From NCBI RefSeq assembly GCF_007859315.1, contig NZ_VOHA01000001.1:806001-870000 (forward strand): DNA of 64,000 nucleotides. Direction: 5' to 3'. Origin of the DNA: Reyranella sp. CPCC 100927. Its GTDB lineage: Bacteria > Pseudomonadota > Alphaproteobacteria > Reyranellales > Reyranellaceae. A model generated the notes under the pieces. That model was not told the DNA's origin and did not search any database. It was given only the letters and a program-made list of their open reading frames with translations. The stretch's first letter is position 1; each line of letters starts with the position of its first letter. Shown here in pieces: positions 1-64,000 of the stretch. The position numbers and the translations under genes are program-made.

Positions 1-100
1 CCAGCAGATCGCCCAGCGTCAGGTCCTTGTATTCCGCCAGGGCCTTCAGGACCTTGACCAGGCGTTTCTCCATCCGGATCCCGGTCTGGATGCGCTCCAT
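1..100 (-). CDS. Small conserved hypothetical protein, 3' part cut by window edge
   Basis: An ATG at 100 opens a frame that runs off the left edge, giving 33 residues that begin MERIQTGIRMEKRLVKVLKA. The stretch is rich in Lys, Arg and Leu and looks like the start of a short helical protein, possibly of ribbon-helix-helix type. That resemblance is from memory and is weak. A perfect 14-base inverted repeat sits just upstream (115-148), where a promoter or operator would be expected. The gene lies downstream of, and on the same strand as, the racemase gene. Confidence 0.55.
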   Translation of the reverse strand, partial: MERIQTGIRMEKRLVKVLKALAEYKDLTLGDLL

Positions 101-114
101 GGGCTGCTCTCGAT

Positions 115-148
115 TTGTTGTCTTGGTATTTATGTACCAAGACAACAA
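115..148. promoter_or_regulatory. Perfect 14-bp inverted repeat, likely operator
   Basis: TTGTTGTCTTGGTA at 115-128 is matched exactly by its reverse complement at 135-148, with a 6-base spacer. It lies 15 bases upstream of the small gene at 100 and 20 bases after the racemase stop. The arms are AT-rich and no T-run follows on either strand, so a protein-binding site fits better than a rho-independent terminator. The inner TTGGTA/TACCAA resembles GntR-class half-sites, which is an inference. Confidence 0.55.
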
Positions 149-167
149 AGAGTCAAGCGGATCTGCG

Positions 168-1169
168 CTACTGTACGGAAAACCCGTGTGCCAGCGGGTC
201 GCGGTCGTCGACAAAGAGGGTGTTGATGCCGTGCTGGCGCGCCCAGCCGGCGATGGAGGGCACGATGGCCGCGTGGTTGCCGACCTGGGCTGCGGCTTCG
301 ACGCGTCCCTCGAACAGCGTGCCGATGATGCTCTCGTGCACGAAGTCGGCGCCGACCCCCAGTTCACCACGGGCGGCCAGCTGCGCCATGCGGGCCGAGG
401 TGCCGGTGCCGCACGGTGAGCGGTCGATGGCCTTGTCGCCGTAGAAGACGGCGTTGCGCCGGTGGGCCCGCGGGTCGCGCGCGGCACCCGTCCACATCAC
501 GTGGCTGACGCCCTGGATCGTCGGATCCTGCGGGTGCACCGGCTGGAATTTTTCCTGCACCAGGCGGCGCACGACAGGCGACAGGCGCAGCACGTCGCCG
601 GCCGAGATCGACTCCAGCCCGGCGAAATTCTTCTGCGGCTCGATGATGGCGTAGTAGTTGCCGCCGTAGCTGACATCCAGCACCAGCTCGCCCAGCCCCG
701 GCACGTCGATGCGGATGTCGCTGGCCGCCAGGTACGAGGCGACGTTGGTGATGCGGACCTTCTCGACGAAGCGGCCGGCGCGCTCGTATTGCGCCACCAC
801 GCGGCCCGCCGGCACGTCGAGTGCCACCTCGCCATCGCGTGCCGGCGTCATCAGGCCGTTCTCCAGCGCCATGGTCACGGTGCCGATGGTGCCGTGGCCG
901 CACATCGGCAGGCAGCCCGAGGTTTCGATGAACAGGATGCCGATGTCGCAGTCCTCGCGCGTCGGCGCATACAGCATCGAGCCCGACATCACGTCATGTC
1001 CGCGCGGCTCGAACATCAGCGCGCGGCGGATCCAGTCGAAGCGGGCCAGAAAATCCTGGCGCCGCGCGCTCATCGTCGCGCCGCGCAGGATCGGCGCGCC
1101 GCCGGTCACCAGGCGCACCGGGTTGCCGCAGGTGTGGCCATCGAGGCAGGTGAAGGTGTGGAGTGACAT
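168..1169 (-). CDS. 4-hydroxyproline 2-epimerase / proline racemase family
   Basis: This 333-residue protein has the length and motifs of the proline racemase family. It shows the MCGHGTIG motif with Cys90 and DRSPCGTGTSARM with Cys253, the two catalytic cysteines that abstract and donate the alpha proton from opposite faces. Having both cysteines argues for an epimerase or racemase rather than trans-3-hydroxyproline dehydratase, where the second is usually replaced by Thr. Most bacterial members with this motif set act on trans-4-hydroxy-L-proline, giving the cis-D isomer for catabolism. No other hydroxyproline pathway gene is adjacent, so the substrate is an inference. The ATG at 1169 gives the standard N-terminus. 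Confidence 0.85.
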   Translation of the reverse strand: MSLHTFTCLDGHTCGNPVRLVTGGAPILRGATMSARRQDFLARFDWIRRALMFEPRGHDVMSGSMLYAPTREDCDIGILFIETSGCLPMCGHGTIGTVTMALENGLMTPARDGEVALDVPAGRVVAQYERAGRFVEKVRITNVASYLAASDIRIDVPGLGELVLDVSYGGNYYAIIEPQKNFAGLESISAGDVLRLSPVVRRLVQEKFQPVHPQDPTIQGVSHVMWTGAARDPRAHRRNAVFYGDKAIDRSPCGTGTSARMAQLAARGELGVGADFVHESIIGTLFEGRVEAAAQVGNHAAIVPSIAGWARQHGINTLFVDDRDPLAHGFSVQ

Positions 1170-1278
1170 TTACGGTGCTGCTGATCGTTGACTGTCAATG
1201 GCGGTCGAGTGTTTGCCGCCGTGCCGCAGGAGCCGGCATCTCCGCATGGAGTGTCAACCGCGGATGAAAAGCAAACTC

Positions 1279-3330
1279 TTATTGTTCGGGTGACGAGCCC
1301 AATTGGATCAGCAGCCAGGCCAGCGCCAGCCGGTCACTCACAAGCAGGCCGTTGGGTCCATGGCATTTGTTGTTTGCCGCGAGCACATCGTCGCGAACCG
1401 GGGCGAGCGATCTCAAGGCCCTTGGCTCCACCCGCTTTTCCCTGAACAATCCCCGCGCAACATGAGGCGTGTCGGACGGTGCACAGAACACACCGGCCAC
1501 GTACTCATCCATGGCCTTGCGGTGCTTCGAGGCGTCGACGGGTTGCCGAGCAAGTTGGTTCCAGCCGCTCGCATCGACCGCACTGCGCCGAGGAAGAAGC
1601 TCACGAAGCCGATTAAGGAAACCAGGTTCCAGCGGGTCCTGCTTGACACACTCATTCTGCACGATCTTTCCCGACGGTGTAGGCTCCAGTGAAGCCGCGA
1701 GATTGGCTCCGCGCGCCATCACCATCTCGGCCTCCGTCGCCAGGAGCAGGGCGCCATGCGCTTTGACGTCTTCGAAAAGCACGTATCTCAGTTTGACGTC
1801 GCGCCATGTGCTGCCCTGCACGTCAACGTCTTGAAACTGAGCGCCTGAGATATCGGACAGTGAAAAGTCGCTGAGTTGAAAGTTGCTGTTCCTGACCGTG
1901 GCAACGCGCCAATCGGTATGACGAAGATTGGCATTCTGAAAGCGCCCGCCGATAATCGTGGCGCCGCTCAGAACGGCTTGATGCAGTTGGGCATGCTGAA
2001 AGGTCGCACCGCAAACCAATGCACCGCGAAAATCCGTCTCGTGGAAGATGGCACCTACGAATTGCGCATCCGTTATCCGTGCGCCCCGCAACCGGGTGCC
2101 AGTCATGTCGGCTCGCCAGAACTGCGCGCTCTCGAAGATTGCTTCATCAAGGTTCGCATTGACGAAGTGGGCATGATTCGCCCGGCTGCATTGCTCGCGG
2201 ACGCGATACTCGGTGTCGTCATATCTTTCTATCGGTGCACTGCCGCAGCCGAAGAATGACTTCTGCAGTTTTGCCGAAAGAAATGATGCACCGCCAAGAT
2301 CGGCGCCGGTGAAGTCGCTGCGCCGCAAGTCGGCTCGATCGAAGATGGCGTTTCGGAGGTCGCGGCCGCGGAAGCTGTTCATTGATTGTCGGACCCGTGG
2401 CAGGTTGAACCGATCGCGTTGCTGTCCATCCGCGCCACTGTCTTCGGCGGCATCCATGCGCGCCATTCTCTCATCGTCAACGAAGTCCTGGTCGGACAGG
2501 ACCAGCGTATTCGAGAAGATGCTGGTTCGAAGGCCGGTCACCTGATTGACCGGCCCCTCGAACAGATTTGCCGTCAGCTGACGCGCGCCGGGCAAGTGGT
2601 GTTTTACGATCCCGATCGCTTCGCTCTGATATGTCGCGATCAGCACCACGAACGTGGCGATAAACACCACGGACACGTACGCAGCCATGGCCGCTGGACT
2701 GTCGCCGGGCTTGCGGATCGGGAGCAAATCGCCGCGGGAGGATCGAGCGGCGGGCCAGAAGGCCCAGAGAACTGCGAAATCCGCCAGGATGATGATCCGG
2801 TGAATCCACGTCACAGCGGCGTCGTGATAGGGCAAAAAGATCACCTGGATCATCAGCAGTGTGAACACCGGTGCAGCGACCGTCGTGAGCCACGTGATCA
2901 GGGAAGTCGTATGCCGTATCGCCTTGCCGTCAGCTTCGTGATGACTGACGAGCAACTGGAGAAACGGGAACTGGTCGAGGCGGCGGCGAAAGAGTGCGCG
3001 ATCCGCCGTGAGTCTCACCTGGCTGCGCAGGACTTCATCGTAGGTTCCTGCCTTGCGGGCGAGAACGACGAGCTGGAGCAGCAGATAAAAATGATAAACA
3101 AAGAGCAACAACGGCGCCGCGATGAAGAAGCCGACCAGCGGCAGTTCGACATTCAGTATCGGCAGTTTGATCGGCAGCTCGAGAAACAGTATGCGATGGC
3201 TCACCGAACCAACGGCGATCACCAGATACACGACGAGTGTCAGGAAGGTGATCCAGAGCGCACCGGTTTTCCCGGACGCGTCGTTAACAGCCTTCTCGAG
3301 TGCCTCAAGATCTCTCGGATCGACCGCCAT
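1279..3330 (-). CDS. Membrane-anchored pentapeptide-repeat protein
   Basis: This 683-residue protein has two parts. Residues 22-235 carry about five hydrophobic segments (near 22-42, 63-91, 143-168, 177-192 and 213-235). Residues 320-545 are a pentapeptide-repeat region of the A(D/N)Lxx type, with units such as ADLRR, SDFTG and ADLGG, expected to form a right-handed quadrilateral beta-helix. A short unique segment (about 361-385, with two Cys) interrupts the repeats, and residues 555-683 form a tail without repeats. The role is unknown. Membrane pentapeptide proteins occur in many bacteria without a defined function. It stands alone, with about 100 bases separating it from each neighbour. Confidence 0.8.
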   Translation of the reverse strand: MAVDPRDLEALEKAVNDASGKTGALWITFLTLVVYLVIAVGSVSHRILFLELPIKLPILNVELPLVGFFIAAPLLLFVYHFYLLLQLVVLARKAGTYDEVLRSQVRLTADRALFRRRLDQFPFLQLLVSHHEADGKAIRHTTSLITWLTTVAAPVFTLLMIQVIFLPYHDAAVTWIHRIIILADFAVLWAFWPAARSSRGDLLPIRKPGDSPAAMAAYVSVVFIATFVVLIATYQSEAIGIVKHHLPGARQLTANLFEGPVNQVTGLRTSIFSNTLVLSDQDFVDDERMARMDAAEDSGADGQQRDRFNLPRVRQSMNSFRGRDLRNAIFDRADLRRSDFTGADLGGASFLSAKLQKSFFGCGSAPIERYDDTEYRVREQCSRANHAHFVNANLDEAIFESAQFWRADMTGTRLRGARITDAQFVGAIFHETDFRGALVCGATFQHAQLHQAVLSGATIIGGRFQNANLRHTDWRVATVRNSNFQLSDFSLSDISGAQFQDVDVQGSTWRDVKLRYVLFEDVKAHGALLLATEAEMVMARGANLAASLEPTPSGKIVQNECVKQDPLEPGFLNRLRELLPRRSAVDASGWNQLARQPVDASKHRKAMDEYVAGVFCAPSDTPHVARGLFREKRVEPRALRSLAPVRDDVLAANNKCHGPNGLLVSDRLALAWLLIQLGSSPEQ

Positions 3331-3437
3331 GGCTCCCCCTGCCCGCAGCGGTTGAAGAGAGGATAGCTTACGCGCCGAAAGCCGGGGAAGATAGGCTGTA
3401 GCGATCTGCAGACGTGGCGGATGGCCCGGTCGGAACG

Positions 3438-3989
3438 TTACGCGTCGGCTACCGCAAGGTCGCGCAGCCAGCGCCGCAGTTTACCGGGCGAGCGGAACAC
3501 CTGCACATCAAGGGCGCCGAAGCGGCTGTCGGTGATGTCGGCGGCAAAGCGCTCGCGGTTGCGGCGGTTGGTTTTGAGCGCCCACAGCAGGATCGAGTCT
3601 CGGCTGAAGAAAGCCATGCGCAGGCTTTCCCGATTGCCGGTGTTCCACAGATCCTCCTGGCGGGTGATGCGCCAGACCGTCCGGCACAGCAGGCGCCACA
3701 AGATCAGCGGCAGGGGAAAGTCGAGCCAGATTAGCGTGTCGGCGCGGCCCCAGACCAGGTCCCGCACCTGGCTGTAGTTGCCGGTGATGATCCAGGCGTC
3801 GGCCGTGGTCGCGACATCGACCCGGTGACGGAACAGCTCGGGCAGCGCCGGCTGCCAGTCGGGCATCCAATACAGCGCATCCAGTTCGATCGTCGGCAGT
3901 GACAACGTGCAGGCCAGCTGCGCGGCCAGCGTACTTTTGCCCGAGCCGCGACTTGGCCCACGGCCGCTGCGGTCGTCAAGGCTGGCCAA
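3438..3989 (-). CDS. P-loop adenylate kinase-like protein (FlaR/topology-modulation type), N-terminus suspect
   Basis: Residues from about 20 onward match small P-loop kinases often annotated as topology modulation proteins: GSGKSTLA, then LDALYW, a GNYS segment, a WLDFPLPLILWRL strand-helix and a basic C-terminal half. The only available start is TTG at 3989, and a stop lies four codons upstream. The first residues (ASLDDRSGRGPSR) lack the usual hydrophobic first strand. The P-loop reads GPSRGSGKST, one residue longer than the usual GxxxxGK[ST] spacing. An alternative frame just upstream encodes a strand-like SALILGIG before a stop. A frameshift or decayed 5' end is possible, so it may be a pseudogene. 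Confidence 0.55.
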   Translation of the reverse strand: MASLDDRSGRGPSRGSGKSTLAAQLACTLSLPTIELDALYWMPDWQPALPELFRHRVDVATTADAWIITGNYSQVRDLVWGRADTLIWLDFPLPLILWRLLCRTVWRITRQEDLWNTGNRESLRMAFFSRDSILLWALKTNRRNRERFAADITDSRFGALDVQVFRSPGKLRRWLRDLAVADA

Positions 3990-4070
3990 TGCCCAATATC
4001 AAGGCACTGGGGGATATGCCCGGTCGTCTCTTTGACGGTCGGGCGGCGATCGCCACAGGGTAGTCGGCAA

Positions 4071-4094
4071 CCCAATTCACCCAATTATTTGGGT
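4071..4094. promoter_or_regulatory. CCCAAT box cluster downstream of gntR-like gene
   Basis: CCCAATT occurs at 4071 and again at 4080, nine bases apart. The second copy is part of an inverted repeat, ACCCAA-TTAT-TTGGGT (4079-4094). The same CCCAAT word is repeated at 4789 and 4799 near the other end of the regulator gene, and CCCAATAT occurs near 3992. The arrangement suggests binding sites for the neighbouring GntR-family protein, but this is an inference. Confidence 0.4.
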
Positions 4095-4112
4095 GGAAAT
4101 CGCGCCGTGATA

Positions 4113-4784
4113 TCAGTCGCCAAACGCGGCGCGCCGCAGCGACAGGATGTGCTGGCGCATGGCGGCCTCGGCGCCATCGGCGTCGCGCTCGCGGATGGCC
4201 GCGACGACGGCGCGATGGTCCTTGGATGCCATGTCGATGCCCTGGAACGGGCGGTCCAGCGCGCGGAAGACGTCCCGGTTGCGATACATCTGCAGGGTAT
4301 CGAACATCGCCAGCAGCATTTTGTTGCCGGATGCCTTGGCGATCGCCCGGTGCAGGCGTCCATCCCACGATGCCCAGGCTGGCCACGCCGGTGCGGCGGC
4401 CATCTTGTCGAGGCACAGCTGCATCTCGCGATAGTCGTTGTCGTTGGCGTTGAATGCCGCCAGCCGCGCCAGCATCGGCTCGTAGATCACGCGGGCATCC
4501 ATGACCTCGCGCGGACTGGTGGGAACCATGCCCGGCGTGCCGTTGCCGCCGATATCCGCCGGTTGCTTGCCGACGAACGTGCCCATGCCGACATGGCGCC
4601 AGATCACGCCCTGCGCCGCGAGCTTGCGCAGGCTGCCGCGGATGCGATTGCGCGTAACGCCGAACGTCTCCGCCAGCAGGCGTTCCGACGGCAGCCGGGT
4701 CTGGTCGGAGAATCGGTCCTGCTCCAGATACGCCTGCAGCTGGCGCAGGAGTTCCGGTTGCGGCGGGTTCGTCGGCTTCTTCAT
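4113..4784 (-). CDS. GntR family (FadR-like) transcriptional regulator
   Basis: From the ATG at 4784 the protein has 223 residues. The N-terminal winged helix includes RLPSERLLAETFGVTRNRIR, the typical GntR recognition region, followed by a GTFVG wing. The C-terminal half is the helical FCD-type ligand domain with MDARVIYEPMLARL and a late HILSLRR segment. FCD regulators usually sense organic acids or sugar acids and repress neighbouring uptake and catabolic genes. The divergent CDGSH - cupin - TRAP - amidohydrolase genes are the obvious candidates. A GTG further upstream (4841) would add 19 residues; I prefer 4784 because the added stretch does not look like a domain. CCCAAT boxes overlap this start region. 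Confidence 0.8.
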   Translation of the reverse strand: MKKPTNPPQPELLRQLQAYLEQDRFSDQTRLPSERLLAETFGVTRNRIRGSLRKLAAQGVIWRHVGMGTFVGKQPADIGGNGTPGMVPTSPREVMDARVIYEPMLARLAAFNANDNDYREMQLCLDKMAAAPAWPAWASWDGRLHRAIAKASGNKMLLAMFDTLQMYRNRDVFRALDRPFQGIDMASKDHRAVVAAIRERDADGAEAAMRQHILSLRRAAFGD

Positions 4785-4788
4785 ATCA

Positions 4789-4805
4789 CCCAATATAGCC
4801 CAATT
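4789..4805. promoter_or_regulatory. Pair of CCCAAT boxes in the gntR leader
   Basis: CCCAAT at 4789 and CCCAATT at 4799 are direct repeats exactly ten bases apart, one helical turn. They lie a few bases upstream of the likely start codon of the GntR-type gene (4784). Matching boxes lie after the gene at 4071 and 4080. The placement fits autoregulation, but no binding data can be seen from sequence. Confidence 0.4.
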
Positions 4806-4994
4806 GTCAGAAATGCGAAAATGGGTGTGCGCCTGGGCCAATGATCTGGTACAAGATCGACGCCTTCAAGTTCAGACAGACAGCGTACACGTTCGAGTTT
4901 CCACCAACGGGCTTACGCGTTCAAGTCGGGACAATGGGTGCCGGCGATTCATGCCGTCAGAGCACCCAATCCCGGAATCTGATGGGAGGGACGC

Positions 4995-5246
4995 ATGTCG
5001 CAATCGGCGCCGGCGGACAAGCCCGGGCCGCACCGGGTCGAGTTGCTGGGCGGCTACCAGTACTCGTGGTGCACCTGCGGGCTCAGCAAGTACCAGCCCT
5101 TCTGCGACGGATCGCACACGATGGCGCCGCCCGGCGCGAAGCCCATCGTCTTCATCCAGGAGAAAGACCAGACCGTTTCCATGTGCGGCTGCAAGCGCAC
5201 CGGGACGCGGCCGTTCTGTGACGGAAGCCACAACCAGCAGGCATAG
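4995..5246 (+). CDS. Dual CDGSH iron-sulfur domain protein
   Basis: This 83-residue protein has two complete CDGSH motifs. The first uses Cys26, Cys28, Cys37 and His41 (CTCGLSKYQPFCDGSH). The second uses Cys64, Cys66, Cys75 and His79 (CGCKRTGTRPFCDGSH). Each motif is expected to hold a redox-active, labile 2Fe-2S cluster with three Cys and one His ligand, as in mitoNEET-family proteins. There is no membrane anchor, so it is probably cytosolic. It ends nine bases before the cupin gene, so the two are probably co-transcribed. Its partner is unknown. Confidence 0.88.
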   Translation: MSQSAPADKPGPHRVELLGGYQYSWCTCGLSKYQPFCDGSHTMAPPGAKPIVFIQEKDQTVSMCGCKRTGTRPFCDGSHNQQA

Positions 5247-5255
5247 GGAGGCCGC

Positions 5256-5972
5256 ATGCCGTCCGTTCATTCGATCGCGTCGTCGGCCGCCACACCGGTC
5301 AACGCCGATCCCAAGGCGCCGGTGGTCGTCGATACCAATGCCATGCCGTGGGCGCCCACCGTCGCCGCCGGCGTATCGTGCAAGGTGCTCGAGCGCATCA
5401 TCGATCCGCGCAAGGGCCGTGAAACCGCGCTGGTCAAGTTCGAGGCCGGCAGTGCCTTGCCGGCGGAAGACCTCGAGACCCGCATGGACATCGTCGTGCT
5501 CGACGGCGCCTATCAGGACGAACTCGGCGCCTATGCCAAGTACACCTTCGTGCGCGAGATGCCCGGGGTGAGGCGCACGCTCTCGAGCCGGGACGGCTGC
5601 CTGCTCTATATCAAGCGGCGGATGCCGATCCGAGCCAGCGAGCGCGGCAGCGCGCGCAGCGTGGTCGTGATCGAACGCGATAAATGGGTCGCGGTGGGCC
5701 AGCGCTTCGGCATGGCGACGCACCTCTATCGCGATATCCACGGGCTGGAGACAGCCCGCCTGGGCGAGATGCTGCCGGGCAAGCAGGTGCCGGCGCACGA
5801 TCATGCCGTCGGCGAGGAGAGCCTGATCCTCTACGGCTGCCTGAAGGACGAGCACAGGGATTACACGCAGGGCTTCTGGTTCCGCTTTCCGCACGGATAC
5901 GAGCATGCGCCCTACACGTTGCCGGACACGCCGTGCGGCATGCTGATCCGCGAGGGCGATCTCATCTGGTGA
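5256..5972 (+). CDS. ChrR-like double-cupin protein
   Basis: The 238-residue protein has two cupin-type halves. The first (about 35-130) has lost the usual histidines. The second (about 150-238) keeps PAHDHAVGEESL and ends HAPYTLPDTPCG, a layout like the anti-ECFsigma ChrR cupin. The zinc-binding anti-sigma domain that ChrR proteins carry at the N-terminus is absent and no ECF sigma gene is nearby. It is therefore more likely a small-molecule binding or enzymatic cupin than an anti-sigma factor. It sits between the CDGSH gene and the TRAP genes in one apparent transcription unit. Confidence 0.7.
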   Translation: MPSVHSIASSAATPVNADPKAPVVVDTNAMPWAPTVAAGVSCKVLERIIDPRKGRETALVKFEAGSALPAEDLETRMDIVVLDGAYQDELGAYAKYTFVREMPGVRRTLSSRDGCLLYIKRRMPIRASERGSARSVVVIERDKWVAVGQRFGMATHLYRDIHGLETARLGEMLPGKQVPAHDHAVGEESLILYGCLKDEHRDYTQGFWFRFPHGYEHAPYTLPDTPCGMLIREGDLIW

Positions 5973-6009
5973 CAGACCTCGGAACCACCCGGTGATGTGG
6001 AGGGGGGCC

Positions 6010-7014
6010 ATGATCGGACGGAGCAGGAGTCTCAGTGTCATTGCGGCGCTGGGGGTATGGGCCGCAACGGCGGCAACGGCCGCCGCCGCCGATTTTACGA
6101 TGAAGATCGCGTTCGGTACGGCCAACGACATCCAGCAGCAATGGGCGGACTGGTACAAGGAGGAGGTCGAGGCCCAGAGCAAGGGGCGCATCGCCGTCCA
6201 GATCTATCCGCGGGCCGTGCTGGGGACCGGGCCGTCGATGATCCAGGGCACGCAGCTGGGCACCATCCAGGCCTACACGTCGCCGACCGATTTCTTCGCC
6301 GGCATCGATCCGCGCTTTGGCGTCTTTGCCATTCCGATGATGTTCAAGGGTCGCGAGCACGCAGCCAAGGTGATTCTCGATCCAGAGATCAACCGTGCGA
6401 TTCTCGGCTTCGGCAAGGACAAGGGGCTGCAGCCGGTGTCGGTGTTCACCTATTCGCTGGCGAACTACTGCGTCAAGCCGTCGATCCGCACCATCGATGA
6501 TTTCAAAGGCAAGAAACTGCGCGTGAACGCCACCCCGGCCGAGCGCGAGCGCATGCGCCTGCTGGGCGCGGCGGCCGTGCCGATGGACCTGGCGGAAGTG
6601 ATTCCGGGAATCCAGCAGGGCACCATCGACGGCACCATGAGCGGCATGGCGGTCTATGTGAACTTCAAGTTCAACGACATCTGCAAGGTGATCACGGAGA
6701 CCGGCGACACGATGATCGTATCGGTCGGCGTACTGAGCAGCGCCTGGCTCGACAAGCTGCCACCCGATTTGCGCAAGATCGTCGTCGAGGCGGGGGAGAA
6801 CATGCAGGGGCGCCTGAACGCCCGCTCGCGCGAGATCGAAGACCAGATGATCGCGCGCTGGAAGACGATGGGTGGTGACCTGGTGAAACTGCCGGAGGCC
6901 GAGCTCGCCCGCATGCGGACGGTGCTGGCACCGGTCGGCGAGGCCGTCACGCGCGACAATGCGCTCGCCAGCACGTTCTATCGCCAGCTGCGCGCGGTCG
7001 GAGAGAAGCACTAG
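6010..7014 (+). CDS. TRAP transporter substrate-binding protein (DctP family)
   Basis: From the ATG at 6010, preceded by AGGGGGG, the protein has 334 residues. A Sec signal peptide ends near AATAAAA, and the mature protein opens with DFTMKIAFG. The fold follows DctP proteins: a KGRIAVQIYP strand, GTQLGTIQAY, then the domain hinge and FKGKKLRVNA with PAERERMR, where the family's ligand arginine lies. It would bind an anionic solute in the periplasm and deliver it to the DctQM pair encoded directly after it. Starts at 5992 or 5995 are possible but lack a good ribosome site. The ligand is unknown; the flanking amidohydrolase suggests a carboxylate released from an amide or peptide. Confidence 0.88.
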   Translation: MIGRSRSLSVIAALGVWAATAATAAAADFTMKIAFGTANDIQQQWADWYKEEVEAQSKGRIAVQIYPRAVLGTGPSMIQGTQLGTIQAYTSPTDFFAGIDPRFGVFAIPMMFKGREHAAKVILDPEINRAILGFGKDKGLQPVSVFTYSLANYCVKPSIRTIDDFKGKKLRVNATPAERERMRLLGAAAVPMDLAEVIPGIQQGTIDGTMSGMAVYVNFKFNDICKVITETGDTMIVSVGVLSSAWLDKLPPDLRKIVVEAGENMQGRLNARSREIEDQMIARWKTMGGDLVKLPEAELARMRTVLAPVGEAVTRDNALASTFYRQLRAVGEKH

Positions 7015-7026
7015 GGATGCCCATCC

Positions 7027-7047
7027 CTCCCCTACCGCGCTGGGGAG
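7027..7047 (+). other. Small hairpin between dctP-like and dctQ-like genes
   Basis: CTCCCC at 7027-7032 pairs with GGGGAG at 7042-7047 across a nine-base loop, followed by an A-rich run. It lies in the 55-base gap after the binding-protein gene. Such stem-loops in TRAP and ABC operons often stabilise the upstream message so that more binding protein than permease is made. That role is inferred here. Confidence 0.35.
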
Positions 7048-7069
7048 AGAAAAAAGAGCAGGCACGAAG

Positions 7070-7627
7070 ATGCCCAACCACAAAGAGCCCGGCCTGCCGC
7101 CGGGCGAGGCGGACGCCGCGGGGCTCAGTCCCGATATCGATCAGCATGCTGACCCGTCGTGGGCGGACTCGGCTTTCGTGCGCTGGCCGATGATGGTGCT
7201 CGGCGGGCTCATGCTTGCCGCCGTCGCCCTCAACTTCGCGAACATCATCGGCCGCTACGTGTTCCACTACGCAATCGTCTGGACCGAGGAGATCCTGATC
7301 GTCTGGCTGGGCTGGAGCGTCTTCATCGGTGTCGTGATCGTAACCTATCGTGGCGATCACCTGGCCATGGACATCGTCTCGAAGAGCCTGCCGGGGCGAT
7401 GGCGCCTGGCGAACAATCTCGTCATGACGCTTGTGTTCGCCGCCTGCCTGGTCTTCGCCGTCGTGCAGTCGGCCAAGGTCGTTCTTTTGATGATCAAGAC
7501 CGGGCAGACCGACCCGATGATGGGCATGCCGCTGTGGGTGCCCAACCTCGCCATCTTCGTGGGTTTCACCGGATCGCTGTGCGCCCTGCTGATACGGGCC
7601 AGATCGTACGTCACGGGGCGCTTCTAG
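7070..7627 (+). CDS. TRAP transporter small membrane subunit (DctQ family)
   Basis: The ATG at 7070 gives 185 residues. After a polar N-terminal stretch of about 38 residues come four hydrophobic segments, including MMVLGGLMLAAVALNFANII and a segment with WTEEILIVWLGW. The latter is the DctQ family signature around its second helix. DctQ joins the large DctM subunit and helps dock the binding protein. The gene ends TAG, two bases before the dctM-like start. Upstream in-frame starts exist but overlap the binding-protein gene. Confidence 0.88.
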   Translation: MPNHKEPGLPPGEADAAGLSPDIDQHADPSWADSAFVRWPMMVLGGLMLAAVALNFANIIGRYVFHYAIVWTEEILIVWLGWSVFIGVVIVTYRGDHLAMDIVSKSLPGRWRLANNLVMTLVFAACLVFAVVQSAKVVLLMIKTGQTDPMMGMPLWVPNLAIFVGFTGSLCALLIRARSYVTGRF

Positions 7628-7629
7628 CG

Positions 7630-8904
7630 ATGTCGGCGTTGCACATCACGATGGCGGCGCTGCCGCTGCTTTTTCTGGTGTTCGGCTATCCCTTCGCGCT
7701 GGTCCTGCTGGCCACGGTAACGGTGGCGCTGGCCTTCGTGATCGATATCCCCGCCGATCTGCTGCATCAGGCGATCTTCAGTTCGCTCAACAAGTATGCG
7801 CTGATCACCGTGCCGTTCTTCGTCTTCGCCGGGGACCTGATGGCGCGGGGCGGTGTGTCCGAGCGCCTTGTCGCCTGGGTGGGTGCGATCATCGGCGGCG
7901 TCCGCGGTTATCTGCCGTTGACGGTGTTGGGCACGAACGTGGTGTTTTCCGCGATCTCCGGCTCGACTTCGGCTGCCGTCGCGGCCGTCGGCAGCATGAC
8001 GTACAAGCAGCTGCGCCAGACGGGCTATAGCGAGCGCTATGCCTCGGGTCTGCTTGTTTCCGCCGGCGCGATGGACAACCTGATCCCGCCATCGATCGGG
8101 TTCATCCTCTATAGCGCCGCTTCCGATACGTCGGTCCTGCGCCTGTTCACCGCCGGCATTGTGCCCGGCTTGCTGCTCGCGGCCGCCTTTGCCGCCCTGG
8201 TTTACGGTCGCGCGCTGCTGAACGAAGAGCGGCCGCAAACCCGGTTTACCTGGCAACGGTTCCTGGCGGCGACGCGCGCGGGCATCTGGTCGATCCTCGC
8301 GCCGGTCGTCGTGTTGGGCGGCTTGTACGGCGGCCTGTTCTCGCCGACCGAAGCGGCCGGCGTAGCCTGCGTCTATGCCATGATCATCGCCTGCTTCGTC
8401 TATCGCAAACTGACGTTTCGCGGCATTCTTGACTCGGCGGCGCGATCGGCACGGCTTACCGGACAGGTTTTCATCATCGTGGCCGTGGCCGGTGTCTACT
8501 CATGGCTGCTCACGGTCAGCGGCACGTCGGATGCCGCCACCCAGTTCATCGGCGGATTGCAGGTTCCGGCCTGGACCGTGCTGCTCGCCATCAACATCTT
8601 CCTTCTGGTGGTCGGCTGTTTCATCGACACGGCGTCGGCCATCCTGGTCCTGACGCCGCTGCTGGTGCCCATCGCCCGTTCGATCGGAGTCGATCCGATC
8701 CACTTCGGCGTCATCCTGGTCATGAACCTCAGCCTGGGGACGTTCACGCCGCCGTTCGGCGTCAACCTTTTCGTGGCGCAAGCGGTGCTCAAGGTGAACG
8801 TGCGTGAGATGTACATCGGTGTCGTCCCGTTCTTCCTGGTGGCGCTGATCGCCCTGCAACTGGTGACGTCGTTTCCGATCCTCTCTCTGTGGGCATTCCA
8901 GTAG
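7630..8904 (+). CDS. TRAP transporter large permease subunit (DctM family)
   Basis: This 424-residue protein starts at the ATG 7630, two bases after dctQ. It is very hydrophobic with about 12 helices. DctM hallmarks include KYALITVPFFVFAGDLMARGG near the start, the GTNVVFSAISGSTSAAVAAVG loop, NLIPPSIGFILYS and, in the second half, FTPPFGVNLFV. It forms the ion-coupled channel of the TRAP system, driven by Na+ or H+. It completes a PQM operon that leads, after a repeat element, to the amidohydrolase gene. Confidence 0.9.
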   Translation: MSALHITMAALPLLFLVFGYPFALVLLATVTVALAFVIDIPADLLHQAIFSSLNKYALITVPFFVFAGDLMARGGVSERLVAWVGAIIGGVRGYLPLTVLGTNVVFSAISGSTSAAVAAVGSMTYKQLRQTGYSERYASGLLVSAGAMDNLIPPSIGFILYSAASDTSVLRLFTAGIVPGLLLAAAFAALVYGRALLNEERPQTRFTWQRFLAATRAGIWSILAPVVVLGGLYGGLFSPTEAAGVACVYAMIIACFVYRKLTFRGILDSAARSARLTGQVFIIVAVAGVYSWLLTVSGTSDAATQFIGGLQVPAWTVLLAINIFLLVVGCFIDTASAILVLTPLLVPIARSIGVDPIHFGVILVMNLSLGTFTPPFGVNLFVAQAVLKVNVREMYIGVVPFFLVALIALQLVTSFPILSLWAFQ

Positions 8905-8916
8905 ACCTGGATAAAA

Positions 8917-9001
8917 CCTGGGAGCGCGGGCCTCCGGCCCGCTCATGTCAGGGAAAGCCAAGCTCTCGCCTTGATGCGGGCGAGACGCCCGCGCTCCCAG
9001 G
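8917..9001. repeat. Cloverleaf-like palindromic intergenic repeat
   Basis: CCTGGGAGCGCGGGC at 8917-8931 pairs perfectly with GCCCGCGCTCCCAGG at 8987-9001. Inside lie two smaller hairpins, GCGGGCC/GGCCCGC (8926-8942) and GCGGGC/GCCCGC (8976-8992). This matches the general form of REP-like elements scattered in proteobacterial genomes. It separates the TRAP permease gene from the amidohydrolase, where it could end or weaken transcription. Confidence 0.65.
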
Positions 9002-9069
9002 ATTTCTTTTGTCTGCGATACGCTCTAGCTTTAACGCCGTGTTTGCAGACATGGCTGGCGGAGTCCGTG

Positions 9070-10302
9070 ATGTCCCAGGTGTTGTTCCGTAACATCTCGC
9101 TGCTCGATCCGCGGTGGAACGAACCGCGTGGCGGCTACGAGGTTCTGGTCGAGGGCGAGACGATCCGCGAGGTGTCGGACCGGCCGATCCGGGCGCCCGG
9201 CGCCCGGGTCGTCGATGGCGGCGGGCGCACCCTGCTGCCCGGCCTGATCGACTGCCATGTGCACACCATGCACAGCGAGGTCTATGTCAACCGGCTGGAG
9301 ACCGTGCCGCTGACCTTGATGGCGGCGCATGCCGCCGAGCGGCTGAAGCGCATGCTGGATCGCGGTTTCACCACGGTGCGCGACGCCGGCGGCGCCGACT
9401 GGGGCATCAAGGCGGCGCTTGAGGCGGGCCTGATCCCCGGCCCGCGGCTTTTCATCTCCGGCCGCTCGATCGGCCCGACGGGCGGGCACAACGACCGCAA
9501 CCGTCGCACCCAGATCGAGCCGGTGTGCAACTGCTGCAATGCCATGGTGTTCCTTCGCAGCATCGCCGACGGCGCTGACGAGGTGCGCAAGGCGGCGCGC
9601 GAGCAGCTGCGCCAGGGTGCCGACCAAGTGAAGTTCATGGTCTCGGGCGGCGTGGCCTCGCCCTACGATCCGCTGGAAAGCCGGCAGTTCACGGTCGAGG
9701 AGATGTCGGCCGGGGTCGAGGAGGCCGTGGCCTTCGGCCGCTATGCGCTGGCGCATGCCTATACGCCCGAGGCCATCACGCGCGCGATGACCGCGGGCGT
9801 GCGCACCATCGAGCACGGCAACCTGGTCGATGCCCAGGCGGCGGCGCTGATGGCATCGAAGGGCGCCTACATGGTGCCCAATCTCGTGGCGTACGTGGTG
9901 ATGAAGGAACGTGCCGCATCCTACGGCATGACCGCCGATATGCTCGACAAGAACGAGCACGTGCTGAAGTCAGGCTACGCCGAACTGGAATTGTGCCGTG
10001 CCGCCGGCGTGAAGATGGGCTACGGTTCCGACCTGCTGGGGGCCTTGGAGAACGAGCAGAGCCGCGAGTTCCTGATCCGCCGCGAGGTGATGCCGGCGAT
10101 CGACGTGCTGCGCTCGGCCACCCTGGTGGGGGCCGAGATCGTGCGCCGTGAGGGCAAGCTCGGCGTGATCGAGCCTGGCGCCTTCGCCGACCTGCTGCTG
10201 GTCGACGGTGATCCGCTCAAGGATTTCGGCTGCCTGCAGGATGGCGGGGCTCACTTTGCCGCGATCATGAAGGGTGGTGCGTTCCACAAGTACGCGGTCT
10301 GA
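9070..10302 (+). CDS. Metal-dependent amidohydrolase (prolidase/imidazolonepropionase-like), copy 1
   Basis: The 410-residue protein shows a full amidohydrolase site: His63 and His65 in DCHVH, Lys188 in QVKFMVSGGV (likely the carboxylated lysine), His229 in LAHAYTPEA, His249 in IEHGN and Asp321 in GYGSDLLG. This pattern fits the binuclear Xaa-Pro dipeptidase-like branch that cleaves amide or N-acyl amino acid bonds. A CNCC cluster (153-156) is unusual and is shared with the paralogue at 27.9 kb. There is no signal peptide, so it acts in the cytosol, probably on what the upstream TRAP system imports. The start at 9070 was chosen because it aligns residue for residue with the paralogue. Confidence 0.88.
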   Translation: MSQVLFRNISLLDPRWNEPRGGYEVLVEGETIREVSDRPIRAPGARVVDGGGRTLLPGLIDCHVHTMHSEVYVNRLETVPLTLMAAHAAERLKRMLDRGFTTVRDAGGADWGIKAALEAGLIPGPRLFISGRSIGPTGGHNDRNRRTQIEPVCNCCNAMVFLRSIADGADEVRKAAREQLRQGADQVKFMVSGGVASPYDPLESRQFTVEEMSAGVEEAVAFGRYALAHAYTPEAITRAMTAGVRTIEHGNLVDAQAAALMASKGAYMVPNLVAYVVMKERAASYGMTADMLDKNEHVLKSGYAELELCRAAGVKMGYGSDLLGALENEQSREFLIRREVMPAIDVLRSATLVGAEIVRREGKLGVIEPGAFADLLLVDGDPLKDFGCLQDGGAHFAAIMKGGAFHKYAV

Positions 10303-10350
10303 TCCACCGGTGTGGAGTCCGGCTCAAGATCGCTTACCTGTCGCTAGCGC

Positions 10351-11751
10351 TCATGGCAGTCCGACGGCCAGGCCATACGCCACGCCGGCCAGCGAACAGG
10401 CGATGAGCACTGGGATCATCCCGCTTTTGAATAGGAACACGGCGATGACCGCGCCGGTCGTAAGGATGAGCGAGGGCTGATTGACCGAGGCGAGCACCGG
10501 CACCTCGACCGACAGGCCGAGCCAGTGCATAGGGACGAGCTCGGCAAAAAGCACATGCAGCGCGAACCAGATCGCAAGGTTGAGGATCACGCCGACAACC
10601 GCCGCCGTGATCGCCCCCAGAGCGGAAGACAAAGCCTTGTTGCCGCGCAATGCCTCGACAAACGGCGCGCCGAAGAAGATCCAGAGAAAGCAGGGGGTGA
10701 ATGTTACCCACGTCGTGAGAATGCCGCCCAAGGTGCCGGCGATCATCGGATGCAGGGCGCCGGGTTCCCGGAATGCCGCCAGGAAGCCCACGAACTGCGT
10801 TACCATGATCAGCGGACCGGGCGTGGTTTCGGCCATGCCCAGGCCGTCGAGCATCTCGCCGGGGCGCAGCCAGCCATAGTGATCGACGGCCTGCTGTGCC
10901 ACATAGGCCAGCACTGCATAGGCGCCGCCGAAGGTGACGATGGCCATCTCGCTGAAGAAGATGGCGATCTTGCTGAAGACGTTGTCGTCGCCAAGGACGA
11001 CCAGCAGCCCCGCCACGGGTACCAGCCAGAGCAGCAGGAAGGCTCCCGTGATGCACAACGACCAGCGCAGCGACGGCCGGGCATGCGCCGGTGTGACCTC
11101 GCCCAGCACCGAGTCGGCGTCGGCGATCTGCTTGTCGCCGACCTTGCCATGGCCGCCGCCGGCCAGGAATGCTGGAATACCGGCGCGCCCGCCGCCAAAA
11201 CCGATGAGGCCGGCGGCCAGGATGATGAGGGGGAAGGGCGCATCGTAGAAGAAGATGGCGACAAAGGCTGCCGCGGCGATCGCCATCATCGTGGTGTTCT
11301 TCAGCGCACGGCGACCGACACGCACCACGGCTTCGAGCACGATGGCGAGCACGGCGGCTTTGAGCCCGAAGAATAGCGCCTGGATTGCCCCGACGTTGCC
11401 CAGGCCGGCGTAGATCCAGCTCAGCACCATGATGGCGATGAAGCCGGGCAGTACGAACAACGAGCCTGCGACCAGGCCGCCCTTCGTCTTGTGCATCAGC
11501 CAGCCGATGTAGATGGCAAGTTGCTGCGCTTCGGGGCCGGGCAGCAGCGTGCAGTAGTTCAGGGCCTGCAGGAAGCGTGCCTCGCCGATCCAGCGCTTCT
11601 CCTCGACGATGATGCGATGCATCACCGCGATCTGTCCCGCCGGTCCGCCGAAGCTCAACGCCGCGACACGAGCCCAGACCCCCATCGCCTCGCCGAAGGT
11701 GGGGTATGCCGGCCCGGCTGCGCCCGCATCCTCGACCGCGGGCGTGGTCAC
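10351..11751 (-). CDS. chrA: Chromate transporter ChrA
   Basis: This 466-residue protein has two related halves, each a CHR domain. The first half begins FGEAMGVWARVAALSFGGPA and contains LNYCTLLPGPEAQQLAIYIG, the family signature. The second contains FFSEMAIVTFGGAYAVLAYV and the matching AETTPGPLIMV. About ten to twelve hydrophobic segments are seen. ChrA exports chromate from the cytosol using the proton gradient. Its GTG start overlaps the chrB stop by four bases (11748-11751), so the two are translationally coupled. The gene is convergent with the amidohydrolase. Confidence 0.93.
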   Translation of the reverse strand: MTTPAVEDAGAAGPAYPTFGEAMGVWARVAALSFGGPAGQIAVMHRIIVEEKRWIGEARFLQALNYCTLLPGPEAQQLAIYIGWLMHKTKGGLVAGSLFVLPGFIAIMVLSWIYAGLGNVGAIQALFFGLKAAVLAIVLEAVVRVGRRALKNTTMMAIAAAAFVAIFFYDAPFPLIILAAGLIGFGGGRAGIPAFLAGGGHGKVGDKQIADADSVLGEVTPAHARPSLRWSLCITGAFLLLWLVPVAGLLVVLGDDNVFSKIAIFFSEMAIVTFGGAYAVLAYVAQQAVDHYGWLRPGEMLDGLGMAETTPGPLIMVTQFVGFLAAFREPGALHPMIAGTLGGILTTWVTFTPCFLWIFFGAPFVEALRGNKALSSALGAITAAVVGVILNLAIWFALHVLFAELVPMHWLGLSVEVPVLASVNQPSLILTTGAVIAVFLFKSGMIPVLIACSLAGVAYGLAVGLP

Positions 11752-12728
11752 TTCTTCTTCCCCTTCTTCGCCGCGGCAGTGAAGGCCTCGTAGAGGCCGT
11801 CGAACAGGTCGCCACCGCGTGCCAGGCGTGCCGCGTCGTCGAGCGGACCACGCGCGAGGGCATTCATCAGGGTGGCGACGCCGGCGGTTTCCGGTCGCTC
11901 GTAGCGATCGTCTTTCAGGTCGATGTCATGCACCACTTCGCCAATGGCCGTGAGTGCCGGATCGTCGAATGACGCACGGCGCAACAGCGTCTCGAAAGTG
12001 CAGCGATCGCCCTCGTGCGTGAACTCGGCCTCGAACATGTCGAAGCGCAGCTCATCCGGCTCGGGTTTGTAGCCGCGACCGTCGACGAACTTGAAGCGCG
12101 CCTGCGGATCGATGAAGCGGCGGATAAGCCAGGCGCTGGCGATCCGGTCCACTGCGACGTTCCGACGGGTCACCCATGTGTGGTTGAGCCAAAGCCTGAC
12201 CGCGGCGTCGATGCTCATGGCCGGTGCCTCCCGATCGGCGTCGCCAGCCAGGCGGCGCTGCAGGTCTTCAAGGATGCCGGCTGCGGTAACGCGGCCGGTG
12301 GTGCCAAAAAAGTCGATCGCGGCGACCTTCTCGGCACGCTTGGCCAGCCGATCGATCCGCGTGCGGGCGTCATCGGCCGAGAGGTCTCGCCAACCGTCGC
12401 CAAGCTGGCGCGCCTCGGCCACGATCTCGTCCCAGTCGGCCGTGCGCGCCGCGTCGAAGAGCGCGATCACTTGCTGATCAGAAAGTCCGTCGACGAAGCG
12501 TGCCTCTACGATCGTGGCCTCCCCACCGCCGGCCACGATCTCCTTCGTCAGCCACTGGAAATCCTCCAGTGCGTCGTCGTTCGCCGGCAGCGCATAGACC
12601 GAGTTCTTCACCGCGACGGCACCCAGACCCTGCAGCCGCCGCCAGATCTTCACCCGGAAATAAGCGGGTTGCGGCGGCAACTGATGCAGCAGCAGAAGCC
12701 AGGTACGGCTGTCGGATGTCTCGCTCAC
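11748..12728 (-). CDS. chrB: Chromate resistance regulator/effector ChrB
   Basis: From the GTG at 12728 the protein has 326 residues. The N-terminal half opens with WLLLLHQLPPQPAYFRVK and KNSVYALP, as in ChrB proteins that sense chromate. The C-terminal half, from about 185, has VAVDRIASAWLIRRFIDPQ, GDRCTFETLL and DPALTAIGEVVHDIDL, the ChrB C-terminal domain. A Lys-rich tail ends the protein. In other bacteria ChrB represses or activates chrA in response to chromate. A GTG at 12779 would add 17 residues and is less likely. A promoter-like pair sits just upstream, so the message may be leaderless. Confidence 0.88.
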   Translation of the reverse strand: MSETSDSRTWLLLLHQLPPQPAYFRVKIWRRLQGLGAVAVKNSVYALPANDDALEDFQWLTKEIVAGGGEATIVEARFVDGLSDQQVIALFDAARTADWDEIVAEARQLGDGWRDLSADDARTRIDRLAKRAEKVAAIDFFGTTGRVTAAGILEDLQRRLAGDADREAPAMSIDAAVRLWLNHTWVTRRNVAVDRIASAWLIRRFIDPQARFKFVDGRGYKPEPDELRFDMFEAEFTHEGDRCTFETLLRRASFDDPALTAIGEVVHDIDLKDDRYERPETAGVATLMNALARGPLDDAARLARGGDLFDGLYEAFTAAAKKGKKK

Positions 12729-12735
12729 ATCTTCG

Positions 12736-12763
12736 TGTATAACATATGTTTCTATAAAAGCAA
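12736..12763 (-). promoter_or_regulatory. Candidate chrB promoter with palindromic operator
   Basis: Read on the minus strand, TTGCTT (12763-12758) and TATACA (12741-12736) are spaced 16 bases apart. The spacer holds the 10-base palindrome AACATATGTT (12741-12750), a good position for a repressor such as ChrB. The transcription start would fall at about 12729-12728, on the GTG start codon, implying a leaderless message. The divergent superoxide dismutase gene may share the operator. Confidence 0.45.
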
Positions 12764-12821
12764 CACTTGTATCATGCACGTTGCACGCTTACCGTTCCGG
12801 CCGCTTCAGGGAGGAAGACCG

Positions 12822-13775
12822 ATGGTCCGCCACGTCCGCGCCCTGCCGTTCAAGCCGTCGCGTTTGCATGGTCTGTCACTGCGCCTGATCGCCAGTCACT
12901 ACGAGAACAACTATGGCGGCGCGGTGCGGCGGTTGAACGCCATCCGCGCGCAACTCGACGCAGTGGACGTCACCGCCACGCCCGGCTTTGCCCTCAACGG
13001 GGTGAAGCGTGAGGAACTCATCGCCGCCAATTCGGCTGACCTGCATGAACTGTACTTCGATGGCCTGGGCGGTGACGGAACGGTTCCTGCAAAGATGGGG
13101 GCCGCACTGGCGCGCGACTTCGGCTCAACCAACGCTTGGCATCACGACTTCGTCGCCATGGGCAAGGCATTGAGCGGCGGCTCCGGGTGGGTGCTGCTGA
13201 GTCTGTCTCTGTCCGACGGCAAGCTGCGCAACATGTGGGCGGCAGATCACGCGCACAGCATCGCGCTCGGTGTCCCCGTCCTGGCGCTCGACATGTACGA
13301 GCATGCCTATCACCTCGATTTCGGCGCCGATGCCGGCGCTTACGTCGAGGCATTCATGGCCAACATCGCGTGGGACCGTATCGCGCGGCGTCACGCGGTC
13401 GTCGCTGCCTCGTTCGCCGCGATGACCAGCCCGATGTCCGATGAGATCGACGGCGTACCGGTTGTCGATGTCGATACGGCGCGCACACTGGTCAACGACC
13501 CGACCGTTGCCGTGATCGACGCGCGCATGGAGGACGACTATGCCTTCCAGCGCACGATTCTTCCGCGCGCGCGTCATTTCGCGCCCGAGAAGCTCGACGC
13601 GCTGGCCGCGGCGGTGCCGGCCGGCGGCAAGGCGCTGGTCTATTGCGCCTATGGCTTCGAAATCGGCCGCACTGCCGCGCGGCGCCTGCGGCAGCAGGGT
13701 GTCGATGCCGTCGTCGTGCGCGGTGGCATCGGTGCGTGGCGCGCCGACGGCCTACCGACAGAACCGGCATTGTAG
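12822..13775 (+). CDS. Fe/Mn superoxide dismutase fused to a rhodanese domain (ChrC-like)
   Basis: The 317-residue protein starts at an ATG with GGAGGAAG upstream. Residues 1-190 form an Fe/Mn superoxide dismutase: His26 (SHYENNY), His75 (LHELYF), Asp157 and His161 (LDMYEHAYHLDFG) are the four metal ligands. Residues 210-317 form a rhodanese domain with the catalytic-loop Cys275 in VYCAYGFEIGR and an ending GGIGAWRADGLP. The dismutase part corresponds to ChrC of chromate operons and would remove superoxide made during chromate reduction. The rhodanese part suggests sulfur transfer or thiol repair. It is divergent from chrB and leads into the lone ChrB-domain gene. Confidence 0.88.
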   Translation: MVRHVRALPFKPSRLHGLSLRLIASHYENNYGGAVRRLNAIRAQLDAVDVTATPGFALNGVKREELIAANSADLHELYFDGLGGDGTVPAKMGAALARDFGSTNAWHHDFVAMGKALSGGSGWVLLSLSLSDGKLRNMWAADHAHSIALGVPVLALDMYEHAYHLDFGADAGAYVEAFMANIAWDRIARRHAVVAASFAAMTSPMSDEIDGVPVVDVDTARTLVNDPTVAVIDARMEDDYAFQRTILPRARHFAPEKLDALAAAVPAGGKALVYCAYGFEIGRTAARRLRQQGVDAVVVRGGIGAWRADGLPTEPAL

Positions 13776-13795
13776 GCAAGAAACGGGAGACCATT

Positions 13796-14248
13796 ATGAA
13801 ATGGGTGACTCGTGAACGACCTAAGATCGACCGGCTGGCCTGCCCTTGGCTGATCGCGCGCTTCGTCGACAAGGAGGCTGAGTTCCTCTACGTGCCGCCG
13901 GCCGAGGTGGCGGTAACCGCCACCAAGACCGGCGCCATTCCCTATGATGTGCCCGGTGTGAAGTTCAGTCACGTCGGCGAGCAATGCAGCTTCGACGCCA
14001 TTCTCGCCGCATACGGCCTCGATGAGCCGGCGTTGCATCATCTCGCCACCATCGTGCGTGGCGCCGATACGTCGCGCCTGGATCTCGCGCCGCAGTCATC
14101 CGGCCTGTTCGCGATTTCGCTCGGCTTGTCGTCGGTGTTTGCTGACGACCACGCCATGCTGCGCTGGGCGATGACCATGTATGACGCGCTCTACGCCTGG
14201 TGCCGCGACCACCAGGGCGAGACGCACGCCTGGCCGCCAAAGATCTGA
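13796..14248 (+). CDS. Stand-alone ChrB C-terminal domain protein
   Basis: This 150-residue protein aligns with the C-terminal half of the nearby ChrB. It has KIDRLACPWLIARFVDKEAEF, where ChrB has VDRIASAWLIRRFIDPQARF. It also has GEQCSFDAILAAYGLDEPAL, where ChrB has GDRCTFETLLRRASFDDPAL. It begins 20 bases after the dismutase-rhodanese gene and is probably co-transcribed. Its own role is unknown; the family is often tied to chromate resistance. It keeps Cys16 and Cys63 and contains the HLATIVRGAD motif that replaces ChrB's GEVVHDIDL. Confidence 0.85.
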   Translation: MKWVTRERPKIDRLACPWLIARFVDKEAEFLYVPPAEVAVTATKTGAIPYDVPGVKFSHVGEQCSFDAILAAYGLDEPALHHLATIVRGADTSRLDLAPQSSGLFAISLGLSSVFADDHAMLRWAMTMYDALYAWCRDHQGETHAWPPKI

Positions 14249-14250
14249 GT

Positions 14251-14269
14251 AAGCGCCGTCGGCGCGCTT
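14251..14269. terminator. Possible bidirectional stem-loop between convergent genes
   Basis: AAGCGCC and GGCGCGCTT form a compact stem (one bulged G) around a three-base loop, placed directly after the stop of the ChrB-domain gene and before the convergent TetR gene. No clear T-run follows, so this is only a weak terminator candidate. Confidence 0.3.
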
Positions 14270-14367
14270 GTCCGTGACCGTCTCAGTGAGCGGCGTCAAC
14301 CGATGCACGGCATGTCGCCCGTGAGCGCGCAGCGGGGACCCGCTCTGGTGAGAAGAACACGCTCCGG

Positions 14368-14925
14368 TCACGGTGCCAGCAAACGTCGCAGCGTGTGGCG
14401 CACGATGTTGAGCGGTTCGGGGCCCCGCTCGATTTTCGCGGAGAGCACGGCGCCTTCCCAAAGTGCCAGAACCGTGCGCGCGAGCTCCGCGACGGGTACG
14501 TCGGTCCGCACGCTGCCGTCGCGCTGGCCGTCCGCCAGGCATCGGGCGAGCGCCTCCGTCCACTGGCGCCAGAGGCGAGACAAGTCCTTGTGGAAGGCGT
14601 CGAGCTGCGCGAGTTCGGCCGTGAAGTTGCCGAGGAGGCAGCCATTCTCGCTGTAGCCGAGGGCTGCGAAGTGGCGGTCGATCCGCTCAAGCCCGGGAAG
14701 GCTCGTGTCCTGCAGCAAGGCGCGGGCCTCGGCACGGTCCTCCGAATAGCGCGCCAGGGCGGCCAGGCCGAGCGCGTCCTTGCTCTCGAAGTGGCTGTAG
14801 AAGGAGCCTTTCGGCACGCCGGCCGCCGAGACGATCTCCTGGACTCCGGTCGCGTGGTAGCCGCGGCGATGAAAAGCGGCGAGGCCAGCGTCGAGCAGTG
14901 TTTGTTTATGGTTGGGCTTGGGCAT
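14368..14925 (-). CDS. TetR/AcrR family regulator
   Basis: The 185-residue protein has the TetR helix-turn-helix at about residues 5-50 (LLDAGLAAFHRRGYHATGVQ, then GVPKGSFYSHFESKDAL). The C-terminal half is a helical ligand domain containing NGCLLGNFTAEL, which resembles regulators that respond to electrophiles or N-ethylmaleimide. It is the last gene of a GST-SDR-TetR set, starting six bases after the SDR stop. A 12-base palindrome in the promoter of the first gene (16349-16360) is its probable binding site, so it likely represses its own operon. Confidence 0.85.
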   Translation of the reverse strand: MPKPNHKQTLLDAGLAAFHRRGYHATGVQEIVSAAGVPKGSFYSHFESKDALGLAALARYSEDRAEARALLQDTSLPGLERIDRHFAALGYSENGCLLGNFTAELAQLDAFHKDLSRLWRQWTEALARCLADGQRDGSVRTDVPVAELARTVLALWEGAVLSAKIERGPEPLNIVRHTLRRLLAP

Positions 14926-14931
14926 GGGCGA

Positions 14932-15675
14932 TCAATTCAGGGTCCAGTTCTCAGCAAAAGGCCGGATGACGTGGTCGAAGGACCAGGTGGAGGGGTGCTG
15001 ATGGGCGATGTGATAGACCTCGTCCGCGATGGCGTCGGGATGCGCGAAATAGTCATCCCGATCATATGGCCAGTCCGCCGGCGGCCTGATGCCCCGTGCT
15101 CCCCGTGCGCTCGCGAGCCAGGGGGCATCGATCGCAGCGTCGATCGTAATGTAACCGACATGCACGCGCTTGGGCCCCAGATCCTTCGAGAGGGACTGGG
15201 CGAGAATGCGCTGGGCGGCTTTTGTCGGCGCAAAGGCCGGTCGCATCGGGATACCCCGGAACGACGAGGTGTTTCCGGTGACCATGATGGCGCCTTCGCC
15301 GCGGTCGATCATCGCGGGTACAAGCTTTTGCACCAGAAAGAACAGCGATGTCGTGTTGACCCGAAAATTTCGCTCAAGATCATCGACCGACGCCTCGAGG
15401 ATCTTGGCGAACGTAGCCGCGACGGCGTTGTGGATGAGCACATGGGGTGCTCCGAGCTCGGCCTGCACACGCTCGATTGTCGCGCCGAGCTTGTCGAGAT
15501 CGGCGACGTCGCAGGGATAGCCACGCGCACGGGGTATCTCGGTCTCGAGCTCTGCAAGCCGTTCGGCATTGCGCGCGATCATCGCGACGCGATATCCGCT
15601 GTGCGAGAAGCGCCGGCAGAGCGCGGCGCCGGTCGCGCCGCCGACACCGACGATGAGAGCGATCCGATCCGTCAT
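14932..15675 (-). CDS. Short-chain dehydrogenase/reductase family protein
   Basis: From the ATG at 15675, with GGAGGAAAGC upstream, the protein has 247 residues. The N-terminus IALIVGVGGATGAAL is a nucleotide-binding Rossmann loop, and HNAVAATF takes the place of the usual NNAG. The catalytic YxxxK motif reads FAPTK (Phe148, Lys152), so the catalytic tyrosine is missing. Ser137-Ser138 come from the NTSSFRG segment. Related SDRs with this change exist, so it may bind NAD(P) without classical dehydrogenase chemistry. It lies between the GST and TetR genes. Confidence 0.8.
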   Translation of the reverse strand: MTDRIALIVGVGGATGAALCRRFSHSGYRVAMIARNAERLAELETEIPRARGYPCDVADLDKLGATIERVQAELGAPHVLIHNAVAATFAKILEASVDDLERNFRVNTTSLFFLVQKLVPAMIDRGEGAIMVTGNTSSFRGIPMRPAFAPTKAAQRILAQSLSKDLGPKRVHVGYITIDAAIDAPWLASARGARGIRPPADWPYDRDDYFAHPDAIADEVYHIAHQHPSTWSFDHVIRPFAENWTLN

Positions 15676-15692
15676 GCTTTCCTCCACAGGGC

Positions 15693-16289
15693 TCAAGCCG
15701 CGGGTCGGGTCTGGGCAAAGGGCGGGGCCTCGCGATGCGCGACGGCGAGTTCGGCCAGGGCAGGGATCGCCGGGAGGATTTCCAGGCCGGGATTCGTCCG
15801 CGCGAGGTATTCCACCGCGACGATCGCGGTGATCGCCGCGGCGTCCAGAGGTGTCGCCTGCAGCGGTCCGCCTTCAGTCGCGGCCGCATCGAGCGCGCGC
15901 AGGCCGCCGAGGATCTGTGCGCGCCAGCGCGTGGCTTCGGTCTCGGGCACCTCGCCGCCGCGGAACGACAGGCTGGTGGCCTGCTCGCAGACGCCGTAAC
16001 CGATCGCCGCGAGCTTCAGGGCCGTGCGGCGCGCCGCGGATCCGGCAGGGATCAGCGGCGCCGCCGGTGTCAGCTCATTGAGGTAGTCGAGGATGGCCGT
16101 GCTGTCGATCAACACCTCGCCATCGTCGAGGACCAACGACGGTACCTTCGCCACGGGATTGTAGCGGCTTGCGATCTCGAATTCCCGATAGCCGTTCACC
16201 GGCTCGTGCTCGAAGGGCAGCCCGCGGGAGATCAGGGCCGCAGCAACGCGCCTCGCGTAGGGCGATCGGTAGGTGCCAATCAGCTTCAT
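15693..16289 (-). CDS. Glutathione S-transferase
   Basis: This 198-residue protein starts MKLIGTYRSPYARRVAAAL, a thioredoxin-fold GST N-terminus with SPYARR at the glutathione site. It has VPSLVLDDGEVLIDSTAIL with the cis-Pro and the DSTAIL motif that contacts the gamma-glutamyl group. The C-terminal half is helical. It would conjugate glutathione to electrophiles in the cytosol. It is the first gene of the GST-SDR-TetR unit, and the SDR start lies 17 bases after its stop. A sigma70-like promoter with a palindrome in the spacer lies about 55 bases upstream. Confidence 0.88.
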   Translation of the reverse strand: MKLIGTYRSPYARRVAAALISRGLPFEHEPVNGYREFEIASRYNPVAKVPSLVLDDGEVLIDSTAILDYLNELTPAAPLIPAGSAARRTALKLAAIGYGVCEQATSLSFRGGEVPETEATRWRAQILGGLRALDAAATEGGPLQATPLDAAAITAIVAVEYLARTNPGLEILPAIPALAELAVAHREAPPFAQTRPAA

Positions 16290-16343
16290 GTTCGGGTGCC
16301 TTCCCTTTATGGCGGCGACATCAGGTATTTCCTGTCAACAAAT

Positions 16344-16373
16344 AGAATACGACCGGTCGTCTATAAAAGTCAA
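16344..16373 (-). promoter_or_regulatory. Promoter of the GST-SDR-TetR operon with embedded operator
   Basis: On the minus strand TTGACT (16373-16368) and TATTCT (16349-16344) are 18 bases apart. The spacer contains the perfect palindrome ACGACCGGTCGT (16349-16360). Its ACCGGT centre resembles operators of TetR repressors that sense electrophiles, such as NemR. Repressor binding here would block RNA polymerase directly. Confidence 0.6.
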
Positions 16374-16659
16374 ACCCGGTATTCGTGTTCTGCGCGCGGA
16401 TGAGTCAAAGCCCCTGCGCGGAGCCTGCTTCGTGGGCGTACGTTGTGCGCGAACGAGTAGGAGCGTGACTGCCAGCGGCGCACGTCACCGCGCTGTCCCG
16501 CCTTCGCGATCTCCAACCTTCGCTTGAACCGCAACGATCCAGCCTGCGCAAAGAGATGCGCTGGGGTTTCGCAATGTGCGGATTTTGGCTCGTCGCCTTT
16601 CAGCCGCGAACCCGATCGCCCACGCTTGTGGGACTCTCGCTAGAGTGTGCCTCAGGATC

Positions 16660-16745
16660 GTCATCCCGAGCGCAGCGAGGGATCTTCTGAAAGTGACGCA
16701 CGGGTGCGCCTGCATTGAAAGATCCCTCGCTGCGCTCGGGATGAC
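16660..16745. repeat. GTCATCCCGAGC-type inverted repeat, copy A
   Basis: A 27-base arm at 16660-16686, starting GTCATCCCGAGCGCAGCGAG, is matched exactly by its reverse complement at 16719-16745 around a 32-base loop. Two diverged copies lie at 32218-32290 and 33228-33313. It sits between the GST operon promoter and the 3' end of another gene on the minus strand. Such elements are common dispersed repeats in bacterial genomes. The remaining non-coding sequence here (16374-16659) shows nothing I recognise. Confidence 0.8.
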
Positions 16746-16775
16746 AGCTGTATCAGGGACGCATGATTCCGGGTA

Positions 16776-17420
16776 CTAGCCGGCGAAGGGCAAATTTCGC
16801 CTGGAATCCGGGTCAATCGAATACGGAATGACGTCGCCTTTGAAGTCCGGCTCGGCCCGCACGCGATCAAACCACGCCGTCAGGTTTTTTCTGGTGGAGA
16901 CGTCAAGGTGGGCGTCGGCCGCGACGTGGCTGTAGGCGAACAGGGACATGTCTGCGATCGTATATCGATCGCCGGCAACGAAGGGCCTTTTGCCCAGTTC
17001 GCCATCCAGTATGTCGAGCGCTCGATTTCCAAAGGCGCGCGCCGACGGGACGCCCAGCGCGTACTGATCAAGTTTGCTGGTCTGCGTCCAATAGCGAAGC
17101 AGGCCGATCGACGGTTGGACGTACTGCTGCTCAAACATCAGCCATCGGATTACGCAAGCGCGGGCCATGCCGCTCAACGGCAGGTAGCGGCTCCCTTCCG
17201 CCAAGAAAGTCAGGATGGCATTCGATTCGGCGAGGCATTCTCCCGTATCCGTTTCAAGCACCGGCACTGCCCCGGTGGGATTTTTGGACAGGAACGCCGG
17301 CGTGGCACCCTCGCCTCTGAATATGGCGACTGGCACGATCTCGAGGTTCAGATTCAGGTGTGATGCCAGCAAGCGGACCTTGAAGCAGTTTTGCGAGGGA
17401 CCGTAGTCATAGAGCCGCAT
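16776..17420 (-). CDS. Glutathione S-transferase (second, unrelated subtype)
   Basis: From the ATG at 17420, preceded by GGGAGGATCC, the protein has 214 residues. It begins MRLYDYGPSQNCFKVRLLAS and has TGAVPVLETDTGECLAESNA. These are the GST thioredoxin-fold cis-Pro and the ES glutathione contact. The C-terminal domain contains FVAGDRYTIADMSLFAYSHV, the conserved N-capping box of GST helix 6. It is monocistronic and ends next to repeat copy A. An in-frame upstream start (17504) lacks a ribosome site. Confidence 0.85.
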   Translation of the reverse strand: MRLYDYGPSQNCFKVRLLASHLNLNLEIVPVAIFRGEGATPAFLSKNPTGAVPVLETDTGECLAESNAILTFLAEGSRYLPLSGMARACVIRWLMFEQQYVQPSIGLLRYWTQTSKLDQYALGVPSARAFGNRALDILDGELGKRPFVAGDRYTIADMSLFAYSHVAADAHLDVSTRKNLTAWFDRVRAEPDFKGDVIPYSIDPDSRRNLPFAG

Positions 17421-17907
17421 GGATCCTCCCGGCGCGATGGCGTGCGCCCATCGGCGCTCGCTCCCGACGTCCGATTTCATCGAATCTCGATAGTGACTGG
17501 ACAACGTTACAACCAGAAGTGAAACATACGACGGATGGATGAACCGGATTCACCGATGAGGGCGGCGAGGAGGCTGCCGCCAACCGCATTGCCTTCTTGC
17601 AGTTGCGAAAAATGCAGGGCGTCAGAGTCGGACGCGAGACACTTCGAGAGCGGGGGAGAACAACGACGCCGCGCACCCGGGACCCGGCGCTGGATCGACA
17701 AAGTTGCTGTTCGATCGTGCTTCAGATGTCACGGGAACCTTGCTGGCCGAGCAGGCGTTCACGGCAAGTCTGGCCCAGAGAAGAACACATGAACCCGCGG
17801 AAGATCCACGTCGCAGGGATCGTTCTCGGGGCGACATCGAGGGCGCGTACTCGTCGCTGGCGTGGTGTCCGCTGGCATGACGAGATCATGGACGAACCTG
17901 AGGCCCA
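17421..17907. other. 487-base gap with no convincing gene
   Basis: The stretch lies between the divergent GST and RibD-like genes. Only short open frames occur. One on the minus strand near 17622-17837 reads like a protein fragment (TSEARSNSNFVDPAPGP), but it has no ribosome site or recognisable domain. It may hold two promoters and the remains of a decayed gene. Confidence 0.4.
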
Positions 17908-18498
17908 ATGGCTGACCTGATCCTGCAGATCGCCGTGTCGCTGGACGGCTACATCGAGGACGAGAAAGGCTCGATCGACTTCATGGCGGGCGACACCTCG
18001 CTCGACGCGGTCCACACCGCCACCCTGCGGTCGATCGACGGCATGATCTTCGGTCGGAAGGCTCACGCCCTGCTGGCCGCATTCTGGCCCAGCGCCGGGC
18101 GGACGGCTGGCGCTTCAGCCGCCCTGAGCGAACAGGCCGAGCTGATGAACACACTGCCAAAATACGTACTCACCCATGGTGAAGAACGGACCGGGTGGGC
18201 GAACTCACACGCGGTGACGACGGAAGACGTCGCCGGCCTGAAGCTACGGGCCAAGCGCCCGATCGCGGTCTATGCAGGCGCCGGCGCGGCCCAGGCGCTG
18301 ATGGGCCAGATCGATGAGATCTGCCTGATTCAGTACCCTGTGCTGCTGGGCAGCGGCACGCGTCTGTTCGACGACGGAATCCGGCGCGACTTGGCGCTGA
18401 TGGAAAGCCGCGCATTTGCCAGCGGTGTGGTGCTGCAGTGCTACCGCGTCGGCCAGGTTTCAGTTCGAACACCATCCGGGCGGCGCCGCCGGATCTGA
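17908..18498 (+). CDS. Dihydrofolate reductase / RibD C-terminal family protein
   Basis: The 196-residue protein starts MADLILQIAVSLDGYIED and continues with IDGMIFGRKAHALL, the pattern of RibD-C/DHFR-fold reductases. It also has AVYAGAGAAQAL and YPVLLGSGTRLF, the NADPH-binding and closing motifs. These proteins use NAD(P)H to reduce pterin- or riboflavin-precursor-like substrates; the substrate of this single-domain group is unknown. The C-terminus is slightly longer and more basic than usual. The VOC gene follows 18 bases later. Confidence 0.82.
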   Translation: MADLILQIAVSLDGYIEDEKGSIDFMAGDTSLDAVHTATLRSIDGMIFGRKAHALLAAFWPSAGRTAGASAALSEQAELMNTLPKYVLTHGEERTGWANSHAVTTEDVAGLKLRAKRPIAVYAGAGAAQALMGQIDEICLIQYPVLLGSGTRLFDDGIRRDLALMESRAFASGVVLQCYRVGQVSVRTPSGRRRRI

Positions 18499-18516
18499 AG
18501 TGGCGAGGAAGGACCA

Positions 18517-18942
18517 ATGATGAACGTAGCCCCGCAACTGGCTTTTGCTGGCCAGTGCCGACAAGCCTTCGAATTTTACGCGAAGCTCCTCGGCGGCGAG
18601 ATCACCGTGATGAACACGTTCGGTGGCAACGAAGGTCGCAAACTGCCTCCGGGATCAGTGGCCGCGGGTGCCGATCAGATCAGGTTCGCGGAAGTGAGGT
18701 TTGGCGACACGTTGCTTCGGGGAAATGATGTCCCGGCCGACTCCTTCACGCCGATGCGCGGCTTCAACGTCTCGTTGCATACGAACAACGCTGATGATGC
18801 GCGCCGCATTTTCAACGGACTGGCTGACGGCGGCGAGGTCACGACCCCGCTCAGCGCAGTGGATTGGGCCGACCTGTTTGGGATGGTCGTCGACCGCTTC
18901 GGCGTGCCGTGGCTGGTCCTTGCCCTGCGCGGTGGCCGCTGA
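18517..18942 (+). CDS. VOC (PhnB-like glyoxalase fold) protein
   Basis: The 141-residue protein starts MMNVAPQLAFAGQCRQAFEF, followed by YAKLLGGEIT, the typical PhnB-like opening. It ends with WADLFGMVVDRFGVPWLV, the matching last strand of the vicinal-oxygen-chelate fold. PhnB-like proteins are dimers of unclear function, often next to small-molecule modification genes. A GAGGAAGGA ribosome site precedes the start. It probably shares an operon with the upstream RibD-like gene. Confidence 0.82.
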   Translation: MMNVAPQLAFAGQCRQAFEFYAKLLGGEITVMNTFGGNEGRKLPPGSVAAGADQIRFAEVRFGDTLLRGNDVPADSFTPMRGFNVSLHTNNADDARRIFNGLADGGEVTTPLSAVDWADLFGMVVDRFGVPWLVLALRGGR

Positions 18943-19080
18943 GCGGCTACGGCAAGGAGGGCCTGCGGGGCGCTACCCAGTTCATTCGCCATCATTTGCC
19001 CGGGCACAAAGTCGTGGCGCTCCAATGTTGGTACGATCTGCCCTTCACCGAAGCCCAGTACCATGCGCTTCTGACCTGCA

Positions 19081-20649
19081 TTACCGCGTTGGCCGCCTGT
19101 CGCGCGGCCGAGCGTTAACGAATCGTTTGATGGCCTCGAGCACTGGTTGTTGAGCACCCGCAAAGAACCAATGATCATTGCCGTCGAGCTCAACGAATTG
19201 AGCGCCGGTGATTTGGCTGGCCATATCGCGGCCTGCCGCAAGACGCACGGCCTGATCGTTCCGACGGTGCAGCACCAGCGTGGGCACAGAAACCCGTGGC
19301 AGGAGGTGTCTCACGTCGGTGTCGCGCAACGCCTTGAGCACGGCCCAAATGCCGCCGGGACTGGAGGCCGCGCGCAGCAGTCCGGCCCACCAGGCCCTCG
19401 CTTGGGGATCACGAGAGAGGCTCGGTCCGAAGGTTTCGATCCCGGCAGGGCCACCCCATTCGGCGACGAGCTGCTGGCGCCAGGCGTCATATTGGCTTGC
19501 CCGCAACGCGTACGGATAATCCGGCGCCCAACAACCCTTGGCCAATGAGCCGAACAGAATGAGGCCAGCCACGAGGCGGGGTTCATCGACCGCAAACTTG
19601 ATGCATGCCGGCCCACATTCCGACGCCCCAAACAGGATGACACGACGCGTGTGCGCTGCCCGCAGCACGGTGCCGATATCCTCGGCCGTGACGTCGACAC
19701 TCGGGGCGGATCCGACGCGGTCCGACAGCCCGATACCGCGACGATCGAACATGATGAGTCGCCCAAGCGCCATCAATGAAACCAGAAATGCCCGGCACGA
19801 GGGATGCTCCCAAGCGCGTTCCACGTGTGACACGAAGCCAGGCATGATCAGGATATCAAGCGCGCCGCTTCCGTATGTCTGATACGCCAGATGGACGCCG
19901 GCGCCCTCGACATAGAGTGTTGTTGGAACGGCATGGACCAGCGGCGGCGTGGTGGGGTCCATGAGCGCTTCGGTCGCGGCTTCGGGTGCAACTCCAAGCT
20001 CGTCACGCAGCCGCCGTGTCAGTGCCGCGTGGTGCCGTTCTGCCGAACGTCGATCGCCGGCAAGCAGGAGGCTGCGGATCAAATGCCGACAATACACCTC
20101 GCTCAGCGGATCGAGCTCGACAAGGCGTCCCGCGTGAGCTGTCGCGGCAGAATGGTCGCCGGCGGCATTCTTGTCCTGCACGAGGCGTTCCAACCCATGG
20201 ATGAGCCGCCCTCTGAGCGCCTCGCGGCGAAAGAACGCCCAATCGTCGAACTCGGGACAATCAGCCAGAGCGAAGCCCGCGAGGAAGTCACCCCGATAGC
20301 GTAGGCAGGCGTCCTCAAAGGCGCCTCCGTCGCAGGCGCTCTCGAACAGATGCGAGTCGACCGTCAGGTCGATCGCCGGAGACCACCGCACGCTGGTGCG
20401 GTCGGTCTCGAAAATGGGCTGGCCGAGCGTAAGCTCGATGCGATGAAGCATGCGCCGCAATCGCGCGCGGGCGGTCTCGCGGGGACTCTCGGGCCACAGC
20501 AGCGTGGCAACGACGTCCCGGGCAACGGCGCCCCGGGCCTCCGCGAGATAGATCAGCAGCGCAAGACCCTTGCGCAGGTTCAGCTTGATCGGGCGGTTGT
20601 CACCGTGGATCTCCGGGAACCCGAGCGTCTGAAGCGAGAACCCGGTCAT
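19081..20649 (-). CDS. SARP/BTAD-type regulator fused to an alpha/beta hydrolase
   Basis: This 522-residue protein is a two-domain fusion. Residues 1-230 resemble SARP activators. They begin with a winged-helix-like FSLQTLGFPEI and RKGLALLIYLAEA, then a bacterial transcriptional activation domain with DFLAGF, a helical repeat and RRLRDELGVAPEA. Residues 245-515 are an alpha/beta hydrolase: ILIMPGFVSHVERAW, DRRGIGLSDR, nucleophile Ser343 in FGASECGP, Asp465 in HRRNDQ and His493 in GNDHWFF. The nucleophile elbow is GASEC rather than GxSxG. The hydrolase part may sense or process a ligand that controls DNA binding. It is divergent from the quinone oxidoreductase gene, a possible target. Confidence 0.82.
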   Translation of the reverse strand: MTGFSLQTLGFPEIHGDNRPIKLNLRKGLALLIYLAEARGAVARDVVATLLWPESPRETARARLRRMLHRIELTLGQPIFETDRTSVRWSPAIDLTVDSHLFESACDGGAFEDACLRYRGDFLAGFALADCPEFDDWAFFRREALRGRLIHGLERLVQDKNAAGDHSAATAHAGRLVELDPLSEVYCRHLIRSLLLAGDRRSAERHHAALTRRLRDELGVAPEAATEALMDPTTPPLVHAVPTTLYVEGAGVHLAYQTYGSGALDILIMPGFVSHVERAWEHPSCRAFLVSLMALGRLIMFDRRGIGLSDRVGSAPSVDVTAEDIGTVLRAAHTRRVILFGASECGPACIKFAVDEPRLVAGLILFGSLAKGCWAPDYPYALRASQYDAWRQQLVAEWGGPAGIETFGPSLSRDPQARAWWAGLLRAASSPGGIWAVLKALRDTDVRHLLPRVSVPTLVLHRRNDQAVRLAAGRDMASQITGAQFVELDGNDHWFFAGAQQPVLEAIKRFVNARPRDRRPTR

Positions 20650-20869
20650 GAAATCTCCCCCTTGCCCTATCGGTGCCCCGGGGACGCACAGGGGACGGTC
20701 CGGTGATACCTGTCAGGCGCTCGCTATCGAGCGGTTCAGGCTCTTGCATTCGGCACCGCTGCCGCCAGCACGGGGAAACATTGATGTTCGCGCGTCTCTT
20801 AATCCTGTTCTACGCCATCGTGAGCCGGGCGGACAATCGCCAGGCACCTCGGCCTGTGGGAGCGCCACG

Positions 20870-21847
20870 ATGAGAGCCGTGCTATGCAGTGCGTTCACTG
20901 GCGCGGAGGACCTGCGCATCGGCGAGATCGACGAGCCGAAGCCGGCCAGTGACGAGATTCTGATCGACGTCCATGCGGCCTCCGTGAGTTTCATGGACCA
21001 TCTGCTGGTCTCGGGCCGTTACCAGATGCGACCATCGACGCCATTCGTGCCCGGCACTGAAGCGGCAGGCGTCGTCATCGCGGTTGGTGAGAGGGTCACG
21101 AGATTTCAGCCGGGCGATCGCGTGGCGTGTGGGAGCTGGACGGGCGGCTATGCCGAGCGGATGATCGCCAAGGAACGGCAGTGTGTGCGGTTGCCGGTCG
21201 GCGTCGCTTTCGAAACGGCGGCCACGGTCTGGCACAGCTACGGCACGGCGTACTATGCCTTGGTCGAGGCGGCACGAGCGCAACCCGGTGAAACGGTGTT
21301 TGTCACTGGGGCCGCAGGTGGAGTTGGCCTCGCCGCCGTCGACCTTGCCGGCTACTTGGGCCTGCGCGTCGTCGCCGGTGTCGGCTCCGACGACAAGGCG
21401 GGTTTGGTGCGCGGCTACGGTGTCTGCGATGTCATCAACTATCGGAACGAAGACCTGCGCGAGCGGATCAAGTCGATAACCGGTGGCGAAGGCATCGATA
21501 TCTGCCTCGACAACATCGGCGGAACGATGTTCGAGCAACTGGCGCGGCTGATGAAGTGGGGTGGACGGCTGATGCCGATCGGTTTCACCAGTGGCCAGAT
21601 TCCGTCGCTGCCAATGAACCTCCCGTTATTGAAGAACTATTCCATCGTTGGTGTCTTTGTCGGCGCCTGGATAGAGAAATTCCCTGAGCAGGCTGCGCGC
21701 ATGAATGACACCCTGGCGCAGTTGTTGGCCGAGGGGAAGATTCACCCCCACATCGATCGCGTCCTTCCCCTGGAACAGGTCAAGGAAGCGCTGCGCGCCG
21801 TGGCTGATCGGACGGTTCAGGGAAGAATCGTCCTGAGCACAAGGTGA
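20870..21847 (+). CDS. NADPH:quinone oxidoreductase-like zinc-independent MDR enzyme
   Basis: The 325-residue protein from ATG 20870 is a medium-chain reductase of the quinone oxidoreductase branch. It has GTEAAGVVIAVGERV in the GroES-like half, VFVTGAAGGVGLAAVDLAGY as the NADPH-binding loop, and DICLDNIGGTMFEQL. No structural or catalytic zinc cysteines are seen. It would reduce quinones, enones or enoyl esters with NADPH. It is divergent from the SARP-hydrolase gene and lies 36 bases before the hotdog-like gene, so those two probably form a unit. Confidence 0.85.
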   Translation: MRAVLCSAFTGAEDLRIGEIDEPKPASDEILIDVHAASVSFMDHLLVSGRYQMRPSTPFVPGTEAAGVVIAVGERVTRFQPGDRVACGSWTGGYAERMIAKERQCVRLPVGVAFETAATVWHSYGTAYYALVEAARAQPGETVFVTGAAGGVGLAAVDLAGYLGLRVVAGVGSDDKAGLVRGYGVCDVINYRNEDLRERIKSITGGEGIDICLDNIGGTMFEQLARLMKWGGRLMPIGFTSGQIPSLPMNLPLLKNYSIVGVFVGAWIEKFPEQAARMNDTLAQLLAEGKIHPHIDRVLPLEQVKEALRAVADRTVQGRIVLSTR

Positions 21848-21883
21848 GAGTTCGCTGGCGGCGGGCAAGAGAGGAAGGAATCG

Positions 21884-22642
21884 ATGACATCGATAATCAT
21901 CGACAAGCGGTACTGCGGGCCTCCGAACTCCGGGAACGGCGGATATGTCTGTGGCCGGCTGGCCCGGCACATTTCAGGCAGCGCGGAGATCACGCTGCGC
22001 GCACCGCCGCCCCTGGACAAGCAGCTCGATGTCGTCGCGGCGGACGACGGGTTGTGGGAGCTTCGCGATGGCGCCACGGTCGTCGCCACCGGACGACCGG
22101 CAAGTCTTGAACTTGCGCGCCTGGAGAAGGCAAGCTTCGACGAGGCATGTGCCGCCGAGCTGCTGACGCCGGTCAAACCGCACGAGCATCCGCTGCCGAC
22201 GTGTTTCGTGTGCGGTCCTGCGCGGTCGCCGGGAGATGGCCTGCGCATTTTTCCCGGACCGCTCGTGCGTCAGTCCCGGAATGCTTCGGCTGTGCTCGCG
22301 GCGACCTGGACACCGGATCCGAGCCTGACGGCGGAGGACGGCTTCGTCGCGCCCGAATTTCTCTGGTCGGCGCTCGATTGTCCCACGGGCTATGCGTCCT
22401 CTCATGACCGGGAGAGCGGCAGCTTCGATGGGACGCCGATCCTGTTGGGTCGGATGTCGGCACGGATAGAGACACGGCCGCGCCCGGGAGAACGCTGCGT
22501 CATCACGGCCTGGGAGGCCGGCCGCGACGGCCGCAAACGCGTTGCCGAGGCCGCGGCCTATGGTGAAGCGGGAGCGTTGCTGGCCGTGGCTCGATCGACG
22601 TGGATTGCAGTTGACCGCCAAGTGCAGCTCGGTCGCGCCTGA
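21884..22642 (+). CDS. Hotdog-fold thioesterase-like conserved protein
   Basis: The 252-residue protein has a GAGGAAGGA site before the ATG. It begins with the strand-rich YCGPPNSGNGGYVCGRLARH, carries TCFVCGPAR (a CxxC), and has PEFLWSALDCPTGYA, which looks like the central helix of a hotdog domain. It ends with AVARSTWIAV. This arrangement is seen in uncharacterised double-hotdog acyl-CoA thioesterase-like proteins. The function is inferred from fold only. It follows the quinone oxidoreductase gene on the same strand. Confidence 0.65.
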   Translation: MTSIIIDKRYCGPPNSGNGGYVCGRLARHISGSAEITLRAPPPLDKQLDVVAADDGLWELRDGATVVATGRPASLELARLEKASFDEACAAELLTPVKPHEHPLPTCFVCGPARSPGDGLRIFPGPLVRQSRNASAVLAATWTPDPSLTAEDGFVAPEFLWSALDCPTGYASSHDRESGSFDGTPILLGRMSARIETRPRPGERCVITAWEAGRDGRKRVAEAAAYGEAGALLAVARSTWIAVDRQVQLGRA

Positions 22643-22740
22643 AGCCTGTGCGGTCGGCGGCTACGGCAATGCCGGGCAATCATTCCCTGCTCGCCGCGGA
22701 TCCGGTGGAGATCAGCGGCGCTGACGGTGTCAACGCATCG

Positions 22741-23271
22741 CTACAGGACGGCCTCGGCGAGGAACCAGATGCGTCCCTCGGCCTCGTCGACCCAGTTCTC
22801 GATCAGGCTTGCCGTCGCGATGTCATGATGCTCATCGCAGAGGTCATGGGCCTCGCGGAGATTTATGGCGAGACGCCGGTTGTCGTCGCGTAGCTCGCTC
22901 AGCATGTCGGCAGCCGCGATGTCTTCGGCGTCGTTGTCCGCTGCGCGCTGCAGGCGAGCGATGTGGCCCACCGAGCGCAGCGTCGTGCCGCCAAGCTTGC
23001 GCACGCGTTCGGCAACGGGGTCGATGGTGGCGAGCACCTGAGCACTCTGCTCATCGAGCAGGAGGTGGTAGCTGCGGAAGTGCGGCCCCGACACATGCCA
23101 GTGGAAGTTCTTGCTCTTCACGTAGAGGGCGAAAAGATCTGCCAGCACCGCGTTAAGCGCGGCCGAGATCGCGATGACGCCCTCAGGGCTTACACCGGCG
23201 GGTTGCTGTGCCGGGCGGTCGTCGCGCGGCATCGTGTTGGTCGCACGCATGGGCATTCTCTCCTTATTCAT
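22741..23271 (-). CDS. dps: DNA-binding ferritin-like protein Dps
   Basis: This 176-residue protein is a Dps-family ferritin. [20 protein letters not shown] carries the ferroxidase histidine and acidic ligands shared between subunits, and [20 protein letters not shown] lies in the last helices. Dps oxidises Fe2+ with H2O2 and coats DNA under oxidative stress. The ATG overlaps the catalase stop as ATGA (23268-23271), with GGAG eight bases upstream, so translation is coupled to catalase. Further ATGs at 23256 and 23250 with an AAGGAG site could give a shorter form. Confidence 0.9.
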
Positions 23272-24728
23272 CGCGGCGTCTCCGTGACGCTCGCGAGGCG
23301 CTTCAGGGCTGCAGCGACGCCGGCCCCGTATGCGGGATCGGCCTTGGTGCAGTTGGCGACGTGGCGCCGCTGGATGTCGACGGCGGCGCGGCCCACGGCG
23401 CGCGCGGTGTTGTCAAACAGCGCCTGCCGCTGACCAGACGTCATCTTGCGGAACAGATCGCCCGGCTGCTGATAGTGGTCGTCGGGCTGATCCCAGTGGG
23501 CGGCGGCGCCGTCGATCTCGAGCGGCGGTTCGTTGAGATCGCGCTGGTCAGCCCATTCACGCCGGCTGTTCGGGAAGTAGGGCGGCATGCGCCCGAGATT
23601 GCCGTCCGTGCGCATCGCGCCGTCGCGGTGATAGCTGTGGAACGGGCATTTCGGCGCGTTGACCGGAATGTGGTTGAAGTTCACCCCGAGCCGGTAACGC
23701 TGGGTGTCGCCATACGAGAACAGCCGCGCCTGCAACATCTTGTCGGGCGAGAAGCCGATCCCCGGCACGATGTTCGCTGGCGAGAACGCGGCCTGCTCGA
23801 CCTCGGCGAAGACGTTCTCCGGATTGCGGTTGAGCTCGATATGGCCGACCTCGATCAGCGGGAAGGCCGCCTTCGGCCAGACCTTGGTCAGGTCGAACGG
23901 ATTGAACGGGAACGTTTTGGCCTGCGCATCGGTCATGACCTGGATGAAAAACGTCCAGCGCGGCAACTGTCCGCGCTCGATGCTGTCGAAGAGATCACGC
24001 TGGTGTGTCTCACGGTCCTTGCCGACCAGGGATTCCGCTTCGGCATCGGTCAGGTTCTCGATGCCCTGCTGGGTGCGGAAGTGGAATTTCACCCAGGTCC
24101 GCTCGTTCGCGGCGTTGATGAAGCTGTAGGTGTGGCTGCCGAAGCCATGCATGTGGCGGTAGCTCCTCGGAATGCCGCGCTCGCTCATCACGATCGTGAC
24201 CTGGTGCAGTGCCTCGGGCAGCAGCGTCCAGAAGTCCCAGTTGTTGTCGGCGCTACGCATGCCGGTACGCGGATCGCGCTTGACCGCGTGGCCGAGGTCG
24301 GGGAAGCGCAAAGGATCACGGGAGAAGAAGACGGGCGTGTTGTTGCCCACCATGTCCCAGTTGCCTTCTTCCGTGTAGAACTTCAGCGCGAAGCCGCGGA
24401 TGTCGCGCTCGGCATCCGCCGCGCCGCGTTCCCCGGCAACGGTCGAGAAGCGGGTGAACAGGGGAGTCTGCTTGCCGATCCGCGAGAAGATCCTGGCCTT
24501 GGTGTAGCGGGTAATGTCGTGGGTGACGGTGAAGGTTCCGTAGGCGCCGGATCCCTTGGCGTGCATACGCCGCTCGGGGATGACCTCGCGGTCGAAATGG
24601 GCGAGCTTCTCGACCAGCCAGATGTCCTGCAGCAGCGCAGGACCGCGGCGGCCGGCGGTCTGGATGTTGAGATTGTCGCTGACCGGGGCTCCTGTCGCGT
24701 GGGTCAGAGAAGGTGGTTGGTCAGCCAT
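23268..24728 (-). CDS. Monofunctional heme catalase (clade 3)
   Basis: The 486-residue protein is a small-subunit catalase. It shows the distal site [20 protein letters not shown] with its catalytic His, then [10 protein letters not shown] with the conserved Asn. [16 protein letters not shown] carries the proximal heme Tyr, and IPVNAPKC follows. It breaks down H2O2 in the cytosol. Its stop codon overlaps the Dps start, so peroxide removal and iron sequestration are produced together. The gene lies 260 bases downstream of a LysR gene on the same strand. No OxyR-like gene is adjacent. Confidence 0.93.
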
Positions 24729-24988
24729 CCGACAGTCCTCATTTCAGGTGTTGCCGCCGCGCTCGGTGTTCGGCGGCGCCATGCACGTGCCGACGTATCA
24801 GCCACGGCAGTGGGAACCGCTGCGACACGCAAAAGTAGCGGCAGTGAAATTCGCTCGTGCGGTGGTTACATGCGCTTCGACGCGATCGCCGGTAAGGCCG
24901 CGTGTGCGGGAAGCACCGTGCCGAAAATGAAACGCTCGATGGGACCGAACGGCCCGCTTGCCGGCAGATGGTTTCCGGCCGCCTGAAC

Positions 24989-25906
24989 CTATTTCCCGAA
25001 CGAGCGTCCGCCGATCCGTGCCAGAGACGTCGCGCCCTGCCTTGTCGCCGGGTCGTAAGCAGCTATCAGCATCGCGACGAAGGCTTTCACCTTCGGGCTG
25101 GTCAGATGCCGCGATGTGTGCAGCGCCCAGGCGTCGATCCGCCGCTCCGGCACCGTTCCCCAGTTGATGAGCGCACCCGTCTTGAAGTCCGGCTCGGCCA
25201 GCCAGCGTGGCAGTACGGCAGCGCCGGCGCCGGCCATGACGGCGTTGTAGACAAGAAGCATGGACGAGCAGCGCAGGACCACCCGGGGCCGGACGGTCCC
25301 GCGCCAGCCACCCGCATCGATCGTCCATTCCGCAGCGTCGTGCGCCGCGGCGATGGTGACGGCCGGCACGACGGCGCCGTCCGTGTCGGGGATGGACAGC
25401 CGCGGTGGCGCGGCGAACACCAGGTCATCCCGCAGGAAGCACTGGCCAACGAGATCGGTGGTGGGCTCCGGATTCGCCCGTACGACGATATCGAATTTCT
25501 CGGCAATCGGATCCACGAACCGATCGTCGACCGAAACGTCGACGGTGACGTCGGGATAGGCGGCAATGAAATCCGTGACGATCTTGCCGAGCGCGGTATG
25601 GGCAAATAGTCCCGGTACGCTGATCCTGAGCCTGCCGCGCGGGCGCCCGGCGTGACCGGCCACTTCCTCGCCCACTTCCGCAAGTTCGTCGATCAGACGT
25701 GCGGTGCGGCTGCGCAGCAGCTCTCCTTCCTCGGTGAGACGTAGCGCCCGCGTCCCCCGTTCGATCAGGCGCACACCCAGTTCCTCTTCCAGTTCCCTCA
25801 GACGGCGCGACAGCGTCGTCTTGGGAATGCCGCGTGCCCGGCTGGCGGCACTGAATCCGCCGTGCTGCGCCACCGTGTTGAAGTCCGACAATTTAGATAT
25901 GTCCAT
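24989..25906 (-). CDS. LysR family transcriptional regulator
   Basis: From the ATG at 25906 the protein has 305 residues. The N-terminus has FNTVAQHGGFSAASRARGIP then KTTLSRRLRELEEELGVRLI, the LysR winged helix. The C-terminal effector domain includes GRLRISVPGLFAHTALG and PDVTVDVSVDDRFVDPIAEK, typical of the subgroup controlling reductases and small aromatic pathways. It lacks the paired OxyR redox cysteines, so it is unlikely to be the peroxide sensor for the downstream catalase. Its target is unknown. Confidence 0.83.
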   Translation of the reverse strand: MDISKLSDFNTVAQHGGFSAASRARGIPKTTLSRRLRELEEELGVRLIERGTRALRLTEEGELLRSRTARLIDELAEVGEEVAGHAGRPRGRLRISVPGLFAHTALGKIVTDFIAAYPDVTVDVSVDDRFVDPIAEKFDIVVRANPEPTTDLVGQCFLRDDLVFAAPPRLSIPDTDGAVVPAVTIAAAHDAAEWTIDAGGWRGTVRPRVVLRCSSMLLVYNAVMAGAGAAVLPRWLAEPDFKTGALINWGTVPERRIDAWALHTSRHLTSPKVKAFVAMLIAAYDPATRQGATSLARIGGRSFGK

Positions 25907-26253
25907 GATCTTCCGTTCCGGAAATGACACGACTCGTGCCGTTCGATCCGCTGATGCCCTGGTTGAGCCGAAGCTATCTTCGCCGCACGCTGGGCGGCAA
26001 TAGGCGGCGAAACGGCTGGTTTGACCGGATGTCCAACGAGTCGGCGGCCAGGGGGCGTGCCGAAATCGGCCCACTGGTGACCCCCGCCTGTCGTGGATCC
26101 GGGTGAAGCGCGATGGCGCGGAACCCGGGAAACTCGAGCACCGGACGAAACAGGATGACCAGCCTTTGAAGCCCGATCACCATGAAGGACATAGCAGTGC
26201 CGCATCATCTGGCGATGGCGCCGATGACGGGCTGTGGAGCAAGGGTTTGTCGA
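25907..26253. other. Divergent intergenic region, 347 bases
   Basis: It separates the LysR gene (minus) from the aminotransferase gene (plus) and should hold both promoters. I see no clear sigma70 pair, repeat or RNA fold. A 72-codon minus-strand frame at 25974-26192 has no recognisable domain and is not called as a gene. Confidence 0.4.
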
Positions 26254-27429
26254 ATGATCGATCTTGCTAGTGTTCGTGCCGACACGCCCGGCATCGAACA
26301 TCGCATCCACCTCAACAATGCGGGCGCCGCGCTGATGCCGAAGCCCGTCCTGGATGCCATGACGACATACCTGAAGCGCGAAGCTGCCATAGGCGGCTAT
26401 GAAGCGGCCGACGAAGCGCAGCAAACATTGGACGCAGTCTACTCAAGTGTCGCTCGTCTCGTCGGTGCCGACACAAGCGAGATCGCACTGATGGAGAATG
26501 CCACCATCGCCTGGCAAATGGCATTCTATTCACTTTCGTTCCGGCCGGGCGATCGCATCCTGACCGCGCGCGCCGAGTATGCGGCCAACTACGTTGCCTT
26601 CCTGCAGGTAGCTAGAACGCATGGCGTCAGGATCGATGTCGTGCCGAATGATGAAAATGGCGTGCTTGATCCCGAGGCGCTGGAGACAATGATCGATGAT
26701 CGCGTGCGGCTGGTCGCGATCACCTGGATCCCGACCAACGGTGGGTTGGTCAATCCGGCAGCGGCGGTCGGGAGGATCACCCGCAAGCATGGAATTCCCT
26801 ACCTGCTCGACGCTTGTCAGGCCGTAGGACAACTACCGATCGATGTCGCTCAGGTGGGTTGCGACATGCTCTCGGCCACAGGCCGCAAGTTCCTGCGCGG
26901 GCCGCGGGGGACCGGTTTTCTCTACGTACGGCAAGCGCTGCTGGCGCAGCTGCATCCGCCCATGATCGATCACTTTGCCGCACCCTGGGTCGCGCCGGAT
27001 CGTTATGATTTGCGCCCCGACGCCAGGCGCTTCGAGAGCTGGGAGAACAACTACGCCGCGCGCCTGGGGCTTGGCGTTGCCGTCGATTACGCCCAGGCGT
27101 TGGGATTGGACGAGATCGAGGCCCGCTGTCGGGAACTCGGCGATACCTTGCGTGCCGAGTTGCGCCGCGTGCCGGGCATCGCGGTGCACGACCTTGGGCT
27201 TCATCCGTCCGCGATCGTATCTTTTACGATCGATGGCCAACCGGCGGATTCGGTGAAGGCGGCCCTGGCGGAGGCCAGAATCAACGTCACCACGTCCAAA
27301 GCATCAAGCACGCTTCTGGACGCAGCGGCGCGCGCCTTGCCGACGGTACTGCGTGCCTCGCCTCACTATTACAACACGGAGGACGACCTCCTGGCGTTGG
27401 TGGCGCATTGTCGTCGAATAGCAAGCTGA
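26254..27429 (+). CDS. Class V aminotransferase / cysteine-desulfurase-like PLP enzyme
   Basis: From the ATG at 26254 the protein has 391 residues. It begins with HRIHLNNAGAALMPKPVLDA, typical of the class V fold. The PLP Lys lies in SATGRKFLRGPRGTGFLYV, with the Asp pyridine contact in YLLDACQAVGQLPIDV. The C-terminal INVTTSKASSTLLD and RASPHYYNTEDDL complete the fold. This layout matches isopenicillin-N epimerase-like or EgtE-like C-S lyases. No ergothioneine genes are nearby, so the substrate is unassigned. The gene stands alone. Confidence 0.8.
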   Translation: MIDLASVRADTPGIEHRIHLNNAGAALMPKPVLDAMTTYLKREAAIGGYEAADEAQQTLDAVYSSVARLVGADTSEIALMENATIAWQMAFYSLSFRPGDRILTARAEYAANYVAFLQVARTHGVRIDVVPNDENGVLDPEALETMIDDRVRLVAITWIPTNGGLVNPAAAVGRITRKHGIPYLLDACQAVGQLPIDVAQVGCDMLSATGRKFLRGPRGTGFLYVRQALLAQLHPPMIDHFAAPWVAPDRYDLRPDARRFESWENNYAARLGLGVAVDYAQALGLDEIEARCRELGDTLRAELRRVPGIAVHDLGLHPSAIVSFTIDGQPADSVKAALAEARINVTTSKASSTLLDAAARALPTVLRASPHYYNTEDDLLALVAHCRRIAS

Positions 27430-27941
27430 GTTGGCTCCACCTGCTTCGTGCGTGGTGGAACAATGTTTATTTTTATTCCGCTTGTTGCGCGGTTGGCTGG
27501 CACCAATATTCCCTCATCAACCAGCATCCTGGGGTGACCCGAGGTTGCCATCGGGGGCGATGTTCCGGGCGTGGTGCGTAAGTCCTGTCGCTGCACCGCA
27601 ACACGGCTGGGCGGTAGTGAATTGTTGTGATTGTTGTGATTGTTGTCACGCGATTCGGCGCGCGCGTTTTGTCCCCGGGGACGCTGCGGTTCCCCACGAA
27701 AAAGTGTAGGGCGTGAGTTCTTGTCATTGTTGTCATTGTTGTCACGCGTTTTGAGAGGGCGTTTTATTTCCGGATATGCGGTTCGCCGGGATCGCCGCAG
27801 GTATGCGCTTTCCCGCACGTGCGTCGTGCACGGCCTGGCCGTCTGGCCCCGTTCTTGCTGTCCTGTTCTTGCTCCGGCCGTGCAAGGCGGCGTAGGCTGC
27901 GGCGCCCGCGCGGGGAGTGCGCGAATGCGTTGAGGAGTCCC
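27430..27941. other. 512-base non-coding region with short repeats
   Basis: The gap between the aminotransferase and amidohydrolase genes holds the TTGTTGTG-type repeat blocks at 27621-27652 and 27720-27749. It also contains a GC-rich 3' part that should include the promoter of the amidohydrolase-ABC unit. A ribosome site GAGGAG lies before 27942. A minus-strand frame through the repeats is rich in Asp-Asn-Asn and is a by-product of the repeat. Confidence 0.5.
27621..27749. repeat. Two arrays of ATTGTTGT(G/C) units ending in ACGCG
   Basis: ATTGTTGTG is repeated head to tail with nine-base spacing at 27621-27649, and ATTGTTGTC recurs likewise at 27725-27742. Both blocks end in the identical ATTGTTGTCACGCG. 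They are about 85 bases apart with unlike sequence between. The two blocks are direct, not inverted, repeats. Their function is unknown; a cooperative protein-binding site is one option. Confidence 0.6.
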
Positions 27942-29177
27942 ATGCAACAGGTCCTGTTCCGCAATCTGTCGCTGCTCGATCCGCGCTGGGACGAACCGCG
28001 CGAGGGCTACGAGGTGCTGATCGAAGGGGAGACCATCAAGGAGGTCTCGCCCAAGGCGATCCGGGCCGACAACGCGCGCGTGGTCGACTGCGGCAAGCGC
28101 GTCCTGATGCCAGGTCTGATCGACTGCCACGTGCACGTGTTCCTGAGCGAAGTGAGCATCCGCAACCTCGAGTCCGTGCCGCTCACCCTGATGACGGCAC
28201 GCGCCAGCGAGCTGATGCGCGGCATGATCGACCGCGGCTTCACCACGGTGCGCGACACCGGCGGTGCGGACTGGGGCGTCAAGGTCGCGGTCGAGACCGG
28301 CCTGATCACGGGCCCGCGGCTCTTCATTTCCGGCCGCGCCATCGGACCTACCGGCGGCCACAGCGACGGGCGGCGGCGCACCGACAACGGCGCCAGCTGC
28401 AACTGCTGCAACGCCATGGTCTATTGCATGGAGGTGGTCGACGGCGCCGATGCCGTGCGCAAGGCGGTGCGCGAGCAGATGCGCCAGGGCGCCGACCAGA
28501 TCAAGATCATGTGCTCCGGCGGCGTCGCCTCACCCTATGATCCGCTCGACAGCCTGCAGTTCTCCCCGGCCGAGATCGCCGCTGCTACCGACGAAGCCGA
28601 TGCGTTCGGCCGCTACGTGCTGGCGCACGCCTATACGCCCGAGGCGATCACGCGCGCGGTCGAGAACGGCGTGCGCACCATCGAGCACGGCAACCTGATC
28701 GACGCTGCGTCAGCCAAGCTGCTGGGCGCCAAGGGCGGTTTCATGATCGCCAACCTGGTCACTTATTACACGATGAAGGAGCGCGCGGCGCAGTTCGGCA
28801 TGACACCCGAAATGTTGGCCAAGAATGACCTGGTGCTGGAAGGCGGCCTGAAGTCGCTGGAAATCTGCAAGCAGGCCGGCGTCGAGGTCGGCTATGGCTC
28901 GGACCTGCTGGGCCAGCTGCAGGTCGAGCAGAGCCGCGAGTTCATCTATCGCGCCGAGGTGCTGAAGCCGATCGAGATCGTGCGTCAGGCCACGACCATC
29001 GCCGCCCGGATCCTGCGCCAGGAGGGCAAGCTCGGCGTCATCGAGCCGGGCGCCGCGGCCGACGTCATTGTCGTCGACGGCAACCCGCTCAAGAAGCTGG
29101 AACTGTTCCTCGACCAGGGCGCCCACCTGCCGGTGATCATGAAAGCCGGCAAGTTCCACAAGAACGCGTTGAACTGA
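27942..29177 (+). CDS. Metal-dependent amidohydrolase, copy 2
   Basis: This 411-residue protein aligns almost without gaps to the enzyme at 9070-10302, with well over half the residues the same by eye. The metal site is conserved: His63 and His65 in DCHVH, the Lys in QIKIMCSGGV, His in LAHAYTPEA and IEHGN, and Asp in GYGSDLLG. The CNCCNAMV cluster is shared. It is followed by an ABC transporter of the polyamine/putrescine type instead of a TRAP system. It probably hydrolyses a related amide or N-substituted amino acid in the cytosol. The start has GAGGAG upstream. Confidence 0.88.
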   Translation: MQQVLFRNLSLLDPRWDEPREGYEVLIEGETIKEVSPKAIRADNARVVDCGKRVLMPGLIDCHVHVFLSEVSIRNLESVPLTLMTARASELMRGMIDRGFTTVRDTGGADWGVKVAVETGLITGPRLFISGRAIGPTGGHSDGRRRTDNGASCNCCNAMVYCMEVVDGADAVRKAVREQMRQGADQIKIMCSGGVASPYDPLDSLQFSPAEIAAATDEADAFGRYVLAHAYTPEAITRAVENGVRTIEHGNLIDAASAKLLGAKGGFMIANLVTYYTMKERAAQFGMTPEMLAKNDLVLEGGLKSLEICKQAGVEVGYGSDLLGQLQVEQSREFIYRAEVLKPIEIVRQATTIAARILRQEGKLGVIEPGAAADVIVVDGNPLKKLELFLDQGAHLPVIMKAGKFHKNALN

Positions 29178-29198
29178 TGAAAATGAGCGCCGTTCCTT

Positions 29199-29225
29199 CC
29201 CCCTCCCCCACAAGGGGGGAGGGGG
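29199..29225 (+). promoter_or_regulatory. Perfect hairpin covering the ABC permease ribosome site
   Basis: CCCCCTCCCCC (29199-29209) pairs with GGGGGAGGGGG (29215-29225), an 11-base stem with a five-base loop. The right arm is the purine-rich ribosome site for the permease start at 29230. Folding would hide that site and lower permease synthesis relative to the amidohydrolase. Confidence 0.45.
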
Positions 29226-29229
29226 TGTG

Positions 29230-30057
29230 ATGACTGCAGCCGCCTCTCTCGACTCGCGGCGGCTGGGGCGCTGGGCGCTCAATGGCGCGGCGGGGCTGGC
29301 GCTGGCGCTCATCCTCCTGCCGTTGATCTTTGTCACCTGGTTGGCGTTCTTCCGGCAGGAGATTCCGTCTTTTCCGCCGGAGGGCTACTCGCTGCGCTGG
29401 TTCGCCGCCATCGCCAACGAGAAGAAGTTCGTCGATGGCTTTTCGCTCAGCTTGCGGCTGGGCGTCATCGCCACGTTGATCGGCCTGGCCCTGGGCGTGC
29501 CGGCGGCGCTGTGCGTGGCGCGCTTTCGCTTCCGGGGTCGCGAGGCGCTGAACAGCCTGCTGTTGCTGCCCCTGGTCGTACCCGGCGTGGTGCTGGGCAC
29601 GTCGATGTATGTCTTTCACGTCGAGACCGAGAATGCACTCGACGTCGACGTGCTGGGCACGTTCTGGGCGCTGGCCGCCGGCCACGTCATCATCGTCATT
29701 CCCTGGGTGGTGCGCCTGGTGACGGCGAGCCTCGCGGGCTTCGATCGCACCATCGAGGAAGCGGCGCAGAATCTCGGCGCCAACCCGCTCACGACCTTCT
29801 TCCGCGTCACCCTGCCGATGATCCGGCCCGGCATCGTCGCCGCCGGCCTGTTCGGGTTCGTGACGTCGTTCGGCAATCTGGAGATGAGCCTGTTCCTGGT
29901 CGGTCCCGGGCGCACGACGTTGCCGATCGCGATCCTGCAGTACCTCGAGTGGCGCATCGATCCTACGATCGCCGCGGTGTCGGTCCTGCAGATCCTGCTG
30001 ATCGGCGGCGCCATGCTGATCACCGATCGCTTCGTCAAGATCAGCAGGGTGGTGTGA
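29230..30057 (+). CDS. ABC transporter permease (PotC-like)
   Basis: The 275-residue protein has six hydrophobic segments. The EAA loop reads IEEAAQNLGANPLTTFFRVT, the contact for the ATPase. Its C-terminal order and the TLPIAILQYLEWRIDPTIAA segment match PotC/PotI-type inner membrane subunits. It forms a channel together with the PotB-like subunit encoded at 32301. Its stop overlaps the ATPase start by one base (TGATG). The GTG at 29227 is an alternative start one codon earlier. Confidence 0.88.
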   Translation: MTAAASLDSRRLGRWALNGAAGLALALILLPLIFVTWLAFFRQEIPSFPPEGYSLRWFAAIANEKKFVDGFSLSLRLGVIATLIGLALGVPAALCVARFRFRGREALNSLLLLPLVVPGVVLGTSMYVFHVETENALDVDVLGTFWALAAGHVIIVIPWVVRLVTASLAGFDRTIEEAAQNLGANPLTTFFRVTLPMIRPGIVAAGLFGFVTSFGNLEMSLFLVGPGRTTLPIAILQYLEWRIDPTIAAVSVLQILLIGGAMLITDRFVKISRVV

Positions 30058-31130
30058 TGTCCCGCCTCGTTCTCGATCACGTTGCCAAGCGCTACGGCGA
30101 TTTCCACGCCGTGCGCGACGTGACGCTCGATGTCGCCGATGGCGAGTTCGTTGTACTGCTGGGGCCCAGCGGCTGCGGCAAGACCACAACCTTGCGCATG
30201 ATCGCCGGTTTTATCGCCCCCACGGCCGGCAGCATACAGCTGGGTACACGCGACGTGACGGCGCTGCCACCGTGGAAGCGCAACACCGGGCTGGTGTTCC
30301 AGAGCTACGCACTCTTTCCTCACCTCACGGTGGCGCAGAACGTCGCCTTCGGGCTCGAGATGCGCAAGCTGGGCAAGGCCGACGTTGCCAGCCGTGTCAG
30401 TGAGGCGCTGAAGCTGGTGCGCCTCGATCATCTGGGCGAGCGTCTGCCGCGCCAGCTCTCGGGTGGCCAGCAGCAGCGCGTGGCGCTGGCGCGGGCGCTC
30501 GCCGTGCGCCCTGACGTGCTGCTGTTGGATGAACCGCTCAGCAACCTCGATGCCAAGCTGCGCCAGGAGGTGCGGGTCGAGATCCGCGAACTGCAGCGCC
30601 AACTGGGGCTCACCACGGTGATGGTGACGCACGACCAGGAAGAGGCGCTCACCATGGCCGACCGGCTGGTGGTGATGAACGAGGGTTCCGTACGCCAGAT
30701 CGGCAGCCAGCGCGATCTCTACGAGCGTCCGGCCGACCGCTTTGTCGCCGGCTTCGTGGGCCGCGGCACGTTCCTCACCGGCCGAGTCGAAGCGCCCGGC
30801 CGCTTCCGCACCGAGGGCGGCTTGGCGCTGCGTTGTGCTGGCGACGCCGTCGGCAGCGCGGTTCTGGCGCTGCGGCCGGAGCGGCTGGAAATCGGCGCGA
30901 CGCCGCTTGCGGGACTCGACAACAGCCTGCCCGGCACGGTGGAGTTCGTCTCGTATCTGGGCGCCGCCAGCGATGTGCATGTGCGCCTGTCGCCGTCGGA
31001 CCGTGTCATCGTTCAGCTTGCCAATCGCGGCGACGGTTTCGAACCCGAGGTCGGCGCCCCGGTGCATGTCGGTTGGCCGGCAGCGGCTGCGCGATTGTTC
31101 CCCACAACGGGCGAGGTTCAGGGTCCGTAG
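30057..31130 (+). CDS. ABC transporter ATP-binding protein (PotA-like)
   Basis: The 357-residue ATPase has Walker A GPSGCGKTTT, the Q-loop FQSYALFPHL, the signature LSGGQQQRVALARAL, Walker B LLLDEPLSNLD and the switch His in THDQEEALTMADR. A C-terminal TOBE-type domain (about 240-357, with LALRPERLEIG) is typical of polyamine and iron transporters. It drives import through the two permeases. It starts at 30057 inside the permease stop, so translation is coupled. Confidence 0.92.
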   Translation: MSRLVLDHVAKRYGDFHAVRDVTLDVADGEFVVLLGPSGCGKTTTLRMIAGFIAPTAGSIQLGTRDVTALPPWKRNTGLVFQSYALFPHLTVAQNVAFGLEMRKLGKADVASRVSEALKLVRLDHLGERLPRQLSGGQQQRVALARALAVRPDVLLLDEPLSNLDAKLRQEVRVEIRELQRQLGLTTVMVTHDQEEALTMADRLVVMNEGSVRQIGSQRDLYERPADRFVAGFVGRGTFLTGRVEAPGRFRTEGGLALRCAGDAVGSAVLALRPERLEIGATPLAGLDNSLPGTVEFVSYLGAASDVHVRLSPSDRVIVQLANRGDGFEPEVGAPVHVGWPAAAARLFPTTGEVQGP

Positions 31131-31161
31131 CACAGAGAAACAAAAGGGACAGGAGGCTCAC

Positions 31162-32211
31162 ATGACAGGTCGTTTCGTTCTTTCCCGCCGTGCTGCGTTA
31201 CGCGGTGCGGCCGGCGTCGCGGGTGCCGCGGCGTTCGGCGCGCCGGCAGTGGCGCAGGCCAACAAGAAGGTCATCGTCGGCACCTGGGGAGGCGACTATT
31301 CGCGCCTGCTGGCCAAGAACATCGAGACGCCGATTCTCATTCCCAAGGGATGGGAGGTGGTCAAGGACGAGGCGCAGGATCCGCCGCGTCGCGCCAAGGT
31401 GCTGGCCGAAAAGTCGCTGCGCCGCGGCACCACCGATATCCAGGCGCTGTCGGCCAACAACATGTACGACATGAACGAGGCCGGCACCCTGGAGCCGATC
31501 GACTACGCCAAGATCCCCAATGCGGCGAACCTGCTGCCGGAGATGAAGTATGCGTGGGGGATCGGCCACATCTATTCGGGCAAGGTGATCCTCTACAATC
31601 CCAAGATGATCACCGCGCCGCCGACCAGCTTCGCCGAGGCACTCGATCCCAGGCACGGCAACAAGCTCGGCATCATCGACATTCAGTACCAGTACACGAT
31701 GATGGCCGCGGCGCTGGCGTCGGGCGGCGCGATGAACAACTTCGAGCCTGGCAAGGCACGGCTGCTGGAGTGCCGCAAATCAGGCGCCCGCGTCTATCCG
31801 ACCAACGAGGCGCTGGCGCAGGGCCTGAAGAACGAGGAGATCGGTCTCTGCATCATGTGGAAGGCGCGCGCCGTGCAATGGCAGAACGCCGGCATCCCGG
31901 TACAGACGGTGGCCGCCAAGGAAGGCGTGCCGCTGTTCGTCTCCGGCATGTGCATCCCCAAGAACGCGCCGAACAAAGACGGTGCCTATACATACCTCGA
32001 TGCCATGCTAACGCCGTCGGCGCAGGAAGCTTTCGCCGTCGACATGGGCTACAACCCCACCGTCAAGAACGCCAAGGTGGCGCCCGACCTGCAGAAGCGC
32101 ATCGGCTTCGACGAACAGGAGCAGGCGCGCCTGAAGGACCTCGACTACGGCTACCTGTCGAGCAACGACACCGCCTTCAAGGAATGGTGGGACAAGAGCT
32201 TCAAAGGCTGA
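31162..32211 (+). CDS. Polyamine-type extracellular substrate-binding protein, Tat-exported
   Basis: The 349-residue protein starts after AGGAGG. SRRAALRGAAGVAGAAAFGA is a twin-arginine signal, cleaved near VAQA. The mature part begins VIVGTWGGDYSRLL, the opening of the PotD/PotF family, with KVILYNPKMI and NEEIGLCIMWKARAVQ in the ligand clefts. The PotD-specific acidic residues cannot be checked by eye, so the ligand could be a polyamine or another small cation or dipeptide. It is followed by repeat copy B and then the second permease. Confidence 0.87.
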   Translation: MTGRFVLSRRAALRGAAGVAGAAAFGAPAVAQANKKVIVGTWGGDYSRLLAKNIETPILIPKGWEVVKDEAQDPPRRAKVLAEKSLRRGTTDIQALSANNMYDMNEAGTLEPIDYAKIPNAANLLPEMKYAWGIGHIYSGKVILYNPKMITAPPTSFAEALDPRHGNKLGIIDIQYQYTMMAAALASGGAMNNFEPGKARLLECRKSGARVYPTNEALAQGLKNEEIGLCIMWKARAVQWQNAGIPVQTVAAKEGVPLFVSGMCIPKNAPNKDGAYTYLDAMLTPSAQEAFAVDMGYNPTVKNAKVAPDLQKRIGFDEQEQARLKDLDYGYLSSNDTAFKEWWDKSFKG

Positions 32212-32217
32212 GACTCT

Positions 32218-32290
32218 GTCATCCCGAGCAAGACGAGGGATCTAGGGCGATGTTTGGATCACATAGATCCCTCGCTGCGCTCGGGATGAC
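32218..32290. repeat. GTCATCCCGAGC-type inverted repeat, copy B
   Basis: A 27-base arm at 32218-32244 pairs with its near-perfect complement at 32264-32290; only the inner AAGA/GCAG positions differ. It lies between the binding-protein stop and the PotB-like permease start, inside the ABC operon. The fold would form a strong hairpin in the message. Confidence 0.75.
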
Positions 32291-32300
32291 AGCCTGAGTC

Positions 32301-33221
32301 ATGGCCGTCGCCAGCACCGCCACCACCACAACCACCACCGCCAGCGCCCGCCTGATCGCGGCCGAGGAACGCGGTGGCGCGCGTCTCACCGCGGCGTCGC
32401 TGGTCGCGCCTGCCACCGTGCTGGTGGCGATCGGGCTGCTGATCCCGCTGGTGATCCTGTTCCGCTACAGCCTCAACGAGTTCGTCGCCCAGCGTAAGCT
32501 GATGGTCGAGGCGGTGACGATCGCCAACTACGTGAAGTTCTTCACCGACCCGTACTATGTCAACATCCTGGTGCGCACCCTGCGCGTCTCGGTGACGGTC
32601 ACGGCGATCTGCCTCGTGCTGGGTTTTCCGCTGGCCTACGTGCTGGCGCGCACCCAGAGCCGGTTCAAGAACCTGCTGATCATGCTGGTGGTTCTGCCGC
32701 TGTTCGTCGGCAACGCCGTGCGCGCCGCCGGCTGGATGACCCTTTTCGGCAGCAAGGGCGCCATCAACGCCACCCTGATGGGCCTGGGCGTGATCAGTAC
32801 GCCGATCGAGATCATGTATACCGAAACCGCGGTGATCATCGGCATCGCGGCGGTGAACCTGCCGTTCATGGTGCTGTCGCTGCAGAGCGTGATCGAAGGC
32901 ATCAGCCGCGATGTCGAGGAGGCGGCGTTCAGTCTCGGCGCCAATCCGCTGGCCATGTTCCGCCGCGTGCTGTGGCCGCTGGCGCTGCCCGGGGTGCTGG
33001 CCGGCACCATCCTCACCTTCATCCTGGGCATGAACGCCTATGCCACGCCGGTGCTGCTGGGCGGTCCGAAGTTCCAGATGATGGGACCGCTGGTCTACGG
33101 CCAGTTCGCCGGCGTCAACAACTGGCCGTTCGGCGCCGCGATCTCGTTCATCCTGATGACCGCGACCCTGTTGCTGACCGTCGCTGCCAACCTGATCGTG
33201 CAGCGCCGATACAAGCGGTAA
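32301..33221 (+). CDS. ABC transporter permease (PotB-like)
   Basis: The 306-residue protein has six hydrophobic segments after an N-terminal TATTTTTTASAR low-complexity tract. The EAA loop reads VEEAAFSLGANPLAMFRRVL. PPMS-like periplasmic and GMNAYATPVLLGG segments match PotB/PotH proteins, the partner of the PotC-like subunit at 29230. The start is 10 bases after repeat copy B and has no strong ribosome site, so expression may be low or coupled to read-through. Copy C of the repeat follows the stop. Confidence 0.87.
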   Translation: MAVASTATTTTTTASARLIAAEERGGARLTAASLVAPATVLVAIGLLIPLVILFRYSLNEFVAQRKLMVEAVTIANYVKFFTDPYYVNILVRTLRVSVTVTAICLVLGFPLAYVLARTQSRFKNLLIMLVVLPLFVGNAVRAAGWMTLFGSKGAINATLMGLGVISTPIEIMYTETAVIIGIAAVNLPFMVLSLQSVIEGISRDVEEAAFSLGANPLAMFRRVLWPLALPGVLAGTILTFILGMNAYATPVLLGGPKFQMMGPLVYGQFAGVNNWPFGAAISFILMTATLLLTVAANLIVQRRYKR

Positions 33222-33227
33222 GAGCGC

Positions 33228-33313
33228 GTCATCCCGAGCGACAGCGAGGGATCTCGTCGTCACGAGGCCTCGGACCGTATTTCGGGGAGATCCCTCGCTG
33301 CGCTCGGGATGAC
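33228..33313. repeat. GTCATCCCGAGC-type inverted repeat, copy C
   Basis: Arms at 33228-33254 and 33287-33313 pair like copies A and B, with one extra base in the left arm (GAGCGACAGCG). It lies between the PotB-like permease stop and the convergent TAP-like hydrolase stop. A hairpin here could end transcription from either side. Confidence 0.75.
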
Positions 33314-33318
33314 GCTCC

Positions 33319-34881
33319 CTACTTCGGCGGCTTGTCGGTGAACTTGGGTGGCGCGTTGGTGCCCACGCAGGCGGGTACGCGGGCGGGATCGGGCTGATTG
33401 ACGAACTGCGCCAGCAGCGTCTCGGCACAGTCGTCGTTGGCGGTGACGGCATGGCCCATGGCGCGGAACTCGACGTGCTGCGCGTTGGGCAGGGATTGCT
33501 TGGCCACCTCGGCCCAGGCCGATGGGGTCAACCAGTCGTAGGAGCCGCTCAGCAGCAGCGTGGGCACGGCACTGTGCACCGGTTGCCGCTCGGCCGGATC
33601 GGCCGCCGGCACGCGCCACACGGGGCACAAGGCCGGTCCGGTGTTGGAGCGCGCCACCAGGCCGTAGATGCCGGCCTGTGCGATGGCGCGCTCGCGGGCC
33701 GGCCCGTCGACGAAGGCCGTGGTCTCGCGGCACTCGATCGAATAGTACAGGCCGGCCATCTGCTCGATCGGCGTTTCGACGATGCCGCCCTCGGTCTGCT
33801 CGAGGTCCTGCGCGAAGAAGCGCAAGGCGGCGTAGTTGCCGCGCGCCGTGCGCGCGATGGTGGTCGGCAGCCGGCCGATATCATCGCCGCCCAGCCGCAT
33901 CACGTGCAGCAGGATCAGCATCAGCTTGGTGCCGTCGATCGAGGCGGTGGCGCGGCCGTGGGCCAGCTTCAGCCGCAGCTTGATCGGTGTGCGGTCGAGC
34001 TTCGCGACCAGGGCTTCGAGGTCGGCGCGCAGGGTGGGATAGGTGCGGGCGCACCAGGTGTCGTCGGCGCAGGTGGTGAACAGGCGTTCGAACGCCCGGC
34101 GCACGGCATCGACCTCTTCCTGATCGCCGTTGATCTGCGGCGGATAGGCCGAGTCGAGGATCGCGGCGCGCACCAGGGTCGGATGCCGGCGCATCACCTC
34201 CAACGCCCAGCGCGTGCCGTAGCTGACGCCATAGAGATTGACCTTGGTCAGATCCAGCGCGCGGGCGAGGTCGGCGACGTCGTCGGCCAGAGCCGGTGTG
34301 CGGTATTGCGCCACGTCGATGCCGCGGCGCTCCAACTCGGCGCGGCACTTGATCATGGCCCGCCGCTCGTCCTCGACGGCGTCGAAATGGCCGCCGGTAC
34401 GCGACAGTCGCGTCTTGGGGCTGGCAATGTCGTCGCACTGCAGCGCAGGCCGGGACAGCTGCGCGCCGCGCTGGCCGATGAAGATGAAGTTGCGGTTGCG
34501 GCGGATGGCCGCGGTCGAGTGCCACCAGTCGCCATCCTTCAGGGGATCGACTCCCGGTGATGAAGCGGCCAGCGGTGCCTCGCCCGGCCCACCGGCCAGG
34601 TAGATCACCGGGTCGGCCTCGCGGCGGTCTCCGGCCGATGATTTGAGGATGGCCACCGGCAGCTTCACGACGCGGCCGTCCGGGATGGCACGGTTCTCGG
34701 GCACGCTGAGCAGATGGCAGCTGGCGGTCGCACCGCGGGGCGTCTTGAACCAGCATTTGTGCGGCTCGAGCCGCGGCAGTACCGGCCGCTCCTGGGCGGT
34801 GGCCGCGGTACTGGCAAGAACAACCCAGCCCAGGCAGAGGCCGGTCGTGGCCATGCTCAGACGGAGAACAACCGAACGCAT
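33319..34881 (-). CDS. Secreted alpha/beta hydrolase with TAP C-terminal domain
   Basis: From the ATG at 34881 the protein has 520 residues and a signal peptide (MRSVVLRLSMATTGLCLGWV, cut near ATAQ). The hydrolase core has YLAGGPGEAP (oxyanion), nucleophile Ser220 in YGVSYGTRWAL, Asp in LSGSYDWLTP and His in MGHAV. The C-terminal third has the SIECRE...CPVW TAP pattern of tripeptidyl aminopeptidases. The usual DQRG after strand 4 reads GQRG. Several Cys suggest periplasmic disulfides. A substrate such as short peptides is likely but unproven. It is convergent with the ABC operon. Confidence 0.82.
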   Translation of the reverse strand: MRSVVLRLSMATTGLCLGWVVLASTAATAQERPVLPRLEPHKCWFKTPRGATASCHLLSVPENRAIPDGRVVKLPVAILKSSAGDRREADPVIYLAGGPGEAPLAASSPGVDPLKDGDWWHSTAAIRRNRNFIFIGQRGAQLSRPALQCDDIASPKTRLSRTGGHFDAVEDERRAMIKCRAELERRGIDVAQYRTPALADDVADLARALDLTKVNLYGVSYGTRWALEVMRRHPTLVRAAILDSAYPPQINGDQEEVDAVRRAFERLFTTCADDTWCARTYPTLRADLEALVAKLDRTPIKLRLKLAHGRATASIDGTKLMLILLHVMRLGGDDIGRLPTTIARTARGNYAALRFFAQDLEQTEGGIVETPIEQMAGLYYSIECRETTAFVDGPARERAIAQAGIYGLVARSNTGPALCPVWRVPAADPAERQPVHSAVPTLLLSGSYDWLTPSAWAEVAKQSLPNAQHVEFRAMGHAVTANDDCAETLLAQFVNQPDPARVPACVGTNAPPKFTDKPPK

Positions 34882-35053
34882 CACGGCGCTATCGGGCCAT
34901 GGCACGGCCAAGTCAAGGCCTGTGTCGACAGGCCGATGCCAGGGACAATTGCGTCAAGAAAACTTGTACCCCTGTTAGTTCGATTTCATTGCATATACAC
35001 GGGGTGTGCGCCAGATGATCGCGGACAGCCGAGTTGTTGCGAAGGGAGCGGGC

Positions 35054-36289
35054 ATGCGACGCGATTGGTGGGTTCCCGTAGTCTGTGGCGCCATCATTCT
35101 GACGATCGGGATCGGCGCGCGCCAGAGCTTCGGCATCTTCCAGAAACCGATCGCGGCCGACCTGCAGGTAGGGCGCGAGCTGTGGTCGTTCGGCAATGCG
35201 CTCTCGATGCTGCTGATGGGCGTCCTGGCGCCTTTCGCGGGCGGCGTCGAGCGCCGTTTCGGCCCGGTGAAGACCGTCGCGGCCGGTGGCGTGCTCTATG
35301 TCGCGGGCATGGTCATGATCGGGCTGGCGACCGAAGGCGTGCTGCTGACCCTGGGCAATGCCATCACGGGCGTCGGCATGGCTGCGGCCGGCTTCGGCCC
35401 CATCCTGGCCGTGATCAACCGCGCCGCGCCGCCCGACAAGCGGTCGCTGGCACTGGGTATCACCACGGCCGGCGGCTCGTTCGGCCAGTTCGCCATCGTG
35501 CCATTCGCCAGCATCCTGCTGGATCGCTTCAATAACTGGCACACCACGATGCTGATCCTGACAGCGGTGTCGTTGGTCATGATCCCGCTGGCGTTGGGGC
35601 TGCGCGAGACGCGGCCGGCGCCCGCGGCTGCCGGTGGGCCGGCGCCGCAAGGTCTGCGCGACGCACTGAACGAGGCGTTCGCCACACGCGGCTTCTGGCT
35701 GCTGACCATCGGCTTCTTCGTCTGCGGCTTTCATGTCTCGTTCGTTGGCCTGCATCTGCCCGCCTACATCTCCGACAAGAGCGTCGGCATGACATTGCTG
35801 GGTCGTGAGATTTCTCCGATCGAGCTGGGCGGCTGGGCGATCGCGCTGGTCGGCCTGTTCAATGTCGCGGGTGCCATCCTGTGGGGTTGGCTGGGCGGCC
35901 GCCATCGCCGCAAGGACATGCTGGCGCTGCTTTACTTCCTGCGGGCGTTGTCATTCATCGCCTTCCTGGCGCTGCCGCTGTCAGCCGGCTCGGTGCTGCT
36001 GTTCGCGGCCACCCTGGGCTTCCTGTGGCTGGGCACCGTGCCGCTGACCAGCGGGCTGGTGGCGTTCATGTTCGGCCCGGTCCACATGTCGATGCTCTAC
36101 GGCGTCGTGTTCTTCAGCCACCAGGTCGGCAGCTTCCTGGGCGGCTGGGGTGGCGGCCGGCTGTACGACCTGCAAGGCAACTACGACCTGATGTGGTGGA
36201 TTTCGGTCGGACTGGGCCTGCTCGCGGCCGCGATCAACTGGCCGATCCGCGAGGTACCGGTAGCCCGGCTTGCGGCCCGGCCGGCATAG
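35054..36289 (+). CDS. MFS transporter (oxalate/monocarboxylate-like)
   Basis: The 411-residue protein from ATG 35054 (GGGAG upstream) has 12 hydrophobic segments in two groups of six. IGIGARQSFGIFQKPIAAD at the start and RRFGPVKTVAAGGVLYVAG in loop 2-3 match the MFS subfamily of monocarboxylate and oxalate:formate type. GITTAGGSFGQFAIVPFAS lies in helix 5. It would move an organic anion across the inner membrane. A start at 35006 is less likely. The gene is divergent from the TAP-like hydrolase. Confidence 0.85.
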   Translation: MRRDWWVPVVCGAIILTIGIGARQSFGIFQKPIAADLQVGRELWSFGNALSMLLMGVLAPFAGGVERRFGPVKTVAAGGVLYVAGMVMIGLATEGVLLTLGNAITGVGMAAAGFGPILAVINRAAPPDKRSLALGITTAGGSFGQFAIVPFASILLDRFNNWHTTMLILTAVSLVMIPLALGLRETRPAPAAAGGPAPQGLRDALNEAFATRGFWLLTIGFFVCGFHVSFVGLHLPAYISDKSVGMTLLGREISPIELGGWAIALVGLFNVAGAILWGWLGGRHRRKDMLALLYFLRALSFIAFLALPLSAGSVLLFAATLGFLWLGTVPLTSGLVAFMFGPVHMSMLYGVVFFSHQVGSFLGGWGGGRLYDLQGNYDLMWWISVGLGLLAAAINWPIREVPVARLAARPA

Positions 36290-36305
36290 GCGGATAATCG
36301 GCGCC

Positions 36306-36461
36306 ATGTCGCTGCAGACGACCTCAACCGACCGTCCCCCGGCGGTGCTCCTGATCTCGATCGGCGGCACCGTCGCGGTATTGACCGTGGCGGCCGCGTG
36401 GCTGTGGGTGACACGCGGCGCAGCGATCCTGCTCGATATCGGACAGATGTTCTGCCTCTGA
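36306..36461 (+). CDS. Small single-pass membrane protein, 51 residues
   Basis: The ATG at 36306 gives a 51-residue protein with one hydrophobic segment (AVLLISIGGTVAVLTVAAAW, about residues 13-33). It ends seven bases before the stop of the convergent hslU and starts 17 bases after the MFS gene, so it may be co-transcribed with it. No family is recognised. Its membrane segment and its snug fit between two genes support it; the lack of a clear ribosome site argues against it. Confidence 0.45.
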   Translation: MSLQTTSTDRPPAVLLISIGGTVAVLTVAAAWLWVTRGAAILLDIGQMFCL

Positions 36462-36468
36462 CCGTGAG

Positions 36469-37779
36469 TCAGAGGATGAACTTGCTGAGGTCGGCGTTCT
36501 TGGCCAGCGAGCTGACGCGGTCGCGTACGTAGGCGGCATCGATGGCGATCGTCTCGCCGCCGCGGTCGGAGGCGGTGAAGCTGACCTCTTCCAGCAGCTT
36601 CTCCATTACCGTGTGCAGGCGTCGGGCGCCGATGTTCTCGACCGAGCCGTTGATCTCGGCGGCGAGCCGCGCCAGCTCGTCGACGGCATCGTCGCGGAAT
36701 TCCAGCGTCACCTTCTCCGTGCTCAGCAGCGCCTTGTACTGCTTCAGCAAGCTCGCCTCGGGCTCGACCAGGATGCGGCGGAAGTCTTCCTGCGTCAGCC
36801 CTTTCAAGGTTACGCGGATCGGCAGCCGGCCCTGCATTTCGGGCAGCAGGTCGGCCGGCTTGGCCAGATGGAAGGCGCCGGAGCAGATGAAGAGGATGTG
36901 GTCCGTCTTCACCGGGCCATGCTTGGTGTTGACTGTCGTGCCCTCGATCAGCGGCAGCAGGTCGCGCTGCACGCCCTCGCGGCTGACGTCGGCACCACCG
37001 CGGAACTCCTGGCCGCGGGCGCAGATCTTGTCGATCTCATCGATGAAGACGATGCCGTTCTGTTCGACCGCTTCGCGCGCCTCGCGGATCACGCGCTCCT
37101 GGTCCAGCAGCCGGTCGCTCTCCTCGCGCATCAGCAGGTCGTACGACTCGGCGACCGTCAGCTTGCGCTTCTTGGTACGGCCGCCGAACGCCTTGCCCAG
37201 CATGTCGCCGATGTTCATGACGCCGATCTGGCCGCCCGGCATGCCGGGAATCTCGAACGTGGCGGGACCGCCGGTATCGGCCAGTTCGATCTCGATCTCG
37301 CGGTCGGCCAGTTGACCGTCGCGCAGCTTCTGGCGGAAGCGCAGGCGCGTGTCGGCCGTGGCGGTCGGGCCGCACAGCGCATCCAGCACGCGATCCTCGG
37401 CGGCAAGTTCGGCCTTGGCCTGCACGTCCTTGCGCATGCGCTCGCGCGCCAGCTCGATGCCGACTTCCATCAGGTCGCGCACGATCTGCTCGACGTCACG
37501 CCCGACATACCCGACTTCGGTGAATTTCGTGGCCTCGACCTTGAGGAACGGCGCGTTGGCAAGCTTGGCCAGGCGACGCGCGATCTCGGTCTTGCCGCAG
37601 CCGGTCGGGCCGATCATCAGGATGTTCTTGGGCAGCACTTCCTCGCGCAGCGCGGCGGGCAGCTGTTGGCGGCGCCAGCGGTTGCGCAGCGCCACGGCGA
37701 CAGCTTTCTTGGCGTCGTTCTGGCCAACGATATGGCGATCGAGCTCGGAGACGATCTCGCGGGGAGAAAATTCGGTCAC
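36469..37779 (-). CDS. hslU: ATP-dependent protease ATPase subunit HslU
   Basis: The 436-residue protein is Hsl[21 protein letters not shown] at the start, Walker [10 protein letters not shown] (57-65), Walker B FIDEIDKI, a long I-domain and a C-terminal sensor region. The C-terminus ends in LSKFIL, the tail that opens the HslV gate. HslU unfolds substrates for HslV under heat stress. Its start overlaps the hslV stop by four bases (37776-37779), so the two are translationally coupled. Confidence 0.95.
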
Positions 37780-38327
37780 AGCTTTTCCACGACTAGGTTC
37801 GTGTTCGTATAGACGCAGATGTCGGCGGCGATCTTCATGGCCTTGCGGGCGATGGCCTCGGCGTCCAGGCCGTCGATATCGACCAGGGCCCGGGCCGCGG
37901 CCAGGGCGTAGTTGCCGCCCGAGCCGATGCCGATCAGTCCGTCTTCGGGCTCGAGCACGTCACCGGTGCCGGTCAACACCAGCGACGCCGACTTGTCGGC
38001 CACCGCCATCATCGCTTCCAGTCGCCGCAGATAACGGTCGGTGCGCCAGTCCTTGGCCAGTTCGACGCAGGCGCGGGTCAGCTGGCCGGGATACTGCTCC
38101 AGCTTGGCCTCCAGGCGCTCGAACAGGGTGAAGGCATCGGCCGTGGCGCCGGCGAAACCGCCCACGATCGAACCGTCGCCACCCAGCCGCCGCACCTTGC
38201 GGGCGTTGGCCTTGATCACGGTCTGGCCGAGGCTGACCTGGCCGTCACCGGCCATCACGACCTGGCCGTTCTTGCGCACGCTGAGGATGGTGGTGCCGTG
38301 CCACACCGGCATTTGCGAGTCCGACAT
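37776..38327 (-). CDS. hslV: ATP-dependent protease peptidase subunit HslV
   Basis: The 183-residue protein is HslV. Removal of the first 11 residues exposes the catalytic Thr12 in [29 protein letters not shown] and the later [30 protein letters not shown] match the family. It forms the two-ring peptidase core with HslU. A sigma32-like element lies upstream, in keeping with heat induction of this operon in other bacteria. Confidence 0.95.
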
Positions 38328-38335
38328 GGGCCCTT

Positions 38336-38364
38336 AGATAGGGCCCGAACGGACCGATTGAAAG
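38336..38364 (-). promoter_or_regulatory. Possible heat-shock (RpoH-type) promoter of hslVU
   Basis: On the minus strand CTTT (38364-38361) and CCTATCT (38342-38336) are 18 bases apart, close to the alphaproteobacterial RpoH form CTTG-N17-CYTATNT. A start at about 38329 would lie right at the hslV start codon, which is awkward because it removes the AAGGG ribosome site. The call is tentative. Confidence 0.28.
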
Positions 38365-38404
38365 TCCCTTGAGGCAACCGAGATATGCGGCCTGGGCCCC
38401 TATT

Positions 38405-39238
38405 TCAGCCCTTGGCCAGCTGCTTGAAGAACGCCGTGCTGGCCGCGTCGACGGGGAAGAAAGTCTCGATCCGCATCTCCTGCAGCGTCACGTCCTGCGG
38501 CGTGCCCAGGGTCGAGATCGTGGTCATGACGCGGATGTCCTTGCCGTCCTTGTGGAAGTGCAGGGGCAGGATCGGCGACACGGTGTCGTCCGGCCGCGCG
38601 TCGCGCCACGAGGTCGGCATGTCAGGGTAACCGGATAGCTCATCGAGGAATGCCTTGGCGTCAGCGTCAAGGCCATTCAGCGCCAGTTCGGCGGCGGTGC
38701 GGGTGATCAGATAATGGGCAACCTCCGGCCAGTTGGCGATGTAGGGCCGCAGGCCCTGCGGCGCCAGGGTCGCCCGCAGCAGGTTGATCGGACCGTCGAT
38801 GGCGGCAGCGGCAGGCCCCATCAGGAAGCCGATCAGGCGGCTGGTCGCCGTATTGGCCAGCAGGATGTTGAACAGCCGGTCGATGACGATGGCGGGATAG
38901 GGTTCCTGGTGGTTCAGGATGTGGTCGATCGCCTGGCGCACATCGGCCATTTCGGGAGCCTCCAGGTTGCTCTGCCGGTAGACGGGGGCGAAACCGGCCG
39001 CCAGCAGCAGCTGGTTCTGATGGCGCAGCGGCACATCCAGCGAGACCGCGAGGTGAACCACCATTTCACGGCTCGGTCGCGCCCGGCCCGATTCCAGAAA
39101 GCTGACATGGCGCTGGGAGACGCCGCTGCGCAGGGAAAGCTCCAGCTGGCTGGCACCCCGCCGGCGGCGCCAGTCACGCAGCAGCAGGCCGAAGGGAGCG
39201 CGCTCGGCGCCGGACGAGATATCGGAGGCGATGCTCAT
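38405..39238 (-). CDS. XRE family regulator with MmyB-like ligand domain
   Basis: From the ATG at 39238 the protein has 277 residues. The N-terminal helix-turn-helix reads RDWRRRRGASQLELSLRSGV then SQRHVSFLESGRARPSREMV, an XRE fold. The C-terminal half (from about 105) has PAIVIDRLFNILLANTATSR and a PAS-like MmyB-type domain ending MRIETFFPVD. Regulators of this type often control a divergent neighbour, here the MAPEG gene. A PstI-type palindrome in the shared promoter (39304-39321) is the likely operator. Confidence 0.83.
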   Translation of the reverse strand: MSIASDISSGAERAPFGLLLRDWRRRRGASQLELSLRSGVSQRHVSFLESGRARPSREMVVHLAVSLDVPLRHQNQLLLAAGFAPVYRQSNLEAPEMADVRQAIDHILNHQEPYPAIVIDRLFNILLANTATSRLIGFLMGPAAAAIDGPINLLRATLAPQGLRPYIANWPEVAHYLITRTAAELALNGLDADAKAFLDELSGYPDMPTSWRDARPDDTVSPILPLHFHKDGKDIRVMTTISTLGTPQDVTLQEMRIETFFPVDAASTAFFKQLAKG

Positions 39239-39303
39239 AGTGACCATCCCGGAACAGGAACAACACGCCCTCCATAGCACTCCCGCGCCGGGCTCTCGAT
39301 TAT

Positions 39304-39321
39304 CCTGCAGGTAATTGCAGG
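39304..39321. promoter_or_regulatory. Palindromic operator candidate between XRE and MAPEG genes
   Basis: The perfect palindrome CCTGCAGG (39304-39311) is flanked by ATTA on the left and TAAT on the right. A further TGCAGG at 39316-39321 repeats its half-site (CCTGCA/TGCAGG, six bases apart). It lies centrally in the divergent promoter region, where an XRE regulator would bind. Confidence 0.5.
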
Positions 39322-39407
39322 CATGGCAGCCGATCCACCATATCGGCGGCTGACGGTCGGCGGGAAAGGCAGGGGCCTGCGCCGGGAGCCGTCAGCTGGA
39401 GGAAGAC

Positions 39408-39797
39408 ATGAGCGTGGAACTGTCCTTGCTGGTGTGGTCGGTGGTGTTGATGTTCGCGCAGATGCTGGTCGCGGCGATGGGCGCCAACCTGCAGGTCGGG
39501 CTGTCGGCACTGGCCGGCAATCGCGAAGACCTGCCACCCTTCTCCGGATGGGCGGGCCGGGCGCGCCGCGCGCACCTCAACATGCTGGAAAATCTGGTCC
39601 TGTTCGCGGCGCTGGTGCTGGTGGCGCACGCCGCCGGCAAGAGCAACGCCATGACCGTGCTGGGCGCCCAGCTCTTCTTCTGGGGCCGGCTGGCCTATGC
39701 GCTGGTCTATGTCGCCGGCGTTCCATGGCTGCGCACCGGTGTGTGGGCGGTGTCGATCGTCGGCCTGGTCCTGATGGCCTTGCAGCTGATTGCGTAG
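39408..39797 (+). CDS. MAPEG family membrane protein
   Basis: The 129-residue protein has four hydrophobic segments. AGRARRAHLNMLENLVLFAA is the MAPEG signature (RAxxNxxE) with the arginines that bind glutathione, and FFWGRLAYALVYVAGVPWLR is the matching third helix. MAPEG proteins are membrane-bound glutathione-dependent enzymes or leukotriene synthase relatives. It is divergent from the XRE gene and monocistronic. Confidence 0.85.
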   Translation: MSVELSLLVWSVVLMFAQMLVAAMGANLQVGLSALAGNREDLPPFSGWAGRARRAHLNMLENLVLFAALVLVAHAAGKSNAMTVLGAQLFFWGRLAYALVYVAGVPWLRTGVWAVSIVGLVLMALQLIA

Positions 39798-39903
39798 AAG
39801 ACAGGCAGATCACGGCCGAGTGCCGCCACGCGGCATTCGGCCTCGGGGTGGTTCCCCCTGATCCCATCTGTTACAAGGGCGCCCACGAAAGGAGCCCTTC
39901 CCG

Positions 39904-40509
39904 ATGGCCGCAGGCGCCGCGGCGCGCACCGCTTCGGTGTCGCGCAAGACCAAGGAAACCGAGATCGAGGCATCGATCAACCTCGACGGCACCGGCACCT
40001 ACGACGTGTCGACCGGCATCGGTTTCCTCGACCACATGCTGGAGCAGCTGTCGAAGCATTCGCTGATCGACATCCGGCTGCGGGCCAAGGGCGACCTGCA
40101 TATCGACTTCCACCACACCACCGAGGATACGGGCTTGGCGCTGGGTGAGTGCCTGACCAAGGCCCTGGGCGACCGCAAGGGCATCCGCCGCTACGGCAGT
40201 GCGCTGATCCCGATGGACGAGACGCTGACCCATGTGGCGCTGGATGCGTCCAACCGGCCCTATCTGGTCTGGAAGGTGAACTTCTCCCGGCCCAAGCTCG
40301 GCGACATGGATACCGAGCTGTTCAAGGAATGGTTCCAGGCGTTCGCCCAGACCGGTGGCCTGACCCTGCATGTGTGGAACCAGTACGGCGAGAATAACCA
40401 CCATATCGTCGAGAGCAGCTTCAAGGGCCTGGCGCGCGCCCTGCGACACGCCGTCGAGATCGATCCGCGCGCCATGGCCGCGGTTCCCTCGACCAAGGGC
40501 GTGCTGTAG
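39904..40509 (+). CDS. hisB: Imidazoleglycerol-phosphate dehydratase HisB
   Basis: The 201-residue protein is the monofunctional HisB. The paired metal motifs are [12 protein letters not shown] and [12 protein letters not shown], with [20 protein letters not shown] at the start. It makes imidazole acetol phosphate in histidine synthesis. It has no phosphatase domain. HisH follows 57 bases later. In many alphaproteobacteria hslVU lies directly beside hisB; here an XRE-MAPEG pair intervenes. Confidence 0.95.
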
Positions 40510-40566
40510 CGCCGTCTTCGTCGATTACACCCCGTTCTCGCTGTCTTCCGACTCCCGGTAGTTACC

Positions 40567-41211
40567 ATGTCCACCGTCGCTATCGTTGACTACGGTTCCG
40601 GCAACCTGCGCTCGGCCGCCAAGGCGTTCGAGCGCGCAGCGCGCGAGGCCGAGACCGGTCATACCGTGCTGGTCACCAGCGATCCGAAAGCGGTCGCCGC
40701 GGCGGCGCGCATCGTGCTGCCTGGCGTCGGTGCCTTCGCCGATTGCCGGGCTGGCCTGTACGGCGTGCCCGGCATGGTCGAAACCTTGCAGCGCGAGGTG
40801 ATCGACGGCGGCAAGCCGTTCATCGGCATTTGTGTCGGCATGCAGCTCATGGCCACACGCGGCGTCGAGTATGGCGTGCATGCGGGCCTGGACTGGATCG
40901 CCGGCGATGTCGTGCGCCTGGAGCCCGCCGATCCGGCGCTGAAGATTCCCCACATGGGCTGGAACGAACTGCGCGACATCGCGGCCCATCCGGTGCTGGC
41001 CGGGATTGCCGCTGCCGACCATGCCTACTTCGTGCATTCCTACCATCTGCGCGTGGCGCAGCCGGTCCAGCGGCTGGCGGTCGCCGACTATGGCGAGCCG
41101 ATCACCGCCGTCGTGGGCCGCGACAACATGGTGGGCACGCAGTTCCACCCGGAAAAGAGCCAGGCCACCGGCTTGCGCCTGATCGCCAACTTCCTGCGCT
41201 GGAAGCCCTGA
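40567..41211 (+). CDS. hisH: Imidazole glycerol phosphate synthase glutaminase subunit HisH
   Basis: The 214-residue glutamine amidotransferase starts [20 protein letters not shown]. The triad is Cys in [15 protein letters not shown] with His and Glu in [13 protein letters not shown]. It supplies ammonia to HisF. The expected hisA and hisF do not follow; a convergent PHB depolymerase gene begins right after the stop. The HisF partner must be encoded elsewhere. Confidence 0.93.
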
Positions 41212-41218
41212 ACGCGGC

Positions 41219-42448
41219 CTAGGCGTTGGCGCGGATGAAGTCGCGAACCTGCGGCATGATCTGCTCGCGCCAACGCCGGCCGTTGAAGATGCCGTAGTGG
41301 CCGACGCCCTTCTGCTCGAGATGGACGTGCCTGTCGGTCGGAATGTTGGGCGTCAGGCGATGTGCGGCCTTGGTCTGGCCCAGGCCTGAAATGTCGTCCA
41401 GCTCGCCTTCGACGGTCATCAGGCCGGCCTTGGAGATCGCCGACGGTTCGATCTTGCGATCGCGTGAGACCCAGACGCCGCGCGGCAACTGGTGCTCCTT
41501 GAACACGACCTGGATCGTCTGCAGGTAGAACTCGGCGGTCAGGTCCATCACCGCCAGGTACTCGTCGTAGAAGCGGCGGTGGCTCTCGGCGGAATCGCCG
41601 TCGCCTTTCACCAGGTGCTCGAACTGGCGCATGTGCGCGTTGATGTGCCGGTCCAGGTTCATCGTGATGAAGCTGGTGAGCTGCAGGAAGCCCGGATAGA
41701 CGCGCCGCATGAAGCCGGAATAGCCCCAGGGCACCGAGGCGATCACGGACTGGCGGAACCACATCATCGAATTGCGCATGGCCAGATCGTTGGGCACGGT
41801 CGGACTGATGCGGGTGTCGATCGGGCCGCCCATCAAGGTGATGCTGCGCGGCTGCATCGGATCGTCGGCCGCCGCCATCAACGACGCAGCGCCCATCACC
41901 GGCACCGATGGCTGGCACACCGCCATCACATGCGCGCCGGGTCCGATGTAGCGCAGGAACGTCGCGACATAGTCGATGTAGTCGTCAAGGTCGAAGTTGC
42001 CGGCGCTGAGCGGCACGTCGCGCGCGTCGATCCAGTCGGTAATGTAGACCTCGTGCTCCGGCAGCAACGCTTCCACCGTGCCGCGCAGCAACGTCGCGAA
42101 GTGACCCGACATCGGCGCCACAAGCAGGACTTTCGGGTCGTTGCGGGGCACCAGGCCGCGCAGATCGCGGGCAAAGCGCGTGAGCTGGCAGAACGGTTGG
42201 CGCAGGACGATCTCTTCGTTGACGGCAACCTCGCGGCCGTCGACCACCGTGGTGGTGAGTCCGAACGCCGGTTTCGAATAGTCGCGGGTCAGTCGCGAAA
42301 CGATCTCGGCACTCGCCGCCATCGATTTGCCGAACCACGTTTCCGACAGCGGGTTTGTGGGGCTGCCGTAGAACTCCTCGAGCATGTCGGCGGCCCAACG
42401 GACCGGCTGCGCGAGTTGGCGATTGGCAACGTACAATGAATAGAGCAT
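41219..42448 (-). CDS. phaZ: Intracellular polyhydroxybutyrate depolymerase
   Basis: From the ATG at 42448 the protein has 409 residues and no signal peptide, as expected for granule-bound PhaZ. MLYSLYVANRQLAQPVRWAA is typical for the family. The active-site cysteine is Cys178 in AVCQPSVPVMGAA, in place of a serine nucleophile. LDDYIDYVATFLRYIG and VGHYGIFNGRRWREQI complete the alpha/beta hydrolase. It mobilises PHB stored in the cell. It is convergent with hisH, eight bases away. Confidence 0.9.
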   Translation of the reverse strand: MLYSLYVANRQLAQPVRWAADMLEEFYGSPTNPLSETWFGKSMAASAEIVSRLTRDYSKPAFGLTTTVVDGREVAVNEEIVLRQPFCQLTRFARDLRGLVPRNDPKVLLVAPMSGHFATLLRGTVEALLPEHEVYITDWIDARDVPLSAGNFDLDDYIDYVATFLRYIGPGAHVMAVCQPSVPVMGAASLMAAADDPMQPRSITLMGGPIDTRISPTVPNDLAMRNSMMWFRQSVIASVPWGYSGFMRRVYPGFLQLTSFITMNLDRHINAHMRQFEHLVKGDGDSAESHRRFYDEYLAVMDLTAEFYLQTIQVVFKEHQLPRGVWVSRDRKIEPSAISKAGLMTVEGELDDISGLGQTKAAHRLTPNIPTDRHVHLEQKGVGHYGIFNGRRWREQIMPQVRDFIRANA

Positions 42449-42481
42449 GAGTGTCCGCGTTCCGCGCCTAACGCGAAGAAA

Positions 42482-42500
42482 CCCCACCATCAGCGGGGTC
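42482..42500. other. Short hairpin upstream of phaZ
   Basis: ACCCC at 42482 pairs with GGGGT ending at 42500 around a nine-base loop. It lies in the 5' region of phaZ and beyond the sco stop (42652). The 200-base gap also contains an AT-rich part but no gene I can support. Confidence 0.3.
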
Positions 42501-42651
42501 CTTCAAAGAAATCAAGCGCTCATTTTTCAGCGTGAAGCTTACCTGAGCCGTAGCGGATGTCACGGGGAAATTTGGCGGTGCACAATGGCAAAATATGAGC
42601 AGATTCAAGGAATTGAATGGGCAATGCGCCTGCCGTTGAGCGCCTGCGGCA

Positions 42652-43230
42652 TTAAAGAAGCGGTTTGATTGCAGCGGCAATGTCCTCGGCTTTGCTTTGG
42701 TGGGTGAAGTGCTTCACGAAGCGGCCGCGCTGATCGAGCAGGTAGAAGATGGAAGAATGGTCCATCAGGTAGGGCGCGCCGTCCTTGCCCTCGACCTTGC
42801 GGTAGTAGACCCGGTACGCCTTGGCGGCCGTGGCGATCTCGTCAGGCGTGCCGGTCAGGCCCTTGATGGTCGGTCCGAAATTGCCGACGTAGTCCTTCAT
42901 GACCGCCGGCGTGTCACGCTCCGGATCGACCGTGATCAACACCATGTTGACGCGTTTCTCGGCGTCTTTGCCCAGCTGCTCGATGGCGGTCTGCATCAGC
43001 AGCAGCGAGGTCGGACATACGTCCGGGCAGTAGGTGAAGCCGAAATAGATCAAGGTCGGCTTGCCCTTGAAATCCGCCTCGGTGACCTTTTTGCCGTCCT
43101 GGTCGGTCAGGGTGAAGGGGCCGCCGATGGCCGGCGTGCCGTCCGAGCCGGAGGAATAGATGAGGTAACCGCCAAAAGCGACAATGAGCGCGATCCAGGC
43201 GGCGAGAACGATCTTGGCGACACGCGACAT
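42652..43230 (-). CDS. Sco1/SenC copper-chaperone protein
   Basis: The 192-residue protein has one N-terminal membrane anchor (VLAAWIALIVAFGGYLIY) and a periplasmic thioredoxin-fold domain. The copper site is Cys68 and Cys72 in FTYCPDVCPTSL with His158 in MDHSS. It delivers copper to the CuA site of cytochrome oxidase. A divergent flavin reductase-like gene lies upstream. No oxidase genes are adjacent. Confidence 0.92.
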   Translation of the reverse strand: MSRVAKIVLAAWIALIVAFGGYLIYSSGSDGTPAIGGPFTLTDQDGKKVTEADFKGKPTLIYFGFTYCPDVCPTSLLLMQTAIEQLGKDAEKRVNMVLITVDPERDTPAVMKDYVGNFGPTIKGLTGTPDEIATAAKAYRVYYRKVEGKDGAPYLMDHSSIFYLLDQRGRFVKHFTHQSKAEDIAAAIKPLL

Positions 43231-43366
43231 GGCTGCAACATGGCGAGCCCGCGGAAGGTCGGCAAGCCCGATGCGCCGACTGACCGCAGGGGCGTCACTT
43301 CGTGGTTTGTCCGCGGCGATCGGGCGCGCTATGCAGCGTGAATACCATACCGTCCAGGAGACAGGG

Positions 43367-44002
43367 ATGTTCTATGACGCGCACAAGCGTGATCACGGTT
43401 TCAAGGTTGACCCGCTGAAATCGCTGATCGTGCCGCGGCCGATCGGCTGGATCTCGACGGTCGATCCCGAGGGCAGGGTGAACCTGGCGCCCTACAGCTT
43501 CTACAACGCCGTCGCGGAGTTCCCGCCCATCGTCTACTTCTCAACCACCGGTACCTACGGCGATACGGCGACAAAGCATTCGCGCATGAATGCCGAATCG
43601 ACCGGCGAGTTCGTCGTCAACATGGTCAGCGAGTCGTTGAAGGAGCGGATGAACATTACGACGGCGATGTTCGCCTACGGCATTGACGAGATGAAAGAGG
43701 CCGGCCTGACGCCGGCACCGTGCCGGTACGTCAAGCCGCCGCGCGTCGCCGAATCGCCGATGGCGCTGGAATGCCGCTACTGGAAGACCATCGAGCTGCC
43801 GATCGAGCCGGGCAACGAAAAGAATGCCGGCTCGATGGTTTTCGGCCAGGTGGTCGGCGTGCATATCGACGAGAGTATCCTCAAGAACGGCAGGGTCGAT
43901 GTTGCCGCCTTCAAGCCCGTGGCACGGCTGGGTTACAGCGAATACACTACGACGGATAACGTCTGGGCCATGCGTCGGCCTGACGATCCGCGATACCAGT
44001 AG
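43367..44002 (+). CDS. Flavin reductase-like (FMN-binding split barrel) protein
   Basis: From the ATG at 43367 with AGGAGAC upstream the protein has 211 residues. LIVPRPIGWISTVDPEGRVN and NLAPYSFYNAVAEFPPIVYF are the FMN-binding motifs of this family. GEFVVNMVSESL follows. Members reduce flavin with NAD(P)H or bind FMN as flavoproteins. No oxygenase partner is adjacent. It is divergent from the Sco gene. Confidence 0.85.
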   Translation: MFYDAHKRDHGFKVDPLKSLIVPRPIGWISTVDPEGRVNLAPYSFYNAVAEFPPIVYFSTTGTYGDTATKHSRMNAESTGEFVVNMVSESLKERMNITTAMFAYGIDEMKEAGLTPAPCRYVKPPRVAESPMALECRYWKTIELPIEPGNEKNAGSMVFGQVVGVHIDESILKNGRVDVAAFKPVARLGYSEYTTTDNVWAMRRPDDPRYQ

Positions 44003-44138
44003 TCCTCATCGCTCTACCGTCGAGGCTGGGCCAGCGTCCTTCCAGTGCTGGACAGGCCGTCACCGTCCGGCAACTGACGACAGACCAGAATGGGTGGTCG
44101 CAGTCAGTGGCTTGGTTGCGTAGAGAATGGAGACAATA

Positions 44139-45095
44139 ATGATACGGCTTTCCCGCCATGGCAGGATGCGGGTGGTTCTGTCCCGCATCCTGTGGCCGGT
44201 GCTGTTCGGCGGCGGGCTCTTGGGGACCGGGTTGGCGCTGTCCAGCGACCATCCCCTGGTATGGTTCAACGTGACCTATGTCGCCGCCGCAGCGGTCATC
44301 GCGGTCATCGAGCGGTGGATGCCGCACGAGGAAGTCTGGCTGCGGTCCGATCGGGAGACCGTCGACGACCTGGCTCATACGCTTCTGAACAAGGGGTTGG
44401 TGCAGATCGGGGCGGCGATCGCCTCCAGCCTCAGCATGGTGGCGGCCACTGTCGTCGAGCCGGCGCTGCGGACACCGGCATCGCCGTGGCCGGGAGACTG
44501 GCCGTTGGCGGCGCAGGTGCTTCTGGGCCTGGTGATTGCCGAGCTCGGCCTCTACGTTGCGCACCGGTCGGCGCATGAAAGCCGATTCCTGTGGCGGTTT
44601 CACGCTCTGCATCACAGCGTGCGGCGGCTGTGGGTGCTCAATACCGGCCGCTTTCACGTCGTCGATTCGTTGTTCAAGATCGCGCTGAGCCAGACGCCGC
44701 TTTATCTGCTGGGTGCGCCGCTGCCGGTATTCTTGTGGATCAGCGCCATCACCGCGTTCACCGGCCTGTTGACCCACTGCAACATCGATCTGCGGACAGG
44801 CCCTCTCGATTTCATCGTCAGCACGCCGGCCCTGCACCGCTGGCATCACTCCAAGGTGCTGGCGGAGGGCAACCGCAACTATGGTGAGAACTTGGTGTTG
44901 TGGGATCGGTTGTTGGGCACCTACTACAACCCGGCACGCCGTCCGCCGACCGATATCGGTATCGACGGACGTATCGCACCGGGCTTCCTGCGCCAACTGG
45001 TCCAGCCGTTCACGGCTGACGGGGTGCGCGCGATTTTCCAGGTCCTGCCGGAGCCTGCCCGCCCGTCGCGAGACGCCGTTCGATCAACTGACTGA
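44139..45095 (+). CDS. Sterol desaturase / fatty acid hydroxylase family protein
   Basis: The 318-residue integral membrane protein has the di-iron histidine motifs HRSAHE (about 150), HALHHS (about 160) and HRWHHSK (about 235). About four to six hydrophobic segments surround them, including VLFGGGLLGTGLALSS near the start. It would hydroxylate or desaturate a lipid at the membrane using O2. GGAGACAATA precedes the chosen ATG at 44139; the ATG at 44127 is an alternative. Confidence 0.87.
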   Translation: MIRLSRHGRMRVVLSRILWPVLFGGGLLGTGLALSSDHPLVWFNVTYVAAAAVIAVIERWMPHEEVWLRSDRETVDDLAHTLLNKGLVQIGAAIASSLSMVAATVVEPALRTPASPWPGDWPLAAQVLLGLVIAELGLYVAHRSAHESRFLWRFHALHHSVRRLWVLNTGRFHVVDSLFKIALSQTPLYLLGAPLPVFLWISAITAFTGLLTHCNIDLRTGPLDFIVSTPALHRWHHSKVLAEGNRNYGENLVLWDRLLGTYYNPARRPPTDIGIDGRIAPGFLRQLVQPFTADGVRAIFQVLPEPARPSRDAVRSTD

Positions 45096-45113
45096 AACCA
45101 TGGCAGCGCGGGC

Positions 45114-45129
45114 GGGGCGCTCGCGCCCC
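45114..45129. terminator. Stem-loop between convergent genes
   Basis: GGGGCGC (45114-45120) pairs with GCGCCCC (45123-45129) around two bases, in the 41-base gap between the convergent sterol desaturase-like and SMP-30 genes. It could stop transcription from both sides but lacks T-runs. Confidence 0.4.
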
Positions 45130-45136
45130 CTGGGGA

Positions 45137-46051
45137 TCAGAATGTCTTGGCGCCGTTGACCGGCAGCAACACGGCATAGAGCGATGTGGTGGCGCAGATG
45201 AACAGGCGGTTGCGCTTGGGGCCGCCGAACACGACGTTGGCCACGCGCTCCGGCACCAGCACCTTGCCGATCAGGGTGCCATCCGGTTCGTAGCAGTGCA
45301 CGCCATCGCCGGCGCTGGTCCAGATACGGCCGGCGTCGTCGAGGCGAAAGCCGTCAAAGGGACCGGCGGTGCAGACGGCGAACAAGCGGCCGTTCGTCAG
45401 CTTGCCGGCGTCGCCGACGTCGAAGACGCGCATATGCGGCGGGCCATCGGCGTTTGTCGACCGGCCGGTGTCTGAAATGTAGAGGCGCCGCTCGTCCGGT
45501 GAAAACGCAAGGCCGTTGGGCCGTACGAAGTCGTCGGCGACGATGCGGCATTGGCCGGTGGCCGGATCGACCCGATAGACGTGACAGGCGCCGATTTCGC
45601 TTTCGGCCTTGTGCCCTTCGTAGTCGGTGTCGATGCCGTAGGATGGATCGCTGAACCAGATCGATCCATCGGACTTCACCACCACGTCGTTGGGGCTGTT
45701 GAAACGCTTGCCCTCGTAGCGATCGACGATGACGGTGATCGAGCCGTCGTGCTCGGTCCGTGTAACGCGACGATTGCCGTGCTCGCAGGACACCAGCCGG
45801 CCCTGCCGGTCGACGGTATGGCCATTGGTGTAGCCCGCCGGGTGCCGGAATACGCTCGTGGTACCGGACGCCTCGTCCCAGCGCAGGATGCGATCGTTGG
45901 GAATGTCGCTCCAGACGACATAGCGCCCGGCCGGGAAATACGCTGGACCCTCGGCCCAGCGGCAGCCTTCGTACAGCTTCTCCACGCGCGCCGCGACCCG
46001 GACACAAGAGCGGAACCGGTCATCGAGGATTGCGAACTCATTGTCGGCCAT
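45137..46051 (-). CDS. SMP-30/gluconolactonase family protein
   Basis: The 304-residue protein is a six-bladed beta-propeller of the SMP-30 family. FNSPNDVVVKSDGSIWFSDP carries the metal-binding Asn, and RPNGLAFSPDERRLYISDT and DGFRLDDAGRIWTSAGDGV the next blades, with EGPAYFPAGR at the start holding the metal Glu. It probably opens a sugar lactone. An AGGAG site precedes the ATG. It lies 17 bases after the DadA-like gene on the same strand, so the two may be one unit. Confidence 0.85.
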   Translation of the reverse strand: MADNEFAILDDRFRSCVRVAARVEKLYEGCRWAEGPAYFPAGRYVVWSDIPNDRILRWDEASGTTSVFRHPAGYTNGHTVDRQGRLVSCEHGNRRVTRTEHDGSITVIVDRYEGKRFNSPNDVVVKSDGSIWFSDPSYGIDTDYEGHKAESEIGACHVYRVDPATGQCRIVADDFVRPNGLAFSPDERRLYISDTGRSTNADGPPHMRVFDVGDAGKLTNGRLFAVCTAGPFDGFRLDDAGRIWTSAGDGVHCYEPDGTLIGKVLVPERVANVVFGGPKRNRLFICATTSLYAVLLPVNGAKTF

Positions 46052-46068
46052 TCATCGTCTCCTATTCA

Positions 46069-47334
46069 TCACGAACCGAAGCGGCCAGGATCGCAGCTGG
46101 CCAGGGTCGGCGGCAGGGCCTCGCCGTCCATCAGCCGCACGATCAGGCGTGCCGTGGCGGTCGCGAGCGTCAGGCCCACATGCTGGTGCCCGTAGCCGCA
46201 GTATACGTTGTGATGGTGCGGCGCCCGGCCGATGGCAGGTCGAAAGTCGGGCAGCGACGGCCGCTCGCCCATCCAGCGGCTGGTCTCGGCGCCACCGACA
46301 CCGGGAAAGATGCTCTTCAGGTGCTTCACCAGCAGGTCGGCGCGATGCCAGGACGGCGGCTTGTCCGGCGCGCCCAGTTCGACGGTGCCGGCCAGCCGCA
46401 GGCCCTCGCGCATCGGCGTAATGAAGAACCCGCGTTCGGACGGTGACACCGGCAGCGTGAAACGCACGTTGGTCGGTTCGACCATGACGTGATATCCGCG
46501 CTCGGCAACCAGCGGTGCGCGGAAGCGTAGATGACGCGTGATGTCGCCCGAGGCCCGGCCGGCGCAGATCACCACCGCATCCACGGGTTTGACGCGATCG
46601 CCCATGCGCACCGCCGTGGCGCGATTGCCGTCGACGTCGATGCCCGTGACCTTCGCCTTCTCGATACGGCCGCCCTCGGCCACGAAACGCTCGGCCAGCG
46701 CCGTCACCACGTGGTACGGGCTGATGGTGTGCATGCCGTGCGGATAATAGACGCCCTTGACGATATGAGGCGCGAGACCGGGCGCCAGCTCCCGGGCACG
46801 GTTGCCGTCGACGATCTCCATGGCCGTGCCCTTGGCCGCCTGCAGCGCGCGTTCGTGCGCCCCGGATTGGAAGCCGGCCTCGGTTTCGTAGACATAGAGC
46901 GCCCCCAGGCTGCGAAACAGCTCACCCAGGTTCGACGACTGGATTTCGCTTTTCCAGCTGGCGTTGGCTTCCTCCATCAACGTGCCGAACGCATCGACAC
47001 CCTTCTTGACCTCGCTGTCGCGCGCGGCGAGCGCGAAGCGGGCCATCCAGGGCAGCAGCCACAGCAGGCTGGGCAGGTGGATCGTCAGGGGGCCGTTCGG
47101 ATCCCGCAGCATCTTGGGAACGCGCCGCAGCACGTCGGGTCGGCACAGCGGCAGCACATGGTCGATGGCAATGAAGCCGGCATTGCCGAACGAGGTCTTG
47201 CGGCCGGGATCCTCGTTGTCCAGCACCACGACCTGGCGTCCTGCCCGTTGCAGTGCCCGCGCTGTTGCCATGCCGACGATGCCGGCGCCGATCACGGCGA
47301 CCGGCAAGGCTGCCGGAACCGGTGAACTGGCCAT
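46069..47334 (-). CDS. FAD-dependent D-amino acid dehydrogenase-like oxidoreductase
   Basis: This 421-residue protein has the FAD-binding fold VAVIGAGIVGMATARAL, then VVVLDNEDPGRKTSFGNAGF (the GNAG motif of DadA-type enzymes). The C-terminal motif RPSLPDFRPAIG, ending GYGHQHVGLT, matches the family. It would oxidise a D-amino acid or D-hydroxyproline-like substrate with electrons passed to quinones. A functional link to the racemase at 168-1169 is possible but distant. It probably is co-transcribed with the SMP-30 gene. Confidence 0.83.
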   Translation of the reverse strand: MASSPVPAALPVAVIGAGIVGMATARALQRAGRQVVVLDNEDPGRKTSFGNAGFIAIDHVLPLCRPDVLRRVPKMLRDPNGPLTIHLPSLLWLLPWMARFALAARDSEVKKGVDAFGTLMEEANASWKSEIQSSNLGELFRSLGALYVYETEAGFQSGAHERALQAAKGTAMEIVDGNRARELAPGLAPHIVKGVYYPHGMHTISPYHVVTALAERFVAEGGRIEKAKVTGIDVDGNRATAVRMGDRVKPVDAVVICAGRASGDITRHLRFRAPLVAERGYHVMVEPTNVRFTLPVSPSERGFFITPMREGLRLAGTVELGAPDKPPSWHRADLLVKHLKSIFPGVGGAETSRWMGERPSLPDFRPAIGRAPHHHNVYCGYGHQHVGLTLATATARLIVRLMDGEALPPTLASCDPGRFGS

Positions 47335-47503
47335 GCGTCAGGCTCCGACCAGCGTCAGGCGGGACGTCGCGGCATCCCCGATCGTTGCGAGCGTCTGCAT
47401 GGTCTCTCCCGTTCCGTTCGCCGAAACCAAGCACCTTGTCGGCTGGAATGCAATTGGTGGTGTGTGCTGCTATGGCCGCCGATCAACGACGAGGCGGAGT
47501 AGC

Positions 47504-48439
47504 ATGAACCGCGTCCTGGCCCACACTGGCGTCACCTATCCGATCGTGCAGGCGCCGATGGGCTGGATCGCGCGCAGCCAGCTTGCCAGCGCCGTGTCGA
47601 ACGCCGGCGGTCTCGGCATCATCGAGACCTCCAGCGGCGAAACGGACGCTTGTCTGGCCGAGATCGCCAAGATGCGTTCGCTCACCGACAAGCCGTTCGG
47701 TGTCAACCTGCCGTTGTTGTTCCTGCGCGATCCCGCCATCGTCGATCGCGTTTGCGAGAGCGGCGTGCGGTTCGTCACGACATCGGCCGGTTCGCCGACC
47801 AAGCTGCTGCCGCGGCTGAAGCAGGCCGGCCTGATCGTCTATCACGTCGTGCCGACTCTGGCCGCCGCGCTCAAGGCGGCGGAAGCCGGGGTCGATGGCT
47901 TGATCGTCGAAGGCGGTGAGGGCGGCGGCTTCAAGAATCCCGATGACGTTTCGACCCTGGTCCTGCTGCAGGCGGTGCGGGAGAAAATCGATCTGCCGCT
48001 GATCGCCGCCGGCGGCATCTGCGATGGCCGCGGCATGGCGGCGGCCTTCGCGCTGGGCGCCGAGGGCGTTCAGATGGGCACGCGGTTCGTGAGTGCCGCG
48101 GAGAGCCCGGTGCATCGCAACTACAAGCAGGCCATCGTCGATTCCGCCGACACCGGCACGCTGATGCTGAATCGCAAGTCGACGCCCTGCGTGCGGGCTT
48201 TGAAGACGGAACGCGCCAAGGCGATCGCCGAGGCTGGCGTGATGGATCGCGCCGTCTTCGGCACGGTAAAGGACGTCTATTTCGGTGGCGATATGGAAGC
48301 GTCGCTGGCACTGGCGGGCCAGACCGCAGGCCTGATTCACGAGGTGTTGCCGGTGAGCGAGATCATCCGGCGCACGGTCGATGGTTTCCACGCCATCCGC
48401 AAGAGCCAATGGGAACGCTCGGCAGTCGGCGCGTTCTAG
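47504..48439 (+). CDS. Nitronate monooxygenase family protein
   Basis: From the ATG at 47504 the protein has 311 residues. It is a FMN-binding TIM barrel with IVQAPMGWIARSQLASAVSN, GGLGIIETSSGE, VEGGEGGGF, LPLIAAGGICDGRGMAAAFA and GAEGVQMGTRFVSAAES, the phosphate-binding and active-site motifs of the 2-nitropropane dioxygenase family. It probably oxidises nitronates or related toxins. It is divergent from the DadA-like gene and convergent with the GNAT gene. Confidence 0.87.
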   Translation: MNRVLAHTGVTYPIVQAPMGWIARSQLASAVSNAGGLGIIETSSGETDACLAEIAKMRSLTDKPFGVNLPLLFLRDPAIVDRVCESGVRFVTTSAGSPTKLLPRLKQAGLIVYHVVPTLAAALKAAEAGVDGLIVEGGEGGGFKNPDDVSTLVLLQAVREKIDLPLIAAGGICDGRGMAAAFALGAEGVQMGTRFVSAAESPVHRNYKQAIVDSADTGTLMLNRKSTPCVRALKTERAKAIAEAGVMDRAVFGTVKDVYFGGDMEASLALAGQTAGLIHEVLPVSEIIRRTVDGFHAIRKSQWERSAVGAF

Positions 48440-48449
48440 TGACCTGTCG

Positions 48450-49214
48450 TCACACCGGCGCGGCGCGATAATGGTACCGGTAGGCTTCGCGAAACCCGAG
48501 CTTGTGATAGAGCGCAATTGCGCGGCTGTTGTCGGCGACCACCTGCAGGTATGCCCGCGTCGTGTTGTTGGCATGGCCCCAGGACATCAGTCCCTCGACC
48601 AGGCGTTGGCCGTGGCCGGCCCGGCGCCGGGCCGGGTCGCTGACGATATCGAACAGGCCGACGTGACGGCGTTCGATCACGCCGAGCCCGAAAGCTGCTG
48701 GCTCGCCGGCGTCGTCCACCGATAGGGCAAAGCCGGCTTCGGGCACGATCGCCTCCAGCATCCGATCGTGGATTGCCTGACGGTCGCGCGGCACGCCGTT
48801 GAACGTCATGTAGCCCGTCGACCAGGTATCGTTGCGAGCGGCGGCGACGGTGACGTCCGTCGGCGGCCGTCCGCCGGCGATATCGGCCACCATGACGACG
48901 GTCTCGTCGAAAGCGGCCCATCCCCGGGCCTGCAGCAGCGTGCCGACCTGCGAATCCATCAGCGGCGTGAGCCGGAACACGCACCGGGTGCACCGGCGCT
49001 GATAGAGCGCCTCGGCATCCGCAATTCGCCGTTCCAGCACCGCCAGTGGCGTATCGCGGCCGGCCGCCAGGGCATTCACCGAGTTGGCGCGTTTGGTGTA
49101 GCCGTCGGCGAAACGCAGGATCCAGTCGTCCTGGACCAGGGTCTGCAGGGCGGGCCAGGCGTTGAACGCGAGATGTTCGAGCAGTCGAACCTCGCCGATA
49201 GGGTCGAGCATCAC
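48450..49214 (-). CDS. GNAT family N-acetyltransferase
   Basis: The 254-residue protein begins VRLLEHLAFNAWPALQ and keeps the GNAT CoA loop in VSDPARRRAGHGQRLVEGLM (RRxGxG). YLQVVADNSRAIALYHKLGF near the end is the usual closing motif. The N-terminal half carries CTRCVFR and WILRFADGYTKRANSVN, a subgroup pattern of unknown substrate. It would acetylate an amine with acetyl-CoA. It is divergent from the TetR-RND operon. Confidence 0.85.
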   Translation of the reverse strand: MMLDPIGEVRLLEHLAFNAWPALQTLVQDDWILRFADGYTKRANSVNALAAGRDTPLAVLERRIADAEALYQRRCTRCVFRLTPLMDSQVGTLLQARGWAAFDETVVMVADIAGGRPPTDVTVAAARNDTWSTGYMTFNGVPRDRQAIHDRMLEAIVPEAGFALSVDDAGEPAAFGLGVIERRHVGLFDIVSDPARRRAGHGQRLVEGLMSWGHANNTTRAYLQVVADNSRAIALYHKLGFREAYRYHYRAAPV

Positions 49215-49285
49215 ACACTCAATGGCGGCTGGACGTCACTCACCTAGGGTGGGTCCCAGGCCGGCGTCAACGCCGGCTGCTGCCC

Positions 49286-49335
49286 TTGACGCGATCCGCC
49301 GTGGTTCCTATTTTTAGACCGACTAGTCGATCTAA
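49286..49335 (+). promoter_or_regulatory. Promoter and operator of the TetR-RND efflux operon
   Basis: TTGACG (49286-49291) and TATTTT (49309-49314) are 17 bases apart, a good sigma70 promoter. The 22-base palindrome TTAGACCGACTAGTCGATCTAA (one mismatch pair) at 49314-49335 overlaps the -10 box and the start point. Its shape fits a TetR repressor dimer, most likely the one encoded directly downstream. Confidence 0.65.
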
Positions 49336-49366
49336 GAATTTTCACCGATCGGGAACGGCGGTTGGC

Positions 49367-49990
49367 GTGCGCAAGGTTGATCCCAAAAGACAAGAGGCCC
49401 AGCGGCGGCGGATCCTCGAGGCGGCCGTTACGTGCTTTGTCCGTCGCGGCTTCCACCAGACCAAGACAGCCGAGATCTGTGCCGAGGCCGGGATGAGCCC
49501 GGGCAACGTCTTTCACTACTTTCCCAACAAGGACGCGATCATCGAGGCCATCGTCGAGGAGGACCGTCGCGAGACGGCGGATCTGTTCGCCAAGTTGCGC
49601 GATGCCGACGACATCCTCGAGGAGATGCTGCGCGCGCTGGATATGCTGCTGGAAGTCGTGGCGGATCCGGCGACCACGCGCCTGGGCGTGGAGGTCATGG
49701 CCGAGGCGATGCGCAACCCGAGGGTTGGCGCGCTGGTGCGGCGCAACGAAATCGAAGCCAAGGCCTTGCTGGTGGAGACACTGGGGCGGGCGGCTGCCCG
49801 TGGTCAGGTCGACGCAACCTTGGATCTCGAGAATGCCGCCGTGTGGCTGATGGCGCTGGTTGACGGCGCTTTCAGTCGGGCGGCGTTGGAGCCGTCCTTC
49901 AAACCCGAAGAGCAGGCCCCCATGCTGCGAACCCTGGTGACGCGTTTCCTGCAGCCGGCCAAATCTCCGTCGCGACGGAAGCGGCGCTAA
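49367..49990 (+). CDS. TetR family repressor of the RND operon
   Basis: The GTG at 49367 gives 207 residues. The N-terminus RRRILEAAVTCFVRRGFHQT followed by KTAEICAEAGMSPGNVFHYF is a TetR helix-turn-helix. The C-terminal domain is helical with LEEMLRALDMLLEVVAD. It lies right behind a promoter with a TetR-type operator and 30 bases before the efflux genes, so it should repress its own operon until an efflux substrate binds. Confidence 0.87.
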   Translation: MRKVDPKRQEAQRRRILEAAVTCFVRRGFHQTKTAEICAEAGMSPGNVFHYFPNKDAIIEAIVEEDRRETADLFAKLRDADDILEEMLRALDMLLEVVADPATTRLGVEVMAEAMRNPRVGALVRRNEIEAKALLVETLGRAAARGQVDATLDLENAAVWLMALVDGAFSRAALEPSFKPEEQAPMLRTLVTRFLQPAKSPSRRKRR

Positions 49991-50020
49991 CCTGGATCAG
50001 GTTGTTGGCGCGATAGAGCC

Positions 50021-51274
50021 ATGCAAACGACACTCGAATCGAACGACGTCGGGGGACGACCGGCGATAAACGCCATCGCTGCCCGCCCGGCGCGGCGATG
50101 GCGTTGGTTCACCGCGGGTGCGGTGATCGCCGTGGTCGCGACGGTTGTCGTCACGACGGCGCTCGACACGATGATCGAGCCGAATTCCGCCGCCGGCGCG
50201 GCGAGCGATCCTGGCAAGACCCGCACTGTCCGCCGGGTGACGACGGGCCTTGTCGTCCGCGGGCCCGTGCAGGACACATTGGCTGTCACCGGCACGTTCA
50301 CGGCACGCGATGAGATCGCACTGGCTGCAGCCGTCGAGGGCGAACGCATCGCCGAGGTCCTGGTCGAGGAGGGTGACGCCGTTGTCGCCGGCCAGGTGCT
50401 GGTGCGGCTCGAACGCGACATGCTGGCGGCGAAATTGCGGGATGCGCAAAGCCGGGTCGAGCGGGCACGTGCGGCCATTGCCCAACAGGAAGCGGTCTAC
50501 GCCGAAACAGAGAGCAGCTTTCGCCGCGTCGAAGGCTTGCGCCAAGTCGGCGCCGCCAGCGCCCAGCAGCACGATGAACGACGGGCGGCGTTCCTGTCGG
50601 CCGGCCATGCACTGACGGTCATGCGCGCCGATCTCGCGCAGGCCGAGGCGCAACGGGTCGAGGCCGCGCTGCGACTGGATCGCACGGAAATCCGGGCGCC
50701 GGCCGACGGTATCGTCTCCGAGCGGCTGGCGCGCGGCGGCGCGTTGGCCGGCACCGAGCCGTTGCTTCGGCTGATCCGCAACGGCGAGATCGAACTGGAG
50801 GCCGACATTCCCGAGGCCGACCTGCCGAGGATCGCCGTCGGCCAGGCCGTCACCGTGAGCGTCACCGGGTTGTCGCGGACCCTCGCCTGCCGTGTCCGTT
50901 TGGTGGGACCGAAAGTCGGCCGTGACAACAGGCTCGGTACGGCGCGCGTGGCGTGTCCGCCCGACACACCGCTGCACCACGGGGTCTTCGGGCGCGGCAC
51001 GATCGTAATCGGCACGCATGATGCACTGACGATCGGTGATGCCGCGTTGTTGCACGGGACGGCGGGAGAGGCGTCTGTGTTCGTCGTCGGTGCCGACAAC
51101 CGCATCGTGCGCCGCGTGGTCGAAGCCGGCGTGCGGCGCGCCGGGCGGGTTGAAATTCGCGCCGGTTTGGACGAGGGCGATCGTGTCGTCCTGGGGGCAG
51201 CGGCGTTCCTGCGCGAGGGCGACCTGGTGATGCCGTCGGACGATGACGGGCCGACACGCGGTGCGGCGCCATGA
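50021..51274 (+). CDS. RND efflux periplasmic adaptor (membrane fusion protein)
   Basis: The 417-residue protein has an N-terminal anchor (about 28-48, FTAGAVIAVVATVVVTTAL). The lipoyl half-motifs are GERIAEVLVEEGDAVVAGQV and TEIRAPADGIVSERLARGGA. Between them lies an alpha-helical hairpin with many Ala, Glu and Arg. Beta-barrel motifs follow (GNEIELEADIPEADL-like and VTVSVTGLSRTL). It joins the inner membrane pump to an outer membrane channel. Its stop overlaps the pump start by four bases. Confidence 0.9.
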   Translation: MQTTLESNDVGGRPAINAIAARPARRWRWFTAGAVIAVVATVVVTTALDTMIEPNSAAGAASDPGKTRTVRRVTTGLVVRGPVQDTLAVTGTFTARDEIALAAAVEGERIAEVLVEEGDAVVAGQVLVRLERDMLAAKLRDAQSRVERARAAIAQQEAVYAETESSFRRVEGLRQVGAASAQQHDERRAAFLSAGHALTVMRADLAQAEAQRVEAALRLDRTEIRAPADGIVSERLARGGALAGTEPLLRLIRNGEIELEADIPEADLPRIAVGQAVTVSVTGLSRTLACRVRLVGPKVGRDNRLGTARVACPPDTPLHHGVFGRGTIVIGTHDALTIGDAALLHGTAGEASVFVVGADNRIVRRVVEAGVRRAGRVEIRAGLDEGDRVVLGAAAFLREGDLVMPSDDDGPTRGAAP

Positions 51275-54200
51275 CGAGCGGCATATCGTCGTGGGCGATT
51301 CGGCGGCCGATTCCGACGATCGTGCTGTTCCTGGCCCTGGTGATCGTGGGCTTGGCGTCTTTCATGCGCCTGCCGGTCAATGCCAACCCGCAAGTGACGT
51401 TTCCGGTGGTTACCGTCACCGTGACCCAGCGCGGCGCCGCGCCGGCGGAGCTGGAGACGCAGGTCACGCGCAAGATCGAGAACATGATCGCCGGCCTGTC
51501 AGGCGTGCGACATATCCAGTCGACCATTGCCGATGGTTCTTCGGAAACCACCGTCGAGTTCCGCCTGGGCGTTGATCCGGACCGCGCCACCAACGACGTG
51601 CGCGATGCCGTCAGTCAAATTCGTGCCGACCTGCCGCAGGGAATCGACGAACCGATCATCACACGGCTCGACATCGAAGGCAGCGCAATCCTCTACTACA
51701 CCGTTCAAGCGCCGCACATGTCGCCGGTCGACCTGTCGTGGTTCGTCGAGAACGCGATCGGGCGCGATCTGCTGTCCGTGCCCGGAGTCCAGCGCATTCA
51801 GCGCCTGGGCGGCGTCAGCCGTGAAGTCAGGGTGGCACTCGATCCCGACCGTCTAGCCGCCCTGAACATCACGGCGGATTTCGTGAATACCCAGTTGCGT
51901 GCCCTGAATGCCGATGTGCCTGGCGGCCGGGGCGAGGTCGGGGCGCGCGAGCAGTCGATCCGCACGCTGGGCAGTGCTCCCTCCGTCGCGGCCCTGGCGG
52001 CGACGCCCATTCCCCTTCCGGGTAACCGCTGGGTGAAGCTGTCCGATATCGCGGTGGTCAGCGACGGCGCCAGTGAGCCGCGTGAACTGGCCCATTTCGA
52101 TGGCGAACCGGCCGTTGGCTTTTCGGTGTCGCGGGCACGTGGTTCGAGCGACACCGTGGTGGCCGAGGCGGTCAGCCGCCGGGTCGCGGCGATCCAGGCG
52201 CGTTCGCCCGGTGTGACGATCCGCGAGGTCGTGTCGACCGTCGAATACACCCACGAAAGCTACAAAGCGGCCATGGAAGCGCTGGTCGAAGGCGCGATCC
52301 TGACAGTCATCGTGGTGTTCGCTTTCCTGCGCGATTGGCGCGCGACCGTCATTGCGGCGCTGGCGATGCCGCTCTCCATCCTGCCGACGTTCCTCGCCAT
52401 GGATCTGCTGGGCTTTACGCTCAACAGCATCAGCCTCCTGGCATTGACGCTTGTCGTCGGCATCCTGGTCGACGACGCGATTGTGGAGATCGAGAACATC
52501 GATCGCCATATCCATATGGGCAAACGGCCCTTCCTCGCGTCCATCGATGCCGCCGACGCGATCGGTCTGGCCGTCGTTGCCACCACGCTCACCATCGTCG
52601 CCGTGTTCGCGCCGGTCAGTTTCGTCGGTGGCGTCGTGGGTCAGTATTTCCGGCAGTTCGGCCTCACCGTGGCGATCGCGGTCCTGGCCTCGCTGCTGGT
52701 GGCGCGCCTGCTGACGCCGCTGATGGCCGCTTACTTTCTTTTGCCGAAAGTCCAGCCGGCGGCTGGCAGCCCCTCGAAGCCGTCGCGATTGGCCGGTTGG
52801 TATCATCGTCTGCTGAGCTGGACACTGGATCACCGGCGCACGACGCTGGGCGCTGCGGCGGCCGTTTTCATCGGGTCCCTGGTCCTGGTGCCCCTGCTGC
52901 CTACCGGATTCATGCCGACCGGCGACAACAACCTCACCCAGATCAAGGTCGAGCTGCCGCCGGGATCGTTGCTGTCCGATACCGACCGGGTCACGCGGCG
53001 GATCGCCCATGACCTGCGCCGGCGCAGCGAGGTCGCCCACGTGTTCGTCATGATCACGGAGGTCCGCCAGGCGCGCGTGCTCACCGTGCTGAAGCCGCGG
53101 GCGGAACGCAAAGTCAGTCGCCGGGCCTTTGAGCAGTCGGTTCAGCTGATGCTGGCGAACGTGCCGGATATCCGCTTCACCTTCCTGGCCGACGCCGGCG
53201 CCCGCGACGTGTCGATCATCCTCGTCGGCGACGACCCGGTGCGGTTGGCGGCTGCAGCCCGGGCGCTGGAAACGGAAATGCGCGGCTTGCTACAGGTCGC
53301 CAATGTCGAATCGACCGAACCGCTGCCGCGGCCGGAACTCGTAATCCGGCCGCGCTTCCACGAAGCGGCACGGCTGGCCGTATCGGTGGAGGCGATCGGC
53401 ACAGTGGCCCGCATAGCGACCGTGGGGCAGATCGACGCTTATTCGGCCAAGTTCAATTTCGGCGATCGTCAGGTGCCGGTCCGCGTGATGTTGCGGTCTG
53501 AGGCCCGCGCCGATCTCGATGCGCTGCGCCAGTTGCGGGTTGGCCGTGACAATGGTGGTGCGGTGCCGCTCACGTCGGTTGCCGATATCGGCTTTGCCGA
53601 TGGCGAGGCACGGATCGAGAGGCAGGACCGGCGCCGGCGTATCGCCGTCGAGGCCGACCTGAACGGTGTTGCGCTGGGCACGGCGCTAGCGGCGATCGCG
53701 GAACTGCCGACCTTGAGGATGCTGCCCGAGGGCATCGAGCAGATCGAATATGGCGATGCCGAATACATGTCAGAAATGTTCGAGAGTTTCGGCACTGCCA
53801 TGGCCATGGGGGTTCTGGCCGTACTCGCCGTCCTGATCCTGCTGTTCCGAGACTTTCTGCAGCCGGTCACGATCCTGATCGCATTGCCGTTGTCCATTGG
53901 CGGCGCCGTGCTGGCCTTGCTGGCCTATGGCGCAGCACTCGATCTGTCGTCGACCATCGGTCTCCTGATGCTGATGGGGATCGTGACCAAGAATTCCATC
54001 CTGCTGGTCGACTTCGCCATGACACGCCAGCAGGCCGGCGTGCCGCGTCGCGCGGCCCTGCTCGAAGCCGGCGCCGTGCGCGCGCGACCGATCATCATGA
54101 CCACGGTGGCCATGGTGGCCGGCATGATTCCAGCCGCCATGGGCGTTGGTGCCGATGCCGGTTTCCGTGCGCCGATGGCCGTCGCCGTGATCGGCGGCTT

Positions 54201-54366
54201 GCTGGCGTCGACCGTGCTGAGCCTGGTTTTCGTGCCGGTGGCATTCACCTGCATGGATGACGTGCGCGCCTGGTTGGGCCGTCATCTGGGCTGGCTGACC
54301 TCGGTGACCGCAGACGACCGCGCCACGGCCGAGCGCACGACGGCGCGTCCCGGCGAACCCGCCTGA
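51271..54366 (+). CDS. RND efflux inner membrane transporter
   Basis: The 1031-residue protein is an HAE1-type RND pump. There are two large periplasmic regions and twelve hydrophobic segments. Helix 4 carries GILVDDAIVEIENID with Asp401-Asp402 for proton relay, and helix 10 has TKNSILLVDFA with the matching Lys. The N-terminus IRRPIPTIVLFLALVIVGLA is typical. The start at 51271 overlaps the adaptor gene. No outer membrane channel gene follows, so a shared TolC-like channel is expected. Confidence 0.93.
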   Translation: MTSGISSWAIRRPIPTIVLFLALVIVGLASFMRLPVNANPQVTFPVVTVTVTQRGAAPAELETQVTRKIENMIAGLSGVRHIQSTIADGSSETTVEFRLGVDPDRATNDVRDAVSQIRADLPQGIDEPIITRLDIEGSAILYYTVQAPHMSPVDLSWFVENAIGRDLLSVPGVQRIQRLGGVSREVRVALDPDRLAALNITADFVNTQLRALNADVPGGRGEVGAREQSIRTLGSAPSVAALAATPIPLPGNRWVKLSDIAVVSDGASEPRELAHFDGEPAVGFSVSRARGSSDTVVAEAVSRRVAAIQARSPGVTIREVVSTVEYTHESYKAAMEALVEGAILTVIVVFAFLRDWRATVIAALAMPLSILPTFLAMDLLGFTLNSISLLALTLVVGILVDDAIVEIENIDRHIHMGKRPFLASIDAADAIGLAVVATTLTIVAVFAPVSFVGGVVGQYFRQFGLTVAIAVLASLLVARLLTPLMAAYFLLPKVQPAAGSPSKPSRLAGWYHRLLSWTLDHRRTTLGAAAAVFIGSLVLVPLLPTGFMPTGDNNLTQIKVELPPGSLLSDTDRVTRRIAHDLRRRSEVAHVFVMITEVRQARVLTVLKPRAERKVSRRAFEQSVQLMLANVPDIRFTFLADAGARDVSIILVGDDPVRLAAAARALETEMRGLLQVANVESTEPLPRPELVIRPRFHEAARLAVSVEAIGTVARIATVGQIDAYSAKFNFGDRQVPVRVMLRSEARADLDALRQLRVGRDNGGAVPLTSVADIGFADGEARIERQDRRRRIAVEADLNGVALGTALAAIAELPTLRMLPEGIEQIEYGDAEYMSEMFESFGTAMAMGVLAVLAVLILLFRDFLQPVTILIALPLSIGGAVLALLAYGAALDLSSTIGLLMLMGIVTKNSILLVDFAMTRQQAGVPRRAALLEAGAVRARPIIMTTVAMVAGMIPAAMGVGADAGFRAPMAVAVIGGLLASTVLSLVFVPVAFTCMDDVRAWLGRHLGWLTSVTADDRATAERTTARPGEPA

Positions 54367-54395
54367 TCACCGCCAGAGACAAGGACGGATACGCA

Positions 54396-54572
54396 ATGCA
54401 CATGCAAAAAAGATGGTGGCTGGGCTTCGTGGGCCTACTTGGCTTTCTGAAGCTGCCCGCCATCCTGGCCGCGCTCGACGGCACCAGCGCCCCGTGGGGT
54501 CTGCTGGATTACCTGGCGCTGAGCTGGTTCCTGTGGTTTCTCTATTTCGTGCCCGAAACGCGCCGCACTTGA
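54396..54572 (+). CDS. 58-residue membrane protein at the end of the RND operon
   Basis: The ATG at 54396 opens a 58-residue frame ending TGA at 54572. It begins MHMQKRWWLGFVGLLGFLKL and has two hydrophobic stretches (about 8-26 and 37-52, with LALSWFLWFLYFV). The start is 29 bases after the pump stop, with AAGGAC upstream, so it is probably translated as the operon's last gene. Small membrane proteins that modulate RND pumps are known (AcrZ with AcrB); this is not recognisably homologous and the role is an inference. Confidence 0.6.
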   Translation: MHMQKRWWLGFVGLLGFLKLPAILAALDGTSAPWGLLDYLALSWFLWFLYFVPETRRT

Positions 54573-54581
54573 GCGACCGCC

Positions 54582-58316
<3,735 letters not shown>

Positions 58317-58320
<4 letters not shown>

Positions 58321-59432
58321 ACGCGCATCGGCATGAGGACGTAGAGTGCGCTCTCGTCGGCCGCATCACGCACAATGGTCGGTGAACCCGCATCCGCCAT
58401 CAGGAAGCGGGCGTCGGCACCGGAAATCTGCGACGTGATGTCCAGCAGATAGCGCGAATTGAAGCCGATCTCGATGGGCGTTCCGCCGTAGCCGACTTCG
58501 ATTTCTTCAGTGGCGCTGCCGGCATCCGGGCTGGTCGCGGACAGGGTCAACGTGTTCTTGCCCAGCGACAGCTTGATGGCGCGCGACTTTTCGGTCGAGA
58601 TCGTGGCGACACGATCGACGGCCGCCGAGAACTCGGCGCAGCGGACTTCCATCGTCTTGTCGTTGCCGCTGGGAATGACCCGTTCGTAGTCCGGGAAGGT
58701 GCCGTCGATCAGCTTCGACGTCAGCGTGATGCTGCCCAGGGCAAAACGGATCTTGGTTTCCGACAGCTCGATATCGATGGGGTTCTCGGTTTCGTCGATC
58801 AGCTTGCGCAGCTCGCCCACGGTCTTGCGCGGTACGATCACGCCGGGCATGTCGGCGGCGCCCGCCGGCAGCGGCAGTTCGACCCGGGCCAGCCTGTGGC
58901 CGTCCGTTGCAACCCCTCTCAGCACGTCGACACCCTCGGCCTTGGCGGCATGCACGTAGATGCCGTTGAGGTAATACCGGGTTTCCTCGGTCGAGATGGC
59001 GAACCGCGTCCGGTCGATGATCGCCTTCAGGTCGGTGGCCGACATCTGAAACTTGTGCGGCAGGTCGCCGTCGTTCATCTGCGGAAAATCGCCGACCGGC
59101 AGGCACTGCAGCGTGAACCGCGAACGGCCGGCCCGCAGGGCCAGACTGCCGTCGGTTCCGGTCTCGATCTCGACTTGCGCGCCATCCGGCAGCTTGCGCG
59201 CAATCTCATACATGGTGTGCGCCGGTGCCGTTGTCGATCCGGTCTTGGACGCCGTGGCGTCGACCTGCTCGATGATCGTCAGGTCCATATCGGTCGCGGC
59301 CAGGCCCAATCGCCCTTTCTGCGCCGTCAGCATGACATTGGACAGAATCGGGATCGTGTTGCGGCGCTCAACGACAGACTGGACGTGCGTCAAGGCCTTC
59401 AGGAGGGCGGCCCGTTCGATGGTCAGTTTCAT
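58317..59432 (-). CDS. dnaN: DNA polymerase III beta sliding clamp
   Basis: From the ATG at 59432 the protein has 371 residues. MKLTIERAALLKALTHVQSV and NTIPILSNVML are the clamp's first-domain motifs; DGTFPDYERVIP and the closing SALYVLMPMRV are typical of the last domain. The dimer encircles DNA and tethers polymerase. A TTG at 59444 would add four residues. An extended -10 promoter lies 146 bases upstream, and dnaA's terminator isolates this unit. Confidence 0.95.
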
Positions 59433-59577
59433 GGCCGGAATCAATTACCCAAATCGGGTGGTTGAAGCAGCCGGGAGGGGTCCCGGACCGTTTCGCGACG
59501 GCGCCATGGCCTGTCGACACCGGCATTTGCGGCACGGCGCGTCGCCAACCCCAGGCAAGCACACGAAAAGGCCGGGG

Positions 59578-59586
59578 ACTATACCA
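59578..59586 (-). promoter_or_regulatory. Extended -10 promoter candidate for dnaN-recF-gyrB
   Basis: On the minus strand the sequence TGGTATAGT (59586-59578) is a TGn-extended -10 box with one mismatch to TATAAT. No good -35 is seen, as expected for an extended -10 promoter. It lies 146 bases before the dnaN start and beyond the dnaA terminator. The rest of the dnaA-dnaN gap holds nothing else I recognise. Confidence 0.4.
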
Positions 59587-59666
59587 TGCCCGGGTCGGTT
59601 GAATAGCGCATTTCGCAGCGTTTTCCGGCTGTTAGCCGCGGTTCAGTGGGTATCCCGCCAGGCACG

Positions 59667-59697
59667 AAAAAGGGGCGCCGTACGGGTCGGCGCCCCT
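59667..59697 (-). terminator. Rho-independent terminator of dnaA
   Basis: On the minus strand AGGGGCGCC, then a nine-base loop, then GGCGCCCC and TTTTT form a strong stem with a T-run (59697-59667), 24 bases past the dnaA stop. It separates dnaA from dnaN. Confidence 0.85.
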
Positions 59698-59720
59698 GCA
59701 TCGGACAGTGGCAGGACGGT

Positions 59721-61154
59721 CTAGCCCTGCAGCAGTTTCTTCAGCAGTTCGACGTCCTCGCCGATCGTGCCATCGCTGGCCTTCAGCTCCTCGATTTTGC
59801 GTACCGCGTGCATGACGGTCGTGTGGTCGCGGTTGCCGAACTTGCGGCCGATCTGCGGCAGGCTGCACTGCGTCAGGATCTTCGCCAGGTACATGGCGAC
59901 CTGCCGCGGGCGGGCAACCGACCGCGAACGCCGCGGCGAATGCATTTCGCTGATCTTGATATTGTAGTGCTGCGAGACCCGCAGCTGGATCTCCTCGATG
60001 CTGATCCGCCGGTCGGCGGCACGCAGCACGTCGTGCAGGACTTCCTGCGCGGTCTCGAGGTTGGTGTCCCGCCCCACCAGGGTGGCGTGGGCGATCACGC
60101 GATTGAGTGCACCCTCCAACTCGCGCACGTTGGTCGTGATCTTGTGCGCCAGGAACTCCAGCACTCGCTCCGGCACCTTGACCTTCGACCGCTCGATCTT
60201 GCTCTGCAGGATGCCCAGGCGCAGCTCGTAGGTCGTGGCATGGATGTCCGCCACCAGCCCGTGCGACAGGCGCGAGCGCATGCGGTCTTCGATGCCGTCC
60301 AGCTCCTGCGGTGCCTTGTCGGACGACAACACGATCTGTTTGTGCTGGTCGACCAGGGCATTGAAAGTGTGGAAGAACTCTTCCTGGCTGGTGTCCTTGC
60401 CGCAGATGAACTGGACGTCGTCGACCATCAGGACGTCGACGCCGCGGAACTGCTCCTTGAACGAGATGGTGTTCTTGGCGCGCAGTGCCTGGATGAAGCG
60501 GTTCACGAATGTTTCGGCCGACAGGTAGAGCACCCGCCGCTGCGGCTCGCGCTCGCGGACGGCATGCCAGATGGCATGCATCAAGTGCGTCTTGCCCAGG
60601 CCCACGCCGCCATAGAGGAACAGCGGGTTGAAGGTCGGCGAGTCGGCTTCTGCGACGCGCCGCGCCGCGGCGTAGGCGAACTCGTTCGACTTGCCGACGA
60701 CGAAGCCATCGAACGTGAAGCGGGCGTCGGGTTGATTCAGCAGGTCGTCGTAGTTGCGTTCAGGCGTGCGCGATGCCGGCGGTCCCGTGCGCGGCAGTGC
60801 AGCAGGCACGACCGGCGTCATGACCGGCCGCGGGCTGGCGGCGATCGACGGCGTGTCGGCGATCTCAGGACCCCGGCGAATCACGACGGGAGGCTGGACG
60901 ACGATCTCCAGGGTCCGCACTTGCGCGTTCTCGCGTTGCCACAAGACCCGCAGGCGGTCGGCATAGTGGCTGCTGACCCAGTCGCGCATGAACCGCGTCG
61001 GCAGGGCCAGCCGCAGGCGACCTTCGCGGAAGTCGCCCAGAGTCAGAGGCGCCAACCAAGTGCTGTAGGCCTTCTCGCTGACCTCCTGCTGCAGCCGCCC
61101 TTGAACCCGCACCCACTGGGTTTCCAGCGTCCCCCTGAATAAATGGTCAGCCAT
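59721..61154 (-). CDS. dnaA: Chromosomal replication initiator DnaA
   Basis: From the ATG at 61154 the protein has 477 residues. Domain I begins LFRGTLETQWVRVQGRLQQE. A proline-rich linker (about 85-130) follows. The AAA+ domain has Walker A LYGGVGLGKTH (180-190), Walker B DVLMVDDVQFI and RMRSRLSHGLVADIH with the arginine finger. Domain IV ends with GRKFGNRDHTTVMHAVRKIE, which reads DnaA boxes. It opens oriC with ATP. Its upstream gene is a rhodanese, and a 750-base non-coding stretch lies beyond that. Confidence 0.95.
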   Translation of the reverse strand: MADHLFRGTLETQWVRVQGRLQQEVSEKAYSTWLAPLTLGDFREGRLRLALPTRFMRDWVSSHYADRLRVLWQRENAQVRTLEIVVQPPVVIRRGPEIADTPSIAASPRPVMTPVVPAALPRTGPPASRTPERNYDDLLNQPDARFTFDGFVVGKSNEFAYAAARRVAEADSPTFNPLFLYGGVGLGKTHLMHAIWHAVREREPQRRVLYLSAETFVNRFIQALRAKNTISFKEQFRGVDVLMVDDVQFICGKDTSQEEFFHTFNALVDQHKQIVLSSDKAPQELDGIEDRMRSRLSHGLVADIHATTYELRLGILQSKIERSKVKVPERVLEFLAHKITTNVRELEGALNRVIAHATLVGRDTNLETAQEVLHDVLRAADRRISIEEIQLRVSQHYNIKISEMHSPRRSRSVARPRQVAMYLAKILTQCSLPQIGRKFGNRDHTTVMHAVRKIEELKASDGTIGEDVELLKKLLQG

Positions 61155-61242
61155 TCCCGTCCCCGCTGTGGTCGCGACCTTGTTGTTGGTTTCGGGTTGA
61201 TGCTCGGATTTAGCCAGCCCGTGTTTCACCGCAGCCCCCATC

Positions 61243-61710
61243 CTACTTCTGACTCCATGGCAGTCCATCTGCTTTCCAACCCGACTGGACGCCGCGATGG
61301 CCGGCGTCGTCGACGGTTCCTTCGAATCCGCTCACGACATTGAAACAACGCCCATAGCCGGCGGCCGTCATCACCTTGGCGGCGGCTGCCGAACGCACAC
61401 CACTGCGACACAACATCAGCAAAGGCACATCGCGATCGGCGCCGACGTGCTGTGCCAGCTTGGCAACGAACTGCGCGTCGATCTGCATCGAGGGAAACGT
61501 CTGCCACTCGATCATGATCGGCGCCTTGCCCAGCGTCCCCACGTTGGGCGTACCGACGTACGTCCACTCAGCCGCCGTGCGCACATCGATCAGAACAGCG
61601 GCCGGAATCTCCTCGAGCATCCGCCACGCATTGGTGGGCGACACATCTCCGGCATAGCCGTTGGCGGGGGCGATCGCGTAACGCTCTGAAATGTCGATCG
61701 CCAGGCTCAT
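61243..61710 (-). CDS. Rhodanese domain protein upstream of dnaA
   Basis: The 155-residue single-domain rhodanese has AAVLIDVRTAAEWTYVG and the active loop LLMLCRSGVRSAAAA with catalytic Cys. The end, YGRCFNVVSGFEG then GWKADGLPW, is standard. It is expected to carry sulfane sulfur in the cytosol. It lies 88 bases before dnaA on the same strand and could be co-transcribed with it, an arrangement that is unusual. Confidence 0.88.
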   Translation of the reverse strand: MSLAIDISERYAIAPANGYAGDVSPTNAWRMLEEIPAAVLIDVRTAAEWTYVGTPNVGTLGKAPIMIEWQTFPSMQIDAQFVAKLAQHVGADRDVPLLMLCRSGVRSAAAAKVMTAAGYGRCFNVVSGFEGTVDDAGHRGVQSGWKADGLPWSQK

Positions 61711-62044
61711 GCGTCCCCACCCACTCTCCGCGGCACATGATCGATCGGATGCAGAACCGGCCCTGGCTCACGCTACGTGAGGGGATGTCGAACGGACGGC
61801 GGACTTCAACTAAGGGACGCAGCCCCAAGTCGGAACGTCGTGCCGACAGCTCCCCTGACCAGCGATGTGTTTTGTGCGGCGTTGTTAGCGCCGAGACCGG
61901 TTCGCGAAGTACGACCCCACGCTCGCGAACGAGGAAACCTTAGACGCGAGGACCGGCCATCGCAACGACGACGACGGCGCTGGCGGAAAATAATTCGATA
62001 CCGGAGTCGGTAGGATCGTGTGACGGACTCTTGACAAGCGATCC

Positions 62045-62150
62045 ATCGCCTCCGTTGCACTTACAACGATGTTGCGACGCGCCGCTTCAGCAACGATGAC
62101 GCCTGCTACATGTAGCGACGCGATGTTGAGGTTCGCGCAACGGAGGCGAT
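62045..62150. repeat. Large inverted repeat with central palindrome
   Basis: ATCGCCTCCGTTGC (62045-62058) is matched exactly by GCAACGGAGGCGAT (62137-62150), 78 bases apart. The palindrome GCTACATGTAGC (62105-62116) lies between, off centre. It could form a cruciform or a structured RNA in the rpsT-dnaA gap. Confidence 0.7.
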
Positions 62151-62204
62151 TTGCATGCGACGCTGCGACGGACGTGTCGCGCTTCGTTCGTTTACAAGCA
62201 TCAA

Positions 62205-62213
62205 TGTGGATAG
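62205..62213 (-). promoter_or_regulatory. DnaA-box-like sequence
   Basis: TGTGGATAG is the reverse complement of CTATCCACA, one mismatch from the consensus TTATCCACA. It is the only near match I found by eye in the 750-base gap. Confidence 0.4.
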
Positions 62214-62407
62214 CGTGAGTCATGGGATATCCAGAATCGCAACGTTCGTTGAGTCGCGATGTCGTTGTCAGACGCAACGGATGCGGCACGCGGTGCACGC
62301 GACGATGCGATCGCGCAACGACACGTTCATCGGCGTGATGCGATCGTGATGCGATGACGTGCAAGCGTGACGAATGAACGATCGATGATGACGAGCGACC
62401 ACAAATG

Positions 62408-62438
62408 AAAAAAGCGCCGGTCCGAAGACCGGCGCTTT
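62408..62438 (-). terminator. Rho-independent terminator of rpsT
   Basis: On the minus strand GCGCCGGTC-TTCG-GACCGGCGC-TTTTTT forms a nine-base stem with a stable tetraloop and T-run (62435-62408), 28 bases past the rpsT stop. Confidence 0.9.
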
Positions 62439-62463
62439 CGCCGCGATGTGTACCGAAACTCGA

Positions 62464-62727
62464 TCAGGCCATCTTGTTGATCTTGGCAGCGAGGCGCGAG
62501 GTCTTGCGTGCGGTCGTGTTGCGATGCGCGGCACCCTTGCCGGCGCCCTTCGCCAGTTCACTCTCCGCCGACTGCAATGCACTCGCCGCCGCGGTCTTGT
62601 CGCCGCTGCGAATCGCTTCTTCCACTTTACGCACCGACGTACGCATCCGCGACCGCCGCATCTGATTGACCAGAGTCCGGCGTTCGGTCTGACGGGCGCG
62701 CTTCTCAGCGGATTTATGATTGGCCAT
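62464..62727 (-). CDS. rpsT: 30S ribosomal protein S20
   Basis: The 87-residue basic protein starts [20 protein letters not shown] and is rich in Lys, Arg and Ala. It binds 16S rRNA early in small-subunit assembly. It has its own promoter (62786-62814) and terminator (62408-62438), so it is monocistronic. Adjacency to the dnaA region is common in alphaproteobacteria. Confidence 0.95.
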
Positions 62728-62785
62728 CTTGTTCCATCCGGTGAGCCCGAGGGCCCGGGAAATTGCTGATCTCGTGAAGGCGCGG

Positions 62786-62814
62786 CTTATACCGATGCCC
62801 TAAGGGGGCGTCAA
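62786..62814 (-). promoter_or_regulatory. Sigma70 promoter of rpsT
   Basis: On the minus strand TTGACG (62814-62809) and TATAAG (62791-62786) are exactly 17 bases apart. The start would be near 62779, giving a leader of about 50 bases before the rpsT ATG. Confidence 0.75.
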
Positions 62815-62878
62815 GGCTGTGGCGACTTGTCGCTAAAGCCTTGAATCAACACCCAATCTGGGCCGAAAAACGGGCGGT

Positions 62879-63658
62879 TCAGCGATGTTTCCATGCGGCT
62901 TTTCGCTTGTCGGCGAAGGCATTCATGCCCTCGACCCGATCGGCGAACGCGAAGGTGGCGTGGAAGGTGCGCCGCTCGAACGTGATGCCGCTCGCCAATG
63001 GCGTCTCGAAAGCCTGGTTGACGGCCTCCTTGGCGACCATCGTGGCGGGCAGGGACATCGACGCGATCTTCTCTGCCGCGGCGACGGCTTCGTCCATCAA
63101 TTTGTCCAGTGTCACGACACGGCTCACCAGGCCGCACCGTTCGGCCTCAGCCGCGTCCATCATGCGACCGGTCAATACGAGATCCATCGCCTTGGCTTTG
63201 CCGATGAAGCGTGGCAGCCGCTGTGTGCCGCCGGCACCTGGAATGGTCCCCAGTGTGATCTCGGGTTGTCCGAACTTGGCATTGTCGGCGGCGATGATGA
63301 AGTCGCACATCATTGCCATCTCGCAGCCGCCGCCCAACGCGTAGCCGGCCACCGCCGCGATGATCGGCTTGCGGACCTGCGACACCTTTTCCCAGCCGAC
63401 AGTGATGAAGTCCTGCAGGAAAACGTCCTGGTACGACTTCTCCTTCATCTCCTTGATGTCGGCGCCGGCCGCGAAGGCCTTGTCGCTGCCGGTCATCACG
63501 ATGCAGCCGATGTTGGCATCGGCTTCGAACGCATCGAGCGCGTGGCCCACGTCGACGATCAGCGCCGCGCACAGCGCGTTCAATGCCTTGGGTCGATTCA
63601 GGCTGACGATGCCGACCCGGCCTCGGGTTTCGACTTTGATGTTTTCATATGCCGTCAT
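62879..63658 (-). CDS. Enoyl-CoA hydratase/isomerase (crotonase family)
   Basis: From the ATG at 63658 (GGAGGT upstream) the protein has 259 residues. The crotonase motifs are [10 protein letters not shown] and GADIKEM, followed by [16 protein letters not shown] with Glu113 and [19 protein letters not shown] with Glu133. The two catalytic glutamates are 20 residues apart as in classic enoyl-CoA hydratase. It hydrates trans-2-enoyl-CoA in beta-oxidation. It lies between mutM and rpsT. Confidence 0.93.
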
Positions 63659-63733
63659 CACGACCTCCCGGCCCCATGGTTTCAGTCGTTCCTATCCAGA
63701 TTCAGTGCCGGCGGCAATTGCGGCGCAGTGCCC

Positions 63734-64000
63734 CTATCGCTGGCACGTCGGACAGAAGAATGTCGAACGGCCAGACTGCACGATGCGTCGTACGGCCTTA
63801 CCATTGTTGCAGCGCGTACATTTTTGTCCTTCGCGATCGTAGACTACGAAGCGCGTCTGGAAATAGCCGAGCTCGCCATCAGGCTGAACGTGATCGCGCA
63901 GGCTCGAGCCGCCGTCGACGATCGAACGCCGCAGCACGTCCTTGATCGCCATCATCAGCCGCTCGGCCCGCTCGCCCGTGACACTGTGTGCCGAGCGCCG
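63734..64000 (-). CDS. mutM: Formamidopyrimidine-DNA glycosylase (5' part outside window)
   Basis: The frame enters from the right edge and ends at 63734, giving the last 88 residues. [20 protein letters not shown] and [15 protein letters not shown] lead to the C-terminal zinc finger [20 protein letters not shown] then FFCPTCQR. That is the four-Cys finger of MutM/Fpg, which removes 8-oxoguanine. The N-terminal catalytic proline is beyond the window. The stop lies 75 bases before the enoyl-CoA hydratase start. Confidence 0.93.

Follow-up and report, generated by a model that had tools for sequence, protein, structure and literature searches.

The locus studied here raises the question of what is controlled by a transcription factor that carries an alpha/beta hydrolase on its own chain, and what the hydrolase contributes. 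The window, a stretch of 64,000 nucleotides of Reyranella sp. CPCC 100927 (contig NZ_VOHA01000001.1, positions 806,001 to 870,000), holds the gene, here called REG, on the reverse strand at 19081..20649. Its open reading frame is intact, with an ATG start and no stops, and encodes a protein of 522 amino acids in which a SARP module (winged helix-turn-helix and BTAD) is fused to an alpha/beta hydrolase. REG is probably a SARP activator, and its hydrolase domain would gate the activation of an operon of mddA, a quinone oxidoreductase gene and a thioesterase-like gene.

The BTAD of REG (residues 110-230, 19960..20322, reverse strand) scored above the Pfam cut-off, and the first 100 residues (20350..20649, reverse strand) received no score from Pfam. 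A profile built from residues 1-240 matched AfsR (8hvr, 6e-15) and EmbR (2fez, 1e-13) over positions 4-232, so that a winged helix is present despite the silence of Pfam. As judged from these profiles, REG has a complete SARP module in its N-terminal half, an OmpR-like winged helix followed by BTAD. Residues W52, R65, R66, H69 and R70 were aligned by HMMER with the DNA-contacting W74, R87, T88, S91 and R92 of AfsR, with PMC10936776 as guide to the AfsR contacts. Arginines at the two base-reading positions of REG would suit a G-rich site. All five positions were invariant across 48 orthologues; the earlier note on this DNA had named a lack of DNA-binding residues in other fusions as evidence against its reading, and these orthologues retain them. 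Its description of a SARP/BTAD regulator joined to a hydrolase was borne out by the Pfam and profile matches.

The hydrolase domain spans residues 244-513 (19111..19920, reverse strand) according to Pfam, NCBIfam and Foldseek, with Pfam Abhydrolase_1 on residues 297-496. The nucleophile elbow G-A-S343-E-C345 was located at 19615..19629, Asp465 at 19255..19257 and His493 at 19171..19173, all on the reverse strand. This triad, which the earlier note had placed correctly, has the right order and positions and was invariant in the 48 aligned orthologues. In the AlphaFold model, which is of modest quality (pLDDT 71, pTM 0.59), Ser343 stands between the end of a strand and the start of a helix, as expected of an elbow. 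Foldseek searches with the domain gave target-length TM-scores of up to 0.83, the best solved folds being arylesterases and haloperoxidases, and KAI2-type receptors were also among the matches.

A GxSxG elbow is usual in alpha/beta hydrolases, not obligatory; the rule of the fold is Sm-X-Nuc-X-Sm, and both cysteine and serine are small enough to fit. The window REG reads FGASECG, a GASEC elbow instead of GxSxG, as had been noticed before. Among the 48 orthologues residue 345 was always small (Cys in 43, Gly in four and Ser in one). Most of the Bradyrhizobium-type clade has GASEC as its fixed form, GASEG occurs in L047 and in the Reyranella-type outgroup, and GASES in L044; on this distribution GASEC is a replacement by another small residue that arose inside a single clade. 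The GASEG orthologues keep the same neighbours and predicted operator as the GASEC ones, and the replacement is therefore probably no functional break; the likeliest account is a derived change, neutral or tuning in effect, that is not the key to REG. The view of the altered elbow as a notable feature did not hold up, and the idea that it marks a loss or change of catalysis was set aside as the main point. The change of the second elbow glycine to cysteine in 43 of 48 sequences would fit a hydrolase domain that is a catalytically dead relic, serving only in oligomerisation or protein contact. This is very unlikely, given that Ser343, Asp465 and His493 never vary, that Cys and Ser obey the elbow rule and that L047 and the Reyranella-type orthologues read GASEG with the same targets.

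The candidate targets were sought by comparing the neighbourhoods of 48 loci (given L-numbers) that contain the start of REG. In the window REG faces QOR, an MDR-family quinone oxidoreductase-like gene (20870..21847, forward strand), and HOT, which encodes a TesB-like double-hotdog thioesterase-like protein (21884..22642, forward strand). HOT belongs to no Pfam family; its assignment comes from the predicted model (pLDDT 77, far ahead of the other four models), which matches TesB double-hotdog thioesterases. The earlier note had identified both facing genes correctly, and the co-occurrence that it proposed as a check was found: QOR and HOT both adjoin REG in 43 of the 48 loci, and of the remaining five, L013 and L034 end at a contig edge. 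Its choice of this pair as likely targets stood in so far as the pair is conserved with REG, and was incomplete in that mddA is the immediate neighbour of REG in most relatives.

The mddA gene was present in 44 of the 48 loci, usually between REG and QOR. Its product in the relatives is a membrane protein that scores 370 bits with the NCBIfam equivalog MddA (NF045656), against a cut-off of 270; scores ranged from 349 to 383 bits across the relatives and from 349 to 353 bits in the Reyranella-type loci. In both Mesorhizobium loci (L011 and L023) and in L044 it was the sole partner found, and its position is on the opposite side of REG in L044 and L054. Orthologues of REG with 67-70% identity were found in other genomes of the same family (L121, L123 and L124). 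There REG is divergent from an MFS transporter gene followed by mddA, a GNAT/FeeM-like gene (in L121 and L124), QOR and HOT; L122 is without the MFS gene. In L121 the MFS gene occupies 6775-7950 and that of the weakly FeeM-like N-acyltransferase 8960-9619, both inside the operon, hinting at a small-molecule product or its export. Several Bradyrhizobium loci carry a PAS-LuxR-type gene between mddA and QOR (for example L014:4414-5085), an arrangement that recalls PimR/PimM. The other neighbours in the window (RibD-like, YjdN-like, GSTs, Dps and catalase) were not conserved with REG over the 48 loci. The Dps-like ferritin gene and the catalase gene that follows it (22741-24728) overlap by 4 bp, and this pair is not kept beside REG elsewhere.

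Part of this neighbourhood might argue for another role of the hydrolase. REG could regulate the operon as a bifunctional, trigger-type protein whose hydrolase half is a pathway enzyme, hydrolysing a thioester or ester of the pathway and tethered for co-expression; likewise, catalysis alone might account for the retained triad. The complete, invariant triad, the active esterases and haloperoxidases as closest solved folds and the thioesterase-like protein and oxidoreductase in the operon are all in line with a pathway enzyme. Several paralogues of this genome retain the fusion beside other neighbours, which a reusable sensor module fits better, and the homologous domain of LipJ-type proteins is fused to adenylate cyclases, again a signalling output, so that a pathway enzyme is considered unlikely. 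These paralogues are three further BTAD-hydrolase fusions of about 30% identity to REG (L128, L129 and L130, on contigs C8, C18 and C11), all facing different genes than REG does. More such fusions were found in related genomes and in an Anaerolineae MAG, and the architecture is not rare. The elbows of the three paralogues read SQGC and their neighbours differ, with a multidrug-type transporter in L128 as an example.

Between REG and QOR, the window was found to contain two elements that the earlier note had missed. The first is a remnant of mddA (20784..20873, forward strand) of 29 codons, consisting of the first 14 codons joined in frame to the C-terminal tail, MFARLLILFYAIVSRADNRQAPRPVGAPR, with its stop overlapping the QOR start (ATGA). 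The 14-codon start is identical to that of L009 and L012 in 38 of 42 bases. The same kind of in-frame remnant, with different junctions, was seen in L016, L032, L043 and L048; in all five loci the remnants measure 19-29 codons and the stop overlaps the QOR start. The remnant loci lie dispersed across the REG tree, so the loss of mddA has happened several times, and the system can do without this gene, which five REG loci lack. The ATGA overlap and the retained frame in five out of five remnants, not all of them certainly independent cases, suggest translational coupling. Two other, intact mddA genes lie on other contigs of this genome, and the predicted operator described below was absent within about 6 kb of both. 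Near another mddA copy, a 743-residue alpha/beta hydrolase fused to a glycosyltransferase-28-like domain was observed (L126:7976-10204). A link to this hydrolase-glycosyltransferase or to a LipJ-like protein near another mddA was rejected, as no regulator gene was found there.

The second element is a predicted operator, GGGGACG-CACA-GGGGACG (20680..20697, forward strand), a direct heptamer repeat with an 11-bp period that falls inside the region 20650-20869 where the earlier note had proposed to look for binding of the protein. GGGGACG-NNCA-GGGGACG is the most conserved block of the divergent intergenic region in the 48 loci; no other block reaches the 1.6-2.0 bits found at the heptamer positions of 55 sites. 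A putative −10-like hexamer, TACCTG (extended: TGATACCTG), lies 9 bp past the second heptamer at 20707..20712 on the forward strand; its TA stands in the same register at most sites, the conserved pattern being GGGGACG-N4-GGGGACG-N9-TANC. SARPs bind heptamer direct repeats with an 11-bp period (PMC10972967, PMC10936776), the 3' repeat lying about 8 bp from the −10 element (PMC10936776). With a heptamer period of 11 (or 22) bp at about 8 bp from a −10 element as the mark of a SARP operator, the window site agrees with this geometry at the level of the sequence, its −10 element being a putative one.

Four results support a function of the predicted operator, which is associated with mddA. Its distance to the ATG of mddA is 97-99 nt in most loci, and that to the ATG of REG varies from 19 to 42 nt. 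Where the MFS gene stands between REG and mddA (L121, L123 and L124) two copies of the operator are present, one before the MFS gene and one before mddA, and where mddA lies beyond REG (L044 and L054) it has its own copy. A matrix of 33 bp was trained on the Bradyrhizobium-type sites, leaving out L121-L124 and the sites of relocated mddA; these sites nonetheless outscored all of 1.39 million background positions (for one site, all but one). On the REG side of L044 and L054 the heptamers are preserved and the sequence downstream of them is not, and these sites score poorly with the full 33-bp matrix. A degenerate operator pattern gave nine matches in six whole genomes, eight of them at REG loci, and the reversed control gave none, by which REG looks like a local regulator without a visible wide regulon. 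A genome-wide regulon in the genome of the window was rejected, as allowing up to two mismatches gave 105 matches against 126 for the reversed pattern, with one exact site.

Adjacency alone is no proof of binding, and the operon includes a PAS-LuxR gene in some loci, so the heptamer repeat might serve that protein or an unlinked factor, with the targets of REG lying elsewhere. Such an arrangement is quite improbable, since the operator is conserved with and without the LuxR gene, heptamers with an 11-bp period are of the SARP type and eight of the nine pattern matches in six genomes fall at REG loci. A second regulator of the same family could also read both the REG and the mddA sites.

For the reading of REG as a gated activator, the following course of events is proposed. 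The hydrolase domain would stand where a large SARP usually carries its C-terminal signal domain. By binding a small ester, lactone or thioester, and possibly hydrolysing it slowly, this domain would switch the SARP module. Two REG protomers would sit side by side on the two GGGGACG heptamers, at the −35 region of the promoter that reads rightward, and would recruit RNA polymerase in the manner of AfsR to the operon of mddA, in some loci PAS-LuxR, QOR and the thioesterase gene, activating rather than repressing it. Because mddA has been lost by in-frame deletion, the promoter in the window would now drive only the 29-codon remnant, QOR and the thioesterase gene. Autorepression of REG is also possible, the predicted operator lying so close to its start codon.

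The origin of the locus may lie outside the genus. Of the four genomes of this genus in the collection, a close REG was found in this one only, and it groups with Bradyrhizobium-type sequences (93% identity to L009) and not with the orthologues of 67-70% identity from its own family. This grouping points to a horizontal transfer of the locus.

The finding of the fused regulator is real, and its interest lies in the predicted operator and regulon around mddA, not in the elbow. The mddA gene is responsible for methanethiol-dependent production of dimethyl sulfide (DMS), and in soil metagenomes its forms from Bradyrhizobium rank among the most abundant (PMC5607357). The literature searched yielded no description of an mddA regulator; where mddA was combined with BTAD, SARP or AfsR, it was absent from the matches listed. 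The REG locus provides a candidate regulator, an 18-bp predicted operator and a predicted set of co-regulated genes, which makes the control of mddA directly testable. REG also offers an example from nature of a single polypeptide in which an alpha/beta hydrolase fold is joined to a SARP DNA-binding module. In a more far-reaching form, put forward tentatively, REG may be a one-component system with a KAI2-like hydrolase receptor and a SARP activator on one chain, which senses a small ester, lactone or thioester and controls the conversion of methanethiol to DMS in Bradyrhizobium and Reyranella-type soil bacteria. That would make REG the first regulator dedicated to mddA, acting on an operon from which mddA has been excised in frame more than once and whose other regulated genes have stayed.

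Upon comparison with known systems, each part of the locus has a counterpart. In most relatives the gene beside REG scores above the equivalog cut-off for the methanethiol S-methyltransferase MddA, by which its function is predicted; the window differs in holding only a remnant, the two intact copies elsewhere in the genome being without the operator. The hydrolase is homologous to that of the lipase-adenylate cyclase LipJ/Rv1900c (NF058673; 168 bits over residues 240-513), likewise a hydrolase fused to a signalling output. REG has no cyclase domain, however, scores 167.8 bits against a family cut-off of 800, which places it outside that family, and would have DNA binding as its output. In the pimaricin cluster a large SARP (PimR, SARP-LAL) and a PAS-LuxR protein (PimM) also share one locus, with heptamers separated by 4-nt spacers (PMC10972967), whereas here the PAS-LuxR gene is optional, the effector domain is another one and there is no polyketide cluster. 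With the large SARPs AfsR and EmbR, REG shares the N-terminal winged helix and BTAD over about 230 homologous residues and an operator, here predicted, with an 11-bp direct repeat near the −10 element. It differs in having an alpha/beta hydrolase after BTAD, where AfsR has NOD and TPR and EmbR has FHA, and in its heptamer, its alphaproteobacterial host and the volatile-sulfur gene as predicted target. The receptors of the KAI2/DWARF14-like and RsbQ type use a triad hydrolase for signal perception and have the same fold (TM-score with KAI2 of 0.7-0.8 by target length), a likeness in fold only at about 14-18% identity to REG; they act through partner proteins, whereas the output of REG would lie on its own chain.
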